DNA from: Astrocystis sublimbata
Taxonomy: Eukaryota; Ascomycota; Sordariomycetes; Xylariales; Xylariaceae
Assembly (NCBI GenBank): GCA_022453515.1
Contig: JAJNNY010000024.1
Span: 186,001-250,000 of the forward strand
Length of the DNA: 64,000 bases
Direction: 5' to 3'
Shown: piece by piece, positions 1 through 64,000 of the stretch
Layout: every line of letters starts with the position of its first letter
How positions within the stretch are numbered: the first letter of the stretch is position 1
Notes under the pieces: model-generated
The model's database searches: none
What the model saw: the letters and a program-made list of their open reading frames with translations, nothing else
Told to the model about the DNA's origin: nothing
Made by a program: the position numbers and the translations under genes

Positions 1-317
1 CCCCGAACGGCTACAAATGGGGTGCCGAGAACAAAGATATCGGGAGCGATCAGCCACAGGGCTTCACGACATCCATGGGAATCAAGCGCAAGCTGCTTTT
101 GAGCCCGCGGTACAAGGGCTATTTCCTTGTGCCCGAGAATGGCAAGTGGAACTACAGCTTCATGGGGAGCAGCTTCGCTGGCCTGGAGAAGAAGCCTGTA
201 CATGTCAAGCTCGATACCCCGCTCCCCTTCTACAGCGACCAGCATCGTCCTCTGCATTTCCAGAATTTCGCCGAGCTAGAAGACATTGCTGTGGATCGAA
301 ACGACAATTTTGCCTAA
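1..317 (+). CDS. 3' end of an unrecognised protein (partial)
   Basis: An open frame enters from the left edge (codons begin at base 3) and runs through an internal Met at 75 to a TAA stop at 315-317, giving at least 104 residues. The visible C-terminus is rich in Tyr, Phe, Lys and Pro (for example SPRYKGYFLVPENGKWNY), looks like a folded globular domain, and has no membrane segment or low-complexity tail. I do not recognise the family and give no function. The 5' part lies outside the window, so exon structure and start are unknown. A second overlapping frame (17-421) is a shadow with less natural composition. Confidence 0.55.
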   Translation, partial: PNGYKWGAENKDIGSDQPQGFTTSMGIKRKLLLSPRYKGYFLVPENGKWNYSFMGSSFAGLEKKPVHVKLDTPLPFYSDQHRPLHFQNFAELEDIAVDRNDNFA

Positions 318-1194
318 GCGGCTTGGCAATGGAGAAGGCCAAACGAAAGGAAAAGCTGCCGACGAGTGATTGGCATGGAGTGCGTTCGCGAAGGCATGGC
401 GATGAGATTAGTAATAATTAGCAATAGTGAGGCGTTTGGGGACATTGGGTTACGCTCGTTTGAGGGTGAATGAGATTTTCTCCTGTGTTATTAAAAAAAG
501 AAAAGGATGGTCCTGGGTGTATATTTTGACAGCATGATACGTGGTGCTAAGTTGTACAATAGCGAAGAGCGAGGAACCATATGAGAATGCCATAATTTCA
601 ATTGATTTCGACCTCGATGTTAACTTGTTCGCAAACTGCCACATAGCTATTTCGGGTTTGTATTCTATCCTTCCACGATCAACAACCGTGGCATCCTTTG
701 TTTTGCGGGTGAACGATTACATATCTCATAGGATTTCGGAGATTGTGCAACAACTTCTATCCTACTACTCTAGGTAGCTTATGCTTGTGAACTTATTACG
801 ATTAACCTTAAATTTCCGAAGTAACATCGCTAGTAGAGCCGAATGCTTTGTCTAACGCCCAACCCATCCACCAGCTTACAGAAGTAATTTGATTCATAAA
901 GTATTTCGCTACCTCGCAAAGTGTCACGGCGAAGAGGAAACTATGAAACACGACCGGCTTTTTTCCGAAGCCAACACCCATTCCATTTTACCGCCATGCT
1001 CCTTGCTAAAACTAAGCGTCGTACCTAGACATTAGACATTACACACGCTGTCTGATTTACAGTCTTGTCTAATAATCTGGGTATACTTCTGTCTGTTCCT
1101 TCTATCTATTTCTTTCGGCTGTAAGTCAACCATAGATCTCGCAACGATGTAGACGACTTGGCGTAAGTGTGCATTGGCGACCCGAAGCCTTCAT
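318..1194. other. Intergenic, no gene seen
   Basis: AT-leaning spacer between the end of the first gene and the 3' end of the minus-strand gene at 1195. The open frames here are short and of random composition. No RNA gene or repeat was recognised. Confidence 0.5.
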
Positions 1195-2038
1195 TCAAAA
1201 GGGCTCGAATGGTGGGTAGGGCAGTTTCCCGTCTTCTTTGTCCTCGTCGGCCCATCGCGATCTCGGATACCAGGTTGGTTTTTCATCCTGGGTAGCCGGA
1301 TGTCCGGGGAGACGGAGCTTCAAGTTCGGGAGGCCGAACGGGTTTTCCATGCTGCCTATCGTAAGAATAGACGCGAGAATGTCCTCCTGCAATGTCCCCT
1401 TCTCCACCTTTGGGCATTGATGCCCGGGGATGGTGATGGTCATCGTTGGGCTCTTTACATTCGACTTGTTGTTGGTGGTGTCCTTCTGCGACTTCTGCTG
1501 GTCTTGGGCCTCAGCTTCTTGTTTTCTCTTCTCTCTCAACTTCGCCGCCGCGGCCTCTTGCTCTTCCCTACTTGGCTCCGGGTAGGGATGCAGTTTCGAC
1601 AGCGAACGCTTCTGGATCTGGGACAGCGGTGCCGGCCCCGATCTTATCGCGCTGGCGCGTACGGGCGCTGGGACAACCTTGCTGGAGACCGAGGCTTGGG
1701 ACCGCTTCGCGATTGCCGGGGGTATCGAGCTTGCCTGCCAGTCCTCGGTGACAGGCTGTGCCGGGGGGCTTGTGCTATCGGTGGTGGTCACGGAGTCGGC
1801 AATGACGGGACGCTTCGGCTGCACCGATGGGCAATTCTGGTAAATGGTTGGGTTGGGCATCTCGAAAGCCATCCATGAGATACCTCGCACAGCGGTGGCC
1901 TGGATGAAAGCAGGCGTGGTTAGCTATGGAAAACGCAGGCGGGCATTGGCACCCGAGACATACTTGATCCGCTGCGGCGAGTCTGTAGAGACTGCCAACA
2001 GTGCTTGGGCGAGCCCTGACGCGGGCCAACACACTCAT
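1195..2038 (-). CDS. Unrecognised 259-aa protein, two exons, possible mitochondrial presequence
   Basis: Exons on the minus strand are 2038-1964 (25 codons) and 1899-1195. The intron 1963-1900 has donor GTATGT, branch-like GCTAAC and acceptor TTTCATCCAG, phase 0. The join gives a start MSVLARVRARPSTVGSLYRL, an Arg-rich, acid-free amphipathic N-terminus that could be a mitochondrial import signal (inference). The middle is low-complexity, Ser/Pro/Thr-rich, followed by a charged Glu/Lys/Gln helix. The C-terminal third (from about TMTITIPGHQCPK to PYPPFEPF) looks the most conserved. The long plus-strand frame 1174-1878 is its antisense shadow. I do not recognise the family. Confidence 0.6.
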
Positions 2039-2791
2039 CTTGACGATTGTGGTGGAAGTCTTGATTGATCAGGGACCAGGTTGGGTGAGAATAAGTCTTG
2101 TTATTGTTGTTGTGGCGAGAGCGAGAGCGAGGATGAGGTACCTAGGTACTTTCACGTTTGCGGTTCTGCAGACCAGAGAAATTCGCATGTGATGATGGCG
2201 AGATCTGTCTGGAGGAAGGTAGGTGGTTTCGAAGTGTTCAAGTTGGGAAGTTGCGAGCGTGTAAACGTGCACATGTGCACATGGGTGTCAATACCTAAGA
2301 TTAGTACAGGTAAGAGAAACGTAGAGAGAGCCGGGAGTCGAGGGAACACCTGCCTTAAATACCCAGAGTCGATGCAGTGCAATGATATAATGAATGCTAC
2401 CAGAGTTTAAGTGCACAGCCTGTCGAGCTATCAGGCTGCATAAGCTTTTGTTTTATTTTCAAAGTTCACAAGGGGCAGACATGATCGACACGAACCACAT
2501 CAAGGTACTCGGTACTCACTCAAAACGAAGAAGTTGGGTATACGTAAGCGGGAGGGTCAAACAGATGCAGCGTTGAACTATACCGTGTGCTTGAGTAGCC
2601 CGACACCATGTGCTGAGGTCGTGTCTTTGGCTTCCTATGTCTAGGCATCGAATGGTCATGCAAGTGCTCTCTGTTATTGTTGCAGGTTCCCCTGGTTTAG
2701 CACTGAGACGCCCAGCATATGATTCGAACCAAGTGGATTTGTTATTTGATATCCCCGTTCACGCAATTAAATACCTATATTGGTTTCCATT
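2039..2791. other. Intergenic between two minus-strand genes
   Basis: Holds the upstream region of the 259-aa gene and the 3' flank of the GMC gene. A perfect palindrome GTACCTAGGTAC lies at 2138-2149, one of many related motifs in this window. No convincing ORF. Confidence 0.45.
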
Positions 2792-4896
2792 TCAACACCG
2801 AGCAGCGTCGATGATAAACTCGGCAGCCCTCTCCGCCACTGCATATAGCGCCGGTGTCAAGTGGCCACTGAACTGCAAAGGCAATATAGACGCGTCTACA
2901 ACCCTGACGTTTTCCGTATCGTAGACTTTCAGCTTGGAATCTACCACGCCGCCCAACTCGCGGGACATCATTGACGCGGTACCTATGGGATGGTGATTGG
3001 GCACCACTGGAGAATGGCAGGAGTCAGTCCACATATGAGCATCGATCAAAGGAATAGTTACTCACACGAGTCGCCGATATAGCTAATCCATTGCTCGTCG
3101 GTTGCGTTGCGAGGCAGCACATCATCCGTGGGCGAGAGCCTACTGGCGACAAGCTTGCTAGCAGGCTTCGTGCACCAGAACTCCTGCGACAAGCGGCCCA
3201 GGCCTATCTGCACATCGGTATCGAAATCGACGAGGAAATACTTGGGGTCAATGGCCGGGGCGTTAATGGCATCAGCAGACGTGAGATGGATACTTCCCCA
3301 CGAGAATGGCAAGAGCAGCCACACGGCTGAATACAGCGCGCCTCCCGAGAACGCCGTCAGTGACTCGCCGATCGTCACCTTCTTCTCGAAGATCAACTCG
3401 TGCTGTGTCCGCAAGAGTTTCTCCACGTTCTCTGCCTTGACGGCGCCTTTGCTAGCAGCGGCCACTTTCCTCGCCCATTCTGGTATTTTGGCTGAGTTGT
3501 ATGCTTTGATGGCGCATGTCTCGTTGCCAAACAAGTCTTGCGCCGTGGAAAATGTCGCGTACGGTGCGAAACCTGACATGTTCTGTGTGCTGGTGTAGAT
3601 GAGAGCTGTATTCGGCTGTTCCTGGAGGTATTCTCCTACGCCGGGGAGGTCGATGCGCGTCTCAATTCCGAGTTCATTCAGGAGACTGGCAAGATATGTC
3701 AGCAGCAAAACGCCATTTCCTAACGAATATGTGATAAATCGCTGTCCGCACTAGGTAAGTAAGTACCTTGGATTCCCGACGCCAGAGCTCTCGAGGATGA
3801 GAGGTGATCGCAATGCGCCGGCGGATAAGATGACTTCAGCGGTAGCCTTCAATCGAACCATTTCCCCGTCAGGAGTGATATACTCCACTCCCTCAGCAAC
3901 AGCAGTGTGATGAGTTGCTGGGCTATTTGCCCAGGTTATCCTCTTAACTGTACCCTTGATAATAGTGAGGTTAGGTCGGTCTTCCACAGAGTAGTAGTAC
4001 GACCGAGCCGAGTCAGAGCGCGTGTTCGTATCGCGATCCAGAGTCTGCGGCCAGACACTGAAACCGCGTACACTGCCATTATTAACATCTCTAATGAGTG
4101 GAAAGCCAAGTGCTGTCCAGGTATCTGTGACAAGCTCGTGGAAACTGCCATTGATAAGCGAGAAAGGAAAGCCCGTATGGACGTGGCCCTTGTCGCCGTG
4201 GCTCTCCAGATCGTATGTAGCGCCTGCAGCCACCTGTGCAGCGTTGGGAACAGTAAACCTTTCGGCCTTTTTGAAGTACGGGAACAGCGCTTCCCAACTC
4301 CAACCCTCGTTGCCGAGTGTCTCCCACGCATCGAACTGCGATCTATCGCCTCGAATGTAAGTCATGCCTGAAGCCGCACAGTTAGTGACATACATAACTC
4401 ATGTAAGGCGGTATCTCATTGTCGATGGGTGGGAGGTTTCAGACTACCGCATACCATTGATTGTGCTCGTTCCGCCTATGGCTTTACCAGCGTGCCACTA
4501 ATGTTCCAAAGACTCAGTAATTGTGTTCAAACGAAGTGTAGGTGTCTCAACGCCAAAAACCCAGCGACACTAAAAGCTGATACGTACGGGAATTGTACGA
4601 TTTCCCGCAGCCGGCTGCGGCGTTGTCGAATACAGCCAGTCAATCGACGTATTGTATGGCACAGTGAACAAGCTCGGATCCGTAACGTTGATGTTGTTTC
4701 GCACGTCGTCCCCGGGCTCGATTACGGCGACTCGGACGTTCGGGTCCGCGGAGAGTCGGTTGGCTAAAACCAGGCCGCAGGTGCCGGCGCCAGCGACGAT
4801 GTAGTCGAATGGCTCGCCATGTATTAGCGTAGCACTCAGAGCCGCCAACAATATGTTGGTGGGATAGGCCGAGCCTCTCATCTTGTGTTCTTGCAC
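2792..4896 (-). CDS. Secreted GMC-family FAD oxidoreductase (alcohol/sugar oxidase or dehydrogenase)
   Basis: Five exons on the minus strand: 4896-4588, 4497-4455, 4367-3767, 3685-3066 and 3006-2792, giving 595 aa, the usual family size. A signal peptide is visible at residues 1-27 (a second Met at 6 is an alternative start). FAD-binding GAGTCG is at 36-41. The first GMC signature spans the exon 1-3 joins (WHAGKAIGGTSTING then MTYIRG), which confirms the splicing. The second signature, GALRSPLILESSGVG, is near 303. The C-terminal domain has NHHPIGTASM with the expected catalytic His near 530, and a second His near 573 in SGHLTPALY. GMC enzymes oxidise alcohols, aldehydes or sugars using FAD. 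The substrate (aryl alcohol, glucose, choline or a secondary metabolite) cannot be read from sequence. No disabling mutation is seen. Confidence 0.9.
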
Positions 4897-6021
4897 GCAA
4901 GATTATCACTCTTCATTAGTCGCTCGAAATGAGTAATGAGGATGTATTGGGTAAGTTGTGGACGCTCTGCCAGCTAGCTATTTGTATACAGTGTGTTTCC
5001 GTCGTAACTACTCGTACCTCATGAGACCCTTACAGAGTACCTGCCTCACTCTGCTCACCTGGTGCATATAATATACCTGCCATTACTGGTCCTAGGTCTG
5101 CTCGTGGGCAGGGGCTACGGACCGATAGGATTGAAGTTAGCGTTACACATTGACATTGGGCTTACTTCATACCTTCCTAAGCAGCCGAGGCAAAGTCAAG
5201 AAAAAGTGTTCGTGTCTGTCACAGTAGTGGGACCGGGACACGATGACTTTATATTTTAACTCTGCCTCGGCAGCCATGATACTATCGTTTACCTTCTCTT
5301 TAAAATATAGTTAGGAGATATCCTTCCTATGCCGCATACCCCTAGGGAGGTCTAGAGTATACTCTCCTCCGGCGTTGAAATTCTAACTAACAAATACCAT
5401 CGTTAGCTACTATGTATGTATAAATACCGCTATACAGCAGAACCTGGAGAAGATGGGATCCTTCTTGGATTGAAATGTGGAGAAACCCCGACTTTGCTCG
5501 GAGCTAATACATTTTGAGGCGGGTGGGCGAGGTGGGTTACGTGGGGTTGGGTTGGGGTATTATTATTGGATTGGACACTTAATTGTGATTAAAATAATGG
5601 GGAGTTTGAATAGTTGAGGAAAGGAGCATAATTCTCTCAATTGTTTATTATATCTTAGGATAATCATGAACACACACATGTCTATGAACTGTTGTCTCAT
5701 GATGATGGTCTCTTAGCGATTAACATCCACTGATACCTTGTTTAGGTCCTTGACACAATAGCAGATCATATTAATTTGTAACAAACACCGATAGAACATG
5801 AGATCACAAGATAACAAGCTGGGAAATTCTAAGCTTTCATTATTCGGTACTCGTCAATGCCTGGGTATATGAGCCGGCCAGTATCAGAAGCGCTATATAC
5901 ATCAAAATGCCACGATACGGCCGTTGAACGCTAGAACTTAATCTCTCTCCTCCATAATGCTTGTTGTTCTAACGATCATGAGGAAAGGTGCCTTTAAGAT
6001 GCAATAAGTACACGCCATGAT
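4897..6021. other. AT-leaning intergenic region
   Basis: Over 1 kb separating the GMC gene promoter from the 3' end of the RNase gene. From about 5270 the sequence is AT-rich with scattered TA-rich words. No ORF above background. Could be an eroded mobile element, but nothing identifiable remains. Confidence 0.45.
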
Positions 6022-6486
6022 CTAAGTGCACCCGACAAAGTTGTTTCCGCTGGCCCCCTCGTGGGTGATGGCGTCTTGGAAAAGGCCGTCGGCGTTGAAT
6101 ACGACGCGGTCGGCGCCAGGCGAGCCGCCGGTGTACGCCGCTCCCGAAGACAGGATCGGGAACTCGTACCAAGGGCCTGGATCGGGGAAATTGAAGCCTT
6201 CGTAGTTGTTGTACTGGTGAGGGTAGTCATTGCTGCCTACTTGCTCCCCGTCCTCTTGGTACCCGTAACCCTGCGAGACAGCAGCGTCGAGGTCGGACTG
6301 CGAGTAGCAGACATCGCCGCAGGTCTTGGCGCAAGACTGCTTCTTCTCGATTGCAGCGCCGGAGACGGTGACGGCAGAGATGGCCGCAAGGACGAGGGGA
6401 AGAATCTGCAAAATCAGTCAGGGACCATCGCAAGTATAGACCTCCTTGACTGAAGGGAAATTTGTTCTTACCTTAGATCCGAACAT
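6022..6486 (-). CDS. Secreted guanyl-specific ribonuclease (RNase T1/N1 family)
   Basis: Two exons: 6486-6472 (five codons, MFGSK) and 6405-6022. The intron 6471-6406 has donor GTAAGA, branch CTGAC and acceptor TTTGCAG. Product is 132 aa with a signal peptide of about 21 residues. The mature part follows RNase T1: His68 in YPHQYNNYEGF, Glu86 in WYEFPIL, Arg105 in GADRVVF and His120 in ITHEGASGNNF match T1 catalytic His40, Glu58, Arg77 and His92, and four Cys can form the disulfides. The enzyme cleaves single-stranded RNA 3' of G, extracellularly. This start was chosen because the joined frame gives a complete signal peptide; the in-frame codon at 6411 is not ATG. It lacks the long loops of ribotoxins, so it looks like an ordinary secreted nuclease. 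Confidence 0.92.
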
Positions 6487-6600
6487 GTTGTAATTGAATT
6501 AGCTAGATGGCGCGTGTGCAAAAGGATGTGGATTGAATAGCGGGGGTTGAGTCGGTTGATGATCCAAAAAACAGAAGATGAGGAGGACGAACTGCTGCTT

Positions 6601-6608
6601 CTTATATA
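6601..6608 (-). promoter_or_regulatory. TATA box of the RNase gene
   Basis: On the minus strand the sequence reads TATATAAG about 115 bases upstream of the RNase start codon, a normal distance once a short leader is allowed for. Confidence 0.5.
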
Positions 6609-7844
6609 CAGTTTGGCAAATATGCTCGCGTGTTCACGAAGCCTTCCGAGAGGCTCCGTGAGAGTTGCACGAACTCCCAACACGGTTCCATACTTGTCCA
6701 ACCTTATCTCTTGGCCGCGACACGGGGTCGTATCACCGGGCGCCTATGGTGAGACTCTCCTTCGCCATGAGGCTAAGGAGCAAGCGAGCAAGATCCATCT
6801 GAAATCGACGCCATGGACGACAATAGACTAAACGACGCCGATCGCGACTCCTACAGAAGCCGTGTGTACGGACCTTCCCAATTGATGCCAAGCCCCCGTC
6901 GGCCGGGGCAGCGGTCTACCCTCGAATTTCATATTGGCCCAGCGAAATCTATCTCAGACACCGTCGTCGTGCGCAACAGGGGGAACCACATGATGCATGC
7001 AGAGCAAGACAGTCCATGACCCTGAGATAAAGGGGAGATTGCTTTCACAAGATTTGTTTCTCGCATAACAGCCATAGAGAGAGACAGAGGAACAAACCAG
7101 GTCCTAAGACAACGCGCACGACGGACTGTTTCTCGGCTCTGATTGGCGGGGGCCAGTCTCCATATTAGCGTAAAGTCACGCCTGATCGTCGTGCGCACTT
7201 AAGATCTACCTTCCTATCGCGCAGGGGATCGGCCTATAGTCAGGGTGTCAGGTATGGTGTCGCGGGCTCGGCGGGTGTCGAGAGCTGATTGCGCTGGCGT
7301 CGAGGTTGAGCACGCACAACTTGGACCATGGAAGAGGTCGAAGCGTTTATTTGAATAGGCAGAACCACCTCGAACCGCTGCACCCCCCTAGATGGCAGTG
7401 TTGACAAGGGGCATTCATGGCAGAAACAGCCTTCGCGCGCACTTTCATTGATATTGTTATGGCCGCGCTTATTGTCACTGACCAGCTCGATGGGTAGCTC
7501 ATGGCGAAGTCATGTTGGTAATCAAATTACCTACCAACACCATCAATCAACATCCCGCCGCGGGGCACATATAAAGCACTGCAAGCACACTCTTTACGCA
7601 CGCTGCTCACATGAACGATGTGCGCGACGACAAAATTTTAGGCACTGGGCTGTAAAAAACAAGCGAATCAACTTCAGGGGTATCATGGGTTATATTGAGT
7701 TTGCTATGTAGGCATACAGCGTAAGACTATTTTATTATTACTGTGAAGTGGCCAGGTGAATCATCTCTTCGTGGTACCTCGATCCAGAAGTCGGAGGACC
7801 AAAGTGGGTAGTCCAGCCCAGAGATCACACTCTCATTACCTTTT
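6609..7844. other. Intergenic, no gene seen
   Basis: Distal promoter of the RNase gene and 3' flank of the transporter gene. Short frames here have no recognisable product. Confidence 0.45.
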
Positions 7845-9805
7845 CTATTGCTTCTGAGAAATCATCATCTCCTCGTTTTCCGCGATGGGAGCTGGACGGT
7901 TAACGCTCTTGTTCAACTCGTTTTCCCCCACCACGCTAGCATCGGTACCACCCAAGCCAGCAGGGGTCAGGTGGAGATCCTGGTTCTGACTGAGAGCGTA
8001 CTCCTCCTTGTCGATGTGGCGGAAGGTGAAGTAAAAGACGACAGTGAGGATCCCACCAGCAATCGCTGTGCCGCCGAAATCCCAGAGCAAGTGAGGGTCG
8101 GTAATGACCGAAGACGCTGCAAGACCAATGGCGTAGGCAATGGCGGTGTTGAACAGGTTGATGGCAGACACGAGACCCCGCATGTTGACAGGAGCACGCG
8201 AATATGCAATGGCATAAGCGGGCACATTGATGAACAGTTCCGAAATACCTCCAATGGCGTAAGGAATAGCCATCCACCAAATGGAGATAGGTGCGACACG
8301 ATCACCAATCTGACAGTGGCTAGTCGCCATGTTACCGCATGGCGACAGTTTGTAGGCGTAGTACTGAATTAGGGTGTAGCCGACACCACCAAGGGTCGAC
8401 ATGGCAAGGCCTGTGGTGATACGAGCAACAGGACCGTAGTGAATGTTCAATTTCCGCAGCGTCGGGTAGAGCACATAGTTGAGAACTGGCGCAGCAGCGA
8501 TGATACTGAGCGAGTTGAAGTTGGAAATGACATCGTTGGGAACGCCGTCAGTCTTCAAGGCAGTAGTCAAGAAGTTCGCAGCGGAGCCGATACCATTGTC
8601 GTTCAGGAACTGGATGGGGAAGAACGAGAAGATACCGGTAGCTTGGAACGTGCGGCGGACGTCGTCAACGAAGGCATCATTCCATTGGGTTTTGATTTGC
8701 AGGCCAGCCTTCTCAATCTCGCTAGGCTTGGCCAGGTCCCAGAACCCTGAGCGACCAATTCGCTTGAGCCCTCCTCGTCGGAAAACAACTCCAAGTACAC
8801 GGAAAACGTTCAACAGATCACTTCCTCCAGGCGGGTGGAGAATCAGACGCTTGTAGAGGAACCATAGCAGGATGGGCAAGGGGAAGTAGAGCAGGAGCGG
8901 CAGGAGAAAAGCAAGCCACCAGCCAACATACTTCTCGGCGTACGAGGTGGCGACACCGAAGAAGCCACCAATGTTGATCAGTAGGTAAAACCACAACATG
9001 ACCCGTTCTGTAGTCGATTCAGGATCCTGAATCACGCGCTCACCGCTGGCCAGAGTCTTCACTGTGGGGACAGTATCTGTGACCTGATCGAGCAGCAATG
9101 GCGAAACGTTGGGCTTGAACATGGCAGCACCAACTGAGAGAACGTAGACAGAGATGAAGTATGGGGCCTTGGCGGTACCATTCGCGAGCAGTTCCTTTGA
9201 ACCAGCAGCAATCATCAGAACGTGGGCCACACCGAACACGCCGACACCGTAGCAGATGATCTTGAAACGACCGAATTTGGCATCGGCAAGATATCCGAAG
9301 ATGAGGGGAAGACCATATGCCAGGAAGTTGAAAGATTGTCCCACGGCGTTGGCGGTGACGGTTCCCAGGCCCAACGCACCGGCGGTCTGCTGATCACCCG
9401 GGGTGTTGGGCGGGGCACCAAATCCATTCCCACCTTCAGGAACTGTGGGGGAAGTTGTCAGTCTCTAAAACTACATAGATGATGGGACGACCTCAAGACA
9501 ATTCTGGTGGTTGAAGCTTGCGAGGGTGACATACGAGGTTGGTTCACGAAGTTGGAAATCAACGGTTGTACGCCGTAGAATGAGGCACGCTCGCAAAATT
9601 CGACGATGCAAATAAGGTAAGCGACAATGGGGAGATTGCCAGGAACTCGGCGTAGTGTTTTCAGTTCCTCGTCAGTCGGCTTCCCCTCGTAATCGGCCTC
9701 CATCACGGTAGGGTCCAGGAAGGCATTGTGCTTGTCACCGGTAGGAGTGTGTGACATCTTCTCGTCGCCCGTGGGCACACGGTCGAGGTCGCTGGAGCTG
9801 CCCAT
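7845..9805 (-). CDS. ptr2: PTR2/POT-family proton-coupled peptide transporter
   Basis: Exons 9805-9535 and 9442-7845. The intron 9534-9443 (donor GTATGT, branch CTGAC, acceptor CCCCACAG, phase 1) gives a 622-aa protein. The family imports di- and tripeptides across the plasma membrane with protons. Visible marks are EFCERASFYG at 69-78 (the ExxER helix 1 motif), the PTR2 signature region FGYLADAKFGR near 140-150, and FYLLINIGG near 242-250, followed by many hydrophobic segments and a short cytosolic C-tail. The start at 9805 (MGSSSDLDRV) is chosen because the frame upstream to 10069 has unnatural composition and would add a misplaced segment before the soluble N-terminus. Some fungal POT proteins carry nitrate or other substrates, so substrate range is not certain. 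Confidence 0.93.
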
Positions 9806-12800
9806 CGTGAAGTTGTGTCGCACAAGAGCGGGCTTGGCAGACGTGTTGATGATGAACGCAATGGACACGAGTGTGAGGGAGCAAGGAAGGGGAACAGAGC
9901 GGACGGAGGGGGCACGCGACGACTTTATGCAGAACAAGGAAATTCCCCAAAGCGCAAACCGCCTTGCGTGGAGTGGACGGGTAAATGACCAGGGAGGTAC
10001 TTTCCGTATGCACTCCGCATCAGCTAACTTACGTTTGTACTGTCCTCGTACATAGTAGCACGGGGCCACGGGCAGAGGGGGCGACAGGCCTGCGAGGGCT
10101 TGCGCCAGGGGAGGTTCGGGAGGTACTCTACCCTCGCCTACCTATACGTACATCTACATGTACATATATGATTTGAATGTAAGACATCAATGACCAAACT
10201 CTAAACTGGCGGGGCTGATAGCAGGCGAGACAGGCGAGAGGTAGGTACATAGTAGGAGGTTTGCTAACGTGATAATGCACCATACACTAACGCACGTAGA
10301 CAGTCCCGAGTCTAATCCTGGGTAGGCAATTCATAAAGATCCGAAAGGCTAGCATTCTGGACATGGCGAGCATCTCGCATGGCACGGAAACGGAGCTCGA
10401 CGGGGCCACCACATATCATGGTAGACAGACGACCAGTCAGCGTGCTCCCCGCCGTTATCTCGGCATGGAACGATGCGCAGGGAAATGCAACGATCCCGCA
10501 CAGTTCAGGCCCACATGCTGCCCACACTGCGGCTAGGGGCCCGAGTCGTCTAGGCCGAAAAGAAGCCGCTAGAGGCGAGAGGGTCGAGAGGGTCGCTCAC
10601 GGCTCACCACAGGGCTTGCTGCATGCCTGCTCGCCTGCCTCAGCTGTGCGGTACGCGCAGAAGGGTATCGAGGTAGCTCTTGATGGGGTGGATGGTGGGC
10701 AGATCGAGGTGGCACCGGCTCTACTTCCCGATTAGGTAGGTGATGGTTCATTTGATGATGATATCCCCGATCTAGACTGGCTCGGATGGCTCGAGTGGCT
10801 TCGACTGGCTGGAAACAGCGGTCGAGATAGCCATGGGTTGTGTGCTATGAATCCTGGTCCGGGGACTGGTTTAGTCTGCATTGCCAAGGAGAGGGCTCGT
10901 AAATTATTTGGAACCCTTCCTCGCCTTCGTCTGCTCGCGGTTGTGTGTATTACAGTATTTGTATATACAGTACCGCGAGAGTACAGCACATGCCTCGCAT
11001 GGCTCGCGTGCTTGCACGAGGATAGATAGGGCTATGTATCGGCCAATGGCCGCTCAGGTGGCGATCAGGATTCCGAGCTGGGGCGTTCGAGGCGGTTCTT
11101 TGACCGAAGAACCTGACCAAAGCAACAAAGGCGAGTGGCCAGTCTCGTCAGCTCTGGAGACGACCCCAGCCTATCCAGCACCGCAGGGGGCGAGAGGGGG
11201 CCCAGTCAAGGGCCAGTCTCTTTGACATCTCGAGAGCTACGGAGTACTCGTACAACTAGGCGTGCCTCCCGAGCCTCCCTCGCGTGCTAGGGCAGGACCG
11301 ACATTCCTGAACGGCGCAGTCATCAGCGCGAGATAACGCAGGCACGAGAGAAAAATGGTACAGTTGGCGATTGTCAAGCTTCTGCCAAGTCGGGTTGCTG
11401 CAGCGAGGCTGCGCGGCGGCCGAGACAAGCTTCTGCAAGCTTCTGCAAGCTTCTGCAAGCTCCTGGTGCGGCCGGTGTCATCTGCTTTGTGCTCGCACTA
11501 AGGCTGAGATGGTCTTAAAAGGTCTTGGTAGTCGAGAGTGAGAGTATATGTAGGCGACCTGTAGGCATACGATCGAAAGCCATCCCCATCTGATGGCAGT
11601 CGACACGAGGCCATCACGACGATAGACACTCTGAGTCTCTGACCATGGGTTCCACGACGACTAGCCCCTCTCCACCCTCTAGTTCGTCTAGTTAGTCGCT
11701 ACCTACTCGTAGGTAGGCAGTAAGACGCAGCTCCGCTTTCAAATACGGGTCTTGACGATAGAGCTGCTCGGAGCTGTGATGAGGGAAAATCAAGAGACGG
11801 ATCGAGAGTACCTAGGTACTACTTACCTAGCCAGAAGGCAAAGAAGCCCCACCTCCATCGCGTCCGGGCTCTCCCAATGGCCAGATTGCCTACGGTAGAC
11901 CCCGGCAAGCACTACATTAGGTATGTAGGTAAGTATCTAACCATGGAGCCGAGGCAGCCAAGAGTGCCAAGCCTCCTCAACCTTAGCTTACAGTACCCTG
12001 GTCCCCCTGTCCGACGCTAACCTTGCCCCCTTGGAACTATCTAAGGCTTGGGGGAATGTTACCTCACATTGTGAAGCTGAAACATATAAGTAAGTAAGTA
12101 CCTACCTACCTTAAGTATCATTATTGTGGTGGAAAACGCAGCGTGTGCAAGAAGATGCGACATATCTAGCACCTAGTCCATATACGCTCAGCCATGGCGC
12201 CTATTTCCATGAACAGGAGCCTGATCTCTCTCGTCAAATGGGACTCTGCTGTGGGAGAGTGGAGGACGGAGGACGAGATGCACGTTTAGCATCGAATTGG
12301 CATCCATGATGGGGTACAACGTAGCAGTGGTTGATGTAGCTAGCACCTTGGCACCTCGGCACCCAACTTCGCCAACGTCTTGTCCGCGTGACTAACTACA
12401 GCTCATAATCCCTCACTCTTCTCCTTCGTTAATTAGCTAGCTTACCGACTGCCTGGTTCGAAGCAAGCAAGCAAGTGAACGTGATACCACGAAATTCCCT
12501 CCCATGCGAACCATGGTGTCGACCTGCTAGATCGATCCTTCGCAATCTTTGTTATCTCGAAAACAGGGGCCCTACTCATGCACCTGCGACTGTTGGCAAT
12601 ACCTACTACTACTTAGCACTATCAGGTCGGAGGTCGCCGAGCTAACGCCATTACCTGTTCTTTAATTCCGCTATGCGCCTGGTGGGAACCTTACGTTTCT
12701 GACATGCAACGTTCGTAACGACGAGCTGATAGCTGATTGATTCCTCACGGCCCCCTCAGTCCTGCGCTCTGCTCTGCTCATGGCAGGCGAGGCAGGGAGG

Positions 12801-15800
12801 AAACACCAGTGATTGGCCATTGGAATAGGGACGTCTGATCTACGATGGGACAGAGTATTCGTATGTATGGAGGATGCCTTGATTGCCTCGATTGCCGCCG
12901 ATCACTTCCTGCGCAAGCCAGTATGATGGGTATCACGAGGGGGATGACCGCGAGTTAAGATTGGCTGGAAAACGGAGTAAGGGTCCTAGGCAAGTCGAGA
13001 TCCCGTACGGAACCCGTACCGCGTATGTGCAGTAACGCTGAAGCGAGCATGGAAGCTGTATGGAAACATCCGTGCCTCTCGCCCCCCTCGCTCGTCTGCG
13101 GCGTGTACTCTGCCCCCCTGCCTCACCTGCTCTCCCCGTGAATCCTACGAGTTGACCAACCCTCGCCCCTCCCAATCCTAAAGGACCCTGACACGTGCCG
13201 AACCTGCGTGACTCCCTTAATTCTCATGTCAGCTTTGCCCGAAGGAGGGTCCGATGCCATACGGCTGGCTGCACGGCTCTGCACAAACCAACAGACTGGC
13301 CCATGACTGGCGGCTTGACTGAGAGCGGGATCTACGAGTATCACGTATCAGGTATGTAGTCGCCGTCACGAAGATCGTGATCTGATCGACTACTTCAGTT
13401 TGGCCTGATCGATCACTGCACCATACATGTAGCCTTGAGAGCGGAAATGGTGCAAAAGCCACGTTGATCCGATAAGAATGCAGAGACTAACAGCACGTAA
13501 CGATGGTAATATGGCCAGTAATGGAACGACGACATATTGGAAATATGGGCCAAAGGTCGGTACTTGAATCCCATTCCCTCAAGTTGACGTATAGATGCGC
13601 TTCCGCGAAAAATGAGTACATCCTGTAAACTTGTCCCTCCCATGAGAGGACTTCCCTTGCGTACAAACTAAACTCGATAAAAATCTTGGGCGATTGATAA
13701 CATCACTTTAGTGACGATGGCTTGCTACCGAGGAAGGTCGAGCAAGGTCAGGATAGCACTCGTCAACTTCGCACTGTAGCACCTGGAGTGGATTTCCCCA
13801 GGACCTGAGGACGATGATATGTGCTGATACATTTGGTATGTACTGCACCGGTACTCTAAACTAGAGAGATAGACTAAGCGCCCGTGCTCGAACCTAGACA
13901 ATTTGAGCAGCGTGGCACGCGAGTCTTCGAGTGCCCCTATGGGTTGAACCGATGGCCATCTATTTCCCCAGAATAAAGGCATCTTAATTTTACGTCACAG
14001 AAACTCACGAGGGGGGCCCGGGGGATGCAGCTACTAGTAATTTAGTCGAGCGAACCGGCCGTTCGGTTAATAAAGTTTACCTACAGTACCTAGGTGTGCT
14101 AGGTACGAGTAGGTAAATAGTAGTTGAGTATTTTTAGACAAAGCTTACCTCCCCGCCTCCCCTCATCCCCTTGCTCTCGCCTTGCCTCCTGCTTGTGGTA
14201 GCGATTGAGGCTAGTGAAGCTTAGCATTGAGAATCCCATGTTGATAAGAAAACCACGCCACTGCATCTTTTCTGGAGTCGCAAATGAGATCCAATTTCCA
14301 AACTACACTCGATCTTGTGAAGACTTAGCGGGCCACATGTATGGTTTATTTATAGTCACGAGCACAATACAACATGCGATACACCTGCTGCCGCCTGAAT
14401 ATGCACCTATCTATTCAATGCTCTTGATATATCTTTCTGGTGGAGAAGAATCTACAGATGGCTTCGTCGACAACTGCAGTCGGGGCTCCCGCTTCTGCTC
14501 CTCACGTAACAGCGTGGTACACACCCGCAATTTACCGAGCATGGTTTATCTAGACGTTCCCTTTTCTGTCTCCAGCTAAGGAATTATGCTACCAAGTGGC
14601 CAACCAGTCATGATTCTAAATATCTCCAACTCAGGGTCGAAATTCTTCTCCCCGGAGACTCCCATGTCAGCAAAGAAACCCTTCGAACCATTCCATTACC
14701 TCCCCTCGGGGGTTTTTGAATTTGGCCGTGTTTGCGATTGGCGAGGCCGCAAATCGATCCTGATCACAAAGGGACGCAACGACAAACGCAACAGCCTATA
14801 GGGTGGTTCAGTTTATCATGATCAATATTTGCAATTCTGGACAGGGTGAAAGACGGCATAATTGCAAGATTTCCATCATGGAAATTCATTAGAAATGAGG
14901 CTTCATCTCTATCAACGCCGTGCGGCGCTATACTACCCACCGCCATACATGATAAACCCTCGCGATCAGTCTATTGGATCGAGCTTCCCCCGACGCTTCC
15001 TATCGAACACGGATGCGGCTGTGGCTGCGAACAGAAAGAATCACTAGTATGCACTTTCCGGGTATCCGATCTGCGGGTTGGGTTACACTACTTAACATTC
15101 TGACGAATGGCAACCGGTCTTGTTGCTGACGCTCGGTTTCTGCGGAATTGTTGGTTGCTCTTTGTCCTACTCTACAGGAACGATTATGGAATTACCACCT
15201 CCACGGTGTTAGTGGTACCTTTGTATGTGAGTGTTTGCCACCATAGATTACAGTTATGGCCCTGCGGAATCAACCATATCGTTTTAGCATGCACATTGTC
15301 CCTACTGACGACGAGTCTAAGAAGCGTCGTGTTGTTCGTTTTGTCTTCGCCTCGCTTAGCGAACTATACACCACCACTATCAGCTAGCCTTCATCCGTAG
15401 GATCTGATTGTCGGGACTGTTTGGCACATGTTCAACCTAGTATTGTTCATACAAGCCAGTAAGCCACCGCAAGCCACCTATGGCGATCTTCATGTATAAG
15501 TTCTGCCAGTTGATCTGGGAGGGATCGATCGCAAGGGTCTCGCGGGCCGTTCGTTCCAGCATGTGGCCCGCGGTGTGAAGATTAAATGAGAGCGCCCTTC
15601 AATAATAGACACTATCTATGTTGACCCTTCAAAGACCACCATAAATATAACTCAATGAAACATTAGCCCTACTATGCGAGCTATATACTTATTTCAAGTT
15701 AGATGCCTGTTATAGAACTCGGTGGATTGTACATAGAAACCACCTGGCATGTTTTGTTCCAGCTCAAGTCTTCCGATTTATATGGGTACATAGTAGAGGC

Positions 15801-17562
15801 TATGGGGCGCTCTTAATCCAAAAAACAGCTGAACTGCGTTGCCTAGCAACCAACGGCCTAGACACCACGAAATGGTGCTCATGTTCAATCATTATGGCAA
15901 GACAAGCTTAGACCATACCTACTGATAACCCCTCACCTATGCACGTAATACTTATGCAGCGTTGTTCATTTCGCCACAGCAGACTTTGATTTGGTTATAG
16001 ACATGGACTTTGACAGTTTTTTACACCTCGCTTGACTGTTTCTTTTACCCATGAGGGCTCGGAGGGGTAGACTTAGGATTATGCCAATTCATCTGTCACT
16101 GTTACTACTATGTATGTAGTTACTGCGGGGAAATGGCTCAAAAGACTTTGAATACCAACAGTCTCATTTTTTACTTTTCATGTTTTACTTCCCTGCTGTT
16201 ATATCTGGACAATCAGTTGTCCTCGACTTGCGCTGTTGAGCTATTTGTGACAGTGTACGTGCGCAATCCATCTTCGCGAGGAATGTCGGCCCGCATAGGA
16301 GGGGCTTTGAATATTTTATCCGACTACTCTCGCCAGTTTTGGTCTTTCCTGATCTTCTGCATCTACAGCACTATCCCTCGTAGGTCGTCTGGGAACATCC
16401 GATTCGAGCCAGTCAGTAGCCGCCATTCGATGCAATGGTGTTGCTACCATTTCTCGCTTGTTTGCAACTTGTCTGCACCGTATTGGTCCCGCTTTCCTAG
16501 CGACCCTCCAATTATGCGGTCGTGAGGGGCAACTTCGGGGCCTGTGTCGTCTGCAGTGAGAAACAATAGTGCGATGGAATAGTATGTGGCCAGTCACAAC
16601 TCGAAACAAGGGGATCTGGTGGTTGTGGAGGAATCAACCATTACTGCGGAAAGCAAGAAGCTGTCGAGAAACCCAGAGCTTGAGTTTAGCTCTCATCCAA
16701 CATTGTGTGTGTGTGTGGGATGTCTTGCTGCATGCCAGTCTCGCCAGTGTGTACCTAGCGGGCCTAGGGGGCGAGGGGGGCTAGGTAGGTAGAGACCTAG
16801 ATCGGGGGCCACATTGTTGTCGTGGCGCCTAAGTAGGTACCTACCTAGGTAAGTGTGCTCGCTAAGGGATGTAATTGGCGGGAGGCATGGCTGCTGTGGA
16901 GAGCTGCATGGGCTGGGAGCTGTCAACCTTGAAGTCTATGTCGTCTGTCTTGTGTGTCACACTGCAAGCGCCGAATGAAGCTTGGTGTCAACAATCCAAC
17001 TCCACTTTTTTTTATTTATTTTTCGTCTGCCCAAAGTAAACATATCTCCACCCTTGCCGACTCACACCGCAACGATGCCTCTTTCGGTTGAGGGTGGACA
17101 TGCCCATGCCCTTTTTGATCTGTCCCGCCTGTCCAACCAGCCTTAACTGTGCGAGCAATTCAATCCCATGTTGTCTATGCAAACATCGATGCTCGAATAC
17201 CAGTACTAGGCGAGTAGGTAGTATCACTCACTGCCCACCGACGACGGAGATATCTGCTGCGGAGCTGCCTCTCAAACAGGCTGTGTATTCGCTGCCGAGA
17301 CTCGATGAACGCCAGCCTATCTTCGCACTTGACAGTGTCACAGCCACAATCAGAACCACCCTGCGGGCGCCTGCCGGGACGCAAGTCATCTTCCCAAGCC
17401 CAGACACATGGCTTGCCGGTGATACCCTTGCTTCCGCCATCACGATACACGAAGCCTCCGAAGTCTTGCTTCTTTCGAGCGTTGCACACCTGTCGCTGCC
17501 ATTCGAGGGCCCAGTGCCACACAACACCTCCATAGTGCCTCGGCGGTGAGCGCTTTCCCATC
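9806..17562. other. Long gene-free region (about 7.8 kb)
   Basis: No frame here has natural amino-acid composition, a recognisable domain or a believable splice chain. Base composition is not strongly AT-rich, so this is not an obvious heavily mutated transposon block. It holds scattered TACCTAGGTA-type palindromes (for example 11807-11820 and around 16840), a 10-bp tandem repeat at 11426-11465 and GC-rich patches around 10.0-11.2 kb. Long regulatory DNA, noncoding RNA or a decayed element are all possible. No tRNA gene was recognised. Confidence 0.5.
11426..11465. repeat. 10-bp tandem repeat, four units
   Basis: The unit CAAGCTTCTG is repeated head to tail three times, with a fourth imperfect unit (CAAGCTCCTG). 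A related single copy occurs near 11375-11385. No coding role is apparent. Confidence 0.7.
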
Positions 17563-20367
17563 ATGGGCGACCGACCGCCGCCGCCGCCGCCGCACGGCAC
17601 AACCCCTCGGCGCTCCAACTCCAACCTGCCGCCCGGCAAATACGACATATTCATAATCCCTCCACATTCGTCGGGTGCAGGCTTTCTGTACCTGCCTTCC
17701 CTCAAGCCGAACGTGAACAGCTTTGCAGCAGGCTTTGCATCGGCGCTTGTGCTGGTCGTGCTCTTTCAGAGCATGGCCCCAGCCTTCAAAGTATGGTACA
17801 AGAACTTCCAAGGCATGGGAAACATGGCCATGCTACTGCTGGTGGTCGCTGTTGGTGTTGGAGCTTGGGCTCTGGGTAGGACACAGAACGAGGGAACACC
17901 ATCATCAGGCAACAGGGGTGACTCCCGAAACTCGTGGAACTACAATCCGGGCGATAACGGACACTCAGGCGGTTCCTTCCCAGGCTCAGGCCCGACACCC
18001 ACTTCAGGGGATCCTGATCCTGATGGTCCGCCGCCACCGCCGCCACCGCACGGCACACCTCCTCCCCGGCGATCTGGTCGCACACCAAATGGTGCTGGAG
18101 CTGACAGGTCAAAATCATCCTGGCACGATCGCCCCGAGGATCATTATCAAGAGCACCCACGGGAGCGCTCCCAACAATACCAAGAACGGCCTCGAGAACG
18201 GCCCCGAGAACGATCCCGACCACGATCTCAAGAACGACCTCGAGAACGATCCCGAGAACGATCTCAGGAACGATCTCAGGAACGATCTCGAGAACGGCCC
18301 CAAGAACGACCCCAAGAACGGCCCCAAGAACGGCCCCAAGAACGATCCCAAAAACGACCCAAAAAACGAGCTCAAGCAACGCCCCAAGAGCCTCCTACTG
18401 AGTCCCCTAAAGCGCAATCCAACAAGCAACCCCGGGAACCACCCAAGAAGCCACCCAAGGAGCAACCCAAGGAATTCCCCAAGCAACCACCTGATGAGCA
18501 CCCCGAGAAACCGCCTGCAGAACCGCCTGCGGCACCACCCATAATAAAACAGCCCGTGGAACAGCCCGCGCCCGCAGAACCACCCATAAAACAACCCGTG
18601 GAACAGCCCGCAAAACCACCCACAGAGCCACCCTTGGAACAGCCTTTGGAACAACCCGCAGAACCACCCAAGGAGCAGCCTAAGGAAACACCCAAGGATA
18701 GTCCAACTCCAGCTGCAAACACGAAAGGAACATGGGAGAGGGCACGGGAGGAGACTCGGCGGAAGGAGGAGGAACGCAAAGCTAGAGAAGCCGAACAACG
18801 CAAGAAAGAGGAGATAGCTAGGCGCATTAAAGAACTACGCGAGAAGGAGGCAAAAGAAAGAGCCAGGCGTGAACAAGAAGCCAGGGAAAGACGAGAGAAG
18901 GAAGCCCGTGAGAGAGAAGAACGCGAGCGCGAGATCAGAGACAGGATAGAAAAAGAGGCTCGTGTGAGGGAGGAGCGAGAAAGGGAGATCAGGGAGAAGA
19001 TAGAAAAAGAGGCACGGGAAGCCCGGGAGAAACAAGAAAAAATGGAGCGGGAAGCCAGAGAAAGGGAGGAGAAGGAGGCGCTTGAACAAGAGAAACGGGA
19101 AAAGGAGCAGCGTGAACGCGAGCAAGAAGAAAAGGCACGGAAGGAGAAAGAACTGAGAGAGAGGCGGCTCCAAGAAGCCAGAGAAAGGGAACTTCGTGAA
19201 CGACTCGAACGTGAGAAGACCCTTCGAGAGAAACTGGAACGAGAAGCCAGCGAGCGCGAGGCCGCCCGACTGAAGGAAGCTGAGGCGGCCAAGGCGGCCG
19301 AAGAGGTGACAACGAAAGCGAAGGAAGCAGAAAGTATCCGGAGAGGTACATACGCCTTCTCCTCTGTGGGAGAGAAGACAAACCCCTGGCCAAATGGGAA
19401 ACCACCTATACAAACCCCTCCTCAGGCCAGGTCCTTCAAGGCTCCTAGTGTCGCTCCGAGTGCAGCTTCGAGTGCAACTTCGGGTGCCACTCCAACAGCT
19501 ACCCCGAGTGCTGCCCCGAGTGCTGCTACAAGCAGCGCTAGACGGCCCCCGCCCCCTACAGCCCAGTCATTCCGTGGCACCGACGATGACGCATATTCGT
19601 ATCGCCCCTACGACCAGCAGTCAAGAACACATACCCGGAGAAAGTCGGGCGAAACGGTCTTTACAGAATCTTCGTACGCACCATCTCAGTCCACCTCTAG
19701 GTCAACACCACCGCCGTCCATGCGAGGGCCGTACTCTACCAAAGACCCAGACAAGATTGTCATCAAAGCAGTCTACGGCTTTCTTAACCAATTTTCGAAA
19801 ATCCCTGCTTCCCAGCTGTTGTCTGGCGTGGGCCATGTTACAGATGGACTCATTCTACGCATAACTACCGAAGGTCTTTTTATTGACGACGACGTTCGCG
19901 GTGTTCCCCAACGAGAGTGGGATGTTAAGGCTTGGACCCTCAAACAAATGGAGGCGTGGTGCCCTGCTCACAACACTGCTGATTCCAACGCATCTCCCCG
20001 AGTTCCGAACAAGCCGGCGGCTTCCCGCTTCAAATTCTCAGCGCGTGGCCAGCAAAAAGCGCTTGTGGGCGAGGATGCTGATGGGTACTTGACAGAGTTG
20101 CTGCACGCGTGTAAAGACGACTGCCGCATGATACCCCATGGAGCATCGCAAGCCGGCGACTGGAAGACCCGTGGCATGCACCTGTTACGTGCCACCATCA
20201 GAGACCAGGAAGGCAAACGCTATGTGTTTGTCATTGGCGAGGAAGAGGGCTGGAAGGTGGCTGTCGGCCTACAGCGCCTGCGAAAAGGAACTCAGATTCG
20301 TCAGCTTGGCGTGCAGCCCATGTCCATGGCCGAAGCACGCGGCGCTTTCGAAATGCTGGGTTGGTAA
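17563..20367 (+). CDS. Large repeat-rich protein with two N-terminal membrane segments, unknown function
   Basis: Single-exon frame of 934 aa with a good start context (CCCATCATGGGC). Order of parts: a proline-rich leader (PPPPPPHG, residues 5-12); two hydrophobic stretches near 53-70 and 87-103, likely a membrane hairpin or two spans; a Gly/Pro/Ser linker with a second PPPPPPHG; a tandem Arg-Glu-Arg/Pro-Gln-Glu repeat block (about 195-270) built from a 12-nt DNA unit; a Pro-rich block with EQPxxPP repeats (about 280-380); a very long Glu/Arg/Lys helix (about 390-610) that should form a coiled coil or single alpha-helix; an Ala/Thr/Pro linker; and a C-terminal globular domain (about 725-934, from IVIKAVYGFLNQF to FEMLGW) that looks conserved. 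I do not recognise the family. The domain order suggests a membrane-anchored scaffold (inference). Confidence 0.75.
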   Translation: MGDRPPPPPPHGTTPRRSNSNLPPGKYDIFIIPPHSSGAGFLYLPSLKPNVNSFAAGFASALVLVVLFQSMAPAFKVWYKNFQGMGNMAMLLLVVAVGVGAWALGRTQNEGTPSSGNRGDSRNSWNYNPGDNGHSGGSFPGSGPTPTSGDPDPDGPPPPPPPHGTPPPRRSGRTPNGAGADRSKSSWHDRPEDHYQEHPRERSQQYQERPRERPRERSRPRSQERPRERSRERSQERSQERSRERPQERPQERPQERPQERSQKRPKKRAQATPQEPPTESPKAQSNKQPREPPKKPPKEQPKEFPKQPPDEHPEKPPAEPPAAPPIIKQPVEQPAPAEPPIKQPVEQPAKPPTEPPLEQPLEQPAEPPKEQPKETPKDSPTPAANTKGTWERAREETRRKEEERKAREAEQRKKEEIARRIKELREKEAKERARREQEARERREKEAREREEREREIRDRIEKEARVREEREREIREKIEKEAREAREKQEKMEREAREREEKEALEQEKREKEQREREQEEKARKEKELRERRLQEARERELRERLEREKTLREKLEREASEREAARLKEAEAAKAAEEVTTKAKEAESIRRGTYAFSSVGEKTNPWPNGKPPIQTPPQARSFKAPSVAPSAASSATSGATPTATPSAAPSAATSSARRPPPPTAQSFRGTDDDAYSYRPYDQQSRTHTRRKSGETVFTESSYAPSQSTSRSTPPPSMRGPYSTKDPDKIVIKAVYGFLNQFSKIPASQLLSGVGHVTDGLILRITTEGLFIDDDVRGVPQREWDVKAWTLKQMEAWCPAHNTADSNASPRVPNKPAASRFKFSARGQQKALVGEDADGYLTELLHACKDDCRMIPHGASQAGDWKTRGMHLLRATIRDQEGKRYVFVIGEEEGWKVAVGLQRLRKGTQIRQLGVQPMSMAEARGAFEMLGW

Positions 20368-21338
20368 CCGGGAGAGTGGTGCCAATCAGGCCAAGTCTTT
20401 ATGCCCTCCAGCTGGAATGTGGATGAATGGGATCTGTATCAATGCCACACATTCCAGGCACGTAAGGCTTGGTCAAGTAACAAGTTAGTCCGACACGTTT
20501 GATTTGGTTTGATTTCAATGCAATGGCGAGCAAGGCAGGTTAGGAGGCGCAGGCGGGCTCGACAGATACGAAATGCATGAATGGATCAGGCGCATGTGGG
20601 GCAGGGGGTAGATGCTGTGTTGGAATAATCACATATAACTAACTACTATAAAATCTGCTGTTCACAGGTGTCACACCGACTTCGTCGACCAGGCCGTGCT
20701 TACTTTTCGCTGTAGTTGGGCCCAAAGTCTTTCGATACTACCTAGGTAGTGGGCTGTCTGTGATGCTTGAGCTTGGCCCCGAAGGATGATCAATTAACCC
20801 GCAAGCTACTAGTAGCGGTATGATCAATTGCCTACCTATGAATCAAGGTCTAATTTCCAGGCAAGGGATCCAATAGCTTTGTGTATGCTTGCATGATCTA
20901 CCTACCTAGGGAGGTACCTGGGAAGAGGTAAGCAGGTAGAAGGCAATCAGCTGATGGGAAAATCATGGTTAGGGAGAAAAGCTGTTAGTGATAATCACGA
21001 TGGCAACTTTCACGTGAATGATAGGGAGTACGGAGTATATGGCGGGATTGTTAGCACTGTACTGATGCAATGGTAAAGTCCGATAGAGAGAGGAATGGGT
21101 GAGCTGCAATGTAGAGTCGGACTACGGGCTAGAAAACGAGGGGAACTCCGATGCCACTGCTCTCAGGAAATGATCTCGTGTTGCCATTTTCCTACACGCG
21201 CATGTCTTTACATCTTATCGTTGTCGTCTTCAGTTATCATAGCAACCATACGCCCTTTCTCGAGAAACTCTCACCGAGTGCCCTTGCTGCTTGCTTGTAT
21301 TACATTGGGGAAACCGAGACACCGAGACAAGCAATCTA
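20368..21338. other. Intergenic, TACCTAGGTA-type motifs
   Basis: Contains the 14-base palindrome ACTACCTAGGTAGT near 20737-20750 and CTACCTACCTAGGGAGGT near 20900. No credible ORF. The end nearest 21339 should carry the monooxygenase promoter. Confidence 0.45.
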
Positions 21339-22881
21339 ATGCCGTCTCGTAAGCCGCCTTTCACGGCAGCCGTTTGTGGCGCCGGGATCGCCGGGTTAGC
21401 TGCCGCCATTGCCCTGCGGCGTGCTGGGTTCCAGGTTACAGTGTATGAGCGCTCCGGATTCAAGAACGAGATCGGGGCTGCGATAACAGTGCCGCCTAAC
21501 GCGACCTGTGTCTTGCAGCAGTGGGGCTTCGATTTCGCGGCAGCGAGGCCAGTACCCAATTTGTGCACGCGATACGTGGCGGCAGATACACTCGAGACCC
21601 TATCGGAGTCTAGATATGAGAACATCGAGGCTGAGATGGGATCTGCATGCCTGAGTTTTCATCGGGTGGATTTACATAATGGGCTGAAAGCTCTTGCAAC
21701 GGAGGATAGCGAAGGCTTCGGCGAACCAAATGAATTCGGAAGACGAAGATGGAACGAAGATTTCAAAGGCTTCCCTGTTGACATCTTCCTAGGTTGTCGG
21801 GTTTCCAGCGTGGACTGCGATTTAGGCGTCTTGACGCTGGCGAATGGGACGGTGATACAAGCAGACCTGGTCATAATAGCCGATGGTGCCCATGTGAGTC
21901 CGCTTGCCTCTATGCTCATGAGTGGCGCTCATTGACAAGCTGAAATAGAGCGAGCTTTTGACCAACTTTCTCGGGTACCCTTGCCCGTCCGAGCCCACAG
22001 GCCGCTCGGTTTACCGCTGGCTTGTCCCAGCGAATCCGCACAACAGCGCAGGACAACTCTGTGCAGGCAGAGGAATCGACGGCTTTGTCGGTTGGTCCGA
22101 TCCCAGGAAGAACGTATTCTGGGTTGCTTACACGTGTTCCGGAGGCACTGTGTTGAGTAATGCTGTGGTGCATGACACTGTCGACGCGAACGGTAACGGT
22201 AACGGTGCCAGAAGAGGGCGGGCTGGGGATGGCAAAAGTAATGCAGCAGATGGCGAAACATCATGGCGCACCCCGGCGACCAAAGCGGCCGTCTACGCAA
22301 CCTGTTCTAATTTTAACCCATCTATCTTGAGGCTCGTATCGATGGCGTCCGACGACGACATTCAAGTGCACCAGCTATTCCAACGCCCGCCGTTGGAGAG
22401 CTTCGTGAGGGGAAGAACTGCTATCATAGGAGATGCCGCACACGTTATGATGCCCACGCATGCTGCGGGTGCTGCAATGAGCATCGAGAGTGCAGGTGTC
22501 CTTGAAGTGCTGTTTGAGAATGTGCAAGGTAACGGCAACAGCTTCGCCAACTGGACTAGCCGCCATAGACAGCAGATAATCAAGGAGCGACTTGCTCTGT
22601 TCGACAAGCTCCGAATTCCGAGATGCAACCTGGCCATGATACTCTCTAATGCCGGGCCGGAGGGCTTGCGCCGTCCAGGCGTCGAGGAGGATATCCGTAA
22701 GTTTTATCACGGACCCCTCCCATCTCGGAATGCATTGCCTTGGTCTGCCGAGTTTCGTGGCCTCTTGTTCAATTACAATGTTTTCATTGCGGGCACGCAG
22801 GCGTTGGGTGCCGAAATGGAACGGAAGCGATTAGCCCGAGACGTGAACCTGCGAGAAATGGGTCGAATGGACTTGTGTTAA
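21339..22881 (+). CDS. FAD-dependent aromatic-type monooxygenase (salicylate hydroxylase-like)
   Basis: Exons 21339-21893 and 21949-22881. The short intron 21894-21948 (donor GTGAGT, acceptor AATAG) is phase 0 and restores the conserved segment IIADGAHSELL. Product is 495 aa. Marks of the PHBH-like class A flavoprotein monooxygenases: Rossmann GAGIAG at 14-19 followed by YER, the ADGAHS segment, and GDAAHVMMPTHAAGAAM at 346 onward, which binds the FAD ribityl/pyrophosphate. These enzymes hydroxylate or epoxidise aromatic and polyketide substrates using NAD(P)H and oxygen. The substrate is not predictable. An odd Asn/Gly-rich insert near 265-285 (DANGNGNGARRG) is probably a surface loop. The gene ends tail to tail on the next one. 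Confidence 0.9.
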
Positions 22882-23555
22882 GCTCGCTCAACAACTTTCC
22901 AGCCTTGGAGAACATTGCCAGGCTCTCCGGAGGGCAAAGGGGCGGGGACCAATGCCACAGCATCGCCGCCAAACCGATACTTTAGTTTCCATCCTCCGTC
23001 TTCCCACAACCACCTCTCTGCAGCGAAGCAATCGCCGACCCTGACAACGCCTTGATAGTACCGACCAAGTCGTATTGACAATCCCCGCGCAGACTTCCCC
23101 TCGTCTTGCAGCTCTAGTACAACACAGTGCCCCCTTACATGCTGGCTCGACCGGCCTGGATCTCCACCCACCTCGGGGAGGTCCTCAGGCTCGAGATCCG
23201 TCCAGATTTCTTGGTAGTCGGTCAGCTTCTCTGTGACGGGGTTGATCATGCAGCCCGTCTCCAACGTTTGCCCGTTGTCTTGTGGGAAGATGTCGCCCTC
23301 GTCTACCACGGTTTCGGGTATGCGCGTTCGAGAGTCAACCAAATGTCGCCAGGTGGAGTGTCGCACGCCGTTCCTAGTTTCCGTAGACGAGATGCCTGCA
23401 AAGGCCCAGTCAAGACCTGTGCCTGTGTCGCCGGCGTGTTTGAGAACCCGAATGTCGACGAAACGGTGCCCCGGCGATGTCAAGACTATTGTGGAGGTAG
23501 GTTCCGACGCATCGTCGGGTAGCCACCTAATTGAGTTCCGGATGGAAATAGACAT
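22878..23555 (-). CDS. hri1: Hri1-family protein
   Basis: Single exon, 225 aa from Met at 23555 (MSISIRNSIRWLPD). The frame is open upstream to 23633 but that part has no natural start context. Recognised from the order of conserved blocks shared with yeast Hri1: DWAFAG near the N-terminal third, a W..LVDSRT segment, DEGDIFPQ with TLETG, YQEIWTDLEP, then VVLELQD, RGLSIRLGRYYQGVVRVG and a terminal WKVVERA. Hri1 in yeast is a small beta-barrel protein reported to interact with the kinase Hrr25 and with Sec72; its molecular role is poorly known. The stop codon lies inside the last codons of the convergent monooxygenase gene. Confidence 0.8.
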   Translation of the reverse strand: MSISIRNSIRWLPDDASEPTSTIVLTSPGHRFVDIRVLKHAGDTGTGLDWAFAGISSTETRNGVRHSTWRHLVDSRTRIPETVVDEGDIFPQDNGQTLETGCMINPVTEKLTDYQEIWTDLEPEDLPEVGGDPGRSSQHVRGHCVVLELQDEGKSARGLSIRLGRYYQGVVRVGDCFAAERWLWEDGGWKLKYRFGGDAVALVPAPLPSGEPGNVLQGWKVVERA

Positions 23556-23909
23556 GCTGGTATTCGAAGCTGGTATTCGAATATGTTTCGTGACTAAGTA
23601 AGAGGTACTTAGTTCCAATGACAATACACACACAAATCACCAAAGGGACGTAAAGTGACTACTATTCAGGACTGCAAGGCATCTATCTCAGTAAGAACGG
23701 GCCCATAATTCACGTGATGGTAGTACTGTAGTTGATTGGTTTCTATATGATCAAGTAGGTAAGTATACACACCATACGTTGTGTTCTGGCTTTGCTCATC
23801 CTACTCCTACCTAAGCCAAGGTATAGGAAACCCGCCCAACGCCCAACTGCTAACTCCCATAGACATACTAATGACATGACCATGTACATATGCACCATGC
23901 ACATGCATT
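23556..23909. other. Hri1 promoter region
   Basis: About 350 bases upstream of the Hri1 gene with no ORF of note. It runs into the 3' end of the glycosyltransferase relic. Confidence 0.4.
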
Positions 23910-24351
23910 CTATAAATCTAATGACTGCGGTCCCGTATCATACATGATTCTGATAGCGGCTTCGACGGCGTCGATAAATCGAGCCTCTTCTATCTCGATG
24001 TCGTTGACATGCCACTCCTCTCCCCGCTCAATCCGCCTCCGCCTTCTACCCATGGTGTTTCCCTTGTTTGTCTGCCGGACTGCTTTCTTTTACTCATTTT
24101 CATGATATACCTCGTCCACTTTTCGCAAGTTTTCTACCAACTCCCCGCCGCTTCCATCTTTCCGACGGGAGGATTCTAACGCGAGTGCGGAAGTATCCGA
24201 GGCCACGCATCCCAGCAATGTTCCTAAATTCGTGTTGGCCAAGCCCTTCAGGTTGAATCTCAACCACAGCACCAGCACCCTGACGCATGAACACGCAATC
24301 AGTGAGACCCACGCCGTGGACGCTAACCAGACCGACGATAATATCCAATAC
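23910..24351 (-). pseudogene. Relic of a GT61 (DUF563) glycosyltransferase, 5'-truncated and frameshifted
   Basis: On the minus strand, frame 24348-24100 reads SVHGVGLTDCVFMRQGAGAV then VEIQPEGLGQHEFRNIAGMR and GLGYFRTR, the typical C-terminal motif of DUF563/GT61 glycosyltransferases (VGVHGAGLTN..F). After this the reading moves one base to another frame (SSRRKDGSGGELVENLRKVD). A likely intron (donor GTATAT, acceptor ACAAG) then leads to a terminal segment EEWHVNDIEIEEARFIDAVE and AAIRIMYDTGPQ, ending at a TAG at 23910-23912. The change of frame and the absence of any upstream catalytic portion before 24352 argue for a decayed fragment. An unusual intron could explain the frame change but not the missing N-terminus. 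Confidence 0.6.
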
Positions 24352-24604
24352 TGTGAGTGAATTCCTCTAAGATCATGTTGGCGCGTTTAAATTGTACACA
24401 GGCTCAGGTACTTGGTAGGTAGGCATTTGGGTTCAATTGTTATACCAATCTGGCAATGCGCTCCAGTGAGGGTCCGTCATTGATTCAAGTTCAAGTTTCA
24501 ACATCCTCGGTTAACGCAGGAGGGCGGCTCTCACAGTAGGACTATACAGACTAGAGTCTAGTGGGAATAATATCTCGAACTTCCCCTTTCCGTATCTTAG
24601 CACA
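24352..24604. other. Spacer between the GT61 relic and the NLR gene 3' end
   Basis: No ORF. Six-frame reading shows no further glycosyltransferase motifs, which is why the relic is called truncated. Confidence 0.4.
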
Positions 24605-27600
24605 CTAATATACCTTGAAGAGCCATTCCGGAAACCTGACTTCAACCGTTGCTTCAAGTTGAGTTCCATCTGCAGATGCGTCGTTCACCACTCTTTCCAT
24701 CACATGCCGTGCCTCCTTTAGGATGCCTATGAAAGGGTGCCCATCTTTTGCTGTATTCTCCATTCCCCGAATCGTCTCGTTACATATGTCTATACTCTTC
24801 CGAAGTTTTCCTTGTCGCTCATAACACCTTGCTAGCTCAACCATCGACACTATCCTATCTGGATGGAAGTCGTGGCTTCGTGATGACATGTCTCTTTGGT
24901 CGTGTATCAGATTTGTCAGTATTTTTTCGGCTTCATTGTAACGTTCTTGCTGATTCAGCACTATAACCGCTGGAGTCAGTAATTGCCTTTTATAGTAAAA
25001 GAACTGTTTGTAAAACGGATGTTTACAGGTGCCTCGGGGATATAGATACCTATTACGGCAATATATGCTCCCGAGACTTGCTAGAAGGGAGGATGAATGA
25101 CTTTAGGGGTCCCATACTGGTAGCAAGGATTTGCTTCCCGAAGAGAACGCCGATATGGCTGGCGCTCACAGGTTTGTTGCGCTCTACAATAGCAAGACAT
25201 CCTGTGAGCACCCTTTCTGCTTGCTCATAATGTCCTTGAGCTCCAAGAACTATAGCCATATTGCCCAATGCCATCAGAGTCCAAGGCGCTTCCTTGCCCA
25301 TTTTTGCCTTCCTTGTTGCAACGACCTCTCTCATAAGTTGTAGCGCAGGGCTCAACAGATCTTGGTCGTCCATAAGGCAAGAGGCACGAGCGAGATTCTC
25401 TTTGGCGTAGGTCGCGAGGAGATGTTCATTTCCCAGGAGTTCTCTCATCCCTTTGACGGCCTCGGAAAGAAGCTCAAAAGCCTCGAGTTTATCTTCTTTT
25501 CTGTAGAACTTCATGACTGTGTTTCCGAGATTGTTCATTGCCTCTAGAGTATCGACATGATTCGTACCCAAGGCTTTTTTCAGGCCACCCACAACTTCAA
25601 CCTGCAGCTTTCTAGCAGCATTGTACCGGCCCTGCTGCCACAATGTGACGCTAAGCTTGTGCAATGCCCTCAATGTGTCGGGGTGCTCGCGACCGAGATA
25701 CTCTTCACATGTTGTCGCGATATTCTGTTGGAGATCGAGCGCTTCGTCAACCTTTCCCTGCTCCCAATACACGGCAGCAAGTGCTGTCTGGGCAGCTCTG
25801 GTACGTGGGCTCCCCAAGCCCAGAGTTGAGGTAAGAGAGGCGACCACTTCGGCGAACAGCTGCTGGGCTTTTCGAAAATCCCCACATTGCGCATAAACGA
25901 GACCAAACTTTGCAGACATCCGCACACGATGCGCATTGACAGGGTATACCTTCATCAACCGAGGAAGCCGAGACTTATGAGATCTCAGGTCGACCTTGGT
26001 ATTAATTTCCGCACGACATGTCTGTATATGGTCAATATGTGGAAAGAGACTAGCATGGTGCAGCTCATCCTCTGTTCCTGTTAAAGGGGGCAGAAGTATC
26101 GATGACGCTATTGTCTGACTGGCAATATCGGCCCAGAGGGCTTGGTATCCAAGTTTCATGCGAGGACGATCTCTCGCCCACTTGTGTACGACCGGGTCTT
26201 ATGGATACAATTCTTCGTTAGTAATTAGTTAACCTTGAGGGTCGTGACTTCAGCGCATGTGTACTGCATACGGTGAATGCAAGTGGAAACGCGACATGTA
26301 CAAGGTATTATGCTCTCCAGAGCTGCTCAAATGAAATGTTGCTTACGCATCGTATAGGTCTCCCTATTCTCATTGTAATAGATGAGCGACAATTTCTCCA
26401 ATTCCCTCAGTGCACCACGAATGCGATCCTCTCTCGAGGCTAGGCCCAACATTTGTCGACCATCACGGAGTACCGATGGTAAGGGGGGAGGCATGTTTGC
26501 CCCCACGACGTATGTGAAAATAGGTTCAAGTATTTGTCGTACTTTTTCGCCTAAGATTGACTGTTTCTGAGGAGACCTTGACCCTTCCACCGTGGCGACA
26601 GTCTTCTCGGACTCGGCTTCCAGCTGAATATTCCGTAGCGCTTTCGTTAAGATCTTGGGTGACAGGTCATCTCGATATAGAAAGGCAAAGACGTGAAGTA
26701 ATTCAATTGCGTCAGCAGCCTCGGTTCGGTCCTGCTTTTGTTCGAGGCGCTGATAACAGATCTCAAAAGTTGTCCAGATCGCTGCTTCCTGGCTTGTAGC
26801 ATGCTGTACCTTTTCGTTGTCACGGAGGCTCTCCCAGTACCGTTTATACCATCCAAGATAATCATGCAAGCTACATAGCCTGTCTCTGATTGCAGCCCCG
26901 GCATGTACTATGGCCAGAGCGAGGTGGCCAAGTACTTCTGTGATGTTCAACGCCAAACTCTCCCACAATGGCGCCCATGGCCTGGGGAGAGACGAGGCTT
27001 TCAACAGTAAACTGGATGCCTCATCAAAACGAAGACCGCTAAAATCATAATACGCAGGCTCGACATTTCCCAGGACTCTTATTGCCCGGTTTCTTGTTGT
27101 GATCAGAATATGACCACCGATACCTTTTGGGAAATAATTCTCAACTTCAACGTCGTTGTCGTCGGCGTTATCGAACAGGAGCAACCACTGCTCCTTAACC
27201 GTAGAAAGCCAGTCTAGAGCGGCGTCGGCATTGGGGTGTCTCCCTGCGAGCTTGGCTATGTCACCAAGACTTTTCTTGATGCTTTTTACCGAGCTTCCAT
27301 CGATGGAGAATACTCCCCAGAATCTGATGACATAGTGTTGGTGAGCCCATTAGATATAGTTCAAAGTAAAAATTGTACTTACCTTTCTCGGTTGTCTTCC
27401 GCGAACTTGCAGCAGAATTGTGTCTTTCCAGACCCGCCAAGGCCGTAGACAACAAACCGCCTCTGCATCTGGTTTCGTAATGGCTCAGGTGATTGAATGA
27501 AACCATGCCTGAGTTCTTGCAGAAGTTTCTCTCTCCCTGTGAAGATGCTACTCACTGCTTGGGGGGTCTTGAAGTATTTGTTCGTTGTGGGTGGCGCTAT

Positions 27601-28367
27601 TAACTTAGTAGCATTGGAAATTGTTGTCTCTAGGTCTCTCAGGGCCGACAAAGCTTCCTTGTCATACCTGGCATCACCTGTCGAGCTGGGAAACTCGCCA
27701 AAGCCGGAGATGTGTGACTGTATTATCCCTAGCTGAGCTGCGAGGTTTTCGAACGACTTCACTGTGTTGTCTTTTGACCTTTGCTCTTCTTCCCTGAAGC
27801 AGGAGAGCTTGACGTCAGTCAACTTATAGTGCCTTACAAGCCTTAGGGAAGTCGAGGCGCTACATACCGATTGATGATAGCTAGAACAAGTTGCATTGAA
27901 CTATGATATAAAGAGAGCTCACTTCGACATTGTTGTAGGTCTTGCTTTTTGGATCGCTTCCTATGAGCCTTTACCAGTTTATCGGCATGTTTCGGCAGGC
28001 CTTGAGGAGGTGGTTGAGATATGTCTATCAAAATATCGTATATTCTCTGGACGATGAGACGGCAGTGACTGATTATTTGAGCTATGTCTTGCCACAGACC
28101 TTGCCACAGACCTTGCGTAGCATCGGGGGACCGGCCCCCGCTCCTTTTCTCTGAATGCTGCCTTTGTGACCTCGAAAAGCTTCTATCGTACGAAGCGTTA
28201 ACAATGTTGCAGACTCCCTCGAGCATGCGTGCTTCTTCTATCAAGGAGTCGAGTTCGCCTTCAATGGTGCCGCTGCTTCTTTTCAGTTCTCTAGCATATT
28301 TCACTAGCCGCACAGTTATGTCTAATAGGCCGGCTGTAGCGGAGACTACAGAGTAAATATCTGCCAT
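24605..28367 (-). CDS. NLR-type STAND receptor: HeLo-like N-terminus, NB-ARC, TPR repeats
   Basis: Five exons: 28367-27868, 27793-27383, 27323-26347, 26197-25118 and 24960-24605, 1107 aa. Residues 1-165 (MADIYSVVSATAGLLDITVR...) resemble the HeLo-like N-terminal domain of fungal STAND proteins. The NB-ARC core shows P-loop GLGGSGKT at 284-291, Walker B LLLFDNADD near 350, the sensor HILITTRNRA, GHLALAIVHAGAAI in place of GLPLA, and VHPVVHKWARDR near 630, the fungal equivalent of the MHD region. From about 680 to the end come kinesin-light-chain-like TPRs (for example LGREHPDTLRALHKLSVTLW). Such proteins sense non-self or pathogens and can trigger regulated cell death in fungi (family knowledge). 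All four introns have consensus sites, and the frame is intact with no sign of decay. The last intron is an introner-like copy. Confidence 0.9.
24961..25117 (-). mobile_element. Introner-like element, copy 3 (last NLR intron, 157 nt)
   Basis: Read on the minus strand it starts GTATGGGACCCCT and ends CAGCGGTTATAG. It shares ordered blocks with the two P450 introns at 29565-29722 and 29787-29925: GTCATTNATNCYCCC, GCAAGTCTCGGGAGCATA, CCCCGAGGCACCT, and TAAAAGGCAATTACTGACTC just before the acceptor. It sits in phase 1 between TPR-coding exons. Removing it joins ILAT to MLNQQERYNEAEKIL, a natural TPR helix, so it behaves as a functional intron. Confidence 0.8.
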
Positions 28368-29298
28368 TGTGTCATCAAGATGACAATAGTGACAATGGCA
28401 CCACAGCTGTTCAGCAGAAGCAGAGGCACATAAGTAACGCCCAAAGGTTCGAGAATCTATGTTGTATGATTCAGAGTAAAACAAACAAAATTGTGCGAAT
28501 ATCTGGGCATTTCGGCACGCCGCACTGATGTGTTGGTGATGGAGTAAGGCTCAATTAATCTGGAGTCTAGACAGCGGATCCCGGAAGGAAAAGGAAACTG
28601 GAAATCAGATTACTGCTGCCGACCGTCTTTCATTTTACCTGCAGTATCACTAACTAGGCCAGAGTTGGTGCTGAATCCTGATGGCTTACATGTATGCAGC
28701 CATCAATATGGCTAGGAAACATGCTGGCATGATACTGTATCATGTATGCCGCCGAAATGCCAAGTCGCACTAGGTGAGGAAATATAGCCAATTAAACTCG
28801 GCATTTTCATCCTGATATACTTTTGCATGTCAGAGGCGGCTGTGAATGACAGCAGCTACGGGGTGGTAGTCGGTGTACCTACCAGCTGATGGGGATCTTC
28901 ACTCCCAAAGTCTATCCCTCTGTCAGCACAGTTCGCAAGGGTTTTGAGAAGGATGGTGCAGTGAATGCATTAGCCCCACAGACAGAGCAAATCACATATC
29001 TCCTCATTCGTGGGCGCATTCGAGGGTGGTTACACCTCCTGATGCAAGCAAGGGTCAGAATGGCATTCACAATGTTTGCACCTGAACAAGGGAATCAAAG
29101 GGATATCGACAGTGTTTTCTACTTGGTAGGCAATGCATTAAAGTGTCGGCAATTTGACTCCTGCACCCCATGTTCCAACTTATAAGCCCTCTCTTCTCGC
29201 CTTTCCCTTCTCAGGACCGGGTAATTTGTTAACGGTAGACTGCATCAATACCAGCATCCAATATCATCTACTCAACACTAATTGTGCACTGGACAATC
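28368..29298. other. Divergent promoter region between the NLR and P450 genes
   Basis: About 930 bases separate the start codons of two genes transcribed away from each other. No credible ORF (the frame 28889-29185 has random composition). Shared regulation is possible but not shown. Confidence 0.45.
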
Positions 29299-31298
29299 AT
29301 GGCAATACTGCAGTTAGCTAGTATTGCCTCGCTTGTGGTGGGCGCTTTCTGGCTGTATCAGAATGTCTGGCTCTTTGTACGTATACCTCAGGACACGCAT
29401 GCACTCACACACTAATGAATAATTGCCTTAGCCATCGCGCCACAACCATGGCGAAGCAAGGGGTTGCGGGCGGATCCATTTACTCGCATCATCATGGAAG
29501 CTTCCCTTTGGTATTGATAAGTTGTTCAAATCACTTGAAGCGGAGAGGGATCGACGACTCCCCTGTATGCAACTCCTGGAGTCATTTATTCCCCCTTATG
29601 GCAAGTCTCGGGAGCATAAATTGCTCTAACAGGCCTCTTTACTCCCGGGACACCTACAAACCACTGTTTCATAAGCGATTTATTCTACCATAAAAGGCAA
29701 TTACTGACTCCGGCGGTTGCAGTGCTTTCACTTGAAGATCATGAGCGCTATGGCGACACATATGGGCAATACTCTGGCGGGATGTTGTATGTGTTCCCTG
29801 GCGTCATTTATACCCCCACCTGGCAAGTCTCGGAGGCATAAATTACCCCCCACCAGGTTTCTATGCCCCCGAGACACCTGCGAGCCCCAGTTCTATGAGC
29901 AATTACTGACTTCTGCCGGTTGAAGTACTATTCTGACTAGAGATCCTCGCAATATTGCATCGCTCTTATCTGGACAATCCTCCAAGTTTGACTATGGCAA
30001 TCTTCGACGAATCTGCTTCGGATGCTTACTCGGGGAAGGTATTTTCACTGAGAATGGTCAAGAGTGGAAGAGATCAAGAAAACTGCTAGCCTCAGAGCTA
30101 CAGAAACCCAAGTTCCCGCCTTTGAGTATCATCGAGTCTCACTTCCAAGACATGTTGCGGGCAGTTGCGCCCCCGGGCGAAACACCGTCGCTTAAAGATG
30201 TGCGATCCATCTTTTACAATTATACTCTCGATACAGGGACAGAGCTGTTTCTTGGCGTCTCTACAAATCTCCTTGCTTTGCCCTCGTCAGTCGACAATGA
30301 AGGCAAACGTTTTTCGCTAGCATTCAACAAAGCACTACGATGGCTTGCAACCAGGGAGCGATTCAAGACATTCGCGTGGCTTGTTACAGGACCGGAACTA
30401 TGGTCACTATGCAGCACTGCTCGTGACTCGTTGGAAAACATGATCATCGAGGCTCAAAGGCGAGAGATGGGGTCTACGGCTACACCATTCACTGATTTCC
30501 TCGGGCGGACAACCGATATAGGAAAGGCTAGGGATGAGCTTATGAGTCTCTTATTTGCGGCTCGCGATTCAAGTGCAAGCCTACTATGTTGGATTGTTTA
30601 TGCATTGGCCCGGGAACCTGAAGTATTTGCAAGGCTCGAAGAGGAGGTCCTATCAATCGTCGGCGACGACTCCAAGGTTCCACCAACCGACTCTGACTTG
30701 ACGAGAATGCAGTATCTGGATGATGTCGTGAACGAATGTCTTCGTCTTTTTCCTGCAGTCCCAATTAATGGTCGAATCTGCAACACCACAACAACCTTAC
30801 CTGCTGGTGGAGGTAGATCTGGTGAAGAACCAATCTTAGTACCAAAAGGGGCGCTGGTATGCTTCTCAACATTCGGCTGTCAACGATCAACAAAGTACTA
30901 CGGGGCAGATGCGATGGAGTTCCGACCAGAGAGATGGCGCGAGGTTGACGTGAAGACTAGAACACGCGACTATACATTCCATCCTTTCATTGGCGGACCG
31001 CGGAAGTGCCTAGGAGGTGAGCCAACTGTTCTGTTCAGTAATGACTACTACTCCCAAGTCCTTTCTCTAGGGTCTCGGCCTTTTGCAGAAGCGAATGCTA
31101 ACTGAGTTTCGCATAGAGGATTTTGCCTTGAAGCTAATAAAATACACGGTCTGCCGTCTGGTTCAATGTTTCGGCGCGATCCGAGTCGACAATTTCGATT
31201 CTCAAGATACATCTTACTGGCAGGAAAAGATCAAATATCAGATTGGACTGACGATGTCCCCTGATGATGGTGTTCATGTTGAACTCACTCGTAGGTGA
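29299..31298 (+). CDS. Cytochrome P450, CYP52-like (alkane/fatty-acid hydroxylase type)
   Basis: Exons 29299-29376, 29432-29564, 29723-29786, 29926-31016 and 31117-31298, 515 aa. An N-terminal membrane anchor is visible at 5-26 (QLASIASLVVGAFWLYQNVW). Exons 2-4 give the typical CYP52-like N-terminal half (PFGIDKLFK, RYGDTYGQYSGGM, LLGEGIFTENGQEWKRSRKL). The I helix is AARDSSASLL near 303-312 (Ser where Thr is usual), ExxR is ECLR at 362-365, and the haem loop PFIGGPRKCLG has Cys near 453. The last exon adds EDFALKLIKYTVCRLVQCF, the expected L helix. It is an ER-bound monooxygenase; CYP52-type enzymes often omega-hydroxylate alkanes or fatty acids, but the substrate here is inference only. Introns 2 and 3 are copies of one element. 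Confidence 0.92.
29565..29722 (+). mobile_element. Introner-like element, copy 1 (P450 intron 2, 158 nt)
   Basis: Begins GTATGCAACTCCT and ends CGGCGGTTGCAG. Inside are GTCATTTATTCCCCC, GCAAGTCTCGGGAGCATA, CTCCCGGGACACCT and TAAAAGGCAATTACTGACTC. Phase 1. Removing it joins exon 2 (RRLP) to exon 3 (LSLEDHERYGDTYG), the expected P450 reading. The ends of the shared sequence coincide with the splice sites, unlike a transposon that has landed inside an older intron. Confidence 0.82.
29787..29925 (+). mobile_element. Introner-like element, copy 2 (P450 intron 3, 139 nt)
   Basis: Begins GTATGTGTTCCCT and ends GCCGGTTGAAG. Shares GTCATTTATACCCCC, GCAAGTCTCGGAGGCATA, CCCCCGAGACACCT and GCAATTACTGAC with copies 1 and 3, but lacks about 20 bases before the branch region. 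An inverted repeat of 14 bases (29827-29840 against 29862-29875, one mismatch) would fold a stem. Phase 2; removal joins GGM to FTILTRDPRNIASLL, the normal P450 continuation. Confidence 0.82.
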
Positions 31299-32327
31299 TT
31301 AAGTGTTACCACCTTGCTCCAAGATGGCCATTGAGACAGGCCCCGTATCTGGGGCCAGGATTTCTTCCTGCTAAGCGTCTCCAAGTATCACATGACTGCG
31401 ATACCAGCGTTGTTTATAAGTTGTAAATAAGCAAAAGAATAGCGTTGATCCACTATCTCGTCGCTTTCTGTTGTAAAGGCGGTATGGGGACTTCGATTCC
31501 GGATGCTAAGTGACAACTCCAGCCTCGGAGGCTTCCATACGAACACTTCACCATATATAAATTTGTAATTCAGAGTAAAGATATACATTTGAATCTCAAG
31601 GCATGTGTGACGGTACCATATATAAGTAACTATAAGTAGTCAACCTCCTCCGAGTTGATAACGTTCTATCTTTTGATAGTGTAGTAGTTTAAAGGTGCAG
31701 ACCTGAGCGAACAATACAGTATGTAGTTATAGTAATCATTTGCACTTGCTCGACACAATGTAGATCCATAGTTGCCGTTGCGCTAAGTAACAGAAGCAAA
31801 TTAATAAGTGTGCCAACTGAAGCTTTGGAACAATTGATATATTAAAGAACGGCTGAATGACCTCGTAGTCAGCCTACAGTTCTACTGCTTCTCCATCGGC
31901 GATTAGAGAATCACAGATTCTTGAACATATGCCCAAATGGAGTGAGTATAACAAGACGTAGTAACAAGAGCGTAATCTATTCATGCATTAATAGCTTACT
32001 CTGTCATACATACTTCAAGTGGAACGCTTGATCAGAGAGCAGTATATGCCGACTCGGGTATTTCTACTAATACCTGCCCAATACAGCCATGACAGTGCTA
32101 CAGTATTCACTCTCGTAGCGCCTAATTATTGTTTCGCTACAGAGCATCCTAAGTTTGTTCAGATCCCCTTGTATCTAGAACCGAACAAGATAGACACTAT
32201 ACCGTGTTGATATCAATGGTTGTAGGAATTCCAAGTCGCATACATGTAATGCTTGCTAACCCATGGCAAGAAGTGCGCCAAAACTGCAGCCGCTCTTTAT
32301 TATTGTAGATGCCGACCCTCACGAGTC
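31299..32327. other. AT-rich spacer, possibly decayed repeat DNA
   Basis: Downstream of the P450. Many TA-rich words and no frame of note. Composition is lower in GC than the surrounding genes, compatible with mutated repeat DNA, but no element can be named. Confidence 0.4.
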
Positions 32328-32570
32328 TTACTGTCTGGCGTATGTGTAGTCAAAACTATTGTGGGTAAACTTTGTGCAAGTGTCGAGATCCCTGAAGATC
32401 AGTAGGACGTCGGGTTGGAGCGAGTGAAGATCACCAACCCAAGCATGCGACTCGTAGATCGGATTTTCGATCTGAACAACAAGCTCGACAAGGTCTCCCA
32501 AGAGAGTAAATGGTACTCGCACTTGACAACATGCAAATGTACGAGGACTCAAGGCTGCTCGGCTGCACAT
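32328..32570 (-). other. Small open frame, possible gene relic
   Basis: Open frame of 80 residues from ATG at 32570 (MCSRAALSPRTFACCQVRVP) to a stop at 32328. The second part (LVELVVQIENPIYESHAWVG, LQPDVLLIFRDLDTCTKFTH) has more natural protein composition than nearby frames. I do not recognise it. It may be a fragment of a larger fungal protein, a small gene, or chance. Confidence 0.25.
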
Positions 32571-35015
32571 AGTCAACAAGAATTCGGCAACATCAGCGTT
32601 CGCCAGAGGAACCCGCCGGGCCCGCTTGTTGTTTCTTTACCCACCCGCAACATGTCATGTTATTGATAGTTTGCCAAGCTGAGCTTGGCCGCCGACAGAA
32701 GCAGGCGAAGGTCAATGGCGATGACGTACCTATAGGCCCAGCCACGTCCAGGACTGAGGGAGTTGAGGTCCTTGAACCAGACGCCCCCGAGCCACCTACA
32801 AAGCACACAATACCACCTAAGTACATAACTTATTACCTGAGTAAGTACAAGTAGATACTCGGATATCTCGCATTTGTGTGGTGGTTACCTAATGTTGTGG
32901 AGCGGCTTTCTGAGCCTCTGCACAGATCCCCCCAAAGAAACGGGGACACACGCGTTGTCCAGTCCGCCTCGCCCGTGCAACATAAGGGACAATACCTGCA
33001 TTTCCCCCAAGCCGCCGAGCGAGTCAAACCAAGGCCGAATGAGGTGCCGCGATATCTCTCGCATCGAAAGCTTGGCCGAAATGAATGTCTCTCGTCTTTC
33101 ATCCTACTTCTAAATTGCTTCCATTCTTATTTAGGCAGGTTATGTGCTTCGGTTTGCCAACCCGTACGCTGTCTTGCTTGAGTGCGTCCATTGTACGACC
33201 AGTAGGCAGCTTGGGCCGCTTTCCGTCAGCGTCTCAAGCACTTCGTTCGGTCCGCGAGTTGACAACTGTCGGACTGGCGGTATGTATGGCCTGTTGACGA
33301 ATAAGAGCTTGCGCGGTGCTGTTACCTAATGCGACCGGGCGAGCCCGTCTGGCCTCAACCTTCCGGAGGGAGTAAGGTTATCTACCTACTCGCTAGGTTG
33401 TAGGCCGAGTTTCCGTCTGTGGAAGCGATTGACATGGCAACCAGATGACGGTATCGGAGTGGACAACAGCTTCCACTCAACCACTCAACGAACTGGCTCA
33501 CCTAACTACCTGCATTTTATGGGGAGAGGAGAGGACCAAGAGGACCTCGCCGGCACTTGGCATGTCGTTAGCGTATTCCGTCCAGTATCTACTTATTATG
33601 TGTACGAGTACAGGAAGGAGATCGGAGCCCAGTAGTCAGTCGCATCGCCAGTATTCTAGATAAGTTCATGCCACAGAACATTCTCGGCCAATGGAATCCT
33701 CCACAGGCAGCTGGCGAGCTGGTAGACGACGCCAGCAAGCCTCGCTTTCAAGAAGCAATCAATCTCACGCGAGAGAGGCTGTTGTGCGAAAACAAGGATA
33801 TAGGGTGATATCTCTGATGAAACAGTGGCATCCGGCAGAGCACCACACCAAGCTTTTGCCATGTACACCATACCTAGGTAGGTAGTATGCGAATGCACTC
33901 CACTGGCAGGACACTGGCTCGACTGGCACTGGGAAGCTACCATTCGAGATTCGTGCCTTGATAGGGCTTGGCGACGGCCAGCAGGTCTCGGCAGGCCAGG
34001 TTGACACTGACCATCCTCTAGTTGGCCCGATCACAGGAACAGGGATCAGCAAACAACGTGCCGAGTTGCCTACTATTAGTCTGCCACTATGCATGTCAAG
34101 TGCCTGCCCCTGACCCCTGGCCCCTGGCGCGAGACGGGCATCGGCCTGGAGTATCGTCCTTCCCAACTGGGGGGAACTTCTACCCCAACTTCCCAACCCG
34201 CAGTCCGGCTTGTTCAGAAAACCTGAGCAAGATTCGGCCAGGATCGACGCCGTTGCGCTCGTCCTGTTCTCCCAAGTTGGCTTGCTTGGCCGCGCAGAAG
34301 CCGCTTGTTGCTGCCCACTGCAATCAAAAAGTCAAGGCTGATCATCTCTTGGCGTCAGCCGAGTGGCCCATCTCGAGATCTGTGAAGTCCTGGCGAGCCT
34401 GGCAACCTGGGGCTTTCGCTGCCGCCATTGGCGTGTGCAGTCATCCTAGCTAATCTCAGCTCACCTGATAAGAGATGCGAATGCTTCATAACTTTCACGC
34501 TCCATTTGCCAAAGAGGATTGACAGTGTCGACCTTGGTTTATGATCTGCAAGTGTTGCTTGTTGCCTTTTCGGAGACATGACCTGATCGGCCCGGATCTG
34601 CCTATGCAGCGTTTAAAGGCACGATCGAATAGGACGCGGCAATCCATCAACGCCATGCTTCGTTTGCCCACGCTAGCCTCAGATCGACATGAAATCACAT
34701 CCTTTAAGCTGGTATAGAAGGCATCACATTAATAGACAGGAACCGAGCAACTAAGAAAGTAGCAGGTATATGACTTTGAGCAGGATTGCGTGCTTACCTA
34801 GGTAGTCTTCCGTTCAACCCACAGACTTGACTGTGGGTCGCAGCCGTGAAAGCGTGAAAGCCCCTGGCGGGAATCCACATCCTCCGGCCTGTGATGCTAC
34901 CATGGGGTCTGCTAGATTCAGGAACGATCAGCGATAACCGAAGGTGAACAAGTTAACGAGGGATGCCGGATGCCATGATGTAGAAATATAGCTTCAAGCG
35001 AGAAGGTTGTTGGGC
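32571..35015. other. Gene-poor spacer upstream of the subtilase gene
   Basis: Contains TACCTAGGTA-type motifs near 33873 and 34797 and GC-rich patches, but no convincing coding frame on either strand. Confidence 0.45.
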
Positions 35016-35022
35016 TTATAAG
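35016..35022 (+). promoter_or_regulatory. TATA-like box of the subtilase gene
   Basis: TTATAAG about 130 bases before the start codon, followed by a pyrimidine-rich leader, a usual layout for a strongly expressed secreted fungal enzyme. Confidence 0.4.
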
Positions 35023-35149
35023 AAGACTGCGATTCCCGTCTTGAAGGGTTTCCCACTACCCAGTGCTGTCCTATCCCGCCCTATCCTGCCCTCTCCCATC
35101 TATATACCAAAACTTCCTCCTTGCCAATCCCAACCCTAATTCCATCAAC

Positions 35150-36431
<1,282 letters not shown>

Positions 36432-39024
36432 GTTGGGGGTCTTCTCTCTGGGACGACACGTATACGACGATGGATAGAACTGATGACATAATGCCCACGC
36501 CCCCGCAAGAGCGGGTGTATATATAGGGAATCACGGACAAATAGAGGTGCGCAGATGTCACGAAGAGATGTACATAGTTCGGTAGATTTATCACCCGAAC
36601 TCTAGCCGATTGGGCTGGGGGCTCTATTAATTGTATATATTTCAATGAAACCGATACTGATGGCGTGGCTATATAATTACGGTTAATATTACATCTGGTA
36701 CCCTTTGGGGGATACATTATTAATTATTGGCCACTTGTCGTAGTAGATAAGAATCTAAATTAGCTGGGGGTTTGGCCGGGGAGCGATTAAGCTATAATAG
36801 CTATAATAGCGGATACGAAACTAAGCTACTTAAAAATAACTAGTTCGAATCAGCGTTTTAGCGACCGTTCTTTAAGTACTATTCGCTATGTCGCCTGTTA
36901 CAAGCCCCGATACGATACGACGGGTCCAATTGAGGTTACCGGTATAGTAGATAAACAGTGAGGTAGTTTACATGTAGTAATTACACAGTAGCCGGGCTCA
37001 ACATTACCTAGGTCCGGCATGAAATACCTACTAAGTTGTAGAATATTACCTTATGTAGGTAGGTAGCGTTGTGCCAAGCGAAGGATTGCAGTATGTACAT
37101 GCACGGGGCGAGGTTGGTAGACGCCCGGCTGCAGTTGTCAAGATCGCAGCATGTCTCAGCACCTTTTTTCTGCATGTAGCAAGAGGTCGCGAGGTCGACG
37201 TGGGGTAATTAAGCAATAAGTGCCGTTAAGTATCTACATATGTACTTACATATAGGTAGGTCGGTACCTCTCTGCTCCCTCCTCCGCGGGCCGACATGGC
37301 CATTTCAGGCTACTACTTACTATCTAATGCCTAATTCTATCTAATGCCCCCCAAAACCGGAAAGCGGTAGATGGTCACTGCCGATAAAGTTGTTGAATAC
37401 ATGTACATTCTGCACTGCAAAAGGCAGAGGGAAACGGGAATCTGAGCATATACTGGCTTGGTTGCCAATATGAACAGTTGTGTGAGCTGAAGTCAAAATA
37501 CCAACGGCTTGCCAAGCTACATTGAAAGGGGCAGCTGTTTAGCCGTGTGGCGAACAAATCCCACACGTGCACGTGAGTGAGTGGTATTAAAGCAAGATTC
37601 GACGTTACGTAGAATCGTGTCCCCATTGGAAAGCCCGTCCGAATCGGTCTAGATATGAGATATGAGATATGGGGGCTGTCTCGATACCAAACTCTTTCCC
37701 AGGTCCAGGTCATAACTCGCGGCGAGGTCGGTATGCCCTTCACAAAGAATGAAGCCGGGAATGGAACTAGATTCAGTAGGCAATGCAAACAAACGCCCAA
37801 GCTGTACCATGCCGCCCGGCTTATATGGAACATGCATGTCATCCCTACTTGAGTCTTGGGGGCGGCTGAGTCCACATGAAGCCTGCTTCAGATGACAGGC
37901 CAGTAATTACTTTGGCATCATACATTTGCTCCTTTCTATGCCAAACCCAAGCCCGTGTAGAATGGGTCAAATGCGTTCTGGAGTATCACTCCTACCTAGT
38001 GCGGTGCTTTGTATCTTAGCTTATGATGCTGCGACCAACTACAAAGGTAGCATGTAAGAGGAGTATCTACGGTTACTATAACCAGAGTTTTCTTCACGTC
38101 CGTGTAGAGGACTGAGTCTTTGGCGTTTTGGTCTAGAACTATAAATGGACGGCCCCAATGTATGTGTGTGTAGACCTATACGCATACATAGCGATGAGTA
38201 TATTGCCACATACAGCCCTCGGTGTTGGAAGCTGAGACCAACTTGCCCGAGCATTAACGCATGTCATCTGCGCGCGTGTGACCCTGCATGCAGTCCTGCC
38301 CAACCTCATAGAATATGAATGCTTGCTTGCACAAGTTGAACAAAGTGCAGACTGGGCACACTCTTCTGGGGCGAAGTGGAGGCTGGTATAGCTAGGCAAG
38401 CAGTTGTCTCGCATGGTTCGCGGACAATATATACATTCCCTCCTTGCGTCACGAGAGGCCCGAGGGAGTTGTCCCCCCCCGCGCAGCTGGGCGCAATCTC
38501 TTATGAAGGGCTTACTCTTGAATATCGACTCGATCGTAGCACCGTTGATCAAGATAATCGAACTGCCTAGTAGCAGACGTTTACAAGCATGATTCCGCCA
38601 ATCAAGCCACCCTGTACGACAGCCACAAGTGGTGTAGGACGAATACCGCACTTGACTACCTACTTAATGATCAGCTACATATACCAATCATGACATATGG
38701 CAGAGAGACACGTTGTCGACGCCCAGGCTGATAGGCGCAATGAGGCTCTTTGATCAACCCCCCAAGCTTTCATGTAGGATAAATGCGATGGCCCTTCCCC
38801 ATTCTTTGCACTTTGACGCGCACTTGTCGGTGCCTCTCCTCCCTATAATCATATGAGCCGCCCAATGACTATGACCACAACCTCGAAGATCCCTTTTATG
38901 TGCACATAAAAGTATATTGTGACGCGTAAAAACTGAAATAGTCTATTGCGAATTCCTGCAGATTGTCTCGAGCTATATACACAACTCGACTTCCAGCCCT
39001 CAGTGCGTCACAAGAAACACATCA
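36432..39024. other. Intergenic, AT-rich block and TAGGTAGGTA motifs
   Basis: From about 36530 to 37000 the sequence is AT-rich with TA-dense words (for example two copies of GCTATAATA near 36790), resembling C-to-T mutated repeat DNA. Farther right it returns to normal composition. Frames at 37375-37875 and 38139-38651 are open but have random composition and no motif. Confidence 0.45.
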
Positions 39025-40851
39025 ATGTCTCAAAACATTTACCACCTCAATGGCCCAAGCGGACAACATGGAGGCCCAGTTCGTCCCAATCCACCACCGC
39101 AAGGACCCCAGTTTCAGGGTCACGCTCCCGCAGCTCTGCCGAAAGTCTCGAGCCCGGTGGGTCGGAAAAGAATCCCAACGACTCAAATATCCAATGTGCG
39201 AGAAGACCTTATGTCCGAGTCGGACATGAGAGAAGAGCTATCCGAATACGCGATATTCCGTTTCGAAAAGTTGAGTGACGAGGGTGAAGTCGATGACTGT
39301 GGCCGACCTAAACGGCCTAGTTGGGAACAGGCAAGGAGGACTGAAGATAAAAGCATCTCCAAAGAGGAGGCAGCCAGAAAGATCTGGCAGTTGAAATTCA
39401 CGACAAGAAATTTAATTGACAAGAAGAATACACTGTCGCCGCCGCTGAAGCGGCAGATTGACAAAACTCAGGAAGAACTTGCGAAGGAGGAGCTGGAATC
39501 TAGCAAATACATCTGGACTCTTGTCCAGATCGATCACCAACTCAGAGCAGTTGAACCCTACTTTGTCAGCAGCGTCACCTACCAATCTCCCCATCGGCAA
39601 CGGAGAAAAGGTCATCAACATTCAAAGAGATTCCACGCCAATAAGGGTCGACATCGCCACACTCAGCTGAAAATAGGATTAGAACGCCTTTCGCTGACTG
39701 CTTATTTCCAGCGAGTCCCTCGTCCCGGCGTAGATATCCAAAAATTGTGGAAGGACAAGAAGAAAGGCTCAACGGGAGGCGCTCAAGGCCAACCTGGGCA
39801 GACAAATGTCACATTCCAGCCCAATAACACAATTCAAGGACATGGACATCAACCACATCAACCACAGCAGCAGCAGCAACATGGTGGCAGACAGCCAATT
39901 CCACCGCCACCGCATCCACATCCGGTGAATCAAAACCGACAGAATCAACATCCCCAAGGCCAGTATCCACCAGGTCCGCAACCACGACCCTTTGATAAGC
40001 CAGTAAATCACGGTGCCTATAACCACGGCCGCCAGGAACGTCATCATAGCCTGAACAGGAGGGTCAATAGAGGGAGACGTAGCGGTTCCAGCAGTGATTC
40101 CGAAATCGACTCGCGTTCTTCTCAGTCCTCTACGAACACTGCGCTATCGTCAGTTTCCGATCAACGAGGGCACCGCAAGGGGCATCATCAACACCACCAC
40201 CATCACCACCACCATCACCAACACCGTCATTCTCAGCCCCACGGATACAAACCCGTGAGAGTAGTAAATGGCAGTTCTCTACCGTGCCTGTCGCCGTCTC
40301 ACCCTCACCACCGAGTGCCCCGCACACCCTATCCCTCGTCCCACGAAAGCGGGTCATCAGTTGCCAGCCATATCGAGCGCGTGCGCGAGGACGCCTACCG
40401 AAGAGGGCGAATCGACGCACGGCTCAACCAAGAACTAGGCTACCCCAAGGCTGGCGGACGAAGACCGCGGCCCCAGGTCTACCAGGAACATCTGCCTCGG
40501 CGGCGCATGTACAGAGGCTCGGAGGAGGAGGAGGACGACGACGATGACGACAGTCTCTGGCGACGGTTTGCACACCTTGATGTCTACGACCGCGATAGAC
40601 GCGTAGACGGTGACGTTGACTACCGACACCACCGCCATCACCACCATCACACGGACGCGCGACGGCGGCGGCGCGAACACGAGGACAGGGCGCAGCGTGA
40701 CTCGGTGTTAGACGACGACCCGTTCGTATTAAGCGACCCGTCGCTGTCGACTTACACGTATTCCACGGATGGGCATGGGCGTGTTGAGACTCATCCCGAA
40801 ACGCACCCGCTGAGCTCGTCGCGCGTTAGGCGCGCGAGAATTTATTATTAG
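39025..40851 (+). CDS. Histidine- and glutamine-rich protein of unknown function
   Basis: Single-exon frame of 608 aa, start context ATCAATGTCTC. The N-terminal half (about 55-245) is mostly charged and probably folded: a helical segment EEAARKIWQLKFTTRNLIDK, then a coiled-coil-like Glu/Lys stretch and SLTAYFQRVPRPGVDIQKLW. From about 250 it becomes low complexity: Gln runs, Pro/His blocks, a Ser-rich acidic patch, a run of nine His followed by QHRH, an acidic run (EEEEDDDDDD) and a second His run. A cluster of Arg near the end could act in nuclear import. Similar low-complexity proteins often bind RNA or scaffold complexes, but this is inference. I do not recognise the family. Confidence 0.7.
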   Translation: MSQNIYHLNGPSGQHGGPVRPNPPPQGPQFQGHAPAALPKVSSPVGRKRIPTTQISNVREDLMSESDMREELSEYAIFRFEKLSDEGEVDDCGRPKRPSWEQARRTEDKSISKEEAARKIWQLKFTTRNLIDKKNTLSPPLKRQIDKTQEELAKEELESSKYIWTLVQIDHQLRAVEPYFVSSVTYQSPHRQRRKGHQHSKRFHANKGRHRHTQLKIGLERLSLTAYFQRVPRPGVDIQKLWKDKKKGSTGGAQGQPGQTNVTFQPNNTIQGHGHQPHQPQQQQQHGGRQPIPPPPHPHPVNQNRQNQHPQGQYPPGPQPRPFDKPVNHGAYNHGRQERHHSLNRRVNRGRRSGSSSDSEIDSRSSQSSTNTALSSVSDQRGHRKGHHQHHHHHHHHHQHRHSQPHGYKPVRVVNGSSLPCLSPSHPHHRVPRTPYPSSHESGSSVASHIERVREDAYRRGRIDARLNQELGYPKAGGRRPRPQVYQEHLPRRRMYRGSEEEEDDDDDDSLWRRFAHLDVYDRDRRVDGDVDYRHHRHHHHHTDARRRRREHEDRAQRDSVLDDDPFVLSDPSLSTYTYSTDGHGRVETHPETHPLSSSRVRRARIYY

Positions 40852-41466
40852 GAACTTTTTTGAAAGACGATCTGTTGTTCATTTTACGCATTCTCGTATT
40901 GGACCATGATCAGGTCAAACATTGTCAAACGGGGATCTGTTGAGGTCGTTGAGGGGAAGCACTCGCTATTTCCATACAGAAAAAGTACCCTGTAACACAA
41001 ATAATGACCCTCGACTTAACTATAAAACAATTGCAAGTGATGACAAGAGTCTAGCAAACATAAGAAAGAAATCAGGTTTGCATCAAAACGTCGACAAATT
41101 GCAACTAGGATATACACACAGGAAAGGGACGCACAATCAATCCAGAATAATAGGAATACAAAGGAAGAGAAGAGTGAAAAAAAATATTAGTATAAAATGG
41201 AAAAGAGTGGAAAAGAACGGGGGAAAAGGGGGGGGGGCGGAGTTAACACAGTGATGGCGTGATTGTTCGCATGTCTAGATGGTGGCATTTATAGAGAATT
41301 TCAACGCGAATAATCCACCATTGGAGATGGTGTGAAATGCATTACATATACTTTTTGATTATCACAATACCTAGTACAGTTGAGACCTACTGCGTTCCCA
41401 AGATGCCGTCCAAAGGCTAAATTTTGTGCCGATATTCCTAGCGCGATTTATGGCGATGCACTCCCC
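40852..41466. other. Intergenic between convergent genes
   Basis: The 3' flanks of the His-rich gene (+) and of Mot1 (-). A-rich stretches and a G run near 41229-41238. No ORF supported. Confidence 0.45.
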
Positions 41467-44400
41467 TCATTGCATCGTCTTGAGGAAGCCGTCCAAATCG
41501 AAACTCTCTTCGTATTGACGATTGTCCCACAGTTCTCCCAAATCGTCTGCCCATGCCTTCTTGCCTGGAGCCCGGACATCCCCCGTCTCGACGTCAACCA
41601 TGTCCTCTTCACGCCCGTCGATACCGTCTTTCGCTTTGTCGCCTATGAGGCTAGGTCCTGAATCACCGCCAAAGTTGAATAGGTCGAGGATCTGATCTGT
41701 GTCCATCGTTCCCTAATAGAAAGTCAGTGTTAGGTCCAACAAGCACAGCAGTCTCGAGATAGTGTCATGAAGTTGGGTATGCTTACCAGACCGGCATTCT
41801 GCTGGTTCACGACCGTAGAAGCGACGTCGATCTTGAATGCTTGTAGACTATCACATTATTAGTCGCGTAGTCCCGTGTAGTTCAAAGCCGATACCAAGGT
41901 AGCTTACCTCAAAATCTTTTCCTCTAAGGTGCCTCTCGTGATTAGGCGGTACACATTGACGACCTTCTTCTGTCCGATACGATGAGCTCGATCCATAGCT
42001 TGGAGGTCGCGTTGCGGGTTCCAATCGTGTTCCACAAATATGACAGTATCTGCTCCTGTCAAATTTAGACCTAAGCCACCGACACTGGTAGTCAGGAGAA
42101 GACAGTCGTAAGAAGGATCCTTGTTAAACGTATTGACGATGTCTTGTCGCTTGTTCGCCTCCACCGAGCCATCAAGACGTAGGTACGAGACAGAGGGTAG
42201 CAGGCGTTTCAAGACGGTGTTCTGGACCATGTCCAACATTTCCTTCATTTGGCAGAAGATCAATGCACGGTGTGGCTTGATGGGCTGGTAAAGTGGATCA
42301 TTCGCGTCTGTGCCTTCGACACCGATGCCGCAATCGACTAACAAGTCTTTAAGAGCAGTGAGTTTGGGAGCATGGACCGGATCCTCTATACTAGTGCCCG
42401 ATTTCGCAAGCAGCCGTTGCGTGTCGTCGTAGAGCTTGTTCTTGGGCGTCATCACGAGTGCAGGCGAGTTACACAATTTTCGCATGTATTGAAGAGCTTG
42501 GAATATGTGCTGCTTGGCCTCTTTATCGTCACGGCCGGCTTCTTCCGTGAGCTTTCTGCCCTGCCTCTTTGTGAAGTCATCAAATAGCTTTCGTTGCAGA
42601 TCGCTCAGGTCGCAGTAGTAATTTTGTAGTATCTTGGGTGGCAGGTCGTCTAGTACTTCTTCTTTTAGTCGTCTGAGTAGGAAGGGGAGAACCTGCTTAT
42701 GCAAAGCCTCGATTGCCAGTGCGCCGGCCTCTTGTTCTTTAGAGGAAGCTTTACTGAATCGACTCGCCGCTATAGGCTTCGCAAACCGGTCCAAGAAGAC
42801 TTTCTCCGCCCCCAGAAATCCCGGCATCAAAAAGTCGAAGAGAGACCATAGTTCCAAAACATTGTTCTGTATGGGTGTGCCGGTAAGAATGAGACGGTGG
42901 TTGCTGGCGAACTTCTTGACTGCAATGCTAATTTTAGCTTTCGGATTCTTGATCAGGTGGCCTTCGTCGAGTACAATATAATTCCAGTTTTGTTTCTCGA
43001 GAATTTCGGCATCATTGCGGCAGACTTCGTATGAAGTAATCACGATGTCGGTTGTTGCGAACTGAGAGGCTTTTGCCCGCCTTTCCGCAGGTGGTCCAAC
43101 AAATGTAGTAACGGAGAGAAATGGAGCAAAAGTCTTGATCTCTTGTTGCCAATGGCCAGAAAGTGTGGGAGGGCAGACGATAAGAGAAGGAAGCTTTCGG
43201 ACATCTAGAGCGCCTGTTTTTTTGAATTCCTCGGCTCGGTGCCAGTGATCACTGGCAACTATGCATAACGTCTGAAGCGTTTTGCCTAGACCCATGTCGT
43301 CGCAGAGAATACCATGAAGGTTGTATTTGTTCAGGAAATGGAGCCAATTGACACCATCCTGTTGGTAGGAACGCAACTCAGCATTGATGGCCACTGGAAT
43401 TTGGAATGATTCCACCTTTTTCGGGTCAAGTAGCTGCGATATGAACGTGCGTTCTCTGTCCCGTCCTCTTAGTAGCTCCTCTGATAAACCAGGAGGATCG
43501 GGAATGCCAGCTTCAAGAGGAACTAATTTGACAAGCGTGGCGAAAGACGTAGTTGCGATCAGCCTAATATCATTGTCGGAGTCACTCATTCGCCCTAGAA
43601 CAGGGACGATGAGGAAGATCACATAGGGTAAAATGCCGTCTCCCATAACAGCTATCAGATGATATATAGCTTCGATGGCGCCTTGGCGGAAATTTAGATC
43701 AAGAGGGTTGTTGATAGATGGTAGTACTTGCTTCACTAGTGCTGTTATACCATCAACAGTCATTACACTGCAGATGGTCGCAAGGCATTTGGCAGCCATG
43801 TAACGGAAGACTGATAGCTCAGAATGTAGAGCCTTGATCACAAGCGGGACCTGCTGCATCACGAAGGGATGAAGCGTTTCGTGCAGGGTAGGAGTCATCG
43901 TCCGAACAACAGACATGGCATCAACCACTTCCTGACCAAAAGAACTCTCTGGATCCCTCACATCAGAGGGGAGCTCACCAGAGAAAGTCTTGACTAGAGG
44001 GGCTTCCATGAATGTCTTGAGGCTCGGCACGGTCTCAAACAACTCGGCGCCGAGAGTGCGAGACAGTATCTCAAGAGCCTCCTTCGCTCCACGCCGTGTG
44101 ATACGAGCACCTCTAGCTTCACGCGCAAATTTTGCTGTATCGGCCCCGTAGTCAACTCTATCTTCCTCTTTGAGCATTGACAAAATGACATTGGTCCTGG
44201 CAGCATGGACGGGAAATTCGGGTGTCTCGGCAACTTCGACGCATGAAAATTTGACAAGATTCGCGACGACTTTGCCGGCTGGTCCCCTGCGACCTTTTTC
44301 GGTAAAGAGTTGGACAAGTCGGGCGATGGTCTCGGCAGATCGTGTCTGAAGCTGCAGATTCTCCTCAAGTTTTATACTGTCCATGATACCTTTGATGAGG

Positions 44401-47400
44401 GGAGTGGGCTTTTTGGGTAACATCTTCATAGCGACGAGCGCACATGCAGCTGCAGCTCTGATGCGCGTATCGCGCACATCTTTGGCGGTCTTTGCTTCGT
44501 CTGTAGCTGACATAGTATCTTGCCTAGCCTCGTTGAGTTGCTGGAGCGCAATTAGTCGCTGGGCAGGTGCCATGGCCTTCTTGAGTCGTTCATAGTCATC
44601 ATTGACACATTTCTCAGCATGTGTCAGGGAGAAAGCACCCGGTCCAGCTTCAGCCTCGCCTTGCACCACTATGGGTAAGACAGGGAGCTTTTGTTGGGAT
44701 ACTTTGCCATGGTCTCGAAAGAGGTTGAGAAGTTGTTGGCACTGTGAGCGAACCCGCTGCACATAGCTGACTAGATCTCGATACTGCGACGGTCGCTCAT
44801 TCTCGACGATCTTCAGCAATTCGTCTGCATACCTAGAGTTTTCTGATTTTGATGAAGAACAGCCTCGTGAGAATTCATCAATCACTACGCAAGCGCTGAG
44901 CTGCGTCGAAGCATACGAGGAGCTCAGTCCAGGAATCAGAAGTGCATCGTAGGCTTCCAAGTATTGTGATGGCACAAGGGACATGATCAGTCCCATCGCC
45001 CCAGCGGCAGATACACGGGAACGAATGAGGGTGTCCGTGCCGACTAGATCGATGTCGCCTTGCATCATATGACCATCGAGGTCATGCGAATGTGTCGAGG
45101 TGGGTACGTCCTCAAGTTTTGCTGACTTCCTACGTCGCTTTGGTGCCCTCTCACCTTCAGCGTCTGCTGAAAGTTTCCGGGAGATAAGAGGTGTCACTCC
45201 AAGAACTGTGTAGGTACCTCCGGAAGGTTTCTGAAACAGGGCACCATTCATAGGAATTGGCTGGCGAGACACTCCGACAGGGTGGAGAGTTAATTGCATC
45301 AACGCGTCAATATGGGGTGCAAATTCGTTGGCGAGTCGATCTGGATCTTTCGCCAAGCATTCGACAAGAGCATTCCATAATTGTATAGACATCTGGAGCG
45401 TTTCTGAGTCGCGTTCGACCAGAATGTTCTGGAAGACAAGTCGGAGGATCTTACCATTCAGCCATCCATGAGAGTCCTCTCCAAGATCGACAAAGGTCAT
45501 CAACGCTTTGAGGACAGCGAGGCGGACTGAAGTAATCGTATGCCGCAAGAAAGGGTAAAGACGGGGAACAAGTAGTGTGAATGAACTCTCTTCGTCATGC
45601 TCAGCCAAGCCTTTCATGGCTTCCAAGACTTCTGGGAACCCACAAAGCGTCGCTAGAAGGTCCATGATCTTACCCGTGCTAGCGCTGAGGTCGTCGCCTA
45701 AACTCGAGAGACTTTCCCAGACAATGCTGATAAGTCCGTTCAAGGCGCCGGCGCGTAGCTGAACAAATTCCTGTGCCATCGGTATCAAAGTGGCCGCGCT
45801 GACGGAACGCACATCGTCGTCGCTATCGCCAAGACCCTTCATCACCGCACGAACTATGCCATCGATCATATGATTATGCTGGAGGAGCAAATCCTTTCTC
45901 ACAGCCACGACATACCGCAGCCCAACCATACCGCCGTGACAGACAGCCCAGATAGGTCTATCCATGTCGAGGTCTTCTTGCATAACCATCCGAATTAGGA
46001 TCCGATAAATGTTGTATACAGATTCGGGTGGGATATGCTTCAAGAAAGAGCCTAAAGACTGGCCGACTGTTTCTCGAATGGGGGCAACACTAGTGTCTGA
46101 TGCGTAGTCAGTGAATCGGTCGAGCATGAGCACGCAACATAGTCTGCAAGCCATGTCATCGAGCCATCTCCTGTTCAGAGCATGATTATCCGTTCTCGAT
46201 TTCCCTCTCAAACGCCCAGCACCAGCACCATGCACTCGCAGGATTTCTCGTAAGCCCAGGGCTGCACCATGACGAATCTCCCATTGCGTATCGAAGATAT
46301 CGAGCTTCAAAAACTCGCACAGGCGTTCGTACGGCCATTCGGACCCCTGCAGTTCCTCGTCTGTTTCGATCTCGGTCTTGACTAGAACGGCAGGCCCTTT
46401 GAACTCAGAAACAACTTTGGTATCCTCGTCAACATCGGCAGGCCTCTCGAGGTTGAAGTAATCGTTTTTGGCGCCTTTCTTATGGTCGTTATCTGGCATT
46501 GGCGTCTCGTCAAATGTCTCGGATCCAGTAGTAAATGAACGACGGATGGAGAGATCGCCGAACCCGCCCTTTCCTGCTGCCTTTTGTGCCTCCTTCTTAC
46601 GTTTTCGCTTCAAAGCATTTTTCTGTCGAGCACTAAGCCCAGGCTCCTCTGCAGGCTGGCCAACACCAGAGCTGACCAGGAGTTCGTGACGGGCAAGGCC
46701 ATTGTGAGGCACTGTTTCCAGTGGGGTGGATGGACTGGCTGACTTTTCGATGGGGATGGGGATCTCTCCATCATCGAACGGTCTGCCCAATAGACCCAGT
46801 CGGCCAATGAGGGTCTTTTTTAGATGAGTTAGCCGTGACTGTGGCTCCAAATTTGCCAAACCATAGTCGACGTTGGCCCCTGTACGCAGTAATTCCCGGC
46901 CGTATTTGAGCACCATTGCCACATCAAGCGACTCGGGCTTGAAGTAGTCATCGGCTAACAACGAGGATTCAAGATCTTCTTCCTTCTTGACCAGGCTGTC
47001 CTCTGTCTTGGCTTCTTGTTTCGGTGCCGTTGTGGCATCTTCATCTTCATCTTCGTTGGGGTCATAGCTTGGAGCATTTTCGATTATTTTGCCGAGAGCT
47101 TTGGCGGCAGTAGATCGGGTGTCCCAATCTTTATGACGCAGATAAGGCACTACGCGTGAGAGAAGATTAAAAAGCTCATCGGGATGCTGCTTTTGCCAAT
47201 CTGCAAGCTGATTAACGGCAGTATCTTTGATTAATTTGGTGCTGCCCGTCTCTAAGATCCTAGAAAGATTGTCAGATACATGTCCAAGGACGGGCCTAGG
47301 GTTCCTGGCCAGCAGCAGCATGGGCTAAGAATAAGTGAGAGGAAGAATAGTCAGCGCCTTATCGGTCGACATGTTCAACTTACGTTACGAGACGATCGAG

Positions 47401-47476
47401 TCTATAAAGCACATAAAATGTTAGCATGGACAAAACACCATTCCACGAACAACAATGATGCTCACCTGGATGCCAT
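41467..47476 (-). CDS. mot1: Mot1/BTAF1, TBP-removing Snf2-family ATPase
   Basis: Five exons: 47476-47466 (11 nt), 47401-47384 (18 nt), 47259-41908, 41847-41787 and 41712-41467, 1895 aa, close to yeast Mot1. The first three exons join to MASRLDRLVTILETGSTKLI, the conserved N-terminus. The apparent upstream start at 47321 reads through intron and is rejected. The N-terminal two thirds are HEAT repeats that grip TBP (VPYLRHKDWDTRSTAAKALG). The C-terminal third is the Swi2/Snf2 motor: DDMGLGKTLQT near 1330, the Mot1-type DEGHLIKNP near 1440, LTGTPIQNN, and the helicase C motifs TTSVGGLGLNLTGADTVIF and MDRAHRIGQKK. The last exons supply NQQNAGLGTMDTDQILDLF. Mot1 uses ATP to strip TBP from DNA and redistribute it among promoters in the nucleus; it is essential in yeast. 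Confidence 0.97.
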
Positions 47477-50400
47477 ATTTACTATTCACTCCGGGGCTGT
47501 AAGGCCGATACACAGGGTGGTTCATCTCATGATATTGCTATGTGGATGGGATTAGTCGATTTTCGGTAGTATGATATGGTTAGTTCAGCAACATGATGAT
47601 TGATGTTGGCCGAGGCATGTAAGTAAAAGATTTCCTACTGGGAAACTTGGAAGTTGCCATGCCAGTCTGCCCCTTCGTGGGCCGTGCATCTTGTGAGGCA
47701 AAAACGCTGGTGGCTTCTGTCCTCAGAAACAGATCTGACATCTAGGTAGGGTACAAGTCTGGATGAGAGGCAAACCAAAGAGGCTTGACGCCAACTGTAA
47801 TTGCATTTTGTCAAGACTTTAGGACACGACAGATACTCCACGCTCTGCAGGCCGCTCATCTTGTTACAAGGTGCCAACACCAAACGCATTGGTTGGTTGC
47901 TGTGTTATATGCAGGTTGCAGGGACGCAAGCGCGGGCCATGGACCAAGACAATACTGATGGGATGGGGGACTTTGGACGGGAGATGATAAAGAAAGATGG
48001 TTGGACAGATGATACTAAGACGGGGGGAGATGGCATCGTGTAAGTGTTGACAGGGAAGAGCAAATAAAGAAGACCACACTCACGCTTTAACGGGTGCTAA
48101 CCTTAAAAAGAGGCCCAGAGGAGAGCGTGCGATGATATGATTGGCGAGATCAGGCGCAGACGAGGGATGAGAAGGGTATGGGTGACGGAACCAACGTCGG
48201 AGAGTCTTTTGGGTTTGCCGACAAATGCACGCATAGGTAAGGTAGGAGGTAGGTAGTCCCCAGTCCTCACTTGAGCCCTACTTCGATGGCAACCAAGCTC
48301 ACCAAGGTATCGATGGTTTCCGCGGTAATGGTGCAGGTGCAGATTCACAGATGCACATTTCCTAAAGCGGAACGTTGCCGGGCTCTGGCCAGTACGAAGA
48401 TATATACCTACCTAAGGTACGGGTTTTACTTGCGTGTTGTAAGCCTGTCTGTATACAGCTGTAGCTGCAGCGCCTGCCGTTCTGCTGGCTGGCTGGCACA
48501 CGGAAGCAATTGAAAAGTTGCACGTAAGGTGGTACGTGCACAAGGATTGGCGACTGGCGTGGTATCGGGGGCCTGGGCTGGCAGTCAGTCCGGCAGTGGG
48601 CGGGCAGCGTGCAGTGGAAACGGAATGCAGCTCGAGGTAATGACTTTTGGAGTCGGCGCGCCGGTCCCTCTTGTATTTGGAGTGATACTTTTATAGGTAG
48701 CTGCAAGGATGGCTCGATGGGGGCCGCGACAGGGATGGGGCGTGTCTTTTCGCTGCTGTCTCGCTGGCCCAAGCTCCGCGCCTTGCCTGATTCTGCCTGC
48801 TTGAACTCCACCAGCCCTAAGTTAGCCCGTCGCGCCCAGTCGCTGCCCATCACCCTGCCCATCAAACCAGGCTCGCCAGGCCCAGGAGAAGGTACTCAGT
48901 ACCGAGTACCTAGGTACTTACCGGTGGACATGGCGACTCATCCCCCTGCAGGCTCCGTCGTGCTTTCGTCTGCCGGTGCCTCGTTCTCAGTTCGACCCCC
49001 ATCCCTGCCTGTTGTCCTACCTGTCTCTCTTCAACCATCCTCGCAACCTCACCAGCCCGAGCCCGACCAGCCCGAACCGCCAAAAAGCACACGTTGTTTG
49101 AGTCAGGTCGCATCGAGTCTCTCTTTCGGCACCTATTGCGTGTTCAGTCCCTTGTCCGGATCTTCCTTCTTTGCTCTATGCTACCTAGGGAGGTACCTAG
49201 GTGTTAGGTAAGTAGGTATACATCAGATGTGATCTATCTATCCACCATACCCGTAGGTAGCACATAAAGAAAGAGCTGTTGTTGCCGCTCGATTAACCGC
49301 GGGCCCTGCGGATGTACCCAGTACTTGTCTGTCTCCTTAGTGTTGTTGCCTTCAGCTGGCTAACCTTCAATACGCATATAGACTGCATCCTTATCGACGT
49401 CTTGTTTGCGTAGTACCTACTACCTACATACAGGTAGGTATGTTGCTGGGGTCTACCTGAATTCTGGTAGGTGGTTACCGGGCACCTGGGAATTGCAACT
49501 TACTAAGTACTAATCGTGGTTTAAGTCGGCGGCAGTACGAATGTGCGTCATCCCCAGAGATTATCCTCATTCATCGAAGGCGCACTCCAGCCAGCGGGGA
49601 GGTCAACCAATGTGCGGATGAACTACCTCGACACTTATTCTAACGAACAGATACAAATCTTGAAATGCCTTACCCTGTTCAGGAATGGCGAGACAGCAAT
49701 AGCCCGGGTGCCGTGGTATAGTTGGATCCACTGCGCGCCGCGCACATCCCAGCTCTCCGACCTGTAGAAGCTGGGGTCCTGCTGGGGGAATGCATCAGGA
49801 GGCTTGGCACCAAAACTTTCGATGATATGTGTCTTTTATGTAGGAGCAACCATCTCGATATCGCGTCTGCCTCTTCCAAGTAAGACGCGAGAGACCTCTG
49901 CGCGGGTTGTCAAGATGGCTAGGTGGTGTACATTCATAGTTGCATTGCCTGTCCAGGATGACGCGTAAATGTAGCAGCTACCTACCACTACCTCCTATAC
50001 TTACATGTAGGTACCTCGGTAGCCTTGGGACCAACCTGCAGTGGCCTGCGTCAGGGACTTGCCGTACCGTGTACGACAGCGTGATCGACACAGGGCCTAC
50101 CTCATTCCCAGGCCAAGATCAACAAATTCATTAAGGCCAGCCGCAAGCCTCAAATCAAGTCGATCAGATCAACCTTCAGGCGGTACAAGTACAGGTGTTC
50201 GGAATTCTCGATCCTGTTCAGATGGTAACGCAAGGCACGAGCCACCCCAATGGTATAATCACTCATACTAACAACTTACAATCTGCATCGATCCATGATG
50301 GATATATTTGAATCAATCCAACACCGTGTGCCTACCGTGTTGCTGTGTCGACTGCCGGTGGGTTATACTGCACGACATGCGGTCCTCGGATCAGTGATTC

Positions 50401-51446
50401 TTGGGAAGAGCCTGCCTGGGCAGCTAGCTACCTACCTAGGTAACTAAGCTCATGGATGGCCCTGCCCTGACAAAGAAGAAGCTTAGTACCTAGCATCTAG
50501 GTAGGTAAACAACACGAGCAGCGTACGAGTATTGTGTCACAAGATGGGATCATATAGGTACTGATCACGATTCAAATAGCTTGGAGTTTTAAAAGGGTAA
50601 AGCGTGGTTGAGTTCTATTCTGGCCCGTAGGCCCCTGAGGAATAGCTATATGGCCTGCGGCCCACTAAAATTATGCTTCCAACGCCTGGCGGCAGTTGCC
50701 ACCCATCAGTACCAGTATGGGGGTAGGAATGAACTCTGTTGTAGCCTGAAGAACTAGATACCTATGGGAGCAGAGCAGGCTACATATAGATACAAGAGAA
50801 CAAAGGATCATCGTACAAACCGTGACATATTATCCTCTGTCTGCGTGCTGTAGGTTCCAAGGTAAAGTAGCGAGAGTAGGTACGAGTAGGTAAGTCGGGT
50901 TAGCTTGCTACTACCTACAAATTATTAATACTATATTAGCAGCCGATAAGTGAGCGACAGCTTCTGCTATGAGAGGCAAACTAAACAACACCAGCTGAGA
51001 TTATTAACCTCTTCCTCTCCTACTATCTATGAAGGTAGGTAGGTACTAGCCCACAACCTTGGAAGGAACGATATCGACTAGGTACTGTAAGTACCTAGGT
51101 AGGTGCACCGAGGTAGGCAGGACCTAAAACACAGCCACACCCCACAGCTTCAAACCCAAGCCACAGCTCAGTAAGTACCTAGGTACTCAGCTGCCGAAAG
51201 AGCTTCACTCCAGAGCTGCTCCCTGTACGTACCTAGAGCCCCCCCCCACCGCCTGTAGGTACTGTAGTCATTCGCGCCTCCAACGCGTCCGTAAAGAGTT
51301 ACGTGACAAGCCAAATTCTGTCCGATTATTGCGCGCATCCGCTGTCGCACAGCATCCTCCAACCTTTCCCAGCATTTTCATGCATCGCGCGACAGTCCTC
51401 CGAGCACAGTGAACGCGCTGCCCGTCCGGCAGCACCTGTCGCGACC
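47477..51446. other. Four-kb divergent intergenic region between mot1 and smc3
   Basis: Holds both promoters and many TACCTAGGTA/TAGGTAGGTA motifs (near 48908, 49185-49222, 49428, 49980, 50430, 50495, 51030, 51088 and 51175). The long frames here (48362-48865 minus, 48609-49211 plus) have biased, non-protein-like composition. No gene supported. Confidence 0.5.
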
Positions 51447-54400
51447 ATGTATATCAAGCAGATCATCATACAAGGCTTCAAAAGGTGGGTGTGGATGTGG
51501 ACGAGGACGAGGACGAGGACGAGGACCTCCAGTGTGCACGCGCACGCGCGCGCGCGCGAATGCGAATGCGAGGGGTATGCTTTGCTGACAGTCGCGTAGC
51601 TACAAGGACCAGACGGTCATGGAGCCCTTCTCGCCGAAGACCAATGTCATCGTCGGTCGCAATGGCTCCGGCAAGAGCAATTTCTTCGCCGCCATCCGCT
51701 TCGTCCTCAGCGATGCCTACACCCAGATGAGTCGCGAGGAGCGTCAGGCGCTTCTGCACGAAGGCTCCGGCTCTGCCGTCATGTCCGCCTACGTCGAGGT
51801 CATCTTCGACAACAGCGACGACCGCTTCCACACCGGCAACAAAGAGGTCATACTGCGCCGCACCATTGGTCTCAAGAAGGACGAATACTCGCTCGACAAG
51901 AAGGTTGTCACCAAGGTCGATGTCACAAACCTCCTCGAGACGGCCGGCTTCTCCAAGTCCAACCCATACTACATCGTGCCCCAAGGCCGGGTCACTGCCC
52001 TGACCAACATGAAGGAGTCCGATCGGTTGAACCTGCTGAAAGAGGTGGCTGGCACGCAGGTGTACGAGTCACGTCGTTCTGAATCCCTCAAGATCATGAC
52101 AGACACGAACAACAAGAGAGGCAAAATCGATGAATTGTTGGACTACATCAAGGAGCGTCTGAGCGAGCTGGAGGAAGAGAAGGAGGAACTTCGGGGCTAC
52201 CAGGATAAAGATCGAGAACGCCGCTGCCTCGAGTACGCTTTCCATCGGAAGGACCAGATCGCAGTCGAAGAAGCCCTGGAGGAGCTGGAGGATTCACGTC
52301 AAGGTGGCATTGATGACTCCGACGTGAACCGCGATGCTTACAACGCGGGTGAGAAGGTCATTGCTGCGCTCGATGCCGAGATCCATAAGCTGCAAAAGCA
52401 GATGGAGCTCCTCCGCATCGATCGCCGACAGCTAGAAGAAGATCGACGCGATAATGCCAAAGCGAGGGCCAACGCCGAGCTGGCCGTCAAGGACTTATCA
52501 GAAAGCATGTCAGCCCAGGATCAAGCCAAACAGAACCACGAGGCTGAACTGAACCGTGTCAAGGCGGCCATTTCATCCAAGGAGGCTGAGCTCAAGAAGC
52601 TAATGCCTGACTTGGACAAGAGAAAGGGCAACGAGGCAGAAGTCAGGCGGGCCCTCGACACCGCAGAAGCTGGAAGACAGCGACTCTTCACGAAACAAAC
52701 AAGAGGCACCCAATTCCGGAGCAAGGCCGAACGGGACAGTTGGTTGAGGAAAGAAGTAGACGAGCTCAACATGACGTTAAGCACACAAAAAGCCACACGA
52801 CTCGACGCCGAAGAACAAGTGACCAATATCCAGGCATCCATGCAGGAATTGGAAGAGGAAATCGAGGCATTGCGTCAAAAGAACGGTACATTTGGAAGCG
52901 ACCGGGCTGCTCTGGCTGAGAAATACAACAAGGCTAAAGATGTTGTCCATAAAATCCAGGAAGAGATCAAGCAGCTTCGTAAACAGGACGATACCCTGGA
53001 CAAAGAACTCCTCGACGCCCAAGAGGAAAGGTTCAAAGGCGAAAATGTCTTGAGAAAAAGTATGGACTCGAACACCTGGCTAGGTTTGGAATCCATTCGT
53101 CGACTTAAGCAGAAGCACGACCTTCCCGGGGCTTACGGCACACTGGCAGAGCTATTGACTGTCGATGAAGCGTATCGTCTACCTGTTGAGCAGGTTGCAG
53201 GCGCCAGCTTATTTCACTATGTTGTTGACACCGATGAGACAGCGACTTATCTCGTCAAGGCTCTGCAGAAGCAATCTGGCGGCAGAATCACGTTCATGCC
53301 TCTTTCGAGATTGCAGCCGAAGGCCGGAAAGCTCCCTAACGCACAAGATGCAATTCCTCTGCTCAATAAAATCAAATACAACCCTGAATATGAGAAAGCC
53401 TTCCGCCAGGTTTTCGGTACCACCATCGTTTGTCGTGACCTGACTATCGGTAGTCAGTATGCCAAAAGCCACGGGGTCAATGTTGTAACGCTAGATGGTG
53501 ATACCACCAACAAGCGTGGTGCCATGACTGGTGGGTACATCGACCCTCGAGGTTCTCGGCTGGATGCTCTACATTCTTTGCAAGCATCAAGAGAAAGGTA
53601 CGATCAGTTGCAAGCAGATGCATCTGTGCTCCGGAGAGAACTAGAGAAGAAGGATCAAGAGGTCAGTCTTGCGCAAGGTGAGGAACGCAAAGCGGAACAG
53701 CAACTTCGACAGATGGACAATAGTCACGGGCCCCTTCGGGCCGAATTAAATACAAAAAACAACCAGGTTGCTCTGGCAAGGGACCGGCTGGAGACAGCCA
53801 TGGGACGACGAGATCTTGTTGATAAAAACATGAAGGAGTTTGGTGACATGATGAGCGCGCATGCATCAGAATTATCTTCAGACTTCAAGAAAGCTTTGAC
53901 AGCCGCTGAGGAGCGACAGTTGGAGGAGTTCAGCTCCCAGGTACAAGAACTCCAAAGAGAATGGAACGAAGTCAGCGCCAATCGACGGGAGCTTGAAAAT
54001 CGCAAAAACAAGCTCGAGCTGGAGCTGCGCACTAACCTTCGGTTGAACCTCGATCAACTTACCAGCCAGGCCATTGAAAGCGCTTCTAGTGGAAGCGTCG
54101 ATCTAAGGGATGCCAAACGGGAGCTCAAGAAGACCCAAAACGCTACAGCTTCGGTGGAGAATCAGCTTCATGAAAACGACAAACAGCTCGATACCACAGA
54201 GTCCAAAGTTACGAACCTAAGTAACCAAAGAGCCCAGAAAGACGAAGAGCTCCAAGACATCGCAAGAGAGATCACCAAGCAGCAAAAGAGGATAGATCGC
54301 AATATCCAGAAGAAAGCAATACTGACAGGCAAGGCTGCTGAAGCTGCGCAGAATATTCGCGACCTTGGCATCGTGCCTGATGACGCATTCAAGTATGAAC

Positions 54401-55281
54401 GTCTAGATGTGAAGACGGTACGTTTTGTTTGGATAATGATTGGTGCCACGACCCACCGAGACAACTTACTGATATACCTACGTAAAACCTAGATCAACAA
54501 CCGCCTGAAGAAGGTTGCAGATGCACTCAAGAAGTACAAGCACGTCAATAAAAAGGCTCTTGAGCAATACAATGCCTTTACTGTGCAGCAAGAGCAGCTT
54601 ATGAAACGGCGCAAAGAACTCGATCAATCACAACAATCTATCGAAGAGCTTGTGCAGCATCTCGATCAGCGCAAAGACGAGGCCATCGAACGAACATTCA
54701 AGCAAGTCTCAAAGGAATTTGCGACCATTTTCGAACGCCTCGTTCCAGCTGGTCACGGTCGCCTTGTCATTCAAAGACGAACGGACAGACGTGTTGACCC
54801 GGACGAATCAGACGAAGAACGCCGGAGCAGCGTCGAGAACTATACAGGTGTCGGCATCAGTGTCTCGTTCAACTCCAAAGTGGCGGATGAACAGCAACGT
54901 ATCCAGCAACTTTCTGGTGGTCAAAAGAGTGAGTTAACATAAATCAGTTCCTTGGCGGTCGTTCATGTATGCTAACCATCGCCAGGTCTTTGCGCTCTTT
55001 GTCTCATCTTTGCCTTGCAGCAAACTGAGTCCAGCCCCATGGTTATTTTCGACGAGGTGGACGCAAATCTTGACGCACAATACCGTACAGCAGTCGCCGG
55101 TCTGCTCCAATCCATTTCAGACACTGCAGGAACACAATTTATTTGCACTACCTTCCGACCAGAGATTGTTCATGTAGCTGATAAGTGCTATGGTGTCTTG
55201 TTCAGAAACAAGAACAGCACGATTAACTGTGTTAGTACAGAGCAAGCCTTGGACTTTGTCGAAGGTCAGGCACCAAAGTAG
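51447..55281 (+). CDS. smc3: Cohesin subunit Smc3
   Basis: Exons 51447-51484, 51600-54417, 54493-54928 and 54986-55281, 1195 aa, normal for Smc3. The 38-nt first exon gives MYIKQIIIQGFK, and the join restores FKSYKDQTVMEPFSP. Walker A GRNGSGKSNF is near 32-40. GLKKDEYSLDKK holds the Lys-Lys pair acetylated by Eco1 in other species. Long coiled coils flank a hinge near 520-660 (AYGTLAELLTVDEAYRLPVE). The C-terminal head has the ABC signature LSGGQKS near 1091 and Walker B MVIFDEVDANLD near 1116. With Smc1 and the kleisin it forms the ring that holds sister chromatids together and extrudes loops. All introns are consensus (GTACGT, GTGAGT; YAG). Confidence 0.97.
51485..51599 (+). repeat. Microsatellites inside smc3 intron 1
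   Basis: The first intron carries four GAGGAC units at about 51503-51526 and an alternating CG tract (CGCACGCGCGCGCGCGCG) at about 51541-51558, the latter a possible Z-DNA former. The splice sites (GTGGGT; CGCGTAG) lie outside the repeats. Confidence 0.65.
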
Positions 55282-55939
55282 AGCATACCAGATAGTGCGT
55301 TCTGAATCCTCATGGAACATATTCGTTTGGGGGCGACAGGGTTGCGATATTGCTGTTACCCTCTGTTGTATCATTATTCGGGCGGGTTTGGTTGACAGGC
55401 AGGCAAACCTTATACCTCAACGCTCTGTGCATTGTCATCAAATAGTGCACTAGGGAGCTCTCTTTCGTGATCTGTTGCAAATTATACAACAACACAAGGC
55501 TTTGTCACTTTTTGGCATCCCATGGGTTTCCATTGTGCAACATATTCTTGATAGAAAGAGCTGTTCAGGGCCGCAAGAGGCTATGGACGACTTTCATAAA
55601 TCCAATGTTTGAATTATGGTGCAAATGCATTATGCATTGCTGGTGTCATCGCAACGTCCAGGGGACTCATTGACAATCATTGGTTTCTCTCCTTTTTGAG
55701 TATGAAAGAACGTCTGTTGCCTAGGTAGCACCCAATTCTAATACTCAAAATCCCTGCACAATCCATCACTTATAGGCAAGTTTGTTTGCCTTCATGGTTG
55801 CCCAAACAACGAATCAGGGAACATATAATAACCAAGTTTGCTCCGATCCATTTCTGACTTGATTCCCAGTTCCACATCATAACACCCTTCCCACTCCCAC
55901 CCGCCAGCCAGCCTTATTCACACCTCAGCCATTGTAGCC
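55282..55939. other. Intergenic, smc3 3' flank and next promoter
   Basis: No ORF of note. A GCCTAGGTAGC motif lies near 55719-55729. Confidence 0.4.
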
Positions 55940-56653
55940 ATGTCTGACGACCACAATACTCCCACAACTACCTCAGCCGTCGTTGTAGAACAGGCAGGGG
56001 TCGGAGCCATCATGGCTTCACTACCCCCTACGAAAGCGCAGAAGCCAGCGTCCACATGTGACACAGAAGCCGACGCCCGCAACACATCCATCCTCGCGGT
56101 TCGAGGCCTTCGCACAACAGCCATGGGCAACGAGCTCTACGATCTCGCGGATCTGTCGCTTCGAAACTTCGAGATTGCCACCACGCCTGTCACAGCCTCT
56201 ACGGTGTTTACATCTGCCCAGCCTCTTCCTGTCACAACCAGCTTCGAGCCATTCTACTTCTTCTTTTACGGCTCGCTGCAGGCGCCCCACGTGCTGAGTA
56301 CAGTGTGTGGTATCCAGGAGACGAATATCTTGTTCCACAAGAACGCCAGCGTTAGTGGTTGGACGTACAAGATGTGGGGGCCGTACCCAGCTCTCGTGCC
56401 CGCGGCCGCCAACACGAACGAGGAGCAGGCAACGGTCAAGGGCAGAGCCTGGCTATGCGAGAAGCCTGAGCACGTCGCGAGACTCAGTACTTATGAAACA
56501 AACGCTTACCGCCTTGCTTATGTTGATATCCGCATCGAAGCCGAAGATGGCTCAGTGGTGGTCCTCCAGAGCGCGCGCACATTCGTTTGTAATCAGGATC
56601 CTGACGAGCTTGAGGATGGCTCTTTCGACATCGGCTTCATAACCAGCTTCTGA
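55940..56653 (+). CDS. Gamma-glutamylcyclotransferase-like protein (AIG2/GGACT fold)
   Basis: Single exon of 237 aa. The N-terminal 95 residues are low in conserved features. The fold begins at FEPFYFFFYGSLQAPHVLS, the family YGSL motif (about 109-112) that binds the glutamyl group. It continues with VSGWTYKMWGPYPALVP, VKGRAWLCEKPEHVARLSTYE with the expected catalytic Glu in YETNAYR (near 186), and a closing VDIRIEAEDGS strand. Enzymes of this fold cleave gamma-glutamyl amines or dipeptides to 5-oxoproline; many fungal members are uncharacterised. No targeting signal is obvious. Confidence 0.82.
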   Translation: MSDDHNTPTTTSAVVVEQAGVGAIMASLPPTKAQKPASTCDTEADARNTSILAVRGLRTTAMGNELYDLADLSLRNFEIATTPVTASTVFTSAQPLPVTTSFEPFYFFFYGSLQAPHVLSTVCGIQETNILFHKNASVSGWTYKMWGPYPALVPAAANTNEEQATVKGRAWLCEKPEHVARLSTYETNAYRLAYVDIRIEAEDGSVVVLQSARTFVCNQDPDELEDGSFDIGFITSF

Positions 56654-57189
56654 ATGATGTGCTTGTATTTAGGCCTGTGGATGAATCTCGCTTGCTCAGG
56701 TGGCACAACTAGAGAAGTTCGACGAGTCGCGGTAGTTACTACATTGACCAACTGATTCATCACCAAGAATACATGCATTTCTCTTGTCTGAAGATCATCC
56801 GCCGATTATTTGACGACACATTTGATAAAAATCGACATTGTGGCATCAAGGAACGATGCATTGTGTAAACTCTATCTATCCGTGTCTAATGAAGATATCC
56901 CATTTTTGCCGCCACCACAGTAGATGCAATAATAAGAGAAGAAAGGAAATAAAATGAATGTGTACCCTGTAACTCCTTTACAAACCATTCCATGATAACT
57001 TCTATGTCTATTGCTGTAAATTCCCAACACGCCGGTTCCCATTGAATTCTTTCACTCCCACCTATCGCTCGTTCTTGTCCATGTCTCGGCCCAGGGGAAA
57101 CCTTTGTTTATCATAGCCCTATATCAATGAATTTGTTAACGACTCAAGTCATTACCTAGTAGTTCACCAGCGCACCAGTTGGGATTGAA
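56654..57189. other. Intergenic
   Basis: 3' flank of the cyclotransferase-like gene. No supported gene. Confidence 0.4.
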
Positions 57190-57443
57190 CTTACGATAGT
57201 GGGAGTCTGAGGCCATTGGCCAGATCCCATTCGCCGACAGCATGTACTGCCGTTGGTTTCTTAACTATTGTGGACTGATCAGCCTCATGTCCGAAGCGTT
57301 CATCATGTAGAATGGGTTAACTTAACGTACGATGAGCTGGTTGTCGGTGGCGGTGGTGCTGGAGAGGAGCCGCCTTGCGTAGTTGACGACCCGGATGAAG
57401 AGCCTTTGGTACCAGCTGAAACTGCTGCTAGAAGTACAACCAT
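57190..57443 (-). CDS. Candidate small Ser/Pro-rich protein, exon structure unresolved
   Basis: On the minus strand an ATG at 57443 opens MVVLLAAVSAGTKGSSSGSS, then a Gly/Ser/Thr stretch and PAPPPPTTSSSY (39 codons to 57327). A TATA element lies 156 bases upstream and a CA/CT-rich leader precedes the ATG, a typical fungal promoter layout. After Tyr39 a donor (GTACGT at 57330 or GTTAAG at 57326) and an acceptor CAATAG at 57266-57265 suggest an intron. The GTACGT donor gives an immediate stop; the weaker GTTAAG donor continues as LRNQRQYMLSANGIWPMASD. Unspliced, the frame ends after about 46 codons. The product is therefore about 38-85 aa and unrecognised. The short hydrophobic start could be a weak signal peptide. 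Confidence 0.3.
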
Positions 57444-57598
57444 TTTGAGATGATCTGTTTGCTGCTGTGGTCCTTGAGGTAGATATATTTGTGGAGCTAG
57501 ACAGTGTCTTGGAGGAAGCTAGAGTGTGCTTTGGGTTTGTGAGTTCGACGAGAGCGATGATGAGGTCTATCGTTCAACATGAATATTTCACTGCACCC

Positions 57599-57606
57599 TT
57601 TATATA
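57599..57606 (-). promoter_or_regulatory. TATA box of the small minus-strand candidate gene
   Basis: TATATAAA on the minus strand, followed by GGGTGCAG and a pyrimidine/CA-rich leader leading to the ATG at 57443. Confidence 0.45.
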
Positions 57607-57854
57607 AAAGTTGACGAAACCATACTTGGCCTTTGGAGCATGAATCCATGGCTATGTAAATTCATTCAAACTGATGAGGTGGGCTATGAAAGGCGTATGG
57701 ATGACCATGAACCACAACCATCCTGCTTGGCTGAAGGCTTCCTCAAAGGGAAACACGAAGTACCACTGTATGTTTCTGACTTGGTGCCAAACTCGACATG
57801 GACATAGCTTCTTGATCACTGCAACTCCGTATCATTCCTATCCAATCCGACATC

Positions 57855-58076
57855 ATGGCTTGGCCTCCATCAAGTGATCCGGTTACGGAGGCGGAGACTC
57901 ATTCCTCGGATTCCTCACCCACAATCACTACCATGTCCCAGTCAGTTCCTCCTGCTCATAGGTCCAGGCATCTGGGCCGCCAAGCCGAGGCTCTGGAACC
58001 TTCAAGCTATTTTCGGCCAGCCATCGTAGAGATGGGCATAGACAACAGCGGTGTCCTTCAGATAACCCGCATATAA
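57855..58076 (+). CDS. Candidate 73-aa unrecognised protein
   Basis: Frame from ATG (context CATCATGGCT) to TAA, 73 aa. After a Ser/Thr-rich start the second half (RHLGRQAEALEPSSYFRPAI, VEMGIDNSGVLQITRI) has natural protein composition. No family recognised. It may be a small intact gene, a terminal exon or a fragment of a lost gene. The overlapping minus frame (57928-58236) looks like its shadow. Confidence 0.3.
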   Translation: MAWPPSSDPVTEAETHSSDSSPTITTMSQSVPPAHRSRHLGRQAEALEPSSYFRPAIVEMGIDNSGVLQITRI

Positions 58077-61000
58077 GGCTGAATATCTGCCAAATGAACA
58101 CGCGACAATGTCGATCTGACGGGCTCAGCAAGATGGCACTAAACTCGTTTGGCGGGTGCCAAGACATGCAATAGCTCTGGACTCGAATCCGCTCCCCTTT
58201 TGGGATATTTCCTATTCCAGAAACTCGATGTACCATCGTCTCGCCTCACCTTGCCCTTCTTTCGACAGGCGTCAGCTACAGCTTATCCAAAGTGCCCCAA
58301 AGTGCCCCCATTGTAGGGTTACTAGCATACCTACCTAGTCTAGGGTGTCTTGGCGTCGGATGGTGAGGACCATCTGCATGGCTGAGGTATTGAGCAAAAA
58401 CATTCTTACACGGCGTATTCTTTTTATCTTCACATCTCAAGAGTCATATTTTGTCACCGAGTTTGTGGCTGTATTGTCAAATCCTGTTGTCAACCCCCGA
58501 GAATCCGGAACCCGGCAACATGCCGCAAACCTCGATCCGGAACCGTGCCGATTCCTAATAATCATTGGCCAATTATGACCCATGCATGAGCGAGTGCAAC
58601 GAGGCGCAAAGTCTATGCCAACGACCGCATCTCAGCCGCGCCAGGTACCTGTCGACCCAAGTACGTATCGGTTCATCCCAAAAGGCGCAGTATCACCGTA
58701 TCGCAAATATGAAGATGCCATGTGCTTATCCTACATATTTTTTTTTCTTTTTAAAAATCAAAGTCAAGTCGATCAACTATCATCTTTTGTAACGCAAACT
58801 GATGCCAATATGAATCATAATCAAATCATCTAACTAGGTAGATACTAGTAAGATTGGTGTAGCTAGCATCCATAGGAGGATAATACATACGCTGATGAGA
58901 TACACTGGATTTGCGAAGGTCGGCGAAAGTTGGTCCTCATCATAGCCGTCATTTAAGCTTAAAACAAAGATGAAAGCATACTTATCGATTAATTGCCCTA
59001 ATTGCATGTATTGGTATTTGAACGGCATATATATGTGGAATATTCCTTTCACGCGTAATGCATGGATAATGTAGCAAGGAACGTTTCCATACTACATCTT
59101 ATAAAATACGTTCATTCTATTACGAATGCACCATAGTTGCGGTGTCAAGTGCTTTTGCACTAGAGCAAAGGAATATAGCAGTAGCCAAGTAGAATAGTAG
59201 AATAGTAAGGGTCAGGTGTCAATTCTATTGATTCCTGGGCTCTCCCATTCAGTGGGAGCCGCCCAGCCCTTATATACACAGATCTAGTAGCCCAAACAGC
59301 CCCTAAAGGGGAGCCCCTAGGTGATGTTGAAGCTCATGCTACCGTGATACCTGACATGCGGGGGTGACTCACGTCAAGCATTGTTATTGAACTAGGTGGT
59401 GAGGAGTTACAGGTGACAGCTGTAAAACTCTACCCATGCGTTTCGACACAGGGAGTAAGCAAACAGCTAAATGCTCGACTTGATAATGCCCCCCATCTAT
59501 GTTTATAGTGATTCATATTCATATAAGGCTCTTTGACCCAGTTGCTGGGCTGCCACATGTTAATACTAACCATCTCCGAGATCATGGTGATGTAGCTGTC
59601 GAGTGGAACATTTCCTACCAGGTTGCATTTTTAATACACACAGTTTGAATGCCTGGCTCGACAAACTCAAAGTCTAATCTCTTTAGTATTTTGGTAGACG
59701 AATACATTGCCACCTTTCCCGTGTCACGACCCAAGCCCTGCCATAGTAGCTGTAATCCTAGAACTCAACTCATCTCTACTCTTCGCAAATCACTAAGCAT
59801 TCCGTTCCAGGCGAGCGGTGGGCCATATGGCATGGATTGTTGTTACTCGATACTCTCAGAACGGTGCCCATGAATGATGAATTTATATATAGATTTTGTT
59901 TCGTTGCTAATGGCACGATGTCATTTTGCAACTGCTATTTTGCAAATTGACTTGTCCAAGGGATGGACTAGGAGAGCCACAATGGCTGTCTTTCGGTTAG
60001 ATGATCTTTGAGCACTCATCCTTTGGAGGCTTAGAACTAATCACTAGACAAGGCGGAGCTTTGTGAGATTGTGCAATGGTGGACGCCGAGCTGCAGATCC
60101 TAGCACGATCTAGTTGAAGAACAACATGAAGTATGGTGCTGGATTGAGGTTATATTTTTGGGATCTCCAACACCGTTATGATGAACCTAATAGTGGAGCT
60201 TTATCAACATGAAGGTGCCCATCTTGCTTCATAGATTGATTCTCATGATAACAAGCCCAAGTTTAATGCCTTTCAACAGGACCAACGATATGACAACGAT
60301 CCACTCGTAAAATCAAGCACATGTAAGAGTTGAAAACGTCTCAAGATGTGGCTCGTCTGAGGTTCATGACCTGGTTATCTCGGCTTGGGGCGGGAATGAA
60401 ACACACCCAATCAAGCCTTACGTCTTTATGCTGCACTTCATAAAACAACGATAGGTAGCATGTGGTCACGGAAAGAAAGTCTCTGTCCAATAGGCAAACT
60501 GTAAGACCCCCGAGCCGCGAGGCAATGAAAGCGCCACCCAATAATTACCCATGACCATGGAGGAAACAGTATTTTTAGCAACTGCCTACTGCTTATCCAC
60601 CTTAAGGTGCACGGCCACTTCATCCATATTACCCATCTGCTCCTTTGTGTGACCATTCAACGACTGCCTTACGCAGGTGGCGAGCTGTGCTGGTAGGACT
60701 CAGCTCCCTGGTAACATGGACTAGTGGAGAAGGGAGTGGCTGGGGTTGAAGGAGTGTGATAAAATACTAGTTGGACTTGAAAAAACTTAGGGCAAATCGA
60801 AACAGGAATCATGGCATCAAGGTAAAATATGGGATAAAAACGAAACGGGGAAGAACTGGGTTGCAACTCAGTTGAGGATTAGGCATATAATTACACCGAT
60901 GTTGATTAATTATTTTCCCCAAGTGAAAGCTTGCCCGCAAGCTTGGGATGAAGAGTCTCACGCTCTACCTAGTATGCACACATATGTATATATGTATTTG

Positions 61001-61937
61001 GGCTAACTGGGCTAACCCGGCCTTGATAAAAAGCTGTTGTGGTTAGTCGCCTACATACTTGTGGTGATAAATGCATTGCGAAAATTGATGTCCTCCCGTC
61101 TGCTTCACCTATAACTAGAGTCACGTCAGAGGTGTAGACCACAAATGGATCACGTACTAAATAGATTTTACGGCTCTGCAGTATTTAAATTACTCCCAAA
61201 ACACCAGGAACGGTGGTGTTGGCTTCAAAGACAGTTGCTTGAAGGTGGTGGGTGTGGTAGCGGGACATGTATTTTTTCGTTATACGGGGCTGGGTTGCAT
61301 TGCTTCCTCGTAGGTAGGGAGGTTGAGTCATTTGTCATAGTATATTATTAGCTACATGGGGGTGGCTTGTTGCCACTTTGGTGCAAGATACCTCTCTATT
61401 GGTGAAATCTTCTCACGGTCTTGTCGGCAGATTCGGTAGTTGAAGCAATAGCTTCAATTGCGTTTCTTTCCGTTTCTTCCAACTTGAAGTTCCTTTGCTG
61501 TGTAAGTGGGCCAGACGCGCTGCAACCGTACCTTGTACCTACTGGACAGCATCAAGATCTCATTGGTTGGTCAGGTACCTACCTACAGTAAGGTTACTAC
61601 TAAGGTAGCGAGTAGGAGCCCTTGGTCGGATATCGATAACAGATGCGGACCAGGTGGACCTGGGCGAGGGGTCAAGGGGTAGAGGGCGAGGAGGGGCTCA
61701 CGGCGGGGGGCTTGGGAAGGTGCAGCACAACCCACCTGCTGTGCTCCTCGAGCTGCACCCCCCCGTCGCAGCTGTCATTCGGTGGGATGCTAGAATACCT
61801 CTTCCTACCACATCGTAGCAACTACAACTACTAGGAGGCACCGCAACCGCAACCACCTGGCAGTCTTTGCACTGCCCTCTGCCCTTCCGATTCCAAGTCA
61901 CCCCAAAGTCGTCTAGGCTTCGCCGGCGTAGGTCAAG
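58077..61937. other. Gene-poor, partly AT-rich spacer
   Basis: No supported protein gene. Holds the possible LTR remnant near 59.1-59.5 kb and AT-rich stretches from about 58.7 to 61.1 kb. TACCTACC-type motifs recur near 58328 and 61576. The cdc37 promoter lies at the right end. Confidence 0.45.
59120..59480. mobile_element. Possible solo LTR or LTR fragment
   Basis: A strong hairpin sequence CTGGGCTCTCCCA...TGGGAGCCGCCCAG (59235-59266) is followed at once by a TATA-like CTTATATACAC and then CCCCTAAAGGGG (about 59301-59312). Upstream is a GTAGAATAGTAGAATAGTA short repeat. This arrangement resembles the U3/R part of fungal Copia-type LTRs. No second LTR, primer-binding site, polyprotein or target duplication could be established, so edges are approximate and the call is tentative. 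Confidence 0.3.
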
Positions 61938-63523
61938 ATGCCTGTGGACTACAGCAAGTGGGTGAGTGCAGGTGCCTGATGCACCTGACCTTTGCTGCGT
62001 GGACGGTCCATTCCGACGTGCTGACCATGCGTCTTCTCCGAACAGGACAATCTGGAGCTCAGCGATGACTCCGATATCGAGGTCCATCCGAACGTCGACA
62101 AACGCTCCTTCATCCGCGCCAAGCAAGACCAGATCCACGCCGAGCGCCAACAGCGCCGCCTCCAGATCGAGACCCTCAAGTACGAGCGCCAGATCAACGA
62201 TGGCCTGATGAAGCGCATATCCGGCCTGTTGGCTGCCCTCGAAGCCAATGCCGCCGAGGCCGAGTCCAACCTCGCCGGGATGGCTTTCCGGGCCGTCATG
62301 CAGTCTGCCGGGAGCCCCGAAGAGGACAAGCCGCCTGCGCGACCCGACGGTGTCCATGCCCAGGTCGAGCAGCCGCCCACCTACACCAAGATGATGGCCG
62401 CCCTGCTGGACCAGGTCAACGAGACGTTGAACAAGGACGAGCCCGAAAACCGCTACACTGCCATGGTGAAGGAGATCAACAATCACCTGACAAACGTGCA
62501 AGACCTGCAGAAGCAGCTCTTGGACAAGCTGGCAGAGCTGGAGAAAGAGGAGGGCCGCAAGATCACGAGCGACGCCTACCATACAGGCTTTGACAGCTCC
62601 TACGTGGCAAAGTCGGAACCGTCCACATCAGGCCAGACCAAGAAGAACGACAGCCAACCCCAACTCCTGAACCCCAACTTCTCCGCAAGCACGTCCGACG
62701 AATCCAAGGCGACGTCTCCAGCTGACAATGACGACGACGCCGAGATCGAGGCTTCTGCCGACGGCCAGAAATTTGCAAAGATCAAGGCCGCCGAATACCG
62801 GGAAAGCCATGCATTCATCACCTCACACCCTCAAATATTATCCGAAAAGGAGACCGACGGCATCCTCGTCATGGCCTTCGACGCCCAACTAGAGAATAAG
62901 GACGATGTCGCACGGAACTACATACACCAAGCATTACTACTCCAGTATTGCCGTAGTTTAGGCAAAGATGGCGTGGCGCTATTCTTCAAGCGCATCACGA
63001 CTCAAGGCCACCAGGCCCAACAGGTCTTCTACAAGGACGTGCAGGACACCTTCTTCCGCATCAGGACTCGGTCAAAGGAGATAAATGCGCAACGCGCTGC
63101 AGACGGCGGCGAGGTCGAGCAGATCCAACTCCATGCGGTTGAGCCAGGCACGGAGATCAAGATCCAGATCCCCCCCGAGAACAGTGACGACGAGGCCGTT
63201 CAGCACGGACGCGTCATCTTCGAAAGCTTTGCGCCGGACATGCGAAAGGCACTGGAGTCTGGCAGCCTGGACAAGGTCAACGATGTGCTTGGTAAGATGA
63301 AGGTTCCCGAGGCCGAGGAACTCGTGGGCCAGCTGAGCGAGGTAAGTGCACAGGCATGGCACCATGACTCGTGTGTGCTCGCCTGCTAACTATCGTGCAG
63401 GCTGGCATACTTAGCTTGGAAGAGCAGATAATAGACGGTACGACAGAGGAAGGCAAACAGAAAATCAAGGAGATGGAGGACATGGCTGCGATGGAGTCAG
63501 AGTCTGCGGGCGATCCCGAGTAA
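61938..63523 (+). CDS. cdc37: Hsp90 co-chaperone Cdc37
   Basis: Exons 61938-61961, 62046-63341 and 63401-63523, 480 aa. The N-terminus MPVDYSKWDNLELSDDSDIE is the Cdc37 hallmark, including the Ser (DNLELSDDSD) phosphorylated by CK2 in other species and needed for kinase binding. Next come HPNVDKRSFIRAKQDQIHAE, the coiled-coil kinase-binding domain, and an acidic linker. The Hsp90-binding middle domain follows (FITSHPQILSEKETDGILVM, ALLLQYCRSLGKDGVALFFK), then a C-terminal helical domain ending EEQIIDGTTEEGKQKIKEME. Cdc37 loads protein kinases onto Hsp90 in the cytosol. Both introns are consensus (GTGAGT...AACAG; GTAAGT...GTGCAG), and the 24-nt first exon is typical for fungal cdc37. Confidence 0.97.
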
Positions 63524-64000
63524 AACACCATCAAAATTGTTTGTCTGGACTCCGCTCTGCCCAGGCTGCCGAGCGATGCATCGTATGTGGAACAGCTAAC
63601 TTACTCGCCATGCCTATGCTTTGAGAACCTCGATTGGCCCAAGTTGTTGTTCAAGAGCGCAGCAGCACCGCACGCGCAGCTCCGCCATGGCTCCCTTGAC
63701 ACGACTAGTCGGCTTTGCTACAGTCATAGTGCCTTACGCCTCATTCTCTCGTGTTTTGTGTGAGACAGCGGGCAGTAGGTACTGCTGAGTCCACGTAAGG
63801 AGGCAAGGCTACATACACTGAACGTGTCGTCTGATTCTGTCACCTCCCAAATATAGGAACCATTTGTTGTGAACCAATCGATTGCAATTCAATATATCAG
63901 CAGCAGCAGACCAGACCATTAAGGGGCTGTGCGTGAATGCGAGTGGGTGTGCTGGTGTGTGTATCGTGTACTAGTAAATGGGAAAGCAAGCTGGAGGGTC
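63524..64000. other. 3' flank of cdc37
   Basis: No ORF or RNA gene recognised before the window ends. Confidence 0.4.

Follow-up and report, generated by a model that had tools for sequence, protein, structure and literature searches.

Three segments of the window (the whole 64,000-nt stretch of DNA analysed here), two in a cytochrome P450 gene and one in an NLR-like gene, very probably belong to a single family of introners, or introner-like elements: spliceosomal introns, about 157 nt long, that have spread as units among genes in a filamentous ascomycete. An earlier, sequence-only reading had proposed this class, and it agrees with what we find: more than 100 intron-length copies in many unrelated genes, with ends at splice sites, mostly in sense orientation and frame-preserving, and with uninterrupted paralogues at two sites. 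The origin of new introns is an old open question, and an introner family offers a case in which to study it. Here a single genome carries a family with recent activity and an inverted repeat near the termini. Its copies range widely in age and include a 59-nt remnant. Its subfamilies differ in their own ends and simultaneously in the adjoining exon bases, a border rule that leads to testable predictions.

The starting segments and the genome-wide family

The three sets of intron coordinates given by the sequence-only reading are correct. The features, with the evidence for each, are as follows.

29565..29722, plus strand: introner copy of subfamily F1, phase 1 intron of the cytochrome P450 gene, GTATGC...GGTTGCAG followed by exon T (alignment, profile, translation, fold)
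29568..29584, plus strand: 5' arm of the near-terminal inverted repeat, TGCAACTCCTGGAGTCA (fold, letters checked)
29705..29721, plus strand: 3' arm of the near-terminal inverted repeat, TGACTCCGGCGGTTGCA, overlapping the branch-point-like CTGAC (fold, letters checked; branch point by eye)
29787..29925, plus strand: introner copy of subfamily F1b with an internal deletion, second intron of the same P450 gene, phase 2 (alignment, profile, translation)
24961..25117, minus strand: introner copy of subfamily F1, phase 1 intron of the NLR-like/TPR gene, +1 exon base T (alignment, profile, translation, Pfam)
29432..29564, plus strand: P450 exon 5' of the first introner (translation)
29723..29786, plus strand: 64-nt P450 exon separating the two introners (translation)
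29926..31015, plus strand: P450 exon 3' of the second introner (PF00067), with a provisional 3' end (translation, Pfam)
25118..26198, minus strand: TPR-repeat exon 5' of the introner, with a provisional 5' end (translation, Pfam)
24605..24960, minus strand: final TPR exon 3' of the introner, as far as the stop codon (translation, Pfam)

The three segments can be aligned from GT to AG with a mean column identity of 81%, and the alignment contains every sequence block that had been named beforehand; the second P450 intron, at 139 nt, lacks about 20 nt 5' of the branch-point block. Excising the segments in silico gives an unbroken P450 translation (...LEDHERYGDTYGQYSGGMFTILTRDP...) and an unbroken TPR protein (...GKQILATMLNQQERYNEAE...), and reproduces the intron phases of 1, 2 and 1 read earlier. 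Pfam places the exon pieces in the p450 (PF00067) and TPR families. Two other pieces of the presumed NLR gene matched no Pfam family, so the NLR label is putative and draws on the array of TPRs together with a P-loop-like motif seen by eye.

Genome-wide, the family comprises 111 clustered copies, spread over 42 contigs with 58 and 53 on the two strands, and a match to the 3' end adds 27 more places for a total of 138, in many unrelated genes. A 22-mer taken from the family finds 86 genome matches at up to three mismatches and its reversed control none, which excludes chance. We also built a profile model of the introns (157 positions, GT...AG), which gave 100 matches in 80 fetched regions, 98 of them with both splice sites; its first iterated version also took reverse-complement matches, and the final version is sense-only. 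The fetched regions contain 85 of the 111 clustered copies, the other 26 lying outside the set that was read. The 94 profile matches that score above 50 bits with both splice sites form the set used for end classes and for the frame and sense test, and they divide into F1 (51), F1b (7), F2 (10), F3 (9), F4 (8) and 'other' (9).

Exon pieces adjoining the copies belong to the P450, TPR, 6PGD, GH43, GH115, S1/RRP5, amino-acid permease, arginase and Na/H exchanger families. When Pfam was applied to the pieces of 25 copies, with exons taken separately, a single domain continued across the insertion site in the profile at L013, L041 and L055 and, with overlap, at L021 and L074; the other 20 had a domain on one side only, differing domains or none. 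Two further families of repeated introns occupy 21 and 27 places in this genome.

Splice-site ends, probable intron gain and age

That the copies begin and end at splice sites, as first read, holds across the family: in the alignment and the profile similarity begins at GT and stops at AG, and in 79 of 94 copies the best join, made by GT-to-AG removal, is in frame, against 28% of 4000 random sites. An earlier in-frame count, over the matches with both splice sites, gave 75 of 98. Coding scores are higher in sense than in antisense for 85 of the 94. In the remaining 15 the in-frame join is not the best; in some of these the ends are shifted or damaged or another copy lies next to them, and a few could lie outside coding sequence. 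Two insertions can be set against outside homologues: at L025 the GH43 pieces stop at residue 280 and resume at residue 282 of 21ap_A, a single split codon separating them, and at L060 the RRP5 match breaks off on the left at 836 of 6rxy_Cz and is taken up at 838 by residue 2 of the right piece. Against these homologues both insertions are seamless at the protein level; as PDB proteins, the homologues are uninformative about introns in their own genes. We infer that the copies are probably removed by the ordinary spliceosome. A repeat that is merely located in introns, or an assembly artefact, with ends that only resemble splice sites, could draw on the general abundance of repeats and nothing further; we regard it as extremely improbable, given that the limits of similarity are GT and AG, that in-frame joins are so frequent, and that the clustered copies are dispersed over many contigs and both strands.

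Paralogues in the same genome suggest intron gain at two sites. Amino-acid permease paralogues align ungapped with the query at residues 1-85 (255 nt) and 3-85 (249 nt) and cross the L092 site (after residue 81) without interruption, and a 6PGD paralogue continues several codons past the L041 site, with an intron-like break of its own elsewhere. Intron replacement is able to make unrelated introns look alike, and this general possibility would allow gene conversion or recombination to have homogenised old introns at old positions with no insertion at all. This account is opposed by the genomic paralogues, in which the L092 and L041 sites are intronless, and by the subfamily-specific exon borders, unexpected for replaced introns; we consider it very unlikely.

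The sequence-only reading had called the family recent, and one pair of copies supports this. The L039 and L041 copies lie in different genes and are identical at 157 of 157 positions, with 200-nt flanks only 23% and 25% alike, so part of the spread was recent. Judged by a median pairwise identity of 73% over 93 copies, the bulk of the family is older than this pair; decay is exemplified by the copy at L092, a 59-nt version with its middle deleted.

Exon borders, inverted repeat and route of spread

Each subfamily adjoins its own exon bases. T directly follows the acceptor in 49 of 51 F1 copies and in 4 of 7 F1b copies, and of the genome-wide occurrences of the exact 14-mer of the 3' end, 20 precede a T and 2 another base. 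F3 has GT after the acceptor (8/9), with GT on both sides; F4 has AG before the donor (8/8), with AG on both sides. A comparison of the intron end with the left exon finds no common base in 41 of 51 F1 copies and 5 of 10 F2 copies; for the intron start and the right exon the figures are 50 of 51 and 10 of 10. No target-site duplication was found in F1 and F2 (61 of the 94 classed copies), and in F3 and F4 (17 of 94) a duplication of 2 bp looks just like a requirement for a 2-bp target; these two also score no higher than their own shuffles because the border shuffle control is blind to a duplication identical in every copy.

Several other explanations of the borders were considered and rejected. 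A GT target duplication in F1 would remove one base of mRNA, against which stand the frame test, the permease paralogues and the GH43 homologue, together with intron ends that in most copies have no bases in common with the exons. Helitron-type insertion at A^T agrees with the T in 49 of 51 copies, yet the preceding base is A in only 25 of 51, and the termini of fungal Helitrons, as given in the available part of one account (PMC5148889), differ from F1 ends. Only 8 of 51 F1 folds pair intron base 3 with the +1 T. Longer exon flanks show no sign of inheritance by lineage (intron identity against flank match, r 0.05, p 0.20). Tentatively, we suggest that each subfamily may select its insertion site, either through one or two founder-exon nucleotides and microhomology or through base pairing by the intron, as in group II introns. 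If true, this would be sequence-directed intron gain in an ascomycete, with blunt (F1, F2) and splice-site-sharing (F3, F4) subfamilies in one family.

The near-terminal inverted repeat has 17-nt arms, nt 4-20 pairing with nt 140-156 over 16 bp in a 157-nt copy, and fold z-scores for two copies are -7.0 and -5.8. The fold set consists of 84 copies, 130-165 nt long, drawn from the five named classes; z lies below -2 in 59 of them and a terminal stem of at least 8 bp forms in 65. RNAalifold recovered only 3 pairs from an alignment of 80 of these copies (A2), probably, we think, because that alignment is gappy across subfamilies, and single folds were used instead. Pairing was not weakened when 3' arms were swapped within a subfamily (p 0.52). 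In swaps across subfamilies the own arm paired better in 55 of 84 copies (p 0.002), an effect driven by F1 alone, and F1b and F3 paired better with foreign 3' arms than with their own. The stem therefore shows no sign of selective upkeep after insertion.

The family could also be read as a DNA transposon, to judge by its inverted repeats and, in F3 and F4, the 2-nt repeats at the borders. This would be a non-autonomous, MITE-like element whose inverted-repeat ends double as splice sites, with a transposase encoded elsewhere and the F3 or F4 splice site supplied by a 2-bp target duplication (GT or AG). According to the part of a survey available to us, among introner families for which both features could be determined, 59.2% have TIRs and/or TSDs, a share of 78.5% once ascomycetes are excluded (PMC9860276). 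We nevertheless think such an element rather unlikely, as F1 and F2 lack a frame-keeping duplication and most sampled copies are genic and sense, whereas a near-symmetric transposon would be expected between genes too.

We propose instead that the family spreads through RNA. New copies would come from an intermediate made from excised intron RNA, the near-terminal stem holding both ends together. This intermediate would enter coding sequence seamlessly where the site has one or two bases in common with the intron border. Either microhomology at a break would guide it in, or it would be reverse-spliced into mRNA and then copied by reverse transcription. Copies would later decay or shrink to ordinary-looking introns. 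Taken whole, with its seamless mode of entry, we place this RNA route just on the probable side.

Comparison with known systems

The sequence-only reading could not name the family, and we could match it to no published introner family as far as Rfam and printed repeats allow comparison: at gathering thresholds Rfam has no match in the window, and by eye the family consensus has neither the 10-nt palindrome of Hypoxylaceae nor the printed near-terminal repeat of Xylaria. Group II introns have insertion sites set by the exon bases next to the intron, which vary among intron lineages; the parallel is one of analogy only, the present copies having GT-AG ends and a fungal-type branch point in a window without Rfam matches.

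Introner-like elements of Dothideomycetes were reportedly the subject of work by van der Burgt in 2012. In the available parts of two accounts (PMC3443670; PMC4457414, Collemare 2015) they resemble the present family as nearly identical spliceosomal introns that occur in many unrelated genes and run co-linear with transcription, with a stable RNA fold, decay to ordinary introns, several families per genome and two copies in one gene. The available text mentions no subfamily-specific exon borders, which the present family has, and prints no sequences of the elements; the likeness is one of description, not of sequence.

The sister stwintrons and cropped sister introns of Hypoxylaceae and Xylariaceae (PMC8469720, PMC12403724) share with the present family RNA-pairable near-terminal inverted repeats a few nucleotides from the ends, seamless insertion, and internal deletions that leave short canonical introns, as L092 may be. 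Sister stwintrons are twin introns that start with GGT and are reported to border exons without nucleotide bias (PMC8469720, PMC12403724), whereas ours are single GT-AG introns with a strong border bias (49/51 in F1). The stwintron trait of a GGT start with a nested internal intron is not seen here: the -1 base is G in 10 of 51 F1 copies, and the unit reads as one GT-AG intron.

DNA-transposon introners of algae and protists (Huff-type), as far as the available part of the survey describes them (PMC9860276), likewise have inverted repeats near their ends. The F3 and F4 borders resemble the splice-site co-option from a 2-bp duplication seen in such introners, and F1 and F2 are without duplication. 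In the same part of the survey, ascomycete introner families have no TIRs or TSDs (PMC9860276), a statement to which the inverted repeats found here run contrary. The chief pointer to an RNA route has come from fungal introners, since they had been described as having neither inverted repeats nor target duplications. In its near-terminal inverted repeat and its subfamily-specific exon borders, the present family differs from ascomycete introners as described in those partial accounts.

A genome-wide family of introner-like introns

Three window segments belong to one family of introners (introner-like elements, ILEs), which are about 157 nt long, run from GT to AG, and are referred to here as the main family:

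29565-29722 (+), segment in the P450 gene, subfamily F1
29787-29925 (+), segment in the P450 gene
24961-25117 (-), segment in the NLR-like/TPR gene

The sequence-only reading described these as three alike, intron-like segments in phases 1, 2 and 1. They do align end to end with a mean column identity of 81%, and the P450 and TPR genes stay open upon their removal, in the same phases; the neighboring exon pieces match the p450 and TPR families of Pfam. That reading also called for a genome search with these introns, and in the 42.6-Mb, 189-contig assembly the three queries gave at least 41, at least 42 and at least 40 rows among the matches listed, with the best 40 candidates scored per query. 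Pooled with the matches of a 22-base family pattern, these rows cluster into 111 copies spread over 42 contigs. That pattern, with up to three mismatches allowed, has 86 genome matches (44 and 42 on the two strands; reversed control, 0), and a 3'-end pattern has 74, of which 27 lie more than 60 nt from every one of the 111 copies. Four of these extra 3'-end places were fetched separately. Three are introns that keep the frame; judged by eye, their genes are RecQ-type helicase-like, AA9 enzyme-like and amino-acid permease-like. The fourth (L089; L-numbers denote fetched regions) appears full-length.

We fetched 80 of 104 regions, containing 85 of the 111 copies, and a sense-only profile gave 100 matches in them, 95 above 50 bits. 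Each of the 18 multi-match loci has its matches on a single strand throughout, save for a weak 20.7-bit match at L023:1979-2094 (+), opposite in strand to the main copy. L081 has a head-to-tail pair of introners (sense 1940-2085 and 2086-2242; 73% identity within the pair) that lacks an intervening exon, GCAG being followed immediately by GTATGC. At L077 (sense 1601-1890) only a few nucleotides separate the first acceptor from the second donor, and this pair is perhaps spliced as one compound intron. The host DNA also contains HET-domain genes and a STAND-type gene, which suggest a filamentous ascomycete.

Masking the main family and comparing loci among themselves revealed two further families of repeated introns. 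Family B occupies 21 places in the genome, with introns of about 140-150 nt that by eye have short blocks in common with the main family; family C occupies 27 places in the genome, with introns of about 115-120 nt that by eye are unrelated in sequence to either.

L013:2641-2790 (-), family B
L087:1989-2119 and 1199-1315 (+), family B
L038:1927-2034 (+), family B
L076:66-186 (-), family B
L050:2713-2832 (+), family C
L017, about 1147-1259, family C
L056, about 932-1045, family C

Some B and C copies form mirror-image pairs with similar spacing (in G000, C67:4642-4779/13261-13398 with C34:4669-4806/13373-13510; C16:31694-31807/44917-45030), which suggests large inverted duplications or assembly duplicates. 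Separately, a dispersed repeat that is not intron-like adjoins CCTAGGTAGG-like runs (L048:2920-3061, L049:2820-2969), and L069:2557-2653 and L078:2249-2344 form a short dispersed repeat pair.

Intron behavior and seamless insertion

Main-family copies are introns, with splicing predicted from sequence. Of 98 copies that have both splice sites, 75 share their best coding phase between left and right. Under exon-length-tolerant scoring, the in-frame join ranks first of three in 79/94, compared with 28% for 4000 random sites, and 85/94 score better as coding sequence in sense than in antisense orientation. Both flanks carry an open frame of 150 nt or more in 53% versus 13%. When exon pieces of 25 copies were scanned separately against Pfam, they abutted within the 6PGD profile at 14 and 16 (one split codon) and met at 241 and 246 in the amino-acid permease, 127 and 124 in the arginase, and 162 and 170 in the Na/H exchanger profile; in 20 of the 25, no profile continued across the site, the pieces giving one-sided domains, differing domains, or none.

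In the GH43 xylosidase of L025, the left exon stops at residue 280 of 21ap_A and the right starts at 282. In RRP5 of L060, which holds an F4 copy, the left exon stops at 836 of 6rxy_Cz, at a glutamine also present in the fungus, and the second residue of the right exon aligns to 838. Both comparisons are with proteins: they establish that insertion neither added nor removed a residue, but do not bear on whether the genes for 21ap_A and 6rxy_Cz have the intron. At the L092 site, genomic permease paralogues match past the site ungapped, and at the codon level a paralogue retains the TAC tyrosine codon directly after the intron position; at the L041 site, a genomic 6PGD paralogue is uninterrupted across the site and for several codons on, its own intron-like break coming later, elsewhere. 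By these comparisons insertion is seamless, and the two sites, L092 and L041, read as empty in genomic paralogues.

Exon borders, foldback and decay

Exon borders of 94 main-family copies, sorted into classes by end sequences
F1: ends GTATGC...GGTTGCAG; T right after acceptor in 49/51
F2: ends GTATGT...GCTGAAG; A right after acceptor in 8/10
F3: end ...CGGTATAG; GT right after acceptor in 8/9
F4: ends GTCAGT...ATAAATAG; AG right before donor in 8/8
F1b: 7 copies; T in 4, mixed
Other: 9 copies; mixed

The T at +1 of F1 departs strongly from coding background (p 3e-29), alongside weaker preferences for G at +2 (30/51), A at -1 (25/51) and C at -2 (22/51). Across the genome, 20 occurrences of the exact end TCCAGCGGTTGCAG have T as the next base and 2 have a different one (reversed controls, 0 and 1). 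No target duplication was seen in classed F1 and F2 copies; the F3 and F4 borders could reflect a 2-bp duplication or a 2-bp target requirement, which look the same here. F1 lies mainly in phase 1 and F4 in phase 0, a bias that would fit the codon positions of the border bases.

Compared pairwise, 93 copies are 73% identical at the median and 100% at the maximum, the latter between L041, in a 6PGD-like gene, and L039, in a gene whose GNAT-like assignment is weak (E 0.007, under the curated cut-off); their 200-nt flanks are just 23% and 25% alike. One member of this identical pair folds with a 16-bp stem between nt 4-20 and nt 140-156; its first three nucleotides and its final G stay unpaired, and the stem encloses a second, central hairpin (-62 kcal/mol, z -7.0). 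The window copy at 29565-29722 folds with z -5.8, and among 84 copies z is below -2 in 59 and the terminal stem is at least 8 bp in 65. By eye, a branch-point-like CTGAC overlaps the 3' arm. Pairing was no weaker after arms were swapped within subfamilies (p 0.52). Against arms from other subfamilies, a copy's own arms did better in 55/84 (p 0.002), driven by F1, and foreign arms outpaired own arms in F1b and F3. The swaps therefore reveal no post-insertion selection on the stem. A 59-nt intron in a permease gene (L092:282-340) keeps both introner ends with the middle deleted, showing a copy turning into an ordinary-sized intron.

Mechanism and published accounts

Our data show seamless insertion, mostly genic and in sense orientation in the sample, with a foldback and a border rule. 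We propose an RNA intermediate, in which the stem would hold both ends together; for fungal ILEs, passages of PMC3443670 cite earlier proposals of such an intermediate, and PMC12403724 proposes one for stwintrons. Microhomology to one or two founder exon bases and intron-guided recognition are two simple ways in which the border rule might arise. Among the listed results of literature searches on fungal introners, inverted repeats and target duplications, ascomycete intron gain, and site preference, no description of such exon borders appears. The comparison, which includes excerpts of PMC8469720, PMC4457414, PMC5148889, PMC11889510 and PMC3443670, sets the main family beside published families by their descriptions, and the main family may be the same as one of them. 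Stwintrons are reported, in the excerpt of PMC12403724, to lack nucleotide bias at the border, whereas the main family follows a border rule; the survey PMC9860276, in its available part, describes ascomycete families without TIRs or TSDs, whereas the main family carries near-terminal foldback arms. Relative to the fungal ILE, stwintron and survey accounts, as far as these excerpts extend, the border rule is new.
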